From Sharpea porci (GTDB lineage Bacteria > Bacillota_I > Bacilli_A > Erysipelotrichales > Coprobacillaceae): a DNA stretch of 48,474 nucleotides. The notes under the pieces were generated by a model. The model was not told the DNA's origin. It ran no database searches and worked only from the letters and a program-made list of their open reading frames with translations. Of the stretch, positions 1-48,474 are shown piece by piece; position 1 is the stretch's first letter; every line of letters starts with the position of its first letter. The DNA lies in contig NZ_VUNM01000017.1 in the NCBI RefSeq assembly GCF_009695655.1, positions 1 through 48,474 of the forward strand. Reading direction: 5' to 3'. The position numbers were made by a program, and so were the translations under genes.

Positions 1-302
1 CTCCAACTATAAATACTTGTCCTTGAATATCCGTATTCTTCTGATATTGATTTTATGTCTTCTCCTTCTTCAAAGCAACGGTGAAGTATTTCAAGTTTTG
101 TTTCCAGCGATGGATGAATCCTATGGTTTGGTGAATTAGTAAAACTATATTCCTTGTGTTTCTTTTCAATATTTCGATTTTTTATCCAAGTATACATATT
201 CTGCCTGCTTGGATATCCAAGATTATGTATTACCTTAGCAATCGATCCTGTCTCATCATACAATTGAAGTGCTTTCTTTTTCTCTTCCTCAGTAAATGAC
301 AT
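1..302 (-). CDS. IS3-type transposase OrfA, N-terminal part (runs off the window)
   Basis: About 100 residues are visible, starting MSFTEEEKKKALQLYDETGS and continuing with IAKVIHNLGYPSRQNMYTWI, a helix-turn-helix of the kind found in the first ORF of IS3/IS150-family elements, which recognises the element ends. A second HTH-like segment (SISEEYGYSRTSIYSW) follows near residue 90, as in two-HTH OrfA proteins. A strong GGAGG lies seven bases before the ATG. The 3' part and OrfB, if present, lie outside the window. Family assignment rests on the HTH pattern only; intactness cannot be judged. Confidence 0.72.
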   Translation of the reverse strand, partial: MSFTEEEKKKALQLYDETGSIAKVIHNLGYPSRQNMYTWIKNRNIEKKHKEYSFTNSPNHRIHPSLETKLEILHRCFEEGEDIKSISEEYGYSRTSIYSW

Positions 303-345
303 TTTTATTCCTCCCCGTCATTCCGGGTCCAAGAATTTGTCCGCA
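1..345 (-). mobile_element. IS3-family-like insertion sequence, one end
   Basis: The transposase reading frame starts about 43 bases from a likely element end. Read on the minus strand the end starts TGCGGACAAATTC at 345, in keeping with IS3-family ends that begin with TG. The opposite end and any target duplication are outside the window, so the exact boundary is an estimate. Confidence 0.45.
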
Positions 346-471
346 CCCCCCTAGGCTCAATTTATAGACCTAAGATACATTTGAAATAATAATAGACAAA
401 ATCTACACCAAAACTTAATGCAAAAGAATAAACAGAAAATTTCTTTTTCGACAACCATTTAGAAATATCTT

Positions 472-558
472 TCAATTTTGATTTATATAATTTGTATCCT
501 TACAACCTATAATATTTATCAATATAATTATAGCAATTATAAGCTTGGCACCTTTTAT
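472..558 (-). pseudogene. Decayed lipoprotein start (probable sugar ABC solute-binding protein)
   Basis: On the minus strand a strong AAAGGAGG is followed eight bases later by ATA where an ATG is expected. In that frame the residues read K-G-A-K, then a hydrophobic stretch LIIAIIILINII, then GC, which is a typical lipoprotein signal peptide and lipobox, followed by nine residues and a stop. The promoter and two operator-like palindromes upstream are intact (separate entries). I read this as the remnant of a catabolite-controlled substrate-binding lipoprotein that lost its start codon and body, perhaps when the neighbouring insertion sequence arrived. The sugar-binding identity is inference from the cre-like site. 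Confidence 0.35.
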
Positions 559-583
559 AAAATAATCCTCCTTTCAAACAGAC

Positions 584-597
584 AGAAAGCGCTTTCT
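584..597. promoter_or_regulatory. cre-like perfect palindrome
   Basis: AGAAAGCGCTTTCT is a perfect 14-base palindrome closely matching the CcpA catabolite-response element. It lies just downstream of the predicted start of transcription of the decayed lipoprotein gene, a classic position for repression. Confidence 0.55.
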
Positions 598-601
598 TTC
601 A

Positions 602-636
602 ATGGTAGTGTACCATACTGTTTTAAATATTGTCAA
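602..636 (-). promoter_or_regulatory. Promoter with overlapping dyad operator
   Basis: The minus strand has TTGACA (631-636), an 18-base spacer ending in TGG (extended -10) and TACACT (607-612). ATGGTA-GTG-TACCAT at 602-616 is a perfect 6+3+6 dyad over the -10 box, as expected for a repressor operator. It points at the decayed lipoprotein start. Confidence 0.5.
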
Positions 637-812
637 TTATTATATAAAGTACTCTTCATCACTTGATAAAGTCATAATTAATACTACAAACAATCTACAA
701 TAGAGACTGCTGAAAATTACATTTTTACGAAGAATAAATTTATAAATTCATTGTTGAGTCTCCTATAACTATTAAGGAAGAATGGTGAAAAGCAGAAATT
801 ATGCATACACAA

Positions 813-844
813 AAACTGGGGAATCAAATGATTCCCCACAGTTT
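813..844 (-). terminator. Terminator after mfd
   Basis: A long hairpin has arms containing GGGGAATCA and TGATTCCCC and an AA loop. On the minus strand it runs into AGTTTTTGTG. It lies about 50 bases after the mfd stop and ends the pulA-pth-mfd unit. Confidence 0.8.
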
Positions 845-895
845 AAAACAATTTTATATTCTCATTTGGACCTTATAATTACGTAAAGATCTTTT

Positions 896-3800
896 TTACG
901 CATGCATAGTCAGTACTGTCTGTAAGAATGATGTGGCTTGATTGATATAATCAGGAGCACTCTTGACATAAAGAGAGATTTCTTTATCAGCATATTTGAA
1001 TTGTGGTTTTGTAAAGAGCTTGTTGGCAATTTCAAAGAGCTTTTCACCATCAGTATGTTCTGAGAATTCCTGAGTGAAACGCATTGTAAGGCCCTTTGGA
1101 TCTTCTTTGACTTCATCAATATTCTTGTTGTGACAAAGGATTTCAAAACGACGCTTCACAACAATATTCTCAACTTCATGTGGCAGTTTGCCATAGAGAT
1201 CGACAAGTTCTTTTTCTACCGCATTAAGCTCAGTCATCTTATTCGCATGATAGACTCTTTGATAGAGTTCAAGTTTTTCCATATCACTTTCGACATAGTC
1301 TTCAGGAATATAGCCATTAACCTTGATATTCTTAACTGGCACAACATCGCTTTCTTCATCTTTCTTGCCTTGTTTTTCTTTAATTGCATCCTGCAAGATC
1401 TTCATATACATATCGAAACCAACTGTATCAATAAAGCCAGCCTGTTCTCCACCTAAGATATCACCAGCCCCACGGATGGATAAGTCTCGCATAGCAATCT
1501 TATAACCAGAACCAAGCTGAGTGAAGTCTTTAATGGCTTTAAGACGCTTTGTAGCTTCTTCATTGAGCTGTCTGTTTTTACGATAAAGTAAATAGGCATA
1601 GGCTAAGCGTTCTGAACGGCCAACACGTCCTTTAATCTGATAGAGCTGAGCTAAGCCAAAGCGATCTGCATCTTCAACAATGATGGTATTCGCATTAGGA
1701 ATATCAATACCTGTTTCAATAATTGTTGTACAGACGAGAATATCATAATGATGTTCCACAAAGTCATTCATAACATCTTCAAGCTCTTCTTTTTTCATTT
1801 GTCCATGACCAATACCTATTCTAGCATTTGGCAACATGTTTTGAATCATCGCAGCCGTCTCCATAATATTCTCTGTACGATTATGAAGATAGAAGACCTG
1901 TCCCCCACGGGCTAATTCACGTTCAATGACTTGTCTGACTAATGGTGGATTCATTTCAGCCACATATGTCTGCACTGGCAGTCTATTCATTGGTGGTGTT
2001 TCAATCTGACTAAGACCACGCACACCCATTAAGCTCATTTGCAGTGTTCGAGGAATTGGCGTAGCAGTCAGTGTAAGCACATCAATTGTCTTACGATATT
2101 CTTTGATTTTCTCTTTCTGGCGTACACCAAAACGCTGTTCTTCATCAATACAAAGTAAGCCTAAATCCTTATAGACAACATCCTTTGAAAGCAAACGGTG
2201 TGTTCCTACAATAAGATCCACTTTACCTTCTTTAAGTTCTTTCAGAATGGCTTTTTTCTCTTTCGTTGTTGTAAAACGATTCAATAAACGTATTTCAACA
2301 GGGAAATTCTCAAATCGCTTGCTCATTGTATGATAGTGTTGTTGCGAAAGAATTGTCGTTGGGCATAAAAATGCACATTGTTTGCCACTTAAGATAGCTT
2401 TCATACAAGCACGTAAAGCCACTTCCGTCTTACCAAAGCCAACATCACCACAAAGTAATCGGTCCATTGGACGTGGTTTCTCCATGTCCGCCTTAATTTC
2501 ATCAACGGAACGCTGCTGGTCAGGTGTTAAGCTATAGCCAAACTGTTCTTCAAATTCGAGCTGCATCGCGCTATCTGGTTCAAAGGCAAAACCTGGCTGT
2601 TTCATTCTTTCGGCATATAGAGCGATTAAATCATCAGCTAAGCCATCGACTTTCTGTCTAACACGGGCTTTTTCCTTTTGCCACTTTGTGCTATTGAGTT
2701 CGTTAATTCTAGGAACTTTACCATCTTTTGATGAATATTTTCTAATAAGCTGGAAGTTTTCAACAGGAACATAGAGGACATCATTTCCCTTATAGGCAAT
2801 ATAAAGATAGTCCTTATGCACACCACCTACTTCAAGAGTCTTAATACCCATATACTGACCAATACCATTAACATCATGAACAACATAGTCACCAATATTC
2901 AATTCATTATAGTCTTTTATAATTGTGGCATTTTTATATTTAATATAGCGCTTCTTATGCGTTGCACTCTTAAAGAGTTCGTTTGAAGTTAATACAGCAA
3001 CTCTCTCATCGACAAACTCCATACCTTCAGGCAAGTTTGCAAGACAGATATTAATACCTTCATATATTTGATCATCAACAGAGACAAGCGTATATTTCAT
3101 TCCTAATTCATCAAACATATTCACCATGCTGTCAACATGGTGCTTTTCACTTAAGGCTAAAAGGACTTTATCATAAGTCAGATAGTCTTTAAGCTGGGAG
3201 ATGAAGGTCTTGGAATTCACTAAGGAAATCTGAACTGGTCGGGCATTAAATAGAACCTGGTTTTCTTTGCTTTTAAAGCTGATTAAGTCGATCTGATGCT
3301 TCTTCAGCAACGCTACAACATCATGATAGAGCTTAAGCCCTTTAACCATTTCACCGATTTCTTCAAGTTCATGGAAATAGTAGAAAGACTCTTCGGCAAA
3401 GCGTTTATATTGATTGTTGATGCCTTCATAGCTAGCTGTGATAAGAAGACAATCCGGTGCATAATCCAACAAGGAACCTGTTGAGCTAAAAAGTGAAAGA
3501 TACTGGTAGCTACGTGGACTGAATTCACGAGCATAAAGCGATTGAATATCCATTTCAATATTCTCATCAAGCTCTTCTTTCTGTTCGCCTTCAAGCGAAC
3601 TTTTGGCCTTTAGAGCTTTGATAGCCTCAACAACCTGATCAACTTCTTCATTGCGATAAAGCATATCTGTAGCCGGTAATATTTCTACTTCTTTGACATT
3701 ATCACTACGTCTTTGTGTATCTTTGTCATAGAAGGAAATGGTATCAATTTCATCATCAAAGAATTCAATACGAATTGGTGATTCATATTGAATAGAATAG

Positions 3801-4336
3801 ACATCAATAACACCCCCACGCTTACTCATATAGAATGGTGTATCAACACGCTGTGTGACCTGATAGCCCATAGATATCAGCTGTTTTCTTAGCATACTAG
3901 GTTCAATGACCTGTCCGACATGTAAGGCGAGCTTGTTTTCTTTAAACACTTCGGGAGAGCTGACATAGCGAATAACAGAATGTGTATGTGCAACAACAAT
4001 AACAGGTTTATTCTCACATAAAGCATTTAATGCATTCACACGCTCACCAAGCAATTCATAAGAATAAGCAACAGCTTCAACACGCAATGATTCATCACTT
4101 GGAAAATAAACGACATCATTAATCATATTCTGCAAGCTTGTATAAAGCTGCATAGCCTGATATTGTGATTCTTTGACAATAATCATTGTCCGTGGCTGAA
4201 GCAAAAAAGCACTAGCGATGAGATAAGCCTCATCACTAGCTTCATTTGTGACAATTTGACCTTTGCCCTTAAGTATTGTCTTAACGGCAGGGTTATTTTT
4301 TAATATTTCTACAATTTTTTCCATTTCATCACCCAT
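896..4336 (-). CDS. mfd: Transcription-repair coupling factor Mfd
   Basis: Mfd removes RNA polymerase stalled at DNA damage and recruits UvrA. At 1146 residues it has the full family length. The order is: UvrB-like module in the first ~200 residues, RNA-polymerase-interacting domain near 480-545 ([17 protein letters not shown]), RecG-like translocase with Walker [13 protein letters not shown] near 628, DEEQ near 729, [13 protein letters not shown], and the C-terminal TRCF domain. The start is uncertain: the first ATG (4336) lies inside the end of pth without a ribosome site, while ATG 4324 (MEKIVEIL) follows GGGTGA and may be the real start. It overlaps pth, as in the Bacillus pth-mfd arrangement, and is the last gene before a strong terminator. 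Confidence 0.97.
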
Positions 4337-4889
4337 TATACTGATTCATGACTTTATTCATATCATCCGTCTCAATCCAGCATACAATAGCATCTACTGC
4401 CTTATCAATACCGGGCAATAAGAGCTGCATTTCAGGTATCGAGAAGTGTCCGAGTACCCAATCTACAGTATCATAATGCTTCATCTTATCAATGCCCACA
4501 CGGATACGTTTAAATTCCTGTGTATGCATATGGGCAATCAGACTCTTGATGCCATTATGACCACCTGCTGAACCTTTCAGGCGAATACGTAATTTTCCTG
4601 TCGGCATATCCATGTCATCATAAACAACCATGACATCATCGCTATCCACCTTGAAATATTTCATCACCTGACTAACTGATAGACCTGATTCATTCATATA
4701 AGTTTGAGGTTTCAAGAGAATGATGTCTTCTCCTTGATATTTCAACTTCGTATAAAGGCCATCAAATTTCTTATTATCAACGGATACATTAAGTCTTTTT
4801 GCTAGAGCATCAATAACCATGAATCCAGTATTATGTCTTGTTTGATCATACTTCTTTCCTGGATTACCTAATCCAACAATTAATTTCAT
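4329..4889 (-). CDS. pth: Peptidyl-tRNA hydrolase
   Basis: Releases peptides from prematurely dropped peptidyl-tRNA. The protein starts MKLIVGLGNPGKKYDQTRHN, with the catalytic His in RHNTGF near residue 20. KPQTYMNESG and DDMDMPTGKLRIR-GSAGGHNG follow as in the family. I chose ATG 4889 because GAGG lies five bases before it and it gives the usual N-terminus (186 residues); an upstream in-frame ATG at 4907 would start inside pulA. It sits seven bases after the pulA stop and overlaps mfd, so it is made from the pulA transcript. Confidence 0.96.
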   Translation of the reverse strand: MKLIVGLGNPGKKYDQTRHNTGFMVIDALAKRLNVSVDNKKFDGLYTKLKYQGEDIILLKPQTYMNESGLSVSQVMKYFKVDSDDVMVVYDDMDMPTGKLRIRLKGSAGGHNGIKSLIAHMHTQEFKRIRVGIDKMKHYDTVDWVLGHFSIPEMQLLLPGIDKAVDAIVCWIETDDMNKVMNQYNG

Positions 4890-4896
4890 ACTATCC

Positions 4897-6984
4897 TCAT
4901 CTTGCACAAATCACCATTGATACACCTGTAACAGTCATATGATGATTGACAATTCTTTCATTTTCCATACAATAGAGCACTTTATAATCATCATCAATTT
5001 CTACATCAATCTTGTCATAAGAAGGATTGAAATAAATACGGAAATCACGATATTCCCCTTCATCCTGCCATAAATGATATTCAATCATACGATGATTAAG
5101 ATTATTGATTTCAAGATGTGCACGCATATCATCATAATCAAACATTCTAAAGCACTTATTATTCTTTCTTAATTTAATAAACAAAGCAACATCCTCTGTT
5201 ACTTCAATATAGCGATCACGACGGCCCCAGTCTAACTGGTTCACCATGTCACCGGCATTATAGGAATTATTATTGCCCTGCTTCGTATCAAAGAATTCCT
5301 GACCAGCATGCAAGAAAGGAATACCCTGGGCAAATATCGTCATGCCAACCCCCATAAGACAACGTCTTTCCTTACAAAGATCATTTTCTTCGACATTAGA
5401 AACATTAATCTTATCATACATTGTCGCATTATCATGACATTCAATATAATTAAGATTCTGTTCAATCGAATAGAACTTCTGATAATCTGCCATACAAATA
5501 ATCGCTTCATTTGTCTTATAGGTATCTCCAGATACATATCCCTTTGTTTCAATCTGGTTATTGCCACGAAGTGTGTCTCTAAAATGATCATTAAAGAAAC
5601 CTACCCCAGGTGTCTGGTGATTGTTTTCAATTGTTGTGCGTTCATTTTCGGGTATGGCTGTACCCATATTCCAGCCTTCACCATAAAGCATGAAGCTAGG
5701 GTCAATCTTCTTACCTTGAGCTAGAATCATGTTGACAGTTTCTATATCTACAATCCCCATCAAGTCCATTCTAAAGCCATCAGCACCATATAATACTTGC
5801 CAGCGTTTTAAAGTATCAAGAATATATTTACGACACATTCTGCCTTTACTATTCAAGTCATTGCCACACCATGAACCATTGGAGAGATTGCCATTTTCAT
5901 CCCTTCTAAAGAAATAATAGGGACATGTCTTTTCCAATGTATTCTTATTGACATCATGCATATGATTATAAACGACATCAATGATAACACGCATACGATG
6001 ACGATGAAGATTATCAATCATTTCCTGGCATTCACGGATACGGCGATAACCATCATTTGGCAATGTGACATAGCTGCCTTCAGTGACATTATACTGGGCT
6101 GGATCATAACCCCAGTTATAGAGATCATAAGGGTGATCTTCATCAACAGTCGCAAAGTCATTAATTGGCATAAGCTGAACATGTGTCACGCCAAGCTTTT
6201 CGAGATAGTCAACACCAGTTGAATAGCCCATAACCGTCTTATTGCCTGTTTCTGAAAAAGCAAGGAACTTCCCTTTATGGCGCAATCCACCATATCCATC
6301 CATTGAGAAATCACGTACCCCAACTTCATAGATGATGGCATCGGTATAATGTTCTACTGGCTTTAAAGAATATTTCTTTGGCTTTACTTTATTGAGATCA
6401 ATAACAACGGATGAAGCCATATTGGCTGTTGAGGCATAGGCATAGGGATCACAGCTTTCTACTGAATCCTCATTCATCTTTATTTCATATAGATATTGCC
6501 AGTTATCTAAGTCCTTAAAGACTTTCGCACTATAGACCCCCTTATCTTCTCTTTTCATTGGGAAAAAGAGTGTTGTCCCATTACGAAAGACTTTCAATGT
6601 TACTTCTGTAGAGAGTGGTGACCAGACCTTAAATGTCGTTACCCCAGGTGTATAGTGGGCTCCTAAATCATCCCCATCATAATAAAAGAGTTCATCAAAC
6701 TCTTTTGTCAAAGCAATAGGTGAGAAGTCCACATAACAAGTCAGTCCATAAGCATCAGAAATGACATAACTTCTTCCAAGGATTACGGATGCATGAAGCA
6801 AATAGGTATTAAAGCCATTTTCTTCCTCACCCATGTCACCATGAAGCAGCTTTTGTTCGGTAGTAAGTGTATCTTTTATATAAAACTTTGGTGAAATTCC
6901 ATTGTAGTAACCTTTAGAAAGGTAGACCTTAACGACATCAAAGGCAATCGCCTCGGCATACATTCTAATTGATTGTCTCTGCAT
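4897..6984 (-). CDS. pulA: Type I pullulanase (glycogen/starch debranching)
   Basis: Hydrolyses α-1,6 branches of glycogen, pullulan or limit dextrins. At 695 residues with no signal peptide it is a cytoplasmic GH13_14 enzyme. The order is: an N-terminal β-domain, a CBM48-like domain near 110-190 (YTPGVTTFKVWSP), then the barrel with the type I marker YNWGYDP near 290, nucleophile Asp in DGFRMDLMG near 404, acid/base Glu in YGEGWNMG near 434, and the HDN motif near 516. AAAGGGG precedes the ATG. It heads the unit pulA-pth-mfd, which ties glycogen breakdown to translation rescue and repair genes in one transcript. Confidence 0.93.
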   Translation of the reverse strand: MQRQSIRMYAEAIAFDVVKVYLSKGYYNGISPKFYIKDTLTTEQKLLHGDMGEEENGFNTYLLHASVILGRSYVISDAYGLTCYVDFSPIALTKEFDELFYYDGDDLGAHYTPGVTTFKVWSPLSTEVTLKVFRNGTTLFFPMKREDKGVYSAKVFKDLDNWQYLYEIKMNEDSVESCDPYAYASTANMASSVVIDLNKVKPKKYSLKPVEHYTDAIIYEVGVRDFSMDGYGGLRHKGKFLAFSETGNKTVMGYSTGVDYLEKLGVTHVQLMPINDFATVDEDHPYDLYNWGYDPAQYNVTEGSYVTLPNDGYRRIRECQEMIDNLHRHRMRVIIDVVYNHMHDVNKNTLEKTCPYYFFRRDENGNLSNGSWCGNDLNSKGRMCRKYILDTLKRWQVLYGADGFRMDLMGIVDIETVNMILAQGKKIDPSFMLYGEGWNMGTAIPENERTTIENNHQTPGVGFFNDHFRDTLRGNNQIETKGYVSGDTYKTNEAIICMADYQKFYSIEQNLNYIECHDNATMYDKINVSNVEENDLCKERRCLMGVGMTIFAQGIPFLHAGQEFFDTKQGNNNSYNAGDMVNQLDWGRRDRYIEVTEDVALFIKLRKNNKCFRMFDYDDMRAHLEINNLNHRMIEYHLWQDEGEYRDFRIYFNPSYDKIDVEIDDDYKVLYCMENERIVNHHMTVTGVSMVICAR

Positions 6985-7011
6985 TCAAAAACGCCCCTTT
7001 CACATTTTTCT

Positions 7012-7039
7012 ATTCTAACATAATTTATTTAAGATACAA
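7012..7039 (-). promoter_or_regulatory. Promoter of pulA-pth-mfd
   Basis: TTGTAT (7034-7039), a 16-base spacer and TAGAAT (7012-7017) preceded by TGT (extended -10) on the minus strand. It lies between the upstream terminator and the pulA ribosome site. Confidence 0.65.
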
Positions 7040-7051
7040 CATGAATGCATG

Positions 7052-7078
7052 AAAAGACCTGCTTGGCAGGTCTTTTCA
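7052..7078 (-). terminator. Terminator after the glgB-glgP-DUF1292 unit
   Basis: The 11-bp stem AAAAGACCTGC / GCAGGTCTTTT with a three-base loop directly follows the DUF1292 stop. The second arm ends in TTTT on the minus strand. Confidence 0.75.
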
Positions 7079-7079
7079 A

Positions 7080-7343
7080 TTAAATGTCTTGATTACTAAG
7101 CAAGGCGTCAAGTACTTCTGTAACACGTTCGTACTCTTCATCTGTTTCAATTTCTTCAAGTTCATCTTCTGGTGTATCTGGATCGCGATAGAATACAAAT
7201 ACATTGACATCATCTTCACCATCATCACCAAATAACATATATTCACGTCCTGTTTCTTCATCAGTATAAGAGAAAATCAAACTTACTTCTTTCTCTGCAC
7301 CTGATTCATCAACTATCGTGATAGGTTCATTTGTGAAATCCAT
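7080..7343 (-). CDS. DUF1292 family small acidic protein
   Basis: An 87-residue, strongly acidic protein with the family pattern: ITIVDESGAEKEVSLIFSYT, then YMLFGDDGEDDVNVFVFYRD and an acidic helix at the end. DUF1292 (YrzB-like) proteins are common in Firmicutes and have no agreed function. Its ATG overlaps the glgP stop by one base (TAATG), so translation is coupled to glycogen phosphorylase. That coupling is unusual to my knowledge, and may point to a role near glycogen metabolism or simple read-through. Confidence 0.85.
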   Translation of the reverse strand: MDFTNEPITIVDESGAEKEVSLIFSYTDEETGREYMLFGDDGEDDVNVFVFYRDPDTPEDELEEIETDEEYERVTEVLDALLSNQDI

Positions 7344-9742
7344 TACTTATTTGCTACCCTTTCTAAGTGCCAAATATCTTTAACATAGTCTTCGATTGTA
7401 CGATCACTTGAGAAATAGCCACTCATAGCGATATTCATAATGCACATCTTAGCCCAGTTTTCGCGATCTTGATAGAGCGCATTAATCTTTTCCTGTGCCT
7501 TGACATAGCTATCGAAGTCTGCCAAGAGATAATATTCATCATTATGACTCATTAATTCATCAAAGATAAGTTTAAATTCTTCACGACTTGATGCAAATGT
7601 ACCATCAGTTAAAGAATCAACAACCTTCTTGATTCTAAAGTCATTATTATAGTAATCCCAAGCATGATAACTATTATCAGCTTTAAGCTTATTAATATCT
7701 TCAACCTTCATACCAAAGATCACACAGTTTTCATCACCAACACGTTCTGCAATTTCAACATTGGCACCATCCAATGTACCAAGTGTAATTGCACCATTCA
7801 TCATGAATTTCATATTAGAAGTACCTGATGCTTCTTTACCGGCTGTGGAAATCTGTTCAGAGACATCAGCAGCAGGAATAATATGTTCGGCAATTGTAAC
7901 ACCATAGTTTTCAATGAAGACAACCTTGAGATACTGGTTTGTCACTGGATCATTGTTGACAACATCGGCTACTGCATTGATGAGCTTAATAACTTTCTTT
8001 GCAAAGTAGTATGATGGTGCTGCCTTAGCCCCAAAGATATATGTATGTGGATAGATTCTGAAACTTGGATCTTCCTTCATGCGCTGATATAAGTAAATTA
8101 CATGCATAATATTTAATAACTGACGCTTATAAGCATGTAATCTCTTAACCTGAATATCAAAGATCGAATTAACATCTACTTCAATACCATTATGTTCCTT
8201 AATATATCTTGCTAGATCTTCTTTACGCTGATATTTCACATTGAGGAACTTTGAGCGAATAATGGAATCATCCGCAAACTTCTTAAGTTTTTCTAAATCA
8301 TCAGGATGTTTAATCCAGCTATCGCCAATTGCTTCATGTAATAAATCAGATAACTGTGGATTACAATAAGCTAACCAACGACGATGTGTAACACCGTTAG
8401 TCTTGTTGTTGAACTTACCTGGGAAAATGCGATCGAAGTCCTGCATTTCACGATTCTTTAAGATATCTGTATGAAGTGCAGCAACACCATTAACTGAGAA
8501 TGAACCAGCAATCGCAAGTCTTGCCATATGAACCTGACCATCACGTAAGATCATGACACGATTTAATAATTGTTCATCACCATTTGAAGCAATCTTTACA
8601 TAACCGATGAAACGACGATGAATTTCTTCGATAATCTGATAAATACGTGGTAAAAGATTCTTCATCATTTCAATAGGCCATTTTTCTAAGGCTTCAGCTA
8701 AGATAGTATGGTTTGTATAAGCGCAAGTATGAGTAACAATTTCCCATGCTTCATCCCATTCAAATTCATAATCATCAATCAAGATTCTCATTAATTCCGG
8801 AATAACAAGAACTGGATGTGTATCATTTAACTGAATGACATTCTTTTGGGCAAAATTATGTAAATCTGGATAAACTCTTAAGTGTGCACGCACAATAGAA
8901 TTCAAGCCTGCAGCAACAAAGAAATATTGTTGTTTAAGACGTAACATCTTACCAGCTGGTGTTGAATCATCTGGATAAAGTGTCTGTGTGATATCATTGA
9001 CTTCCTGAGTATACTGACGGAAATCTTTATTTCTTGGGATGTCATCAGCTGGTTCTGACTTCCAAAGTCTTAATGTATTCGTTACTTTTGTATCTGCACC
9101 AACAATTGGGACATCATATGGGACTGCACGTACTAATTCCGCATCAACATGTTCCCATTTCTGTTTTTCACCATTCCATACAACGTGACCAAAGAATTTA
9201 ACATCACACTGATGCTTTGGTTTACGTACTTCCCAGGCATTACCAAGTCTTAACCACTGATCTGGTACTTCTACCTGATAGCCATCTTCAATCTTCTGCT
9301 CAAAGAAGCCATATGTATAACGAATAGTATGTCCAAAAGCAGGATAAGATAATGAAGCAAGTGAGTCCATAAAACATGCGGCAAGACGGCCTAAACCACC
9401 ATTACCTAAACCAGCATCTGATTCAAGTTCTTCAAGTTCATGGATATTAATGCCATAGTCAGCTAACCCTTCCTTAGCAATATCATAAATACCAAGGTTC
9501 ATCATATTATTGACTAATAAACGGCCCATCAAGAATTCCATAGAAAAATAATGAACCTGTTTTTGTTCATGTTTTTGGACACTCATCTTAGTCATAGCCC
9601 AGTTAACTGAGGCATAATCACGAACCATGTTTTCAAGAATCATGAACTTTTCAGTAATATGAGATTCTTCTACTGTACGACCATATGTTTCAATGATTCT
9701 TTTTGAGAACTCATACTTAAATTCTTCTTTTGTTTTAAACAT
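7343..9742 (-). CDS. glgP: Glycogen/starch/maltodextrin phosphorylase
   Basis: Splits α-1,4-glucan ends with phosphate, giving glucose-1-phosphate. The 799 residues match the family length. GNGGLGRLAACFMDSLAS near 112-130 and the pyridoxal-phosphate site around Lys 644 (ASGTSNMKFMMNG, followed by TLDGANVEI) are both present, so it should be active. GGGGG lies about eleven bases before the ATG. It follows glgB by 25 bases and is coupled to the DUF1292 gene, giving branching and phosphorolysis in one operon; synthesis genes glgC/glgA are not in this window. Confidence 0.96.
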   Translation of the reverse strand: MFKTKEEFKYEFSKRIIETYGRTVEESHITEKFMILENMVRDYASVNWAMTKMSVQKHEQKQVHYFSMEFLMGRLLVNNMMNLGIYDIAKEGLADYGINIHELEELESDAGLGNGGLGRLAACFMDSLASLSYPAFGHTIRYTYGFFEQKIEDGYQVEVPDQWLRLGNAWEVRKPKHQCDVKFFGHVVWNGEKQKWEHVDAELVRAVPYDVPIVGADTKVTNTLRLWKSEPADDIPRNKDFRQYTQEVNDITQTLYPDDSTPAGKMLRLKQQYFFVAAGLNSIVRAHLRVYPDLHNFAQKNVIQLNDTHPVLVIPELMRILIDDYEFEWDEAWEIVTHTCAYTNHTILAEALEKWPIEMMKNLLPRIYQIIEEIHRRFIGYVKIASNGDEQLLNRVMILRDGQVHMARLAIAGSFSVNGVAALHTDILKNREMQDFDRIFPGKFNNKTNGVTHRRWLAYCNPQLSDLLHEAIGDSWIKHPDDLEKLKKFADDSIIRSKFLNVKYQRKEDLARYIKEHNGIEVDVNSIFDIQVKRLHAYKRQLLNIMHVIYLYQRMKEDPSFRIYPHTYIFGAKAAPSYYFAKKVIKLINAVADVVNNDPVTNQYLKVVFIENYGVTIAEHIIPAADVSEQISTAGKEASGTSNMKFMMNGAITLGTLDGANVEIAERVGDENCVIFGMKVEDINKLKADNSYHAWDYYNNDFRIKKVVDSLTDGTFASSREEFKLIFDELMSHNDEYYLLADFDSYVKAQEKINALYQDRENWAKMCIMNIAMSGYFSSDRTIEDYVKDIWHLERVANK

Positions 9743-9767
9743 CTAGTACTTTTCCCCCAAATTTAAG

Positions 9768-11912
9768 TTAATTTGTCGATTTTTTTGTTGTCTTACTTGC
9801 TTTTTTTACAGCCTTGTCTGCAGCCTTCTTTGTGGCAGTTCTCTTTGCAGGGGCCCCCTTAGTAGACTTCTTCACTGTATCACTTTTTGTTTTGGCTTGC
9901 ACATCTTTTTTAACAGTTGTTTTCTTTTCTGTTGCTTTTTTAGCCTTAGTTTCTGCTTTAGCCTTAGCTTCAGCTTCTTTTCTAGCCTTTTCTTCTGCTT
10001 CTTTCTTTGCTTTGGCCTCAGCTTCTGCTTTTGCCTTACGTAAGCCATTTAATGTTTCATCACCATGATATTCAAATACACAAGAAGCAAATGGTGCTAA
10101 TTTGACTGTAATATAGTTTTCTTCATTAAGCACTTTGCCCTTCTTTGAGCGAATAGCACGGCTATTAATATAGTTAGAACCTGTATATTCACTTGCATCT
10201 GTATTCAAGACTTCCTTATAGCTACCTGCAAATGGTACAGGGACAGTATATTCTTCATGTTGATTACCAATGAAATTACCAACAAAGACTAAGCATCCTC
10301 CATCTGGATTCATTCTCGCATAGGCAAAGACTGACTGACTATTATCATCAACAACTAACCACTTAAATGAGTCAGGATTATAATCATCATAGAAAGCATC
10401 ATGTGTCGTATAGAGTTTATTTAAATCTCTAAAGAATTTATTGAAACTATCATGTTGTGGGAATTTCAAAATATCCCAGCCTAGAGCCTTTCTTTCATCC
10501 CATTCTTTATATTCAGCTAATTCATTACCCATGAAATTAAGCTTCTTACCTGGATGAGTGAACATATATGTATAAAGTGATTTAACCTGGGCAAACTTCT
10601 GATCATTATCGCCCCACATCTTATCAAGAATAGTACCCTTTGAATGAACAACTTCATCATGGGAGAATGGTAAAATAAAGTTTTCTGTATAGAAATACAT
10701 CATTGAGAAAGTGAGTAAGTTATGATCATACTGACGATAAACTGGATCTTCTTTGAAATATCTCAATGTGTCATTCATCCAGCCCATATCCCACTTATAG
10801 TCAAAGCCAACACCACCATCAGCCACACTCTTAGTGACATATGGGAAGTCTGTTGAATCTTCGGCAATCATCATGACAGCTGGGAATTTCTCTGCCATAT
10901 TACTGTTGAGGCGCTTCAAGAATTCAATGGCACCATCATTCTGACCGATGAATTTATTTCCCTTCCAGTAAAGCATATTGCTGACAGCATCAAAACGGAA
11001 TCCATCAACATGATAAATATCAGCCCAGAAATCAACTGCTGACATTAAGAACGAACGTACTTCTTCCTTCCCACAATCAAAATAAACAGAATCCCATTCA
11101 GAATATCTTCTATTAATATCATCATATTCATAAACACAGCCACCATCAAACATATGTAAGCCATGCCCATCTTTCACAAAGTGAGCCAAAACCATATCCA
11201 TAATGATACCAAGGCCTGCTTCATGAGCCGCATCAATAAAGGCCATTAACTGTTTTGGATGTCCATAACGACTTGTTGCTGAGAAATAACCTGTTGCCTG
11301 ATAACCCCATGATCCATCAAATGGGAATTCATTCAATGGCATAAGTTCAAGATGGGTAAAACCGTGATCAACTGCATAAGGAATAATTTGGTCAATAAGT
11401 TCTTCATATGAATAGAATTCACCATCTTCTGTATCTGTAAATTCTTTCTTAAGTTTCCAGCTACCTAAATTAGCTTCATAGATAGAAAGTGGTTTATGGA
11501 AATTCTTGTCACGATTCTTCATCCATTTCTTATCCATCCATTCATAACCAGCTAAATCAAAGTATTTACTACCAGTTCCTGGTCTCATTTCACTAAAGAA
11601 AGCATATGGGTCAGCCTTATCAATAAGTGCCCCAGATGATGTTTCAATACGATATTTATAAACCTGGTATTCCTGTACATTAGGAATGAATTTTGTGAAA
11701 ATACCACCATCAGTATATCTTTCCATATAATCTAGTTTACCATCCCAAAGGTTGAAATCCCCGACAACCTGGACGCTTCTTGCATGTGGCGCATATACAG
11801 TAAAACGCACACCCTTCTCCCCATTATATTCTTCAGGATGTGCACCAAACACCTTATATGCTTCCATACATTTTCCTTCATGGAATAATTGAATTAAAAA
11901 GTTATCTAACAT
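9768..11912 (-). CDS. glgB: 1,4-α-glucan branching enzyme with a long Lys/Ala-rich tail
   Basis: Makes the α-1,6 branches of glycogen. The order is: CBM48 domain at about 20-110 (VRFTVYAPHARSVQVVGDFN), then the GH13 barrel with nucleophile Asp in DGFRFDAVSN near 306, acid/base Glu in IAEDST near 347, and FSHDEVVHSKG near 417. ATG 11912 (MLDNFLIQLF) is chosen because AAAGGAG lies ten bases upstream; in-frame codons up to 12017 have no ribosome site. From about residue 622 the last ~92 residues are almost only Lys, Ala, Glu and Thr: first EAEAKAKKEAEEK-type coiled coil, then a purely basic TKKA/KKST end like histone H1. Branching enzymes normally stop before this. Confidence 0.95.
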   Translation of the reverse strand: MLDNFLIQLFHEGKCMEAYKVFGAHPEEYNGEKGVRFTVYAPHARSVQVVGDFNLWDGKLDYMERYTDGGIFTKFIPNVQEYQVYKYRIETSSGALIDKADPYAFFSEMRPGTGSKYFDLAGYEWMDKKWMKNRDKNFHKPLSIYEANLGSWKLKKEFTDTEDGEFYSYEELIDQIIPYAVDHGFTHLELMPLNEFPFDGSWGYQATGYFSATSRYGHPKQLMAFIDAAHEAGLGIIMDMVLAHFVKDGHGLHMFDGGCVYEYDDINRRYSEWDSVYFDCGKEEVRSFLMSAVDFWADIYHVDGFRFDAVSNMLYWKGNKFIGQNDGAIEFLKRLNSNMAEKFPAVMMIAEDSTDFPYVTKSVADGGVGFDYKWDMGWMNDTLRYFKEDPVYRQYDHNLLTFSMMYFYTENFILPFSHDEVVHSKGTILDKMWGDNDQKFAQVKSLYTYMFTHPGKKLNFMGNELAEYKEWDERKALGWDILKFPQHDSFNKFFRDLNKLYTTHDAFYDDYNPDSFKWLVVDDNSQSVFAYARMNPDGGCLVFVGNFIGNQHEEYTVPVPFAGSYKEVLNTDASEYTGSNYINSRAIRSKKGKVLNEENYITVKLAPFASCVFEYHGDETLNGLRKAKAEAEAKAKKEAEEKARKEAEAKAKAETKAKKATEKKTTVKKDVQAKTKSDTVKKSTKGAPAKRTATKKAADKAVKKASKTTKKSTN

Positions 11913-11940
11913 AAAAATGTAACTCCTTTCATTTACCTTC

Positions 11941-11946
11941 ATTATA
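11941..11946 (-). promoter_or_regulatory. Probable -10 box for glgB
   Basis: A perfect TATAAT on the minus strand sits 28 bases before the glgB ATG, giving a short leader containing AAAGGAG. No clear -35 is seen at 16-18 bases, so the promoter may need an activator. Confidence 0.4.
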
Positions 11947-12176
11947 CATGATACATGTAAATATTCCATGTCTTTTCGATATCTCATAAAAATATTATAG
12001 TGATTCTTAAACAACAATAATTCATTCCTTTTCCTATCAAATTCAAAACATTTTAATATTATTATGTCATCATCATATATTCTCTAAGTATTACTTCAAA
12101 ATGCATTGATCTTTCAACATTCAAACAATAATACAACAGTAAAAAGAGTCGCAAGATAATGGATTTGGATATATAT

Positions 12177-12216
12177 TAATCATGTTCGTTGGAGCATGAT
12201 TAGTGGATACTTTTTT
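12177..12216 (+). terminator. Orphan terminator-like hairpin
   Basis: TAATCATG / CATGATTA with a ten-base loop, followed eight bases later by TTTTTT on the plus strand. No plus-strand gene precedes it, so it may be the end of a small RNA or a relic. Confidence 0.3.
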
Positions 12217-12392
12217 CTGGGATAGGTAGGCACGCATCATTTTTTTTGCTTCCTTTACTTTTACATTGCCTCTTCAATATTCTTCCACTATTCATCACAC
12301 TGTAAAGTGTAAGCCTTAATTCCTAACATCATATCCTAAACTGAAATTTAAATTTTCTATTCTAGGTTTCTTAAAATGAAATCTTCGTGATA

Positions 12393-12421
12393 TTGACTTA
12401 TGCTGCATGTTTCGCTATACT
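12393..12421 (+). promoter_or_regulatory. Strong promoter opposing peptide gene copy 1
   Basis: TTGACT, exactly 17 bases, TATACT. Transcription would start near 12428 and run toward the hairpin at 12451-12482, antisense to the 3' end of the peptide transcript. Confidence 0.7.
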
Positions 12422-12427
12422 CTTCTC

Positions 12428-12490
12428 GAGAACGCTATCTAAAGCAAAGCGAAAGGACAGGAGTTGCGGCTCCTGTCCTTTCTAGCTTTT
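12428..12490 (+). ncRNA. Candidate antisense RNA (antitoxin), copy 1
   Basis: Predicted from the TTGACT-N17-TATACT promoter to the hairpin with 13-bp arms GAAAGGACAGGAG / CTCCTGTCCTTTC, whose stem is lengthened by AAAGC/GCTTT and which ends in CTTTT. The RNA of about 60 bases would be complementary to the 3' end of the peptide mRNA, the layout of type I systems such as par/Fst and txpA-RatA. No expression evidence is available. Confidence 0.45.
12451..12482. terminator. Shared bidirectional hairpin, copy 1
   Basis: A 13-bp GC-rich stem with a six-base loop between the two convergent transcripts. The plus side ends in TAGCTTTT and the minus side in GCTTTGCTTT, so it can end both RNAs, though neither T-tract is perfect. 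Confidence 0.6.
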
Positions 12491-12498
12491 AACGAGGC

Positions 12499-12621
12499 CT
12501 AGCTCGAGCGATTTTTACGGACTGCCTTGATCGTCCTGAGACAGACCTTAAGTGCATTCTCCACAATCACCGAAATGACTGCTTCAACGAAGCACCGGCA
12601 GATCCAGATGATCACGCTCAT
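12499..12621 (-). CDS. 40-residue hydrophobic/basic peptide, copy 1 (putative type I toxin)
   Basis: A 40-codon frame with an excellent AAAGGAGG seven bases before the ATG. It starts MSVIIWICRCF, continues with an amphipathic or membrane-prone part VEAVISVIVENALKV and ends with the basic RTIKAVRKNRSS, the profile of small membrane-acting toxins. Two Cys lie in the first eleven residues and a third near 25. No GG leader is present, so it is not a normal C39-exported bacteriocin. The 5' leader is GC-rich and can fold over the ribosome site (CCGCC against GGCGG). An opposing promoter makes a candidate antisense RNA against its 3' end. I do not recognise the family. Confidence 0.6.
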   Translation of the reverse strand: MSVIIWICRCFVEAVISVIVENALKVCLRTIKAVRKNRSS

Positions 12622-12669
12622 CTAAAGCCCTCCTTTCCCGCCACAAATCGGAGGCGGAGGAAGTGCCCT

Positions 12670-12708
12670 CTATATATGTATTTGCCAGAAAAAGACATTT
12701 TTCTCACA
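12670..12708 (-). promoter_or_regulatory. 39-bp element before peptide gene copy 1
   Basis: On the minus strand TGTGAGAAA at positions 1-9 and TGGCAAATACATATATAG at 22-39. The same element with the same spacing precedes three other genes in this window. No TTGACA-like box lies 16-18 bases before the TATATA, so activation by a dedicated factor is likely. Confidence 0.65.
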
Positions 12709-12799
12709 TAAAAATATCTTTTTTTCTTTTAGTGTGCCAAATTAGCACTGTGGGGCTTCTTTATCATATTCGCATCCTTAAAATGAGATCTTCGAAATA

Positions 12800-12828
12800 T
12801 TGACTTATGCTGCATGTTTCGCTATACT
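12800..12828 (+). promoter_or_regulatory. Strong promoter opposing peptide gene copy 2
   Basis: TTGACT, 17 bases, TATACT, identical to copy 1 although the flanking bases just upstream differ between the copies. Confidence 0.7.
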
Positions 12829-12834
12829 CTTCTC

Positions 12835-12897
12835 GAGAACGCTATCTAAAGCAAAGCGAAAGGACAGGAGTTGTGCCTCCTGTCCTTTCTAGCTTTT
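12835..12897 (+). ncRNA. Candidate antisense RNA (antitoxin), copy 2
   Basis: Same design as copy 1: start near 12835, hairpin at 12858-12889, end in CTTTT. The changed loop (TTGTGC) may let each antisense RNA tell its own target from the other copy's. Confidence 0.45.
12858..12889. terminator. Shared bidirectional hairpin, copy 2
   Basis: Same 13-bp stem as copy 1; only the loop differs. Confidence 0.6.
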
Positions 12898-12905
12898 AAC
12901 GAGGC

Positions 12906-13028
12906 CTAGCTCGAGCGACTTTTACGGACTGCCTTGATCGTCCTGAGACAGACCTTAAGTGCATTCTCCACAATCACCGAAATGACTGCTTCAACGAAGC
13001 ACCGGCAGATCCAGATGATCACGCTCAT
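12906..13028 (-). CDS. 40-residue hydrophobic/basic peptide, copy 2 (putative type I toxin)
   Basis: Differs from copy 1 only at residue 37 (Ser for Asn in the basic end, RKSRSS). Ribosome site, leader fold, hairpin and opposing promoter are all kept, so both copies look functional. Tandem near-identical copies are typical of type I toxin loci such as ldr and ibs. Function is inference; the translation signal and conservation between copies are what the sequence shows. Confidence 0.6.
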   Translation of the reverse strand: MSVIIWICRCFVEAVISVIVENALKVCLRTIKAVRKSRSS

Positions 13029-13076
13029 CTAAAGCCCTCCTTTCCCGCCACAAATCGGAGGCGGAGGAAGTGCCCT

Positions 13077-13115
13077 CTATATATGTATTCGCCAGAAAAA
13101 GACATTTTTCTCACA
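13077..13115 (-). promoter_or_regulatory. 39-bp element before peptide gene copy 2
   Basis: TGTGAGAAA at 1-9 and TGGCGAATACATATATAG at 22-39 on the minus strand, one base different from copy 1. Confidence 0.65.
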
Positions 13116-13308
13116 TAAAATATCTTTTTTTCTTTTGGTGAACCTGGTTTTCTTCATTATGTCTAGAACTGAAGGCAATACAATACATAGAGTCAGAGCT
13201 TAAAAAAAGGCGCATATCGAGAATCTCTTACCTTTAGGCATGAGAAGCGACAAACAAGAATAAATTAAGAAGAGAAATGGAGTGCTCTTTTGAGAAACAA
13301 AAAAAGTG

Positions 13309-13337
13309 TTGCATTTAGCATTGCTTTTTGTTAGAAT
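13309..13337 (+). promoter_or_regulatory. Promoter of rpsT
   Basis: TTGCAT (13309-13314), 17 bases, TAGAAT (13332-13337), about 37 bases before the rpsT ATG. Confidence 0.75.
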
Positions 13338-13373
13338 GAGTGGGCAAATGAACGAAAGGATGAGGTGAGAACT

Positions 13374-13637
13374 ATGGCACACATGAAACAGCAGATCAAA
13401 AGATATAAAAACGATTATAAGAAACATGCAAAGAATGTTGCTTTTAAATCTGCATTAAAGACTGAAATCAAGAAAGTCTTAGCAGCAGTTGAAGCTGGTA
13501 ATAAAGAAGAAGCTATCAAAGCTTATAATTCATGCGCAAGCAAATTAGATTCTTCTGTATCTAAAGGTCTTCACAAGAAGAATTATGCTTCTAACCAGAA
13601 GTCAAGATTACAGAAAAAAATCAACTCTCTTGGTTAA
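13374..13637 (+). CDS. rpsT: 30S ribosomal protein S20
   Basis: Binds 16S rRNA early in 30S assembly. The 87 residues, very rich in Lys, start MAHMKQQIKRYKNDYKKHAK and end KNYASNQKSRLQKKINSLG, the S20 pattern. ATG 13374 is used because GAGGTGA lies five bases before it; an upstream GTG at 13365 lies inside that ribosome site. It is transcribed alone from its own promoter and closed by two terminators in a row. Confidence 0.96.
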   Translation: MAHMKQQIKRYKNDYKKHAKNVAFKSALKTEIKKVLAAVEAGNKEEAIKAYNSCASKLDSSVSKGLHKKNYASNQKSRLQKKINSLG

Positions 13638-13653
13638 TCAAGAGAGTTTTTTC
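13623..13653 (+). terminator. First rpsT terminator
   Basis: AACTCTCTTG / CAAGAGAGTT with a six-base loop and a T6 run. It overlaps the last codons of rpsT. Confidence 0.85.
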
Positions 13654-13657
13654 TTTG

Positions 13658-13691
13658 GCTATTATGTCTTATGACATAATAGCTTTTTTTC
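13658..13691 (+). terminator. Second rpsT terminator
   Basis: GCTATTATGTC / GACATAATAGC with loop TTAT and a T7 run, five bases after the first. Confidence 0.85.
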
Positions 13692-13706
13692 TTTAAGTTC
13701 ATATGA

Positions 13707-13735
13707 TTGAATTCTTGAATCATTATGGATAAAAT
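13707..13735 (+). promoter_or_regulatory. Promoter of ispG
   Basis: TTGAAT, 17 bases, TAAAAT, 23 bases before the ispG ATG. Confidence 0.6.
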
Positions 13736-13758
13736 GAAGAAAGAAATGAGGTTGACAT

Positions 13759-14838
13759 ATGTTAAGAAATGAAACAAGATCTGTACATGTTGGTGATTTG
13801 ACAATTGGTGGTAATGATCATGTTGTCATTCAGTCAATGTGTAATACAAAGACAAAGAATGTTGAAGCAACAGTAAAACAAATATTAGAGTTAGAAGAAG
13901 CTGGTTGTGAACTTATCCGTGTTGCTATCTTTGATCAGGAAGATGCTTTGGCTATTCGTGAAATAAAGAAGAAGGTTCATATTCCAATGGTTGCCGATAT
14001 TCATTTTGATTACCGCTTAGCTTTAACAGCTATAGCATCAGGTATTGATAAGATTCGTATTAATCCTGGTAATATTGGTTCTATTGAACATACAAGAGCT
14101 GTTGTTGAAGCTTGTAAAGAAAAACATATTCCTATTCGTATTGGTGTTAATGGTGGTTCATTAGAAAGAGAAATCTTGAAGAAATATGGTAAACCTACTC
14201 CTGAAGGTATGGTGGAGAGTGCTATGAATCATGTCAAGATTCTTGAAGACTTAGACTTCCATGATATCGTCATTTCTTTGAAATCATCAAATACTTTACT
14301 GACAATTAAGGCCTATGAACTTGCTTCAAAAACATTTCCCTATCCCTTACATATTGGCGTAACTGAAGCAGGTACAGCATTAGGTGGGACAATTAAGAGT
14401 GCTTTTGGATTAGGAACATTACTCTATGAAGGTATTGGTAATACCATTCGTGTGTCTTTAAGTGATGATCCTGTCAAAGAAATACAGGTAGCGAAAGTCT
14501 TATTGAAGGAAGAAGGATTGCTTGGGGGTGTGCCAACACTGGTCAGCTGTCCAACATGCGGCCGTATTCAATACAACATGCTTCCTGTTGCCAATGAACT
14601 TGAACCATGGTTACAGGCAAACGTTCATGAGGATATTACTGTGGCTATCATGGGCTGTGCAGTCAATGGTCCTGGTGAAGCAAGAAATGCAGATATTGGT
14701 ATTGCCGGTGGTGTTGGTGAAGGCTTGCTTATTAAAGGTGGCGAAATTGTCCGTAAAATTCCTGAAGATCAGTTAGTTTCAGAATTAAAGAAAGAAATCT
14801 TAAAACTCGTTGAGGAGAAAAAACAAAACAAAAAATAA
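13759..14838 (+). CDS. ispG: 4-hydroxy-3-methylbut-2-enyl diphosphate synthase (flavodoxin type)
   Basis: Next-to-last step of the MEP isoprenoid pathway; converts MEcPP to HMBPP with a [4Fe-4S] cluster. The 359 residues cover a TIM barrel ([30 protein letters not shown]) and the C-terminal cluster domain with the CPTCGR and [10 protein letters not shown] cysteines. GAGG precedes the ATG by seven bases. The last MEP enzyme, ispH, is also in this window (29442), though not in the same operon. Confidence 0.97.
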
Positions 14839-14844
14839 AAACAA

Positions 14845-14879
14845 ACCATGTAGGAATGTGCTCCTACATGGTCTTTTTT
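14845..14879 (+). terminator. Terminator between ispG and mntP (bidirectional)
   Basis: ACCATGTAGGA / TCCTACATGGT followed by CTTTTTT on the plus strand. On the minus strand it is followed by TTGTTTTT, so it can also end mntP. Confidence 0.85.
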
Positions 14880-15459
14880 ACATAAATACACCCGTCACAA
14901 AGATTTCTAAGCCAATGAAAATTAAGATGCAACCACCTAATATTGTTGCTTTTTCTGCTAGCTTCTCACCAAACTTAATACCAATACGTAAGCCCACCAA
15001 ACAAATCACAAGAGTAACAATTGCAATCAAAACACATGCCACAAATGCCATCAAAACATTATATGAAGCAATTGTAAAACCAACAGACAAAGCATCGATA
15101 GAAGTCGCAATCCCTTGAATCAATAAAGTCGAATGATCAATTTCTGCTTCTTCCTCACTCATTTCCCCACTCATGCCTTCCTTAAGCATATTGATACCAA
15201 TATACAACAAGAGAATCAAGGCAATATAAGGAATAAATTTCTCAAAGACTTTAAAATAACGCACTAAAGTATGAACACAGAACCAGCCAATCATGGGCAT
15301 CATAAACTGGAACCAGGCAAAAGTGCCAGCTATCTTTAAAAGCTGATACCAACGCATACGAGGATTTTTGAGGCCATTCGCAAGACTTACTGAAAAAGCG
15401 TCCATTGCCAAGCCAACGCCTGTTAAACAACTATTGAAAATAAAACCTAATGAAAACAT
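14878..15459 (-). CDS. mntP: Manganese efflux pump MntP
   Basis: A 193-residue membrane protein with six predicted helices in two repeats. Each repeat carries the family signature: AMDAFSVSLANG near 18-30 and ATSIDALSVGF near 118-128, with the Asp residues that handle Mn2+. A Mn2+-type riboswitch and terminator directly upstream support the substrate. It converges on ispG and shares its terminator. Confidence 0.93.
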   Translation of the reverse strand: MFSLGFIFNSCLTGVGLAMDAFSVSLANGLKNPRMRWYQLLKIAGTFAWFQFMMPMIGWFCVHTLVRYFKVFEKFIPYIALILLLYIGINMLKEGMSGEMSEEEAEIDHSTLLIQGIATSIDALSVGFTIASYNVLMAFVACVLIAIVTLVICLVGLRIGIKFGEKLAEKATILGGCILIFIGLEIFVTGVFM

Positions 15460-15470
15460 GATCTTCCTCC

Positions 15471-15506
15471 AGAAAAAAGGTATAGCACATACATATGCTA
15501 TACCTT
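15471..15506 (-). terminator. Riboswitch-controlled terminator in the mntP leader
   Basis: AAGGTATAGCA / TGCTATACCTT with an eight-base loop followed by a T-run on the minus strand, just before the mntP ribosome site. It is the expression platform of the upstream aptamer. Confidence 0.8.
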
Positions 15507-15650
15507 AGAATGTAGAATCACCCCATGCATAGCTTGCGCTAAACATGAGTCTTGCAATTATGGATGAACCAGGCTTTCATAACCATTATGTTGACTCATC
15601 CCCACTTGGGCTGCTACTCCCTCACGTGTTTTTACTATACCTTGCCTTCG
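15507..15650 (-). promoter_or_regulatory. yybP-ykoY Mn2+ riboswitch
   Basis: The minus strand carries the hallmark GGGAGTAGC (15613-15621) in a structured GC-richer leader directly upstream of mntP, followed by an intrinsic terminator. In this class Mn2+ binding turns on efflux genes. A second copy of AAGGTATAG (15635-15643) repeats the 5' arm of the terminator and could pair with its 3' arm as antiterminator. The exact 5' boundary is estimated. Confidence 0.82.
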
Positions 15651-15691
15651 TCTCGTAAGTCCACACTAACATTTTAGTTTTTTCAATTTTT

Positions 15692-15730
15692 TGTGAGAAA
15701 TTTCCTCTTTTCTGACATATACATATATAG
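15692..15730 (+). promoter_or_regulatory. 39-bp element before the 79-residue orphan gene
   Basis: TGTGAGAAA at 1-9 and TGACATATACATATATAG at 22-39, with spacing identical to the copies before the peptide genes and the C39 exporter. The start of transcription should fall just after it, leaving a leader with AAAGGAGA. Confidence 0.65.
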
Positions 15731-15755
15731 AAGCATAAGAAAAGGAGACATACAT

Positions 15756-15995
15756 ATGAACAATTATCTCACCGCTATCTCATTAAATGAATTTAATCAA
15801 GTCTTAGAATTACATGACATTCACGTAGATAAGTATACTCAAATTAAAATCCTACGTGCCCTGCGTTCTAACATCTATGCCATTGTCAATGATGACTATA
15901 CATGCATTTTAGAAGAATACATTAGTCATCTCGCTGACTGTAATATCGATGCTATTCACAAGATGTGTACGTATTTCAAACCTTTACTCACTTAA
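15756..15995 (+). CDS. 79-residue protein of unknown function
   Basis: Starts MNNYLTAISLNEFNQVLELH and ends MCTYFKPLLT. It is probably all-helical and soluble, with three Cys, no signal peptide, no membrane segment and no GG leader. ATG 15756 has AAAGGAGA seven bases upstream; an earlier in-frame ATG at 15693 lies inside the promoter element and is rejected. It is monocistronic, with its own 39-bp element and terminator, and divergent from mntP. Sharing the element with the toxin-like peptides and an exporter suggests a common stimulus, with immunity or regulation as possible roles. I do not recognise the family. Confidence 0.75.
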   Translation: MNNYLTAISLNEFNQVLELHDIHVDKYTQIKILRALRSNIYAIVNDDYTCILEEYISHLADCNIDAIHKMCTYFKPLLT

Positions 15996-16001
15996 AAGTC
16001 T

Positions 16002-16033
16002 ATCCTAAACCACATCAGGTTTAGGATTTTTAA
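16002..16033 (+). terminator. Terminator of the 79-residue gene (may also serve hsdR)
   Basis: ATCCTAAAC / GTTTAGGAT with an eight-base loop followed by TTTTAAA on the plus strand. It overlaps the hsdR stop codon on the other strand. Confidence 0.8.
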
Positions 16034-19000
16034 ATTACGGCGTTGTAATTGATTTGATCAATAACATTTCTAATTGACATCCAAACTGAAGTATCATCAA
16101 AAATATCTACGACACTTCCCTGATCAGTAAAAGGAGACTCTTGTAATACCGAAAAATCTGTCATCATGCCATTATGGACAATATACTCAACAATTTGATT
16201 GACAAAATAGATTTGCCGACTGCTCATTCTTTTACCATCCAAGAAATCAGAAAATGCCTTTTTAGCAACATTCATATCTAAACCTACAATGCTTCTTACA
16301 AAGGCACCTAGCGGCTTCTCACCATATTCATGTCGATAATCTTCTTTTGTACCTGCTTCATTCCAAAGGATACGTTCTAAAGACTCTAGGTCATCCTGAT
16401 CAAGTGGTTGATTCGTTTTGATTTTTTTAATTGCCTCATCGTTGACATGTTGCATAATACAAAACTCTGCTTTTGCTTTATAATTCCTCAAATCATCATT
16501 TTCAAGCTCCGAATCATTCCATGACATATCCAAAATGTTATCAGTGAAATTCGTATCATATCGGCGTTTTCTATCCGTTGGTAAATATTTCATCAAATTT
16601 CTAAGATTAATACGAATCTTTTCGAAATCATTAATTCCTGCACGGTCAATATAGCCATCTTCTAAAACTTGACTAATTAATTCTTTTTGAGCAAGTATTT
16701 CTGGAATGTTTGCAACTGAAGATATCGCTTCCACTTTCTTGTAAAGATCTGATTTTAATCGACCATATTTTTTTCCCGCTAATTGTGCTAATTCCAATCC
16801 AAAAACTAATGCATCAAAGCGAACTGCCGTTGCTTCATCATCGTCTGGTTGAATATATGGAGCAAGTTCTTCACGAACTTGTAACGTATCTTCAAATGTT
16901 ATGCTCTGATAATTTTCTTTCTTCGCATACTTATCAACATATTTAATATGTTGTCTAACAGCAAAATTATCTCTTTTTATTTCCTTTACTTTATTGACCA
17001 TTGTATCAACTAATTCATTTCTAAATGCAATCAATTGATCTGTTTGATAATTGAGGTCTTGCAGTTTATATGCCATCTGGAATTCCAGGTTAAAAATTGC
17101 GCTTTGTAATGCAATCATATTAGTTGTCGAACGTCCTTTAGACATACGGAAGAATTCAAAGTTTCCACAAAAATCAAAAATATAGAATTGCGATTTATCT
17201 TCCCCATCCATAAGTCCAGGGCATAGACGCGTACCACGTCCAATCATTTGCCAAAACTTTGCCTTACTCATCACCTTTTTAAAGAATACAAGATTCAATA
17301 CTTCAGGTACATCTATTCCGGTATCAAGCATATCAACCGATATAGCTATCTGAGGAAGACCATTAGGATTAGAGAATTCATCTATTGCACTTTGTGAATA
17401 TGTTGTTTGATTATCAATAACTTTTACAAAAGGTTGTCCATTTGTTCCTTTAGATAGGTTTGGATATTCTTTGTTGAAAATTTCCATAATCTTTTCTGCA
17501 TGTAAATGATTTTTAGCAAATATGATTGTCTTACCTATTTTTTCACCATATTGAATTTTTAAGCCATTTGTCATTACTATATGAAGAACCTGCTTAATAG
17601 TATCTTCATTAAATAACCATGTATTTAATGCTGATGAATCTATTTTTAAAGGTAATACTTCTTCATTTTCAAAAGTTTCCTCATATTCCCTTTTTTCTTC
17701 TTCAGATAAATCAGCATAGGTTATACCTTCTTCAATGAATTTCAGTTTTGTTTCAACAGAAACATAATCAACTAAAAATCCATCCTTAACCGCCTGTGCT
17801 AACTCGTAGCCATATGTTGGTACACCATTTTCTAATTCAAAAATAGAATAAGTGTTTTTATCAATCTCATCTTTAGGTGTTGCTGTTAAGCCAACAAGTG
17901 GCGCATCAAAGTAGTTCAAAATATCTTTATATTTATTATAAATAGATCTATGTGCTTCATCACATATTACAAGATCAAAATGTCCAATTGTAAAAATTTT
18001 GCCCTCATCATCCATTATATTATCTACACAACTTATCATTGTTTGATAAGTTGAAAAAACACAATGAGCATTTATATTATCCTTATCTTCACAAAGATTA
18101 GTACAAGATAAATCTGGTAACATATTAACAAAGCTTCGTTTAGCCTGTGTAACAAGAGAAGTACGGTCAGCCAAAAATAGCACATTCTTGATCCAACCAG
18201 CTTCTAGCAATACTTTACACAAAGCAATAACTGTTCTAGTTTTACCAGAACCAGTCGCCATAACAAGAAGAGCTTTTCTTCTATTATCTTGGTCAAAACT
18301 TTCACACACTGCTTTTACCGCTGCTTCTTGATAATATCTACCAGCGATTCTCTTATCAACATTTACATACTTTAAGCTTGTCTTCATGTGCTGAAGATTA
18401 AAAAGCTTTTCAATATCTCTCTTCGAATAAATACCTGCTATTTTTCTTTCTGGATATTGATTATCAATAATGCGTGTCTCAAAACCATTTGTTAAGAATA
18501 CAACCGGTCTTCTACCAGACTCCTTCTCAAGAATATCAGCATAAAGTTTAGCTTGTTGACGTCCTTTTACAACGTCTACACATGTTCTCTTTGCTTCAAC
18601 AACAGCTAGAGGCATCTGCATATCATCATAAAGCACATAATCAGCATATCCTGTCTCAGATTGGTTAGGCATACCATTTAATTTAACTTCATTAAGCCAA
18701 TCTTTCCCTTCAACCCAGCCAGCATCTCTAAGCATTTCATCTATATACAGTTTTCGTGTTGAGTATTCTGTTAGCTCTAATGGTCTTGGAATATAATTAT
18801 CTTGATTTTCTATACGTCGTGCTGAGAGCTCGGCTTTTAGAGATTCATTCTCTTTACGCAATTTTTCTAAATCTAAATCTTTTTGTGCTATGTTTTGCAA
18901 TTCTTTTTGCAATTCAGCTTTCATTGTTTCAGACTGTGCACGATTGCTCTTAGCTTTTTTTATACGGTCATTAATATAATCTTTATTAAAATCACGTTGT

Positions 19001-19392
19001 TCATATTCATCTGCATAACAGCAAGAAACAAAGTCCATAAAAATAAAGAGATTCTCTAAACAAAGCATTGCTGCGTCTTTGCCCATTTTCTTATCACCAT
19101 GTGCAACATTATTGCCACAGCGACGAATATAATTCATTCTCTTTAAGAGATCCTCACCAACAATATTTCTAAATTCTACCGCATTCATTAAGCTTTGCAG
19201 ATTATCTTGGTATGGTTTTTTTAGTTCTTCTTCAACTGAATACAACCATTTAACAGCAAATTCCATTGCTCTACGGCAATTTATAATACATGCATCAGAG
19301 TCTAGAAGGAAAACTTTTTCTGCTGAAATTGCAACACTAGCAAAATCCTTAAACTTCGGTTCTTCTTTCAGATAATCAAAATTAGTCTTCAT
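16030..19392 (-). CDS. hsdR: Type I restriction enzyme R subunit (EcoEI type)
   Basis: ATP-driven translocase and nuclease of the type I system. The 1120 residues hold: a DUF4145-like helical domain at about 1-130, coiled coil at 150-200, endonuclease domain with Asp near 244 (GYADYVLYDD) and E-A-K near 263, Walker A MATGSGKTRT near 377, DEAH near 476, LTATPKDEID, and GRGTRLCPG. All motifs are intact. ATG 19392 is chosen because GGGGGT lies just upstream; a GTG six bases earlier is inside that site. It lies about 110 bases after hsdS1, so it may depend on the upstream operon or have its own promoter. Confidence 0.95.
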   Translation of the reverse strand: MKTNFDYLKEEPKFKDFASVAISAEKVFLLDSDACIINCRRAMEFAVKWLYSVEEELKKPYQDNLQSLMNAVEFRNIVGEDLLKRMNYIRRCGNNVAHGDKKMGKDAAMLCLENLFIFMDFVSCCYADEYEQRDFNKDYINDRIKKAKSNRAQSETMKAELQKELQNIAQKDLDLEKLRKENESLKAELSARRIENQDNYIPRPLELTEYSTRKLYIDEMLRDAGWVEGKDWLNEVKLNGMPNQSETGYADYVLYDDMQMPLAVVEAKRTCVDVVKGRQQAKLYADILEKESGRRPVVFLTNGFETRIIDNQYPERKIAGIYSKRDIEKLFNLQHMKTSLKYVNVDKRIAGRYYQEAAVKAVCESFDQDNRRKALLVMATGSGKTRTVIALCKVLLEAGWIKNVLFLADRTSLVTQAKRSFVNMLPDLSCTNLCEDKDNINAHCVFSTYQTMISCVDNIMDDEGKIFTIGHFDLVICDEAHRSIYNKYKDILNYFDAPLVGLTATPKDEIDKNTYSIFELENGVPTYGYELAQAVKDGFLVDYVSVETKLKFIEEGITYADLSEEEKREYEETFENEEVLPLKIDSSALNTWLFNEDTIKQVLHIVMTNGLKIQYGEKIGKTIIFAKNHLHAEKIMEIFNKEYPNLSKGTNGQPFVKVIDNQTTYSQSAIDEFSNPNGLPQIAISVDMLDTGIDVPEVLNLVFFKKVMSKAKFWQMIGRGTRLCPGLMDGEDKSQFYIFDFCGNFEFFRMSKGRSTTNMIALQSAIFNLEFQMAYKLQDLNYQTDQLIAFRNELVDTMVNKVKEIKRDNFAVRQHIKYVDKYAKKENYQSITFEDTLQVREELAPYIQPDDDEATAVRFDALVFGLELAQLAGKKYGRLKSDLYKKVEAISSVANIPEILAQKELISQVLEDGYIDRAGINDFEKIRINLRNLMKYLPTDRKRRYDTNFTDNILDMSWNDSELENDDLRNYKAKAEFCIMQHVNDEAIKKIKTNQPLDQDDLESLERILWNEAGTKEDYRHEYGEKPLGAFVRSIVGLDMNVAKKAFSDFLDGKRMSSRQIYFVNQIVEYIVHNGMMTDFSVLQESPFTDQGSVVDIFDDTSVWMSIRNVIDQINYNAVI

Positions 19393-19501
19393 GCTCACAC
19401 CCCCAAGATAAATACTTCACATATAACTATTATAAACCTTCTAAAAGCACAAAACACTATATGTCTATAATACAATACACAGTTTATAAATACTATCTTA
19501 T

Positions 19502-20590
19502 TTATACAAACCTTGATTTGTCGACTTGCTTAACTAATTCTACGAATTCATTTTGTAACTCTAGTGGCGGCACAAATCCTTTTAGATTTGCTATTTTACT
19601 TTGGAACAAATTAGCTTGTGCCGATACAGTCGTCGCTTTTTTTATTTGTTCTTGTATATATTCTGAAGTCATCATATATTCTGCAAATACTGGCAGTATA
19701 TCTTTTTTGAACCTTATTAATGCAGCACTTCTAACCATTTGAAATTTTATTCCGGCTGGTACGCTGCAACATCTTCCGACCGATCCAGAGCACGAAATGA
19801 GCACATCACCCTCTTTTGGTACGATTCTCTTTGATATTCGGTTATACTCAGTTTCATCAATATAGTCTACATCATTTAATTGCAAAGAATGATTAAGGAT
19901 ATTCCTTGCTGATAACAAATATATTCCTTTTGAAGTACGCTTTGGTGTTGCATGTTCCCCATCAGTTATCACTTCCGATATTTCATTAACACTAAGTAAT
20001 TTCCAACCTTTTGGATTTTCTCTTAAATCCCCAAACATCTCGACAAATCGGGCTTTAACAAGGTCATCAAGTGACGCTAATTCACACTTATAATCATTAA
20101 TAATCTCTGTTACTTTATCAAGAATTTCTACTATATTTCTTTGTTTATCTATATTTTGTATATTTACTTTAAATTTTGATAATGTTGCTTTGTTAAGAGT
20201 TTTACCCATAACAGCTTTGTTGGTGCCATCCTCCCAGTTCATACTAGAAAACATATAATATATGTAGTCAGGTATAAGTTCCACTACATGCTTATCCCTA
20301 AACGACATAATTGCTTCGTTAGAATACATGGGTTCAGATGTGATTGCAGTCTTTCCAATTGAAAGCTTAAAACTCATGACAACAGTATTTTTTGGTATCT
20401 GACTAATTTTACTCTCAAATACCGCACGATCAGACAAACATTCCTTTGTTTCTTTTATGTATTTTCCACACTTCGATAAATCTGCAATAGATATCCACTT
20501 ATTATCTTTTGAACTCCAATATTCCGGGGTATTCCTTGAAGGAGTCTTACCCATTTGGAGTTCAAAAATATCTTCTAATCTATATTCCAT
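19502..20590 (-). CDS. hsdS: Type I specificity subunit, second copy, lacking the C-terminal tail
   Basis: DNA-recognition subunit with two target-recognition domains (about 1-160 and 190-350) and a central conserved segment DDLVKARFVEMFGD near 175-188. It stops at QVDKSRFV, right after the recombination site at 19506-19528, where hsdS2 continues with about 20 more residues. GGAGAG precedes the ATG. Its two halves differ from those of hsdS2, while the three site regions are nearly identical. I read it as a store of two alternative recognition domains placed next to the recombinase; it may or may not work as a subunit without the tail. Confidence 0.9.
   Translation of the reverse strand: MEYRLEDIFELQMGKTPSRNTPEYWSSKDNKWISIADLSKCGKYIKETKECLSDRAVFESKISQIPKNTVVMSFKLSIGKTAITSEPMYSNEAIMSFRDKHVVELIPDYIYYMFSSMNWEDGTNKAVMGKTLNKATLSKFKVNIQNIDKQRNIVEILDKVTEIINDYKCELASLDDLVKARFVEMFGDLRENPKGWKLLSVNEISEVITDGEHATPKRTSKGIYLLSARNILNHSLQLNDVDYIDETEYNRISKRIVPKEGDVLISCSGSVGRCCSVPAGIKFQMVRSAALIRFKKDILPVFAEYMMTSEYIQEQIKKATTVSAQANLFQSKIANLKGFVPPLELQNEFVELVKQVDKSRFV
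19506..19528 (+). repeat. Recombination site A (end of hsdS1)
   Basis: A 23-base exact match to 23214-23236. Read on the coding strand it is CAAA-TCAAGG-TTTG: inverted arms around a six-base centre. Confidence 0.6.
20028..20072 (+). repeat. Recombination site B (middle of hsdS1)
   Basis: Forty-five bases matching 23742-23786 with one mismatch, encoding the central conserved segment. On the plus strand the dyad is CAAA-TCGGGC-TTTA. Confidence 0.6.
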
Positions 20591-20602
20591 CTTTTATCTC
20601 TC

Positions 20603-20621
20603 CAAACCCGGATTTGTCAGG
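20603..20621 (+). repeat. Recombination site C (before hsdS1, over the recombinase stop)
   Basis: A 19-base exact match to 24284-24302. On the coding strand it is CAAA-TCCGGG-TTTG. The recombinase stop codon (20617-20619) lies inside it. Because this site is outside the hsdS frame, identity between C and F is not explained by protein conservation. Confidence 0.6.
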
Positions 20622-21585
20622 AAATATATTTTTGATGTGAAGCTTTTACATTGTTTTGATTTACCATAGCATATTGCATTGTTGTATCGATTTGTGAATG
20701 CCCAAGAATCTTTTGTACTTGTTCTATAGGCATGCCTTTATCAATGGCTCTTGTAGCCATCGTTCTCCTAAATTTATGTGGGTGTATTCTTTCGAGTTTT
20801 AATTCTCTACCTAGCTCTCTTAGACGTATTTCAACACCACTAATTTTTAATCTCTTGAACGGGGTATTCAATGTCACAAACAATGCTGGATTATCATCAT
20901 TTCTAGAATCAATGTATTCTTTTAGATGCACTTTAGACTTAGCATCAAAATACACACGTCTTTCTTTATCTCCTTTACCATAAACAACACATTCTCTACC
21001 CTCTAAATCAATGTCATCAATATTAAGATTAACCAATTCCCCAACACGCATTCCTGTTGAATATAATAGATCAATAATTGCTTTATCTCTCGTTGTCTTA
21101 CAACCATCTCTAAGCTTTTCAATTGCTTCATCCGATATCGTATTTTTAACAACTTTCTTTGTCTTTATTTTATGAATTCTTTTCATCGGGCTTTTTAAAA
21201 TATAATCCTCTTCCTCAAGCCAAGAAAAAAAACTTGATATGTTACGTCTTACATTATCTATAGTTACATTCGAACAGTTATTTCTCTTTTGATATTCCGA
21301 CAAGTACTCACGCATCTCTTCTGTTGTTATTTTTCTTACTTCAGTTTCTATTTGTGCAAACATGGCTTCTAATGTTGTTTTATAGAACTTAATCGTTCTT
21401 GATGAACAACCTTCTATTTGTTTTGCAGCAAAAAACATTTGCATAAAGTCCTCATTAGAGATATTTTGTTTCACTAATGTGTTTTCTGCAAATGTCTTCA
21501 ATATAACTTCTTGTAGTTTCTTCATCTGCTCAATTGTTAGATAAGCAGACATTTCATTCAATACTATAACGATTTTTTCATCCAT
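20617..21585 (-). CDS. Tyrosine recombinase next to the hsdS genes
   Basis: Phage-integrase/Xer-type recombinase, 322 residues. It has an N-terminal SAM-like DNA-binding domain (~50-140), then the catalytic set: Arg in STGMRVGEL near 180, Lys in GKGDKERRV near 205, HPHKFRRT near 268-275, His in LGHSQIDTT near 295 and Tyr in MQYAMV near 304. All are present, so it should be active. It sits between TIR and hsdS1 and is the likely enzyme for the three pairs of dyad sites; recombinases of this family are known partners of phase-variable hsdS genes. Its ribosome site lies in the loop of a hairpin (separate entry). Confidence 0.92.
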   Translation of the reverse strand: MDEKIVIVLNEMSAYLTIEQMKKLQEVILKTFAENTLVKQNISNEDFMQMFFAAKQIEGCSSRTIKFYKTTLEAMFAQIETEVRKITTEEMREYLSEYQKRNNCSNVTIDNVRRNISSFFSWLEEEDYILKSPMKRIHKIKTKKVVKNTISDEAIEKLRDGCKTTRDKAIIDLLYSTGMRVGELVNLNIDDIDLEGRECVVYGKGDKERRVYFDAKSKVHLKEYIDSRNDDNPALFVTLNTPFKRLKISGVEIRLRELGRELKLERIHPHKFRRTMATRAIDKGMPIEQVQKILGHSQIDTTMQYAMVNQNNVKASHQKYIS

Positions 21586-21608
21586 GTTGGTATCTCCTTT
21601 ATACCAAC
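21586..21608 (-). promoter_or_regulatory. Hairpin presenting the recombinase ribosome site in its loop
   Basis: GTTGGTAT - AAAGGAG - ATACCAAC, directly followed by the ATG. The 8-bp perfect inverted repeat encloses exactly the Shine-Dalgarno sequence. It could tune translation or be a protein operator for autoregulation. Confidence 0.5.
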
Positions 21609-22007
21609 ATCAACCAACCATTATATAATTATCCAAATTATTTTTAAGATAATGAATTTAATAGCTTTTGCATTTTAGCAAACTCATATTTATTAGCATA
21701 TTAAAATCACTTCAAAGCTAAACATTCAAATCATGCTTATTTTTTATATCATAAAGATCAGGATAAAAAAGCACTATCTGATAAAAAGCAACTCTCAGGA
21801 ATATTGAATAGCTCGTATTTCTAGATTGATTTTTCATTTACTAAAGCGTTGCTTTCTCGAAACGAAATAACAATATAACTGAAAGAAGTTCCATGTAATA
21901 AACTTTGAACTATCAAAAAATAATCAGTTTTAGTTCAGCTTATAAAACAAATCATGTAAATTTTTATAGGTAGTTTTAATCAACCACGTTTCATTCGATG
22001 ATTTCTA
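21609..22007. other. AT-rich gap between TIR gene and recombinase
   Basis: About 400 bases with no gene I can support. A TATAAT on the minus strand (21620-21625) may serve the recombinase. The rest shows only short AT-rich repeats. Confidence 0.5.
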
Positions 22008-23135
22008 TTAATTCGAAATATCCATCATAAACTGATCCAATATATAAATCCAGCGTTTTTCATCAACACTTAAATCAAACATTTTAATCAACTTATCTTT
22101 TAACTCAGTAATGCTTGCTTTGCATTTATCGCTCCCATCTAGAATAGCTCCCATTCTATTCGTATCCACAGCACATTGGGCATATTTAGGATTTTTAAAA
22201 TTAAATGAAGGTACATAAATATTTGTATAATCTGATTGAGTTACCCACACAGCGCCCATTTCATTTAAGCATGCTGGACTATTTAAATACTCATCAGACC
22301 ATAGAACAATAACAAATATTTTTCTACTAAAAGAATTCCTCAAATACTCATAAATATTCTGATCTAATGGAATTTTGTGTAGTGGATGAGATGTATATAT
22401 TAGTTGATCTCCTTCTATTCCTATACCACTAAGAAGTTTTTCTAAAGCATTTCCATATTTTTTATCCGTAGAACTATGGCTTAGGAAAATGACAGGTTCT
22501 GATTTTCGATTACAATCATTCCTATCTATGAATTGAGAAAAGTCAACTTCATCTATTCCCTCATAAATTTCTTTTATCAATTCCCTATTTTTTTCATGAT
22601 CATCATAATTAATGACAAATTTATTATCACAAATATCCATCCAATTTTCTGTATACCAGTCTAATAATCTTAACAAAAAATACTTAATCTTGTCTTTATC
22701 ATTAGTACGTATCCCCTGTTCTAGGGAATACAAATCATTTGTGACAAAACCACCCTTTGTATAATTCTCAATTACTGTTTTAATACCCCTAAATTCATAT
22801 TTCAGCTTATCATATGCATTGATTTTGTTCAAATCATTTTTACTTTCTTCAAGTTCCTCTAAATATGTAGACAAAATCGCTTTGGCGCGTTTAAGTCCAC
22901 TTATACAAGCATCACAAAAATCACTTTTAGGAGTATTTAAGGCGTACACGCTTAAGTCGTATTGTTGTTCTTTAAATTCATCTATTTCGTAGCTCTCAGC
23001 ACCATATTCATTGATTAAAAACCTTTCAGCTTTTGATTTCCATGCAAGAAATTCCGGAGAACTACTTGTTACTCTTTTCAAGATGAGTTGATCTATTTCA
23101 CCTATTATTGATTTAAGTTTGTCTATTTTGTTCAT
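22008..23135 (-). CDS. TIR-domain protein inside the type I system
   Basis: 375 residues. The first ~200 are helical with no family I recognise. A TIR domain follows from about 213: VIFLSHSSTDKKYG, then IFVIVLWSDEYLNSP and CLNEMGAVW, with Glu near 291 in the place of the catalytic Glu of NAD-cleaving TIR domains. It has no transmembrane segment. The ATG lies eleven bases after the hsdS2 stop with GGAG between, so it is translated from the hsdM-hsdS2 transcript. Bacterial TIR proteins of this kind act in anti-phage abortive defence; linkage to the restriction system is inference from position. Confidence 0.85.
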   Translation of the reverse strand: MNKIDKLKSIIGEIDQLILKRVTSSSPEFLAWKSKAERFLINEYGAESYEIDEFKEQQYDLSVYALNTPKSDFCDACISGLKRAKAILSTYLEELEESKNDLNKINAYDKLKYEFRGIKTVIENYTKGGFVTNDLYSLEQGIRTNDKDKIKYFLLRLLDWYTENWMDICDNKFVINYDDHEKNRELIKEIYEGIDEVDFSQFIDRNDCNRKSEPVIFLSHSSTDKKYGNALEKLLSGIGIEGDQLIYTSHPLHKIPLDQNIYEYLRNSFSRKIFVIVLWSDEYLNSPACLNEMGAVWVTQSDYTNIYVPSFNFKNPKYAQCAVDTNRMGAILDGSDKCKASITELKDKLIKMFDLSVDEKRWIYILDQFMMDISN

Positions 23136-23146
23136 CTTCCATCTCC

Positions 23147-24238
23147 TTATCCAAAGTATTCTTGCATTAATGAATCAAATAATAATTGTGCTTCATCTAA
23201 TGCTTTTTGTACAACAAACCTTGATTTGTCGACTTGGCTTAAAAATACATCATATTGCTGCTGTAATTCTATTGGTGGGACAATCATTTCTCTTTGTTTT
23301 AATGAGTTGAATTCAATATTGTCTGCAGTTACAGCACGGACGCCAGATAATATATCCTTTTCATGCATTTTAAACTGAACAGATAGAAACTTTGCTAGAA
23401 CTAGTTCATTAGGAATAAAAGCTTTCAAATCTTGATTGATAGTTATTGGAACCGCATTGATAGCAACCGGTAATGTATGCTTTAATATACCACTTCTAAT
23501 AACAATAATTACTGAATTTACAGGAACCATTCTTGCTGTACTATTCTCTACACCTAATTGATTAATTTTAATTTGACTATCTTTTATCACTTTACATTTC
23601 ATATCTTTAGAAGAAACCCAAGGAATATCACCATCCTTATAATACTCAGGATGTGCTTTCGATGGTGTCCCTCCCCCATATATTTCTGTGCATAAGCTTT
23701 CTACAGAAGCAGTTTTCCATCCCTTATCATTATTAATCGGGTCCCCAAACATCTCGACAAATCGGGCTTTAACAAGATCATCAAGTTTTTTTAACTCCAA
23801 ACTTCTCATTTCAATAACACTTTGTAAGTTATCTAAAGTTCTAATAATAATATCCTGTTGTTCTAAATCACGAACATTATAAATTTCAATATCAGAAATA
23901 TAAGCTTTATTAGTGTGCTTTAATCCAGCACCTTTGAATCCAGCTTGCAGAATATTCATATTAGCCTTTAAAAAATAATATAGATATTTGCACTTCACGC
24001 TATCGTTAGTTTGTAAAACAACACAGTCTGTTGACGTACTAAATTTGCCAGAATAATAATGTAATGTTGCATTTCCACCAGTTCCCATGATTATTGCTTC
24101 ACCATCGATTTGATAATCATCATATCGCTTGTTTTCTTCTGAACTAGAAGTAAAAAACATGTATTTCCCATCTTCAACAGCTTCACCAGCTTTAATATTT
24201 GATTTTTGTGTAAAGGTACAAATTTCTCTAATTTTCAT
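23147..24238 (-). CDS. hsdS: Type I specificity subunit, full-length copy next to hsdM
   Basis: 363 residues with two recognition domains (about 1-145 and 170-335), central segment KKLDDLVKARFVEMFGD near 150-165 and the C-terminal conserved tail ending LLFDSLMQEYFG. It follows hsdM by 80 bases, with site F between them. No strong ribosome site precedes MKIREICTF; GGAT is the nearest. Being complete and adjacent to hsdM, it is the likely expressed copy, with sites F, E and D marking the edges of its two domains. Confidence 0.93.
   Translation of the reverse strand: MKIREICTFTQKSNIKAGEAVEDGKYMFFTSSSEENKRYDDYQIDGEAIIMGTGGNATLHYYSGKFSTSTDCVVLQTNDSVKCKYLYYFLKANMNILQAGFKGAGLKHTNKAYISDIEIYNVRDLEQQDIIIRTLDNLQSVIEMRSLELKKLDDLVKARFVEMFGDPINNDKGWKTASVESLCTEIYGGGTPSKAHPEYYKDGDIPWVSSKDMKCKVIKDSQIKINQLGVENSTARMVPVNSVIIVIRSGILKHTLPVAINAVPITINQDLKAFIPNELVLAKFLSVQFKMHEKDILSGVRAVTADNIEFNSLKQREMIVPPIELQQQYDVFLSQVDKSRFVVQKALDEAQLLFDSLMQEYFG
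23214..23236 (+). repeat. Recombination site D (end of second domain of hsdS2)
   Basis: Exact 23-base partner of site A, same orientation. The hsdS2 frame continues through it into the tail, which hsdS1 lacks. Confidence 0.6.
23742..23786 (+). repeat. Recombination site E (middle of hsdS2)
   Basis: Partner of site B with one mismatch in 45 bases, same orientation. Confidence 0.6.
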
Positions 24239-24283
24239 ATATTAATCCAAAAATATCAAAATAGAATTTTTCTATCATCTAAA

Positions 24284-24302
24284 CAAACCCGGATTTGTCA
24301 GG
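24284..24302 (+). repeat. Recombination site F (between hsdM and hsdS2)
   Basis: Exact 19-base partner of site C in non-coding DNA, 17 bases after the hsdM stop, same orientation. Confidence 0.6.
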
Positions 24303-24318
24303 CTTGTTTTCTTCCTTT

Positions 24319-25821
24319 CTATGAGTTAAGCATTCTTTCTAGCTCATCCATTTCTTTACTTATTTCTTTTTCTAATTCTCGAATATTAGCCATTATTTCT
24401 GATGTTGGTGGATATTCAACTGGTACATATTCAATTTCTTTGTATTTATTGATTGAAAGATCATAATTATTTTCTTCTATTTCTTTCTTAGGTACCATGA
24501 AGGACTTTTCAGTTCTTTTTCTTTCAATCTCTTTATCTAGGTGTTTAAATCTTTCAATAATATCAGGGATGTCATTTTCAGAAATAGGAGTACGTTTGTC
24601 ATCTAAGCTATAGCCATCCGCAGTCATATCATAGAACCATACATTGTCTGTACCGCCATGATTAGTTTTTGTGAACACAAGAACTGCTGTAGATACACCA
24701 GCATATGGCTTAAATACACCAGAAGGCATAGAAATGACTGCTTCAAGTCTGTTTTCTTCAACAATTTTTTTTCGAATACTCTTATGTGCATTGGATGCCC
24801 CAAACAGCACACCATCAGGTACGATACACGCACATCTACCACCTATTTTCAACATACGCAGGAATAAAGCTAAAAATAAGAGTTCTGTTTTCTTTGTTTT
24901 ACATACTTTCAATAAGTCATTTGATACAGCATCTGCATCAAGACTTCCTTTGAAAGGAGGATTAGCCAATATCAAACTATACTTATCTTTATCTGTATTT
25001 TGTTCTGATAGGCTATCGCGATATTCAATAAATGGGTTTTCTATTCCATGTGTCATCATATTCATTGCACCAATACGAAGCATAGTACGATCCATATCAA
25101 ACCCATTGAACATAGAATTCATATAATGGTCTTTCTTTTCTTTATTAAAGAAGATTTCATCTTTTCTTTTTTCTTTAAGGTATTCCGCTGCAGCAACTAG
25201 AAATCCAGATGTACCACAAGCAGGATCACAAATAACATCATCTGCCTTTGGATCTACAAGTTCGACCATCATACGAATAATATGCCTAGGAGTTCTAAAT
25301 TGCCCATTTCTTCCAGCTTGAGCTATTTTATTTAATAAATATTCATAGACATCCCCACGTACATCTGAAGACTGAGCCTGACTCATTATACTGTATATTT
25401 CATCCAAAGAATCTACTACTTTTGAAAGCAGCAAAGGTGTTGGAAGTTTAAAAATAGCATCATCCATATATTTAGAATAAGCACTGTTCTTATCCCCATG
25501 TAAATCCTTTATAAATGGGAAAACCCATTCCTGCATGATTGTATACATTCTCCCAGCAGGTAAGTCACGAAATACTGACCATTTAAGTTGTCTTCCTTCT
25601 ATTGTACGATCACCAATCTTTACTTCATCCGCAAAGATACTTTTATAAGGTAATCCTAACATGGCACTTTCTTTTGCTCTTTTGTTATCGACATCATCAA
25701 GATCTCTTATGAACATAAGATATGTTATTTGTTCAATAACTTCTAATGGATTTACAAGTCCTCCTGCCGCAAAGACATCCCATAATCCGTCAATTTTATT
25801 CTTTAATTCACCTGTAATCAT
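24319..25821 (-). CDS. hsdM: Type I DNA methyltransferase M subunit (N6-adenine)
   Basis: 500 residues with an N-terminal HsdM domain, the AdoMet motif DPACGTSGFLVAA near 197-209 and the catalytic NPPF in ILANPPFKGSLD near 284. A coiled-coil C-terminus (ELEKEISKEMDELER) would contact HsdS. GAAGGA precedes the ATG. It overlaps the Fic gene by 14 bases, so both come from the promoter at 26924-26952. It modifies the sites chosen by whichever hsdS is expressed. Confidence 0.96.
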   Translation of the reverse strand: MITGELKNKIDGLWDVFAAGGLVNPLEVIEQITYLMFIRDLDDVDNKRAKESAMLGLPYKSIFADEVKIGDRTIEGRQLKWSVFRDLPAGRMYTIMQEWVFPFIKDLHGDKNSAYSKYMDDAIFKLPTPLLLSKVVDSLDEIYSIMSQAQSSDVRGDVYEYLLNKIAQAGRNGQFRTPRHIIRMMVELVDPKADDVICDPACGTSGFLVAAAEYLKEKRKDEIFFNKEKKDHYMNSMFNGFDMDRTMLRIGAMNMMTHGIENPFIEYRDSLSEQNTDKDKYSLILANPPFKGSLDADAVSNDLLKVCKTKKTELLFLALFLRMLKIGGRCACIVPDGVLFGASNAHKSIRKKIVEENRLEAVISMPSGVFKPYAGVSTAVLVFTKTNHGGTDNVWFYDMTADGYSLDDKRTPISENDIPDIIERFKHLDKEIERKRTEKSFMVPKKEIEENNYDLSINKYKEIEYVPVEYPPTSEIMANIRELEKEISKEMDELERMLNS

Positions 25822-26869
25822 TTAATCCTTCTTTCCACACATATTTAGTGTAACGGCCTCCACCTATCTTTTTAATCTTATCAGCCTTTAATAATTCTTT
25901 TAACGATCTTTGAATAGTTGTCTCACTTATATCAGGGTTCATCGCAATAAGTTCTGCTTTTGTTATTGGACCTAGATGCTCTTTTATTATAATTTCAACT
26001 CTATCTACTTTAGAGATATTTGGATCAGTCACTAATTTTACTCTTGATTCAAACTCCCTATACGCATTTATAATAACACCAAGCATATAATTCACAAATG
26101 GCTTATAATCATTTTCGTTCTCATACCAGTTTATTGAACTATCTTGTAAAACTTCATAGTACGTTTCTTTTGATTCCTCAATAATCTTTTCAATACTCAC
26201 ATATTTCCCAACAATAAATCCAGATTGATACAACAAAAGCAATGTCAATAATCTACTCATTCTACCATTTCCATCATTAAATGGATGAATGCAAAGAAAA
26301 TCCAATATAAACATCATATTGAGAATGAGTGGATCCACATTATCTTTCGCTTCACGATAAGCATCGCAAAGGGCGTCAACAGCTGAAGGTGTTTCCCAAG
26401 CAGGTACTGGCTTAAATCTTATCCTTTCATTTCCATCTGCATCAGTTTCTTTAATAATATTATCTGAATTTTTAAAAGAGCCACCACTTTTTGCACCCAC
26501 AAATTTATATAAATCACGATGTAATTGCAAAAAGTAGTTTGCATTAATAGGAATAAAATCGTAGTTTTCATGAATGGTACTTAATACATCACGATAGCCT
26601 GCTATTTCAGACTCATCTCTGTTATGTGGCGTTGTCTTAGCTTGAACTAGACTTTTCAATCTCTCATTCGCAGTTGAAATTCCTTCAATTCTATTTGAAG
26701 CTTCTGTACTTTGAATCTTCGCAATTTCCATCAACTCTTTTAGCTCGTCCTTATGAGCTTCAATAAACAAGCGTTGTTCTCCTTTATACTCATTAATAAG
26801 TGTCAGTTTTTTTACAATATCACCAGTTAACAGTTTTTGCCATTTGTCAGTATAGCTATAATTACGCAT
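25808..26869 (-). CDS. Fic-domain protein (DUF4172/HTH type)
   Basis: 353 residues with the complete catalytic motif HPFNDGNGRMSR near 195-206, so it should transfer AMP or a related group. The inhibitory helix SNRIEG near 57-62 lies in the N-terminal part, as in class II Fic proteins that hold themselves in check. A winged-helix end (ITKAELIAMNPDISETTIQR) suggests DNA binding and possible self-regulation through the boxes upstream. ATG 26869 is used because GGAGG lies seven bases before it. It is the first gene of the operon and overlaps hsdM. Confidence 0.9.
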   Translation of the reverse strand: MRNYSYTDKWQKLLTGDIVKKLTLINEYKGEQRLFIEAHKDELKELMEIAKIQSTEASNRIEGISTANERLKSLVQAKTTPHNRDESEIAGYRDVLSTIHENYDFIPINANYFLQLHRDLYKFVGAKSGGSFKNSDNIIKETDADGNERIRFKPVPAWETPSAVDALCDAYREAKDNVDPLILNMMFILDFLCIHPFNDGNGRMSRLLTLLLLYQSGFIVGKYVSIEKIIEESKETYYEVLQDSSINWYENENDYKPFVNYMLGVIINAYREFESRVKLVTDPNISKVDRVEIIIKEHLGPITKAELIAMNPDISETTIQRSLKELLKADKIKKIGGGRYTKYVWKEGLNDYR

Positions 26870-26923
26870 TTTTACACCTCCTTCTATTATATTCATATTT
26901 TTGTATATCTTATACCTGATATC

Positions 26924-26952
26924 ATTCTAACTAATTTCAATTTGGTCGTCAA
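26924..26952 (-). promoter_or_regulatory. Promoter of fic-hsdM-hsdS-TIR operon
   Basis: TTGACG (26947-26952), 17 bases, TAGAAT (26924-26929) on the minus strand. The first GACCAAATT box lies in the spacer right after the -35. Confidence 0.75.
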
Positions 26953-27012
26953 CGGTTTTAATTTGGTCATTTTATATATAAATGACTAAATTGAATTGAA
27001 AATGACCAAATT
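26939..27012. promoter_or_regulatory. Four-box operator array
   Basis: AATTTGGTC occurs at 26939-26947 and 26960-26968. Its reverse complement occurs at 26984-26992 (one change, GACTAAATT) and at 27004-27012. Boxes two and three form a long near-perfect palindrome, about 13 bases on each side of TATATAT. The array covers and flanks the operon promoter, as for a repressor; the Fic protein's winged helix is one candidate binder. Confidence 0.6.
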
Positions 27013-27013
27013 A

Positions 27014-27042
27014 AAAGACAAGACTTATAACAGCCTTGTCTT
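27014..27042 (-). terminator. Terminator after nfo
   Basis: AAGACAAG / CTTGTCTT with a 12-base loop, followed by TTAATTT on the minus strand, ten bases after the nfo stop. Confidence 0.55.
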
Positions 27043-27051
27043 CATTTGGTT

Positions 27052-27927
27052 TTATAATACTGCTTTAAGATGAGGGTTGAAGACTTGCTTTCTCAACATC
27101 TCAATTTCTTCTCCATAAGGAGCTACATCTTCAATATAAGGCGTTTCAAGAATCTTTGGAACATTCTCAAGTCTTGGATTATGAACAACCTTATTGAGAG
27201 CATCAAAGCCAATTGTTCCATAGCCAATGTTTTCATGACGGTCCTTATGGGCACCACGAGGATTCTTGGAATCATTGACATGAATGACTTTTACGCGTTC
27301 TAAGCCTAACTTCTCATCAACTTCATCAAGAATAGCATCAAAGTTATCAATATCATAGCCAGCATCATTTAAGTGACATGTATCAAGACATAATCCCAAT
27401 TTATCACGCAGTTCAACATGATCAATAATATATTGAAGCTGATCAAAATCAGTGCCTAATTCAGTCCCCTTGCCTGCCATTGTTTCTAAGGCTATCGTAC
27501 AGCCCTGATCTTCTTTTAAGACCGTATTAAGTCCTTTGACAATAGAATCAAGTCCTGCTTCAACACCACCTTTGACATGTGCACCGGGATGTAGAACGAG
27601 AATCTTTGCCCCAATTTCATCCACGCGTTCAATTTCCTGTGCTAAGAAATCAACAGCCAATTCATATGTCTCTGGTTTAATCGTATTGCCAAGATTGATA
27701 ATATAAGGAGCATGCACTACAACATGATTGATATCAATACCATTATCCTTCATTAAAGCCTTAGCTTCATCAACACGTAATTCACTAATTGGTTTGCGTC
27801 TTGTATTCTGTGGTGCGCCTGTATAAAACATGAAAGTATTAGCCTTATAACTTAAAGCTTCTTTGACACTTCCTACAAGCATCTGTTTACCAGACATACC
27901 CACATGTGATCCAATAATTAATCCCAT
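27052..27927 (-). CDS. nfo: Endonuclease IV (AP endonuclease)
   Basis: Cuts DNA at abasic sites in base-excision repair. The 291 residues show the tri-metal site: [60 protein letters not shown] and ILETPY. It overlaps the cshB end by ten bases; AGGAG lies about eleven bases upstream. The cshB-nfo pair also occurs in Bacillus. Confidence 0.96.
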
Positions 27928-29303
27928 AAGCTATTATTCTCCTCAGCCAATCTCTTTTCACGCTGTGCTTTCTTATAGCGTTCTTTTCTCTGACGACGAA
28001 TATCATTACGAATGATTTCACGTTTCTTTTTACGATAAAGCTTTTCAACTTCGGCTTTTCTCTTCTTCTTATAACCAGGTTTGACTTTACGTGGCTTACG
28101 CACAATCTTAGCCACTTCTTTTTCAAGTTCACTTGGTTCATGTGTTCGATTCTTACGTTTCTGACGTTCACCTGCATCGACAAGATGACCCTTCTTAATT
28201 TCTTTCATTAAGAAATGGATGCCCTTCTTTTCTAAAGCTTCTGTCATAGCCTGATTGCTTGTATCATACATGGAGAAGCATTCGCCTGTGTAGCTGCCTC
28301 GGCCACAACGACCAGAACGGTGAATATAGAAATCCTTTTCAGTTGGGAATTCCATATTGATGACATGGGATACACCGTCGATATCAATACCTCTTGCGGC
28401 AATATCTGTCGCTACAATATATTGATATTCATTATTATGAATTCTACGCATCATCTGTTTTCTTTCACGTGGCTGTAAGTCCCCATGAATCTCACCAACC
28501 TTAATCCCATCATTTCTTAACTGATGTGTAAGCTGGCTAGCTTCCTGTCTTGTATTACAGAAGATAATACAGATATAAGGATCTATGATATTCATAATTG
28601 ATCTTAAAACTTCATAACGATCTTTATGTTTTGTGGGAATTAAATAATGATTGACATGATCTGATGAGGCTTTCTTTTCATCAACCTGCACCAATTCCGG
28701 ATTCTTCATATATTTTCTTAAGAAGACCTGGAGTTCCTGAGGGATCGTTGCCGAGAAAACAAGCATTTGTAAGTCTTCACGCATCTTGCCTAAGACTTCA
28801 TCAAGATCTTCTAAATAGCCAAATTCCAATGTCATATCAGCTTCATCAATAACAAAACGTGTTGCCGTGGTAATGATTAAAGCTTGTTCATTTAATGAAA
28901 GATCCTTAATTCTACCCGGTGTTCCAATAACAACATGGGGCTGATGATTAAGTTTAGCGATAGCTTTTTGTTTATCACTGCCACCAATCACAAGTGAAAC
29001 ACGTAATGCCTCATTATATTTCTTGAAGACTTTCGCATTCTCATAGATCTGCATCGCAAGTTCACGTGTTGGTGCGACAATAACTGCCTGAACACAGTCT
29101 TTTGATGGATCGATCTCATTCATGATAGGTAAGAGGAATGCATGTGTCTTACCTGTACCTGTCTGGGAAATACCCATGATATCACGATGATGTGTGACAA
29201 GGGGAATCACCTTTTCCTGAATTGGTGTTGGTGTATTAAAATGCATATGTTCAATTGTCTTATTGACAAATTCTTGAAAGTGATAATTTGTAAATGTAGT
29301 CAT
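27918..29303 (-). CDS. cshB: DEAD-box RNA helicase CshB
   Basis: ATP-dependent RNA unwinding in cold adaptation, ribosome assembly or RNA decay. The 461 residues have motif [12 protein letters not shown] near 44-54, DEAD in [14 protein letters not shown], and [16 protein letters not shown] with [12 protein letters not shown] very basic tail ([20 protein letters not shown]) should bind RNA. Its place before nfo matches Bacillus cshB. The promoter is directly upstream. Confidence 0.93.
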
Positions 29304-29330
29304 ACTTTTCGCCTCCTTTTAAGCCAATTG

Positions 29331-29358
29331 ATTATAACATAATTTTATTCAAAAGCAA
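29331..29358 (-). promoter_or_regulatory. Promoter of cshB-nfo
   Basis: TTGCTT (29353-29358), 16 bases, TATAAT (29331-29336) preceded by TGT (extended -10) on the minus strand. Confidence 0.65.
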
Positions 29359-29390
29359 ATTTTATTGATGAATTCATCCTTTTCTATCGC

Positions 29391-29419
29391 TTGCATTTTG
29401 TTTCAAGAATTGATAGGCT
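29391..29419 (+). promoter_or_regulatory. Possible promoter of ispH
   Basis: TTGCAT, 17 bases, TAGGCT, 22 bases before the ispH ATG. Confidence 0.45.
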
Positions 29420-29441
29420 TAAAGTAGAAAAGAGGTATACC

Positions 29442-30356
29442 ATGAAAGTAACTGGAATTACACCAAGAGGTTATTGTAAAGGGGTTGTCCGTGCTATCAA
29501 CATTGCCAAAGAAGCAGCCAAAAGCCATAAGCCCCTCTATATCCTTGGAATGATTGTTCATAATGAATATATTGTCAATGCTCTCAAAGACTTAGGGGCG
29601 ATCACGATTGAAGATGCTTCCAAGACAAGACTAGAACTCTTGGATGAAGTTCATGAAGGCACCGTTGTCATTACTGCCCATGGGGCTGGGGATGAAGTTA
29701 CACAAAAAGCCCTCGCAAAAGGGCTAAATGTAATCGATGCAAGCTGCTTAGATGTCATAAAGACCCATGATTTGATTAAAGAGGAACTTAAGGAAGGCTA
29801 TGAAGTGCTCTATATCGGCAAAAAGGGTCATCCTGAAAGTGAAGGGGCACTGATGATTGATCCTGAACATATTCATCTGATCACCAAGAAAGAAGATTTT
29901 GATGACGTTGATCCACATAAGAAATATATCATCACTAACCAGACAACAATGTCACTCTTTGATGTCTATGATTTATGTGAATATGCGAAAAGGATTCTTG
30001 ATGATGTCACAATAGAACAAGAAATCTGTAATGCGACAAAGATTAGACAAGAAGCTATTAAGAATATGGATGATGATATTGATATTGTCTTTATTGTCGG
30101 AGATCCTCATTCCAATAACACGAAGAAGCTTGCTTCAATAAGTCAAAAACAAGCTGGTAAAGAGACATATATGATTGGTTCTATTGATGAACTTGATGTC
30201 AACTTACTCAAAGGAAAACACCATGCCGCTATCAGTTCAGGTGCTTCAACACCAACAAGTCTGACAAATCAGATTATTAACTTTATTCGTCAATTTGATG
30301 AAAATGATCCCACAACCTATATCAAACCAACAATTGATTACAACAAAATACTTTAA
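29442..30356 (+). CDS. ispH: 4-hydroxy-3-methylbut-2-enyl diphosphate reductase
   Basis: Last MEP-pathway step; makes IPP and DMAPP with an iron-sulfur cluster held by three Cys: GYCKGVVRAIN (near 12), DASCLDV (near 96) and EICNATKIRQ (near 192). VTAHGAG-type, GHPESEG, TNQTTMS and SSGASTPTSL motifs are present. ATG 29442 is chosen for GAGGT five bases upstream; an earlier ATG at 29391 lies in the promoter. It is alone on the plus strand between two minus-strand units. Confidence 0.96.
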   Translation: MKVTGITPRGYCKGVVRAINIAKEAAKSHKPLYILGMIVHNEYIVNALKDLGAITIEDASKTRLELLDEVHEGTVVITAHGAGDEVTQKALAKGLNVIDASCLDVIKTHDLIKEELKEGYEVLYIGKKGHPESEGALMIDPEHIHLITKKEDFDDVDPHKKYIITNQTTMSLFDVYDLCEYAKRILDDVTIEQEICNATKIRQEAIKNMDDDIDIVFIVGDPHSNNTKKLASISQKQAGKETYMIGSIDELDVNLLKGKHHAAISSGASTPTSLTNQIINFIRQFDENDPTTYIKPTIDYNKIL

Positions 30357-30383
30357 AAGCGATGGCTACTTGTCATCGCTTTT
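30355..30383. terminator. Bidirectional terminator between ispH and the Nudix gene
   Basis: AAAAGCGATG / CATCGCTTTT with a nine-base loop. Both strands end in TTTT. The minus-strand Nudix stop lies in the loop. Confidence 0.8.
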
Positions 30384-30989
30384 CATATAATCTTTCATTT
30401 TTTGAATAAACTTATAAGTAATTTCAGCTGTAATCCCCCAGATAACTTCATCATCATACTGATAGAAGAGTAAGTCTCTTTTCATAGTCATGAAGGGATA
30501 ATCCTTTCCTCCAACCAATTCATAAGGGAAGTTCTCTTCAAGAAAAGGTTTATAAACCATCTTATGCACTTCAGGCTCATTATTAAGAAAATAAGACAAC
30601 GGGACTTTAAAGACATGATCAACTTCATCTTTCGAAAATGTATTGTGATAGTCATGCAAGATGCCTATAAAAGGCCAGATAACACGTCCATTGACACTTA
30701 GATGGCCATCAAGTGCACTTATGATTTCTACGTTTTTTTCATCGATAAGCAATTCTTCACATGTTTCGCGAAGAGCTGCTTTTTTGCGTTTTTCATGTTT
30801 CTCTAAACGACCACCAGGAAAGCAGACTTCCAATGGCTGAGTGATATGAGCAGAACGCACTTCATAGAGAACATAGACTTCTCCCCTTTCTTCAATGAGG
30901 GGAATAAGGACGCTTGAAGCTCCTTTATGCTTATAGGCAAGAGCAGGTTTATGGTTTTCTGCTTGTAGCTTTTTTAAGATATCATGCAT
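30366..30989 (-). CDS. Nudix hydrolase, CoA pyrophosphatase type
   Basis: 207 residues with the Nudix box GGRLEKHEKRKKAALRETCE followed by EL near 60-82 and a UPF0035-like lead VCFPGG. The family splits CoA and its derivatives into 4'-phosphopantetheine and 3',5'-ADP. It is the last gene of the dnaG-rpoD-trmK-nif3-Nudix run, 45 bases after the second Nudix gene. Substrate is inferred from subfamily pattern. Confidence 0.85.
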   Translation of the reverse strand: MHDILKKLQAENHKPALAYKHKGASSVLIPLIEERGEVYVLYEVRSAHITQPLEVCFPGGRLEKHEKRKKAALRETCEELLIDEKNVEIISALDGHLSVNGRVIWPFIGILHDYHNTFSKDEVDHVFKVPLSYFLNNEPEVHKMVYKPFLEENFPYELVGGKDYPFMTMKRDLLFYQYDDEVIWGITAEITYKFIQKMKDYMKSDDK

Positions 30990-31034
30990 TTAATCACTTC
31001 CTTTTTATATTCTAACATACTCAAAATAAACAGC

Positions 31035-31487
31035 TCAATGTTCTTCATAGCTGACAAGATGGTCATTTTGATAGACAACTTTCGCGTCATGAACCTTGTC
31101 ATCATCAAGCCAGGAAAGATAGTGATGATCAGCTTCCCATGTTGGTAATGTTCCGACCTCTTCATCATTTACCCAATGTAACTCCCCTTCATTTGTTTCA
31201 TGAAGTTCGCCTGAGAAATCTGTTGATGTATAAATGAACATCAATTCATCTTCCCCATAATACAGTCCTGGAAATGTCACCATTCCGACAAAGCGTGCAC
31301 TATGAATCATATAGCCGGTCTCTTCATATGTTTCCCTTACTGCACATTCATAGGGTGATTCACCTGGTTTTAGCTTTCCCCCAACACCAATCCACTTTCC
31401 TTCATTGATGTCTTTTTCTTTCTTGTTGCGATAAAGGAGTAATGTCTGGTTATTGCGTTTGAGATAAACGAGTGTTGTGAGAATCAT
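31035..31487 (-). CDS. MutT-like Nudix hydrolase
   Basis: 150 residues with Nudix box GGKLKPGESPYECAVRETYE followed by ETG near 36-58. LKPGESP and WIGVGG are typical of 8-oxo-dGTP diphosphatases, which clean oxidised nucleotides. It overlaps the nif3-like gene by four bases (ATGA), so translation is coupled. Exact substrate is not shown by sequence. Confidence 0.88.
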   Translation of the reverse strand: MILTTLVYLKRNNQTLLLYRNKKEKDINEGKWIGVGGKLKPGESPYECAVRETYEETGYMIHSARFVGMVTFPGLYYGEDELMFIYTSTDFSGELHETNEGELHWVNDEEVGTLPTWEADHHYLSWLDDDKVHDAKVVYQNDHLVSYEEH

Positions 31488-32227
31488 AAGTACTGATAGT
31501 AGTCCGGTGACGTGCTTTCAACGACTTCCAGGCTACTTTCCTCTCTCAATATATCAGCGAGCTTCTTAACCATAATGACTTCAACATGATGACCAACATC
31601 CACCAAGAGAAAATCATCATCATATGCCTGCATACCTGCATGATATTTTAAATCCCCTGTGACATAGGCATCAACTTGGTTCTTTAAGACATCGATATAG
31701 TCGCTTCCTGAACCACCACATACAGCCACACTTTGTATTGCGTCTTTCTTACCTGCAACCTTGACAACATCAACATGTAATGTCTGCTTAAGATGGCTGA
31801 CAAAATCATTCATGCTCATAGGTTGAGAAAGCTGACCTTTACGCACCAAACCATCATCTTCGCAAACTTCAATATGTCTTAGCTGCATAGCTTCTGCTAG
31901 CCAAACATTCATAGCAACCTTATCCAGGTTGGTATGAGCGGAATAAATGGCAATATGATGAATGATAGCTTTTTGAATAAACCGGCCTGTTGAAGTCTTA
32001 AAATCAAGATCAAGCTTATTGAATAAGAAAGGATGATGTGTAATCAACATATCACAGCCTTGATCAATAGCTTCATCTAATGTACGTATATCCGCATCTA
32101 GTCCAACCATGATTTTTGATACTTTCTGTTGACGATCACCCAACTGAAAGCCCGTTTTATCCCATTCTTCTTGTATATGTTCAGGAAAATGGCTTTGCAT
32201 TATATCAATAATATCTTGTACAATCAC
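31484..32227 (-). CDS. Nif3-like dinuclear metal protein (YqfO family)
   Basis: 247 residues with the metal-binding ITHHPFLF near 60, SAHTNLDK near 97, and GHHVEVIMVKKL near 213. The family forms hexamers with a two-metal centre; the GTP cyclohydrolase label in databases is poorly supported. It overlaps trmK by four bases, the same pairing as Bacillus trmK-yqfO. This version lacks the inserted PII-like domain of longer Bacillus homologues. Confidence 0.92.
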   Translation of the reverse strand: MIVQDIIDIMQSHFPEHIQEEWDKTGFQLGDRQQKVSKIMVGLDADIRTLDEAIDQGCDMLITHHPFLFNKLDLDFKTSTGRFIQKAIIHHIAIYSAHTNLDKVAMNVWLAEAMQLRHIEVCEDDGLVRKGQLSQPMSMNDFVSHLKQTLHVDVVKVAGKKDAIQSVAVCGGSGSDYIDVLKNQVDAYVTGDLKYHAGMQAYDDDFLLVDVGHHVEVIMVKKLADILREESSLEVVESTSPDYYQYL

Positions 32228-32895
32228 GCTAACACCTTCTCTATCTTTTTAATCATTTTCATAACCTGTGTACGTTTAGGATGTCCTTCAGGCAAAGAAG
32301 CAATAATTTTCTTTTGAACATTTAATTCAAATTGCCATTTTTGCCTAAAGAGGTTGTTTTTCTTTTTACGGTTTATTGGCCCAAAGAGAAGATCATCTTC
32401 ATCAAGAACCATTTCTCCCTTTTCTACGATCATATATTCATAAATATGATGAGCATCTTCTACAAGATCCTCATCAATAATATGAAAGTGATGCTTTTCT
32501 AAATAGGCTCGTAATTCTGATAAGCCATTGTTGGCTTGTAGAAAGAAACGATGATCATGCATCTCTTTATGCGCATCCAAGATTTCTATCATCAACATTC
32601 CACCCATGCCACAAATAGAAATCATATCCACCTCTTTATCGACAATGGGATCCAACCCATTGCCTAACAAGGGAATAATTTGGTCTTCCATATGATGAGT
32701 CATGATTGTTTGCTTGGAAGAAACTAAAGGTCCCTTAGCTACATCACAGGCATAAGCCTTTTCAATCACACCTTGATCATATAGAAAACAAGGCAGATAA
32801 GCATGATCAGTGCCAATATCTGCCAAGATTGTTCCCTGCTTATATTGCGCAATAGCCTGAGCAATCGCAAGCAAGCGTTTGGAATGTAATTTCAT
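32224..32895 (-). CDS. trmK: tRNA (adenine22-N1)-methyltransferase
   Basis: 223 residues. The AdoMet motif is ADIGTDHAYLP near 24-34, with SICGMGGMLMIEIL near 94, as in TrmK. It starts [13 protein letters not shown]. Its ATG overlaps the rpoD stop by one base, so it is translated together with the main sigma factor. The long helical C-terminal end is normal for the family. Confidence 0.93.
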   Translation of the reverse strand: MKLHSKRLLAIAQAIAQYKQGTILADIGTDHAYLPCFLYDQGVIEKAYACDVAKGPLVSSKQTIMTHHMEDQIIPLLGNGLDPIVDKEVDMISICGMGGMLMIEILDAHKEMHDHRFFLQANNGLSELRAYLEKHHFHIIDEDLVEDAHHIYEYMIVEKGEMVLDEDDLLFGPINRKKKNNLFRQKWQFELNVQKKIIASLPEGHPKRTQVMKMIKKIEKVLA

Positions 32896-34148
32896 TACTT
32901 GTCTAAGAAATCCTTTAAACGTTTAGAACGTGATGGATGTTTCAGTTTTCTTAAAGCCTTAGCTTCAATCTGTCTGATACGTTCTCTTGTGACATTGAAT
33001 TCCTTACCTACTTCTTCAAGTGTTCTTGTACGACCATCATCAAGACCAAATCTCAATCTTAAGACTTTTTCTTCACGATCAGTTAATTCAAGAAGCACTT
33101 CATTCAATTCATCCTTGAGTAATTCATTGGATGCATAGTCATCAGGAGACATAGCCCCTTCATCTTCCAAGAAATCACCTAAATGTGAATCATCTTCTTC
33201 TCCAATTGGTGTTTCAAGGGAAACAGGTTCTAAGGAAATCTTCTGAATATCACGGACTTTTTCAGGTGTCATGCCTTCCATCTTATCGGCAATTTCTTCA
33301 GCCGTTGGTTCTCTGCCAAGTTCCTGAATGAGCTGACGCTGAACACGTGTAAGCTTATTGATGGTTTCAACCATATGAACAGGAATACGGATTGTTCTTG
33401 CCTGGTCGGCAATAGCTCTCGTGATGGCTTGTCTGATCCACCATGTGGCATAAGTTGAGAATTTAAAGCCCTTTGTATAGTCGAACTTTTCAACAGCCTT
33501 AATAAGACCCATATTTCCTTCCTGAATCAAATCCAAGAAAAGCATGCCACGACCTACATAACGCTTAGCGATAGATACAACCAATCTTAAGTTAGCAGCA
33601 GCAAGTTTCTTCTTAGCTTCCTCGTCGCCTTCCTGAATCTTTCTAGCGAGTTCAACTTCTTCTTCCTGGGTTAAGAGGTCAACAGTACCGATTTCCTTCA
33701 AGTACATCTTGACAGGATCGCTGATCTTGACATTTGAGCCTAGCTGACTGTCATCATCAGTCTTGGCATCTTCCAACATATTCATGGTATCACCCATGTC
33801 TAAGTCGGCATCAAAGTCTAAATCAGGCATATCAGCATCACTATCGCCACCTAAGCCATCAAGATCATCAAGGCTTTCAAGATCATCCAAATCACTTGTG
33901 CCACTCATGATGTCATCGTCATCAACTTCTAAATCATCAAGACCATCATCTTCTACAAGTTCAATTTCTGGATGTCCACTAATGAATTCTTGTAATTCAT
34001 CAATAGTTTCTTCATCTAAATCATATTTTGTGAATAACTCATCAACATCATCACTAGATAACTTGCCATCATTGGCCTTTGATTCTTCTAGAATGAGGTT
34101 TTTAAGATCATCAACAGTAACGCCTTTTACACTTTTCTTTTTAGCCAT
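32895..34148 (-). CDS. rpoD: Primary sigma factor of RNA polymerase
   Basis: 417 residues. A very acidic N-terminal part (about 60-130, Asp-rich) is followed by region 1.2 ([20 protein letters not shown]), region 2 ([39 protein letters not shown]), region 3 and region 4 with the [27 protein letters not shown] precedes the ATG; it overlaps the dnaG stop by one base. The dnaG-rpoD order is the usual macromolecular synthesis operon. Confidence 0.97.
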
Positions 34149-35935
34149 TACATAGTCTCCTTCTTTAACTCATTTATCTCTTGAAGTATGGCAGCTTGTT
34201 GTTTAGGATCAAGGACATGTTGGAACTGATCCAAAAGCTGTTTCTTCTTTAATTCAATCGCATTTTCACCAATCGTCTTAATATAATCACGAATGGCATC
34301 TTGTTGGTTGCTGGCAGGTAAAGGCAACTGGATATTGGATATTTCTACAATCGCCTGGACAAGAATATTCTTCTTCTGTTCACTAATACGATCAGAAAGA
34401 ATACGGTCAATCAGATTGGCTTCATCCATGACATTATTCTTGCGATAATAATCCACAATATAGCTTGCCACAACACGGTAAACATCATTGTACATGAAGC
34501 CTGCCTTCGCTTTATACTGCTCGGCCACTTCTTTATCATTCAACATATAGAAAAGCAAGTTTCTTTCGGCCTGGATATATTTATCCACAAGCATTCTTGT
34601 TTCTTCTATCTGTCTAACAACCGGTGCATATTCTTGTGGTTTCTCGATTTGTTTATTCTGGAGGTGATTAAGAATGATTTCTCTTGAGAATTGGGTGAGA
34701 TTGGACAATTTTGTCACACAATCATCAATTTGTTTATCATCCGTCATTTGGCTAATGACTTCAACACCCCGATCAAATAACTTTGAACGATCATCATAGT
34801 TACGTAAATCCAGTCTGCCTGACTCAAAAAGCATCAGGAAATCAAATGGTGTTAGCTCATCTCTTAAGAGACGATCCAAGCCATCTTTGCCATCCGTCTT
34901 AAAGATTTCATCGGGATCATGACCGTCAGGCAAAAGAATGATACGCACTTCAAAGCCATTTTTCACCAAGAAATCACAGGATTTCATGGCGGCATTCTGT
35001 CCTGCTGCATCACCATCTAGACAAAGGACGATCTTTTTCGTCATCCTCTTCAACATGCGCACATGTCCATTTGTCAAAGCTGTTCCCATCAAGGCAATAC
35101 AGTTGTCATGCTTGGCACGATGCATCGCAATGACATCCATAAACCCTTCATTAATATAGACAAAGCCTGCTTCCCTGGCTGGACGCAAAGCATTATGGTA
35201 GTTATAGAGGGTCTGACCTTTAATGAAGATCTCACTTTCTGGTGAGTTCATGTATTTGGCGCCTTCTTGATTTGGGCGATAAATTCTGCCCGAGAAGCCA
35301 ACGACACGTCCCTGTTCATCCCATAATGGGAAGATGATACGATCGCTGAATCGATCATAATGCTGGTGGGATTCAATAACTAAGCCTGAATTCTCCATCG
35401 CAATCGTATCGTACCCAAGCTTTGTGAAAGCATCAAAGAGAATATTTTTAGCTGGCGCATAGCCAATGCCAAACGTCTTGATGATTTCCTCATCAAAGCC
35501 ACGATCATGCAAATAATCCTTAGCCGCAATACCAACTTGAGTATTTAAATAGTATGTATAAATTTTCTGTGCTTCTTCATGCATGTCATAATAAGGCTTA
35601 AGCTTATTGTCAACAGGAGCGACACGTTTTGTCAAATCATAGCCACTCATGTCTACATGACCCATTTCAGCCACCTTACCAACCGCTTCAATATAGCTTA
35701 TATGTAGGTAGTTCTGTAAGAATGTAAAGACATTACCACCATTATGACAAACAAAACACATATAGATTTGTTTATTTTCTGAAATAGAAAGAGAGGGATG
35801 GGTATCTTCATGAAAAGGACAGATAGCGACATAATTTCTGCCCTTTTTCGTTAATGAAAGATACTGCCCCATGACATCAACGATATCAACACTCTGTCTG
35901 ATTTCATCAATTTTTGCCTGTGGAATACGGGGCAT
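34148..35935 (-). CDS. dnaG: DNA primase
   Basis: 595 residues. The zinc-binding CPFHED...CFVCHNGGN lies near 40-66, the TOPRIM domain has [12 protein letters not shown] near 265 and [11 protein letters not shown] near 308, and a helicase-binding C-terminal part follows. GGAGG precedes the ATG. It lies 15 bases after glyS, so glyS, dnaG and rpoD are probably one transcript. Confidence 0.97.
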
Positions 35936-35950
35936 ACACTCCCTCCTTTA

Positions 35951-37324
35951 TTATTTAAATGCGACGCGTTGAGCGATATAGTCTTTTAAATCCGCAATCT
36001 TCACACGTTCCTGTTTCATAGTATCACGGTCACGTACAGTAACTGCTTCATCTTCGAATGTATCAAAGTCAACTGTTACACATAATGGTGTACCAATCTC
36101 ATCCTGACGACGATAACGTTTACCAATCTTACCAGAAACATCATATTCTGTATTGAAGTCTACAGATAATGCTGCATAAATAGCTTCTGCTTTTTCGCTT
36201 AATTTCTTTGTAAGTGGTAATACAGCCACCTTGATTGGTGCTAAAGCTGGATGTAAGTGCATTACGATTCTTGTATCGCCACCCTCTAATTCTTCTTCAT
36301 CATATGCATCAGCAATAATTGACAAGAAGAGACGATCAGCACCTACTGATGGTTCAATGACATATGGGACATACTTTTCATGTGTTGTTGGATCAAGATA
36401 AGTGAGATCTTTCTTCGAATATTCCATATGTCTATTTAAATCATAGTCAGTACGATCCGCAATACCCCATAATTCACCCCAGCCAAATGGATAGAGGTAT
36501 TCAATATCTGTTGTAGCTTTTGAATAGAATGATAATTCTTTTTGTTCATGATCTCTAAAACGTAAGTTTTCTTCCTTTAAACCTAAGTCCTTTAAGAAAT
36601 TCATGCAGGCACTACGCCAATAGCTAAACCATTCTAAGTCTGTATCAGGTTTTGTGAAGAATTCAAGTTCCATCTGTTCAAATTCTCTTGTACGGAAAAT
36701 GAAATTACCCGGTGTGATTTCATTACGGAATGATTTACCAATCTGACCAATACCAAATGGGACTTTCTTACGTGTTGTTCTTGCTACATTCTTGAAGTTA
36801 ACGAAAATACCCTGGGCTGTTTCTGGTCTTAAGTAAACAGTGCTCTTGGCATCTTTGACAACACCCATAGATGTTTCAAACATTAATTCGAATTTTCTGA
36901 TATCAGTGAAATCATGTCCACCACAATCAGGACAGGCAATATGATGTTCTCTAATATAGGCCATCATTTCTTCTGGTTCCATACCATCAGCATGCATATT
37001 AGGATCATAAGCTTCAATAAGTTTATCCGCTCTATGTCTCTTACCACATTGTTTACAGTCAATTAATGGGTCATTGAAATTACCAATATGACCACTTGCT
37101 TCCCATACTCTTGGATTCATAAAAATAGCTGAATCAATACCAACGTTATATGGTGATTCCTGAATAAAACGTTTCCACCAAGCACGTTTAATATTATTCT
37201 TTAATTCTACACCTAAAGGACCATAATCCCAGGTATTAGCTAAGCCATCATAGATTTCTGAACCCTGGTAGACAAAGCCGTTATTCTTCGCATGCGCGAT
37301 GAGTTTTTCCATATCTAATGCCAT
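35951..37324 (-). CDS. glyS: Glycyl-tRNA synthetase, homodimeric α2 type
   Basis: 457 residues of the single-chain class II enzyme found in Staphylococcus, Mollicutes and Erysipelotrichia, not the α2β2 type. It has a zinc-type insert ([17 protein letters not shown]), motif 2 region [20 protein letters not shown] and motif 3 [13 protein letters not shown], plus the C-terminal anticodon-binding domain. GGAGG lies six bases before the ATG. Its leader holds hairpins after a good promoter (separate entries). Confidence 0.96.
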
Positions 37325-37356
37325 CTTGAGCCTCCTAAGTTATCACAAAAATGATA

Positions 37357-37383
37357 AATGACCTAGCCTGAGCTAAGTCATTT
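37357..37383 (-). terminator. Hairpin in the glyS leader (terminator or attenuator)
   Basis: AAATGAC-TAGC / GCTA-GTCATTT with one mismatch and a four-base loop, followed on the minus strand by ATCATTTTTG. Because the promoter lies upstream of it, it could attenuate glyS as well as end the α/β-hydrolase transcript. A second small hairpin (TTATCA/TGATAA) follows before the ribosome site. Confidence 0.5.
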
Positions 37384-37405
37384 CATAATATTTTAAAACA
37401 TCTTA

Positions 37406-37434
37406 TATGTACACTTATAGTAGTTATTTGTCAA
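37406..37434 (-). promoter_or_regulatory. Promoter of glyS-dnaG-rpoD
   Basis: TTGACA (37429-37434), 17 bases, TACATA (37406-37411) on the minus strand. It lies between the arms of the dyad at 37409-37450. Confidence 0.55.
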
Positions 37435-37450
37435 CCAACAATAAGTGTAC
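37409..37450. promoter_or_regulatory. Ten-base inverted repeat around the glyS promoter
   Basis: GTACACTTAT and ATAAGTGTAC are perfect inverted arms 22 bases apart. The -35 lies between them and the hydrolase stop abuts the outer arm. It may be a paired operator or a hairpin. Confidence 0.45.
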
Positions 37451-38328
37451 TAATAATAAATATGATCATTTAGATAATCCAATATATCCTTATATAATTC
37501 TTCTCGTTCCACATCAAACATCAAATGATGACCACTCTGATAGTAGATCTTAGATTTCACTTCTTCAAAGCCTTCTTGTTGATACAAAGGACAAAGCCAT
37601 TTATGATCAGCAGAGAAATGTGTCATGCCATCTTTCTTGCCACTGACAAAAAATATTGGTAAATGATGGGGAATATTCTGGAGTGTTTCAGTAGAATTAC
37701 TCATTTCTACAAACTGATAAATATCTTCAAGAGCCTTTGAAGCATAAGTGAAGGCTTCATTGAACTGATCACGTCTTTTTTTGACAAGCCCGCTTTCATG
37801 GGTTGGTCGCAGTTTTAATAGACGGTTGTGGGAATGATAATGTGAGCCTTTTATACGCATATGCATTTTTGTAACCATTTTACGCAGCGTTAAATGGCTT
37901 AAATGCCGAATTGGGGAAAGAAGCATCAAACCTGATAAATATTCACCATACTGACTCGCATAAAGCAAGGCAATATTACTGCCTACACCTGAACCAAGCA
38001 TAAAATAGAATGTATCAGGATATTTACGCATGATGATATTTTGAAGCTTGAAATAGTCCTGAATGACGGCTTGTGTGATATCGCCTTCACCAAAGTAACC
38101 TCGTTCAAAATTCACCAATGATTCACCATGTCCTACTAAGTCCGGAACGACTACGACATAGCCCTGACGGCTTAATACATTCGCAAAATGTTCATAATTA
38201 TGTCTATTTTCACCTAAGTCATGCACCACAATCACAACAGCCTTAATTCTTAATACAATCGTTGGTTCATAGACTGAGAAATGGACTGTTGTCTTGAGGG
38301 CAGAGGTCATTGTATCTTCTCTTTTCAT
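37450..38328 (-). CDS. α/β-hydrolase fold protein lacking the nucleophile serine
   Basis: 292 residues resembling monoacylglycerol lipase/serine aminopeptidase S33 proteins: VVIVVHDLGENRHNYEHFAN (near 34), PDLVGHGESL (near 58) and a late GHHLMFD-like His. In the nucleophile elbow, where the family has G-x-S-x-G, the sequence reads LGSGVGSN, i.e. Gly in the Ser position (codon GGT). It may be inactive, or use a neighbouring Ser. It follows recO by about 25 bases with GGAGG upstream and ends the ybeY-cdd-era-recO unit. Confidence 0.82.
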   Translation of the reverse strand: MKREDTMTSALKTTVHFSVYEPTIVLRIKAVVIVVHDLGENRHNYEHFANVLSRQGYVVVVPDLVGHGESLVNFERGYFGEGDITQAVIQDYFKLQNIIMRKYPDTFYFMLGSGVGSNIALLYASQYGEYLSGLMLLSPIRHLSHLTLRKMVTKMHMRIKGSHYHSHNRLLKLRPTHESGLVKKRRDQFNEAFTYASKALEDIYQFVEMSNSTETLQNIPHHLPIFFVSGKKDGMTHFSADHKWLCPLYQQEGFEEVKSKIYYQSGHHLMFDVEREELYKDILDYLNDHIYY

Positions 38329-38352
38329 GGGGCGCCTCCATACTTGTGTCTA

Positions 38353-39087
38353 TTATAGAATGCTTTTCACAAATTTTCTAGACCGGAGATTGACCCCACA
38401 GAATTCATCGACATAATATTCAAAGATTTTCTGAATAGGCCCAATATCCGCAAGATGCAGTTCATTAAGACGTTCAATAGGACATTTGTAGAGATAACGA
38501 ATAGCCTGAAGCTGTTCTTTAGGCAGACGCAGATCATTAAGATGCATATGCTCATGACAGACAAATCCCCCACTCTCTAAAGAAAAGGCATCGACATGAT
38601 GATTACCACACACAACACACCCATCCATCATTAGTTCCACACCATTTTCTTTCATGATAAAACAATTGATATAAGCATAAATAATACGATAATCATAGCC
38701 AATATCCAATGCTTCAAGAATACCCGCTAAGAATTGATAATGTTCAAGTGAAGGCTTGTTTTCTTCTTCATAGCGATAGAAATATTCTAAAAGATAGTTA
38801 GCGATAATCTCTGCTTCTATTGTTTTCTTGATATTTTGATAATAGTCTATCGCTGTCCCTCTAATCAGTGTAGAAAGACCATTATGCAAGGTAATTTCAT
38901 ATTCACCCTGGGTGATACTAAGCAAAGAAGGGGCATTCTTGCTGGTGAGCTTACGGCTTCCTCTTGCCCTGATTGTCAGCTTGCCAAATTCATAGGTATA
39001 GATTGTGACAAGTTGATCATTTTCTTTATAGGGCATTGCCTTTAAGACAATGCCCTTTGTGATTTCGCTATTTGTAGTCGTCCTCAT
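38353..39087 (-). CDS. recO: DNA repair protein RecO
   Basis: Loads RecA and anneals strands in the RecFOR pathway. It has an N-terminal OB fold (TKGIVLKAMPYKENDQLVTI), a helical part, and a zinc site CVVCGNHH...FVCHEH. The start is unclear: RecO usually begins a few residues before KGIVLK, but no ATG lies there. ATG 39087 is the closest; ATG 39090 and TTG 39096 are also in frame. It overlaps the era end by 20 bases. Confidence 0.93.
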   Translation of the reverse strand: MRTTTNSEITKGIVLKAMPYKENDQLVTIYTYEFGKLTIRARGSRKLTSKNAPSLLSITQGEYEITLHNGLSTLIRGTAIDYYQNIKKTIEAEIIANYLLEYFYRYEEENKPSLEHYQFLAGILEALDIGYDYRIIYAYINCFIMKENGVELMMDGCVVCGNHHVDAFSLESGGFVCHEHMHLNDLRLPKEQLQAIRYLYKCPIERLNELHLADIGPIQKIFEYYVDEFCGVNLRSRKFVKSIL

Positions 39088-39961
39088 CATAGCCAAATTC
39101 TTTCAGATATTTTGTTTTATTACGCCAGTTCTTTTCAACCTTGACAAAGAGTTCAAGATGCACTGTCTTGCCGACAAAGCGTGTCATCTGACGTCTTGCC
39201 TGTTCTCTGATTTTCTTAATCATCGCACCCTGTTTACCAATAATGATACCTTTCTGGCTTGGTCGATCGACTATAATGGCTGCCATAATAGAAATCTCTT
39301 TCTCATTTTCTTCCCATGATTCCACAACAATAGCCACATCATGAGGAATTTCCTGACGTGTAAAATAGAGAATACGTTCACGAATAAATTCCGCAAGAAT
39401 AAACTGTTCAGGATGATCAGTAATCATATCCTTAGGGTAAATGGCTTCCCCTTCTGGTAAAACATCTTTAAGTGTTTTGACAAGTTCATCGACATTATCC
39501 CCACTCTTTGCTGAAATAGGAATGATACCGGCAAAATCAAAGAGCGATTGCCATTCTACAAGTTTTTCCATCAAGCGTTCTTTACTGACAAGATCACTCT
39601 TGTTGAGTGCTAAGAATACAGGACATTCCACCTTTTCAAGTCTTGAAAGGATGAATTTATCGCCCCGTCCGACACTTTCATCAACAGGTTCTACTAACAC
39701 AACAGCATCCATATCAAGCATCGAATTCAAGGCATTCGCATTCATGAATGAGCCTAAGCCATCCTGTGGCTTATGAACACCTGGCGTATCTAAGAAGACA
39801 ATCTGAGCCTCATCATCCGTTAAAATGCCCTGAACGGTATTACGTGTTGTCTGGGCTGTTGGGGATGTGATGACGAGCTTTCTTTTTAAGAGCTGGTTCA
39901 ATAGTGTTGATTTTCCTACATTTGGTCTGCCGACAATACTGACAAATCCTGATTTATACAT
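39068..39961 (-). CDS. era: GTPase Era
   Basis: Essential GTPase that binds 16S rRNA in 30S maturation. 297 residues: G1 GRPNVGKSTLLNQ near 11-23, DTPGVHKP near 58, NKSD near 119, and the C-terminal KH domain with GIIIGKQGAMIKKIREQAR. It begins one base from the cdd stop and overlaps recO. Confidence 0.97.
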   Translation of the reverse strand: MYKSGFVSIVGRPNVGKSTLLNQLLKRKLVITSPTAQTTRNTVQGILTDDEAQIVFLDTPGVHKPQDGLGSFMNANALNSMLDMDAVVLVEPVDESVGRGDKFILSRLEKVECPVFLALNKSDLVSKERLMEKLVEWQSLFDFAGIIPISAKSGDNVDELVKTLKDVLPEGEAIYPKDMITDHPEQFILAEFIRERILYFTRQEIPHDVAIVVESWEENEKEISIMAAIIVDRPSQKGIIIGKQGAMIKKIREQARRQMTRFVGKTVHLELFVKVEKNWRNKTKYLKEFGYDEDDYK

Positions 39962-40359
39962 TAAAGGTCCTCCTCTAAGAACATTCTTGGTAATAATTCT
40001 TCCATATTTGTGACCTCATAGCGATCACGTGCACCTAAGATGACAGGTGTATGAGGATCTAAGAGTTCACTTAATACCTGGCGACATGCCCCACATGGTG
40101 AAATCAGTGTTGGCCCATCACCAACGATAGCTATAGCCACTATATCATCTTTCCTATAGCCCTGACAATATGCCCCATAAACCGCATTTCTTTCTGCGCA
40201 CATTGTTGAACCAAAAGCCGCATTTTCAATATTACAGCCATGAATCAAATGACCATCACGTGTTTCCACACAAGCTCCAACAGGAAACTTTGAATAAGGG
40301 ATATAAGCGTGCTTAGCTGCTCGATAAGCTTCGTCCACTAGATATTGATAATCTTTCAT
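39961..40359 (-). CDS. cdd: Cytidine deaminase
   Basis: 132 residues with the zinc site CNIENAAFGSTMCAERNAV (Glu proton shuttle) and SPCGACRQVLSEL, for pyrimidine salvage. ATG 40359 is chosen for GGGAGGG upstream; a longer frame from 40383 would overlap ybeY. Its ATG lies one base after the ybeY stop. The ybeY-cdd-era order matches Bacillus, without dgkA. Confidence 0.95.
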   Translation of the reverse strand: MKDYQYLVDEAYRAAKHAYIPYSKFPVGACVETRDGHLIHGCNIENAAFGSTMCAERNAVYGAYCQGYRKDDIVAIAIVGDGPTLISPCGACRQVLSELLDPHTPVILGARDRYEVTNMEELLPRMFLEEDL

Positions 40360-40360
40360 A

Positions 40361-40825
40361 CTAACCCTCCCGCTTGATATCAAGCTTGTCCAAAATGACT
40401 TTCTGTAAATGGAACATTTCTTTTTCTTCTTCCTCAGTCATATGATCATAACCAAGTAAATGTAAACAACCATGACAGAACAAGAAACACATCTCTCTTC
40501 TTAATGAATGACCATATTCTATGGCCTGCGCTTTCGCATGATCAACAGAGATAAAGATATCTCCTAACTCCCTTGGCATACCTTCCATATAGAACTGCTC
40601 ACTATCTTCTAAGGCAAAGCTAATGACATCAGTTGCACGGTCAATATGACGATAGTCACGATTTATTTCATGAATCTTTTCGTCATCAACGAGAATTACA
40701 CTCATTTCAATATCATCTTTTATCTCGAGGACTTCTAAAGCTGTTTGAATAATAGCCTGAAAGTCTTCTTCATAATCTTCTTTAAAATCAGTTACTTCAT
40801 TTTGATAAGCTAAATCAATATTCAT
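40361..40825 (-). CDS. ybeY: rRNA maturation endoribonuclease YbeY
   Basis: 154 residues with the metal-binding HGCLHLLGYDHMTEEEE (three His) near 117-130. It acts in 16S rRNA 3'-end processing and ribosome quality control. It overlaps the C39 exporter gene by four bases (ATGA-type), so it depends on that gene's transcript and translation. Confidence 0.95.
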   Translation of the reverse strand: MNIDLAYQNEVTDFKEDYEEDFQAIIQTALEVLEIKDDIEMSVILVDDEKIHEINRDYRHIDRATDVISFALEDSEQFYMEGMPRELGDIFISVDHAKAQAIEYGHSLRREMCFLFCHGCLHLLGYDHMTEEEEKEMFHLQKVILDKLDIKREG

Positions 40826-42864
40826 CTTTTTACCTTTATTTCCTTTACTTTTCCATCCTCCATTATAACATATTCTTCCCCTTTATTCATTAAATTTAAC
40901 TGATGTGTCACAATCACAAAAATTCGCTCAGGATAAGCCTTCATCATCTTATGCACAATTCTCTTCGCTTTACTAAAAGCAATCGAAGAAAAGACCTCAT
41001 CAAATAGACAAACATCACTCTCTTTCAATAGACAACGGGCAATCTGAATAATCGCCTGTTGTCCTGAGGAAAATGGCTTACCATCCATTTCTAACTGATC
41101 ATCAAGATGATAAAAGAGCTCTTCACTCTCTAATAGCGTTAAGACTTCTAGAATAGCTGTTTCGTCCTTGACACCTAGGTTCTCTCGCACACTGCCCTTA
41201 AGAAGACTCTCTCCCCTCGCACAATATGTCATATGTTTATAAAGCGAGACTTTCTTTAGCGTTCTGATTTCCTGATCATTGAGATAGATATTCCCTTTAA
41301 AACATTCATCCAAGCCCTTTAATAAATAAATCATTGTACTTTTGCCTGTCCCATTAGCCCCCATGATAAAGAGATTGTGGTCAATAGTGAGATCAAGATG
41401 CTTTAAGACATCGACATGATAACCATATCCATAAGTGACATGATCAAAGCGTATAGAGTGAATGGGTTGTTGCAGTTCTTCATTTCCATCATGTTGTTGT
41501 AAGCTAAATTCCTTAAAGCTTTCAAACAACAAGACATTTTCTTTATATGAGACCATGCTTGTCGCAAGTTCAATAATCGGTCCTTCCATCAAACTATAAA
41601 GCATATAGAAAGCAAGCAAGCTGCCCATACTTAACTTGGACATATGAAATAAATAGTAGCCTACTGTGAGAATAATGGTTGAGGAAAGAACATGAAGGAT
41701 TTCTAAATGAGCGACAAAACGCTTTTTTTCTATTTCCTGATCTTCAACACTATTCGCTTCTTGTTCATAAGCATGTTCAAAACGCTTTTCCCATTTCTTC
41801 CCTGAAGCAAGCTGACGATAGAGATGTCTTGAAGAAATAAATTCCAACAATTCAGACATATGCTTATTATGTTTCTCATAGGTTGTCTTGTAGAGTTCAA
41901 AGAGTGTCTGTGAAGACTTTTTCACATAGAAAAAGATGACAAGAAAGCTCAAGAGGGCTGGCAATGCCATGATCGGAGAAATCCACAATAATGCCCCCAA
42001 AAGCAAGATAATCGTTAGAATATCAATACTAAAAGCTTCATAAAAACGTACTGTATAGGATGAAAGCTGGTAGAGATTGAGAAGTTTCGCTTGAATCATC
42101 CCCACATCACTGTTCAACAAGTGCTCAGGCAGGTGCAAGGCATTCACCATGGACTGATAGACAACTTCCTTATTAAGCGCCCGTTCAAAGTACACCGTCT
42201 TTTTATTTTTCATCTTTGTCAAGAGTATTTTTGTAAGACCTAACATACTATAGGCAATAAAAAGCGCAATTCCAAAGAATAGTGGTGTCTTAACTTTCAT
42301 CTCATCAATCATCATACCAACAAGGCGACTTAAGGCAAAAGAAAGCAATGATGAGAGAATGGCATAGCGAATAAGCAAGCTTATTTCTTTTTGATAAAGC
42401 TTATATGTCTGTTTTAAGAAATCCTTATAGGTTACATCATGATACTCATAATAGCGACCAATATGTCTTACGGTAATCACAAAGCCAGAATATTTTTCTT
42501 CTAGTTCAGAAAGCGAAAGTGTCAACAAGCCCTTAGCTGGATCACCAATAACACATTGTTCACCTAGCTCATATAAAACGACAAAATGGCCAAGCTTCCC
42601 ATCAATCAAATGCAAGATAGCTGGCAAAGTAATTGTATTGTCTGCAAGTTGTTTAAGTGATGCTTTATATGCTTTTGTTTCAACATGATAGGACTTCAAT
42701 GTCTCAACAAGGCCCTTGATCGTTGTCCCACTGGCATCCACCCTTGTCTTGGTCTTTAATACGGTTGTATCTTCATCAATACCATAATACTTCAACAACA
42801 TCTTTAAACAATAAACACCACAACTTCTTTCATCATCCTGCAAATAAATAGGATATCTACCCAT
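40822..42864 (-). CDS. C39-peptidase ABC exporter (bacteriocin-type)
   Basis: 680 residues that should cleave GG-type leaders and export the peptide. The C39 domain has Cys in ERSCGVYCLK near 14, His in GHFVVLYEL near 91 and Asp in GDPAKG near 107, all in place. Five to six membrane helices lie about 160-440. The ATPase has Walker A GANGTGKST near 500, signature FSSGQQ near 597 and Walker B LFDEV near 620. ATG 42864 is used because GGAGG lies ten bases upstream, right after the 39-bp element. No GG-leader peptide gene was found nearby. It heads the run ybeY-cdd-era-recO, an unusual place for such an exporter. Confidence 0.9.
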   Translation of the reverse strand: MGRYPIYLQDDERSCGVYCLKMLLKYYGIDEDTTVLKTKTRVDASGTTIKGLVETLKSYHVETKAYKASLKQLADNTITLPAILHLIDGKLGHFVVLYELGEQCVIGDPAKGLLTLSLSELEEKYSGFVITVRHIGRYYEYHDVTYKDFLKQTYKLYQKEISLLIRYAILSSLLSFALSRLVGMMIDEMKVKTPLFFGIALFIAYSMLGLTKILLTKMKNKKTVYFERALNKEVVYQSMVNALHLPEHLLNSDVGMIQAKLLNLYQLSSYTVRFYEAFSIDILTIILLLGALLWISPIMALPALLSFLVIFFYVKKSSQTLFELYKTTYEKHNKHMSELLEFISSRHLYRQLASGKKWEKRFEHAYEQEANSVEDQEIEKKRFVAHLEILHVLSSTIILTVGYYLFHMSKLSMGSLLAFYMLYSLMEGPIIELATSMVSYKENVLLFESFKEFSLQQHDGNEELQQPIHSIRFDHVTYGYGYHVDVLKHLDLTIDHNLFIMGANGTGKSTMIYLLKGLDECFKGNIYLNDQEIRTLKKVSLYKHMTYCARGESLLKGSVRENLGVKDETAILEVLTLLESEELFYHLDDQLEMDGKPFSSGQQAIIQIARCLLKESDVCLFDEVFSSIAFSKAKRIVHKMMKAYPERIFVIVTHQLNLMNKGEEYVIMEDGKVKEIKVKR

Positions 42865-42878
42865 AGAAAAAACACCTC

Positions 42879-42917
42879 CTATATATATATTTGTCAATAG
42901 AAGATGTTTTTCTCACA
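42879..42917 (-). promoter_or_regulatory. 39-bp element before the C39 exporter operon
   Basis: TGTGAGAAA at 1-9 and TGACAAATATATATATAG at 22-39 on the minus strand. GGAGG begins at the last base of the element, so the true start of transcription should lie within its 3' part; this argues that the -10 function lies nearer TGRCRWATA. Confidence 0.65.
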
Positions 42918-42918
42918 C

Positions 42919-44088
42919 TTATTTTAAAATCTTTTCTAAAATAGCCATTGCCTGATCAATTTCTTGATGCGTAATAATGAGTGGGGGTAATAATCGAACA
43001 ACATCATCCCCTGCCGATACAACAATCAAGCCAGCCGCAAGTGCTTCTTTGACATAAAAGCCACTCTTTGGTTCATCAATGACAATGCCCTGCATTAATC
43101 CTAACCCACGATGTCCAATGACATGACTGCATTTTGCTTCAAGTTCATCAAGCTTAGTCTCCAAATATTGTCCTGCTTCCTGTGCTTTTTCGACAATATG
43201 ATCTTTTTCATAGATATCAAAAACTGCCGATACAGCCGCGCAGACAAATGGATTACCTCCATATGTCGACCCATGATCACCAGGTGTCATGGCATCACCA
43301 TATTTCTTATTGGCCACAAAAGCTCCAACAGGTACACCACATCCCAGTGCCTTGGCAAGACAAACAATATCAGGCATGATATCAAACTGAAAATATGTCA
43401 TCAAGCTACCCGTTCTTCCCATTCCAGATTGAACTTCATCAAGAATAAGACATAAGTCATTTTCATCACAAAGCGCTCTTAAGCCTTGTAGAAAAGCCTT
43501 GGTACAAGGATTGACACCACCTTCACCTTGAACCGGTTCAACAATAATAGCTGCTGTATGATCATTAATAAGTGCTTTAACACTTTCCAGATCATTCAAA
43601 CTAGCATATTTTACACCTGTCATCAAAGGCCCAAATGCTTCCTGATAATGTGCATTTCCAGTAAGTTTGACAGCTCCAGTCGTACGGCCATGGAATGAGT
43701 GATGGAAAGAGATAATCTCACTATCTGCCTTTCCATGTTTTAAGAAATAATATTTACGAGCAAGCTTTAAAGCCCCTTCTATTGCTTCAGCACCTGAATT
43801 CGTAAAAAAGACCTGATCAAGTTTTGTCGCTTCAACAACCTTCTTGCTTGCTTCGAGAAGTGGTGGTGTATAGAAATAGTTAGAAACATGCAGGACCTTG
43901 TCCAATTGCTTATGCAAAGCATCATTGTAAGCCTGATAGCCATAGCCTAGCGCATTTACACCAATTCCAGCATAAAAATCCAAGTATTTCTTACCATTTG
44001 TATCATATAAATACACACCTTCACCATGATCAATGGCAACTTCATGACGACCATAGGCATGAATAAGATATTCATCATTTAACATCAT
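42919..44088 (-). CDS. argD: Acetylornithine aminotransferase (ArgD type)
   Basis: 389-residue class III PLP aminotransferase: TNSGAEAIEGALKLARKY near 100, FHGRTTGAVKLTG, LDEVQSGMGRTG (PLP Asp), and the Lys in CLAKALGCGVPVG. It transfers an amino group between acetylornithine (or ornithine) and 2-oxoglutarate. GGGGG precedes two adjacent ATGs; either could be used. It faces icd, which makes the 2-oxoglutarate it consumes or forms. Other arginine genes are not in this window. Confidence 0.9.
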   Translation of the reverse strand: MMLNDEYLIHAYGRHEVAIDHGEGVYLYDTNGKKYLDFYAGIGVNALGYGYQAYNDALHKQLDKVLHVSNYFYTPPLLEASKKVVEATKLDQVFFTNSGAEAIEGALKLARKYYFLKHGKADSEIISFHHSFHGRTTGAVKLTGNAHYQEAFGPLMTGVKYASLNDLESVKALINDHTAAIIVEPVQGEGGVNPCTKAFLQGLRALCDENDLCLILDEVQSGMGRTGSLMTYFQFDIMPDIVCLAKALGCGVPVGAFVANKKYGDAMTPGDHGSTYGGNPFVCAAVSAVFDIYEKDHIVEKAQEAGQYLETKLDELEAKCSHVIGHRGLGLMQGIVIDEPKSGFYVKEALAAGLIVVSAGDDVVRLLPPLIITHQEIDQAMAILEKILK

Positions 44089-44106
44089 ACAACCCCCTTT
44101 GATATT

Positions 44107-44141
44107 GTGTACACTCTATCAAAATACACATTACTTTTCAA
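44107..44141 (-). promoter_or_regulatory. argD promoter with palindrome over the -10
   Basis: TTGAAA (44136-44141), 17 bases, TAGAGT (44113-44118) on the minus strand. GTGTACAC (44107-44114) is a perfect palindrome touching the -10. Confidence 0.55.
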
Positions 44142-44197
44142 TATTTCTCCCTATTTACCGAAGTATTTCTATTACTTTTGGCTTTTTCATAAATTTC

Positions 44198-44227
44198 TTG
44201 CATAATTGTATACAATCTGTGTATAAT
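44198..44227 (+). promoter_or_regulatory. icd promoter with palindrome in the spacer
   Basis: TTGCAT (44198-44203), 18 bases, TATAAT (44222-44227). ATTGTATACAAT (44205-44216) is a perfect palindrome inside the spacer and resembles the one at argD (core TGTRTACA). Confidence 0.65.
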
Positions 44228-44253
44228 ATCATCAATAAATGGAGGATACAGAT

Positions 44254-45462
44254 ATGGCTAAGATTCAGATGACAACGCCACTTGTAGAAATGGATGGCGA
44301 TGAAATGACAAGAGTATTATGGAAGATGATTAAAGATGAGCTTATTCTTCCTTTTGTCGATTTGAAGAGTGAATATTATGATTTAGGTTTACCTCATCGT
44401 GATGAAACTAATGACCAGGTAACTATTGATGCCGCAAATGCCAATAAGAAATATGGTGTCTCAGTAAAGTGTGCTACAATTACGCCAAATGCACAGCGTA
44501 TGGATGAATATAACTTACATGAAATGTGGAAATCCCCTAATGGGACAATACGTGCTATTTTAGATGGTACTGTCTTTAGAGCGCCAATCATGATTGATCC
44601 CATCAAGCCTGTTGTGAAAAACTGGGAAAAACCTATTACGATTGCCAGACATGCCTATGGGGATGTCTATAAATCAACAGAGATCAGAGTTCCAGGACCA
44701 GGCAAGGCAACATTAAATTTCAAAGGCGATGATGGGCAAGAAATCAGTCAGGAAATCTTTACATTTGAAGGGCCAGGTGTCTTACAAGGACAATATAATA
44801 AGGATGATTCTATTCGTTCTTTTGCCCGTAGTTGTTTCAATTATGCCCGTGATATGAAACAGGATCTTTGGTTTGGTGCTAAAGATACAATCAGCAAGAA
44901 ATATGATCATCGCTTCAAAGATATCTTCCAAGAAATCTATGACAACGAATATAAGGAGAAGTTCGAAGCATCCAGCCTCACATATTTCTATTCACTTATC
45001 GATGATATTGTCGCTAGAGTTATTCGTTCCAAGGGTGGTTTTATTTGGGCATGTAAGAACTATGATGGTGATGTGATGAGTGATATGATTTCAACAGCCT
45101 TTGGATCACTTGCGATGATGACAAGTGTCCTTGTTTCTCCTGAAGGCAATTATGAATATGAAGCAGCCCACGGTACAGTGACACGTCACTACTATCGCTA
45201 TCTTAAAGGTGAAGCCACTTCTACAAATCCAATGGCAACAATCTTTGCCTGGAGTGGAGCTTTAAGAAAACGTGGGGAAAAAGATCATTTGCCTGATTTA
45301 ATGCGTTTTGGTGATAAGCTTGAAGAAGCTTGTTTGAATACATTAAATAGTGGCGTTATGACTAAAGATCTTTCTGCTCTGGCAACTGGTGTTGAAGTTA
45401 AACAGGTGAATTCTGAAGAATTCTTAAAAGCAATTCGCCAGGAACTTGAAAAGCTCTTATAA
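44254..45462 (+). CDS. icd: NADP-dependent isocitrate dehydrogenase, homodimeric type II
   Basis: 402 residues of the eukaryote-like IDH subfamily, not the E. coli type: starts MAKIQMTTPLVEMDGDEMTR, with CATITPNAQRMDEY, KSPNGTIRAILDGTVFR and YEAAHGTVTRHYYRY. It makes 2-oxoglutarate. ATG 44254 follows GGAGG by eight bases; an upstream ATG at 44239 lies in front of that site. It has its own promoter and terminator and is divergent from argD. Confidence 0.95.
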   Translation: MAKIQMTTPLVEMDGDEMTRVLWKMIKDELILPFVDLKSEYYDLGLPHRDETNDQVTIDAANANKKYGVSVKCATITPNAQRMDEYNLHEMWKSPNGTIRAILDGTVFRAPIMIDPIKPVVKNWEKPITIARHAYGDVYKSTEIRVPGPGKATLNFKGDDGQEISQEIFTFEGPGVLQGQYNKDDSIRSFARSCFNYARDMKQDLWFGAKDTISKKYDHRFKDIFQEIYDNEYKEKFEASSLTYFYSLIDDIVARVIRSKGGFIWACKNYDGDVMSDMISTAFGSLAMMTSVLVSPEGNYEYEAAHGTVTRHYYRYLKGEATSTNPMATIFAWSGALRKRGEKDHLPDLMRFGDKLEEACLNTLNSGVMTKDLSALATGVEVKQVNSEEFLKAIRQELEKLL

Positions 45463-45471
45463 ATAAAGAAG

Positions 45472-45498
45472 CGCTCTCGCCTAGACGAGAGCGTTTTT
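45472..45498 (+). terminator. Terminator of icd (possibly bidirectional)
   Basis: CGCTCTCG / CGAGAGCG with a six-base loop and TTTTTC. It directly abuts the stop of the minus-strand membrane protein gene. Confidence 0.88.
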
Positions 45499-46107
45499 CT
45501 ATCCTAGAAACATATAATATCCCGGTAAAATCATAATCTTGAAAGGAAAATAAAACAATAAGCCATAAAGACAAACCATCACCATTTGTTTCATGTTCTG
45601 GTAAAGAAGAATCACCCCAAAAACAAGAAAGACCAGATCATAAAGCGAACTAATCGCCAAATGATTCAAAGCAATATTCAAACCATAAACAAGCAAGAAG
45701 CCTAAAGCAGCCCCCGCTATCATTTCACTGACTTGTCCTTTTCCACGGCTATACCATAGCCCAATCGCTACAATAATGACAATCACAAACCCAACGATTG
45801 TCTTTTGATCAGGCTGGTAGTTCATAGAAATCATCGCTTGTATATGTTTTCCAACAATCATTCCCCCATAAAAACATAAAGAACGCAACGTTCCCACAAG
45901 TGGTGAATAGGAAAAGAGCACTAAAGCCATCATCACAACAAGAATAAAATTAGCCTGATCAATAAAAGACAACGCTGTGACCGATTGATTCTTGACAAGA
46001 AAACTTATACCAACACTGAGCAATAATATAATCAGGTCTTCTTTAAAAACTTGTAGCCAGCTTGGCTTTTTCCCAGATATCTTACGTATTCTATTTGCCA
46101 TAGCCAA
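45499..46107 (-). CDS. Multi-pass membrane protein of unknown function
   Basis: About 202 residues with six hydrophobic helices (for example FKEDLIILLLSVGISFLV, FVIVIIVAIGLWY, LYDLVFLVFGVILLYQ) after a basic N-terminus. The frame can start at TTG 46107 or ATG 46101; neither has a ribosome site, and both lie inside the end of the upstream gene, so translation is probably coupled. I do not recognise the family. It forms a two-gene unit with the 132-residue protein. Confidence 0.75.
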   Translation of the reverse strand: MAMANRIRKISGKKPSWLQVFKEDLIILLLSVGISFLVKNQSVTALSFIDQANFILVVMMALVLFSYSPLVGTLRSLCFYGGMIVGKHIQAMISMNYQPDQKTIVGFVIVIIVAIGLWYSRGKGQVSEMIAGAALGFLLVYGLNIALNHLAISSLYDLVFLVFGVILLYQNMKQMVMVCLYGLLFYFPFKIMILPGYYMFLG

Positions 46108-46489
46108 ATAATATCAAATTCTCAAAAGGCAGCATCTTGGCCATCAGCTCATTGACATCCTGATCCTGATAAGAAATTTTCTCACCCATTTTCCCAGAGA
46201 ACCAGCGGTATCCTGTTTCATCTTTGACAATAATCTCCCAGCTATTGTCTTCAAGTGAAGCAATAATAGGTGATGTTTTATGAAAAGACTGTTCAATTAG
46301 ATCAAGAATAGCCTGTCCATCAAGGTCTGCTTCTTCCTTCCCTTTTTCAACCATCTTCTGATCAAGCTTATATCTCGTTAAGGTGGCATGTGTTGGTGTG
46401 ATATTCAATGTCTGCTGCGCATCCACTCCAGCTTCAGGCATATGTTTCACACTGACATTATTAGAAATAATCGTAGCTCCAGTAATCAT
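46091..46489 (-). CDS. 132-residue protein of unknown function
   Basis: Soluble and mildly acidic, starting MITGATIISNNVSVKHMPEA and with WEIIVKDETGYRWFSGKMGE near 85-105. It probably folds as a small αβ domain. GGAGG precedes the ATG by six bases. It overlaps the following membrane protein gene. I recognise no family. Confidence 0.75.
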   Translation of the reverse strand: MITGATIISNNVSVKHMPEAGVDAQQTLNITPTHATLTRYKLDQKMVEKGKEEADLDGQAILDLIEQSFHKTSPIIASLEDNSWEIIVKDETGYRWFSGKMGEKISYQDQDVNELMAKMLPFENLILFGYGK

Positions 46490-46537
46490 AAATAACCTCC
46501 ATTCCTATTCTATCATTAATCATTTTCTAAAAAAATA

Positions 46538-46813
46538 TTAAGGTTGATGGGATTCAATAAACCAGCGATTCTTTTCATAGAAAAGACGGCGTTCATGACC
46601 GGAAATACGCACATCATAGCGAATACCACAGCCTCCCACTTCACTCACAGCCTTCTTAATTTGGTGTACTTTGTCAATTTTATAGAGCTTTCTTCCATTT
46701 TCATCATCCCAGGCAAGATATAGCGGTAACATCTGACCATCCTTTTTCATAACCGTAATGACATCTACATAACGTTTATATAAATGTAGATAATCCCCAT
46801 TCGTCGCATTCAT
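46538..46813 (-). CDS. 91-residue protein of unknown function
   Basis: Starts MNATNGDYLHLYKRYVDVIT and holds LPLYLAWDDENGRKLYKIDK and VGGCGIRYDVRISGHERRLF. The alternating hydrophobic pattern suggests a β-sheet domain. AGAGGTG precedes the ATG. No signal peptide and no family recognised. It lies 48 bases before the 132-residue gene and may share its transcript. Confidence 0.72.
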   Translation of the reverse strand: MNATNGDYLHLYKRYVDVITVMKKDGQMLPLYLAWDDENGRKLYKIDKVHQIKKAVSEVGGCGIRYDVRISGHERRLFYEKNRWFIESHQP

Positions 46814-46944
46814 AGAATCACCTCTCTATTAAGAGTATGACATATTCAATCTATTTATGCAACATAATTATGTTTATATGTTTCATTATATATTTTATAT
46901 TGTAATATAGAATATTTTAGAAGAATATATAAAGAATTTAAGAA

Positions 46945-46972
46945 GACAAAAAAGATCTGCCTAAGCAGATCT
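46945..46972 (-). terminator. Terminator after tRNA-His
   Basis: AGATCTGC / GCAGATCT with a four-base loop and T6 on the minus strand. Confidence 0.88.
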
Positions 46973-46984
46973 CTATCTTCTAAA

Positions 46985-47061
46985 TGGGGCGGATAATCGG
47001 GTTCGAACCGACGCATGCCGGAGCCACAATCCGGTGTGTTAACCACTTCACCATATCCGCC
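46985..47061 (-). tRNA. tRNA-His (GTG anticodon)
   Basis: The cloverleaf reads GGCGGATA at the 5' end, anticodon loop TTGTGGC (GTG), T-arm GGTTCGAACC, and TATCCGC-C-CCA at the 3' end. The extra G at -1 opposite C73 is the identity mark of tRNA-His and is encoded here, as is CCA. It has its own promoter and terminator. Confidence 0.96.
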
Positions 47062-47081
47062 ATCTCTTGAAGACAAGTGAT

Positions 47082-47110
47082 ATAATACATGATATGAAGT
47101 TGTTTGTAAA
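47082..47110 (-). promoter_or_regulatory. Promoter of tRNA-His
   Basis: TTTACA (47105-47110), 17 bases, TATTAT (47082-47087) on the minus strand, about 20 bases before the tRNA. Confidence 0.65.
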
Positions 47111-47156
47111 GGGGTAAATATATTTTTTTCAAAAAGATGTCTTAAAGAGGCTTTTA

Positions 47157-47165
47157 TGTTAGAAT
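47157..47165 (+). promoter_or_regulatory. Extended -10 for the lipoprotein gene
   Basis: TGT-TAGAAT twenty bases before the ATG. No good -35 is seen. The start of transcription would fall just before GGAGG. Confidence 0.4.
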
Positions 47166-47184
47166 GAAAGTGGAGGTTATGAGG

Positions 47185-47871
47185 ATGAAAAAACGATTCA
47201 AAAGCTTATCTCTCATACTACTTGCCTTTCTATTGTCCGGATGCATGAAGATGAATATGACCCTTGATGTTTCAGGTAATGGCAAAGTCAAGACAAGTGT
47301 ACGTATGCTTGCTAGTGAGGATACGTTGAAAACAAGTGGTATGAAGGAAAGCGAATTTACCGAAAGCTTAAAAAAACAATTCACGAAAAATAATAAAGAT
47401 GTTTCTGCCCACGTCATTAAAGAGACGCATGATGGAAAAAAATATATTGGTGTTGAAGCTAGCAATGCCATGAGTTCTTCTATCAAGGCTGTCGTAAAAA
47501 ACGGCCGTGTGCAAGTGACAATCCCTATGAAGACTTTCACTTCCGCCCTCACTGATAACAATATTACATCGGGGACACTCAACAATTTCAACATGAATGA
47601 AGAATCACTCAAGAAGAATGGTGTTGAAATGAAATTAGTCTTTAATATGCCTGATAAAGCTAAAAGTAATATTGGCGAAGTTAAAGGCAATAAAGTGACT
47701 GTCGATCTTTTGCATGAAATCTTAAAGACGGATGCGAAAGCTGAGAATATTGTTGTAAGCAGTAAGACAGGTAAGACATTTGACGCAAAGATATTATTTC
47801 TTATTATTGGGGGTCTTGCCTTAATCATCGCTATTATTCTTTATGCTTTAAAGAAGTCCAAAAAGAAATAA
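47185..47871 (+). CDS. LppM-like membrane-anchored lipoprotein
   Basis: 228 residues. A lipoprotein signal MKKRFKSLSLILLAFLLSGC gives Cys at 20 for lipid attachment. The body (CMKMNMTLDVSGNGKVKTSV and following β-rich part) resembles the LppM/DUF3153 domain. A C-terminal helix (ILFLIIGGLALIIAIILYA) followed by KKSKKK adds a second membrane anchor. ATG 47185 is chosen because GGAGG lies eight bases before it; two earlier ATGs are too close to or before that site. It is monocistronic. Function in this group is not known. Confidence 0.85.
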   Translation: MKKRFKSLSLILLAFLLSGCMKMNMTLDVSGNGKVKTSVRMLASEDTLKTSGMKESEFTESLKKQFTKNNKDVSAHVIKETHDGKKYIGVEASNAMSSSIKAVVKNGRVQVTIPMKTFTSALTDNNITSGTLNNFNMNEESLKKNGVEMKLVFNMPDKAKSNIGEVKGNKVTVDLLHEILKTDAKAENIVVSSKTGKTFDAKILFLIIGGLALIIAIILYALKKSKKK

Positions 47872-47875
47872 AAAG

Positions 47876-47905
47876 AGACTGTTGCATCATGCAGCAGTCT
47901 TTTGC
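47876..47905 (+). terminator. Terminator of the lipoprotein gene
   Basis: AGACTG-T-TGCA / TGCA-G-CAGTCT with a three-base loop, then TTTGCTTT. It ends at the hsp20 stop on the other strand. Confidence 0.75.
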
Positions 47906-47906
47906 T

Positions 47907-48320
47907 TTATTCAATAGCGATAAAGTGATTCTCTTCAACCTGCTCAGGTGTTTCCTTAGGCAAGCATATCAACAATTCACCATTATCAAATTTCGCATTA
48001 ATATCTTCAGGCTTATAATTTTCACCAACATAGAAGCTACGGCTACAAGTGCCATGATATCTTTCACTACGAATGATATTGCCCTTGTCATCCTTATCTT
48101 CGTTGGACTCGTTGGCATCAGCAGAAACATTCAAATAGCCATCTTTTAATTCGACATGAATATGATCCTTATCATATCCTGGAAGTTCAATAGCTAATTG
48201 ATACTGTCCATCCACTTCTTTAATATCCGTACGCATTGTATTAATACTCTTAGTAGGTGTTAAGAAATCAGAATCAAATATATCATCAAACAAATTATCT
48301 AATGTAGGTAAGTAACGCAT
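47907..48320 (-). CDS. hsp20: Small heat-shock protein Hsp20
   Basis: 137 residues with the α-crystallin domain at about 28-125 (YQLAIELPGYDKDHIHVELK, FYVGENYKPEDINAKFDNGE, LLICLP) and the C-terminal I-x-I-type end HFIAIE. It holds unfolding proteins without ATP. AAGGAG precedes the ATG. Another Hsp20 gene lies 37 bases upstream in the same direction. No CIRCE element is visible in the short gap between them. Confidence 0.93.
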   Translation of the reverse strand: MRYLPTLDNLFDDIFDSDFLTPTKSINTMRTDIKEVDGQYQLAIELPGYDKDHIHVELKDGYLNVSADANESNEDKDDKGNIIRSERYHGTCSRSFYVGENYKPEDINAKFDNGELLICLPKETPEQVEENHFIAIE

Positions 48321-48356
48321 AATAACATCTCCTTTTCATTGCTTGTCTTTCATGCA

Positions 48357-48474
48357 TTAACCAATTGGAATAAAGTGTTTCTCTTCAACAGCTTTTTCAT
48401 CAGCCTTTGGTAAGGTGATGATCAATTCACCATTATCGAATTTCGCATTGATATCACTTTCCTTGATGCCATCA
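48357..48474 (-). CDS. Second Hsp20 protein, C-terminal end (runs off the window)
   Basis: The last 39 residues are visible: ESDINAKFDNGELIITLPKA and an ending EKHFIPIG, closely matching the end of the following Hsp20 (DINAKFDNGELLICLP, HFIAIE). The two genes form a tandem pair, presumably by duplication, and share a transcript. The promoter is outside the window. Confidence 0.88.
   Translation of the reverse strand, partial: DGIKESDINAKFDNGELIITLPKADEKAVEEKHFIPIG

Follow-up and report, generated by a model that had tools for sequence, protein, structure and literature searches.

Tandem peptide and antisense RNA modules in Sharpea: a putative type I toxin-antitoxin family behind a competence-type promoter

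The tandem repeat and its features

The window analysed here, a stretch of 48,474 nucleotides from Sharpea porci (contig NZ_VUNM01000017.1), contains two tandem modules of ~365 bp at 12370-12734 and 12777-13140, flanked by genes that, on our reading of the sequence, are glycogen-branching-enzyme-like on one side and rpsT-like on the other. Positions 12370-12669 and 12777-13076 are 98% identical across 300 nt at a spacing of 407, and similarity extends beyond this core to 12734 and 13140, respectively. A first-pass annotation of this DNA had placed tandem modules at 12370-13140 and described them as differing in a hairpin loop, not in its stem, and in one peptide residue, all of which holds: the copies are mismatched at 6 of the 300 aligned positions, the 6-nt loop accounting for 2 of these and the stem for none (hypergeometric p = 0.005, from small numbers), and the two peptides are distinguished by the single change N37S. 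Besides a peptide ORF and antisense features, we detected no gene within the repeat unit. Elsewhere in the window, at 16030-25821, the translations read as a type I restriction-modification locus with hsdR-like, hsdM-like and two hsdS-like genes; a tyrosine recombinase (20617-21585) and an ORF for a TIR-like protein (22008-23135) lie between these genes, an arrangement that resembles a specificity-shuffling system.

The peptide ORF lies on the minus strand (copy 1, MSVIIWICRCFVEAVISVIVENALKVCLRTIKAVRKNRSS, 12499-12621; copy 2, 40 aa with N37S, 12906-13028), and in each copy a strong Shine-Dalgarno sequence, AAAGGAGGG, is found 6 nt ahead of the ATG (12628-12636 in copy 1), in agreement with the hydrophobic, basic-ended 40-residue peptide and perfect ribosome site reported at first pass. 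Upstream on the same strand is a promoter of a type that we describe below as competence-type (12670-12707 and 13077-13114), from which toxin mRNAs of ~231 nt are predicted (12440-12670 and 12847-13077; fold z = -4.2 for copy 1), opening with a hairpin in the 5' UTR by which the Shine-Dalgarno sequence is sequestered (12629-12663 and 13036-13070, minus strand). The convergent TTGACT-N17-TATACT promoter that had been claimed is present on the plus strand in both copies (12393-12421 and 12800-12828), and the pattern TTGACW-N17-TAYAYT matches these two sites and no others over both strands of the window (97 kb). This housekeeping-type promoter is predicted to drive an antisense RNA, the putative antitoxin, of ~67 nt (12428-12495, fold z = -5.0, and 12835-12902). 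The strong 13-bp hairpin noted earlier at the meeting point of the two RNAs has a perfect stem in both copies (12451-12482 and 12858-12889), is common to both RNAs and is a probable bidirectional terminator. Transcription start sites and RNA ends are, here and throughout, predictions from the sequence.

A family of modules in the genus Sharpea

A homology search of the 40-residue peptide, which the first-pass annotation had proposed, returned relatives at multiple loci in Sharpea and no known family. Relatives of the module occur in the same genome on contigs C28, C76 and C56, partly in tandem, and further copies are present in Sharpea azabuensis DSM 18934 on contigs C46, C24 and C77, such that our comparison covers two species. 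Seven intact modules across both genomes keep one anatomy. Within Sharpea the modules constitute a family spread over several loci, a feature absent from the earlier description, and the recurrence of the same architecture, diverged in sequence, at other loci in two species indicates that they are more than a product of chance. Of 43 genomes of the host family that were searched, the 41 outside Sharpea yielded no module, and no copies were found among phages, plasmids and viral contigs. Outside Sharpea, a sample of 395 genomes of the class yielded 5 borderline matches only (E 0.002-0.009, approximately chance level), and DNA matches in other genera were rejected as poly-T noise.

Modules appear to be replaced or turned over at fixed sites, since the S. 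azabuensis copy adjoining rpsT (C24) encodes a peptide 36% identical to that of the window beside an rpsT protein that looks the same, whereas the copies adjoining a dihydrouridine-synthase-like gene in the two species (C56 and C77) differ in one residue. Six further copies are incomplete (C28, C28b, C76b and C56b, together with two orphan antisense units in S. azabuensis, on C46 and C8). All six retain the hairpin and a recognisable antisense promoter, weakened in some, and none keeps a promoter-driven toxin without the antisense side. Stem mismatches are present in the degenerate copies C76b and C28b. In C28 the ORF is intact and is cut off from its promoter and Shine-Dalgarno sequence by an IS607-like element. 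This element, carrying resolvase-like and TnpB-like ORFs (L103:292-2540, G000:C28), silences the toxin and spares the antisense unit.

Coding constraint on the peptide

Members of the peptide family are 38-43 aa long, with a net charge of +3 to +7 and a hydrophobic stretch formed by the N-terminal 20 residues. The frame is open in 8 copies, among them all intact modules, and residues M1, W6, E13 and I16 are invariant. Changes are fewest at second codon positions and, in every informative pair of diverged ORFs, dN is below dS, typically at 0.3-0.5 of its value. The synonymous/non-synonymous comparison among relatives, a check named at first pass, consequently comes out in favour of coding constraint, and by this substitution pattern the peptide ORF is a gene under purifying selection. 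The hydrophobicity of the peptides argues only weakly against purely neutral drift (P 0.05-0.2 per pair), and for the question of coding dN/dS is the better evidence. A helical-moment test gave no significant amphipathicity, leaving a strongly amphipathic helix unsupported.

The peptide had been called unrecognised, and our searches agree: no family scored above cut-off in Pfam for any of the 8 members or in NCBIfam for the 2 members scanned, and no match worth keeping was obtained from PHROG or the PDB, which supports the view that the peptide belongs to no known family. A separate observation concerns the sequence CGAG-N6-CTCGTTAAAA around the stop codon (window 12490-12512), which is nearly invariant in all intact modules despite the peptides ending there in different frames, and which hints at a further constraint at the RNA level.

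The predicted antisense RNA and the shared hairpin

The antisense promoter, as TTGACW-N17-TAYAYT, is found in all seven intact modules at 25-30 nt from the hairpin, with spacers that have diverged, and the lengths predicted from this conserved distance are 63-69 nt for the antisense RNA and 229-231 nt for the toxin mRNA. The hairpin burying the Shine-Dalgarno sequence opens the mRNA in the intact modules, and its sequence varies among copies. The 3' hairpin is 100% paired in all six distinct intact stems, with 3 of its 13 pairs altered on both sides; its covariation score was reached by none of 500 shuffles, and slid controls pair at 47-59%. A match to a known structural RNA, which the first-pass annotation had said would speak against its reading, did not emerge, as Rfam returned nothing above threshold for the modules; the best sub-threshold match, to sau-63 (E = 0.2), was judged to be due to chance.

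No significant pairing was detected between the antisense RNA and the 5' UTR or translation start of the toxin mRNA (duplex z from +0.05 to -1.3), and Fst-like pairing with the 5' UTR is accordingly unsupported. Given this lack of complementarity to the translation start, repression more likely acts via the 3' end, as in TxpA/RatA (PMC4147584).

A promoter in common with competence genes

The motif of the toxin promoter, GTGAGAAA-N15-CGAATACATATATAG, recurs upstream of unrelated genes. Allowing up to 3 mismatches, the motif occurs 13 times in the genome of the window and 9 times in that of S. azabuensis, while a reversed-pattern control and the 41 other genomes of the family each gave 0 sites. 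When scored with a matrix built from non-toxin sites alone, the window's toxin promoters are among the best, at 49.4 for copy 1 (GTGAGAAA-N15-CAAATACATATATAG) and 51.0 for copy 2, which matches the motif exactly. The motif precedes a comG operon (the ATPase of which matches the ComGA model at 2e-81, just below cut-off), an operon whose last gene is dprA, and a double-glycine peptide gene followed by radC. In S. azabuensis a further site is found where recA lies directly behind cinA; upstream of recA in the present genome the motif is weaker and reads ATGAGAAA-N15-ACTATACATATATAG. Within the window, the motif also stands before a 79-aa ORF (promoter 15693-15730, ORF 15756-15995, plus strand) and before a C39-peptidase ABC exporter (promoter 42879-42916, minus strand; gene 40822-42864), and the remaining motif-bearing genes encode small proteins without an assigned function. 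No such promoter was found upstream of comEA or comEC, and thus not every competence gene has it.

On the strength of these motif matches, the toxin promoter is the promoter of competence genes, a point that the first-pass annotation overlooked. The toxin is consequently a predicted late-competence gene and, given that the peptide shares the promoter of DNA-uptake genes, entry into the transformable state should induce a putative self-directed toxin as well.

The CGAATA element resembles the com-box, TACGAATA, as well as the core GAAT that sigma-H promoters contain. A SigH-like factor is encoded at an rlmB-sigH-secE-nusG locus (its match is below the equivalog cut-off), and by elimination and resemblance the competence-type promoter is probably recognised by sigma-H. 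In non-sporulating Firmicutes, competence genes are driven by factors of the sigma-H family, of which ComX is a member; in L. sakei the factor is sigma-H itself (PMC3364868).

A probable type I toxin-antitoxin unit under predicted competence control

Two features expected of type I systems in general are found in the modules, namely a small hydrophobic peptide ORF under coding constraint and, by virtue of its conserved promoter and covarying hairpin, a predicted antisense RNA gene overlapping the toxin mRNA; the feature expected of a late-competence regulon, a motif common to the toxin, comG, dprA and recA, is also present. The first-pass annotation had suggested a convergent pair resembling a type I toxin-antitoxin system, and the seven intact modules strengthen that suggestion through coding constraint, covariation, the antisense promoter and constant predicted lengths. 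In our view, every module probably represents a toxin-antitoxin unit of type I with a late-competence gene as its toxin. Under such a scheme, the antisense RNA would be made constitutively from its consensus housekeeping promoter and would hold the toxin down by meeting the 3' end of the peptide mRNA, with contact beginning at the hairpin loops and pairing extending over ~55 nt, whereupon the paired mRNA would be cleaved by RNase III or left untranslated. Once sigma-H turned on competence, toxin mRNA would exceed antitoxin, and the peptide would enter the membrane and slow or arrest the competent cell, or kill it if the antitoxin were lost. Differences in loop sequence between copies would hold each antitoxin to its own partner.

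Several alternative hypotheses may explain these observations. The peptide could be a non-toxic small membrane protein that acts in competence, for example as a division brake or an accessory of uptake, and that is silenced by antisense RNA outside competence. Regulon membership and coding constraint fit this proposal equally well, and toxicity itself is a prediction; however, modules that are numerous and partly in tandem, and that diverge quickly, decay and turn over between two species, are more typical of toxins, and the broken copies lose the toxin side and not the antisense side, as toxin modules typically do, such that we regard a non-toxic role as unlikely. We are similarly doubtful, and if anything more so, of a competence-induced exported killing peptide, akin to leaderless bacteriocins or fratricins, the level of which the antisense RNA merely tunes. 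Small cationic peptides in tandem would suit such a role, the promoter also serves a C39-peptidase exporter and a double-glycine peptide, and bacteriocin production is coupled to competence in streptococci (e.g. PMC5295010), yet the 40-mers lack a double-glycine leader and gave no significant amphipathicity in the helical-moment test, the repeat unit is filled by peptide and antisense features with no immunity gene, and a sequestered Shine-Dalgarno sequence combined with a dedicated antisense RNA is the arrangement seen in internal toxins. That the repeats are a non-coding RNA or a decaying repetitive element with an incidental ORF is very improbable, for although they are repeated, intergenic and strongly structured at the RNA level and lack a protein-family match, they also combine 8 open frames with dN below dS and four invariant residues, a strong Shine-Dalgarno sequence and a specific promoter, and have no Rfam match.

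Points against the type I reading are the short T-tracts that follow the shared hairpin on both strands, the lack of significant pairing between the antisense RNA and the 5' UTR, and a taxonomic sample of two species. With somewhat less assurance than for the unit as such, we lean towards viewing the modules as a new toxin family and as the first type I system in which a late-competence toxin is silenced by antisense RNA and tipped by the competence sigma factor. The modules might serve to arrest the growth of competent cells, or they might protect themselves against erasure by transformation, since a cell that lost a module through recombination would be left with toxin mRNA and no antitoxin. 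In an incomplete search of the literature we found no report of a type I system within a competence regulon and no published work on competence in Erysipelotrichia; a self-directed toxin tied to natural transformation in that group, with an RNA antitoxin, is likewise a combination that we did not find reported. The defined regulon (comG, dprA, recA, radC, the exporter and the peptides) predicts that Sharpea is transformable now or was so recently. Furthermore, it offers a case for studying the cost of competence, in which regulon toxins that slow the competent cell may be set against toxins that shield mobile modules from transformational deletion.

Comparison with known systems

The RNA layout of the modules is familiar; what is new is the peptide family and the predicted logic of its control. 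The first-pass annotation had likened the layout to Fst/par and TxpA/RatA, and the likeness stands in that the sizes resemble the former and the meeting point of the RNAs the latter, while membership of either by sequence does not. Fst/par systems (pAD1 RNAI-RNAII and Fst-Sm/srSm of S. mutans) possess a convergent toxin mRNA of ~200 nt, an antisense RNA of ~70 nt, a bidirectional terminator and a small hydrophobic peptide with a charged C-terminus (PMC3543317), and the Sharpea layout is predicted to be alike. In Streptococcus mutans, for example, srSm is ~70 nt and fst-Sm ~200 nt (PMC3543317), and convergent RNAs around a shared candidate terminator are predicted in 7/7 Sharpea modules, with antisense lengths of 63-69 nt against the ~66-70 nt typical of Fst/par. 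However, the direct repeats of Fst/par that are complementary to the toxin translation start are without a counterpart in the modules, scans of 8 members against Pfam and of 2 against NCBIfam gave the peptide no sequence relation to the Fst family, and Sharpea has a competence-type toxin promoter where that of Fst/par is housekeeping-like.

TxpA/RatA, BsrG/SR4 and C. difficile CD2517.1-RCd8 share with the modules a 3'-3' overlap that spares the translation start, and their likely mode of action, mRNA degradation, is the one proposed here (PMC4147584, PMC6563280). In contrast, the overlap is ~75 nt in txpA/ratA and is predicted to be much shorter in Sharpea, at ~55 nt around one hairpin. Neither protein-family nor Rfam matches place the modules in TxpA/RatA, the peptide being unrelated to toxins of this type in the Pfam and NCBIfam scans, and Sharpea adds the competence promoter. 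The nearest parallel for control by an alternative sigma factor is provided by C. difficile, in which a type I system is under SigB (PMC6563280).

A toxin-antitoxin system within a competence regulon is known from Haemophilus influenzae, in which the competence-regulated type II system toxTA is often affected by natural deletions that drop the toxin and retain the antitoxin (PMC6957337), as do the incomplete Sharpea copies. Yet toxTA has a protein antitoxin and CRP/Sxy control over one operon, whereas in Sharpea the predicted antitoxin is an RNA and the competence promoter serves the toxin alone. Finally, the ComX/SigX and sigma-H regulons of Firmicutes likewise have comG, dprA, recA-cinA and radC served by a single type of alternative-sigma promoter, at the core of which is CGAATA. 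The Sharpea motif differs from those of these regulons in its extended GTGAGAAA upstream half and CATATATAG tail, which within the family occur in Sharpea alone, and its regulon includes hydrophobic peptides with predicted antisense RNAs.

Other genes behind the competence-type promoter

Both the comG and the dprA operon open with a gene (L094:331-789 and L096:1778-2706) for a conserved protein, 150-159 aa in length, that matches no family, and the 79-aa protein of the window (MNNYLTAISLNEF..., 15693-15995 with its promoter) is conserved in both Sharpea genomes. The peptide with a double-glycine leader (MYELTEMEMQSINGG...; L099:1610-2562, G000:C12) is encoded directly ahead of radC and, taken together with the window's C39-peptidase exporter, is a candidate pheromone or bacteriocin. 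A competence-type promoter also faces a convergent radical-SAM-like gene and reads into its 3' end (L098:947-1929, G000:C12; L076, G001:C15), an arrangement that is conserved in both species and that may yield a competence-induced antisense transcript.
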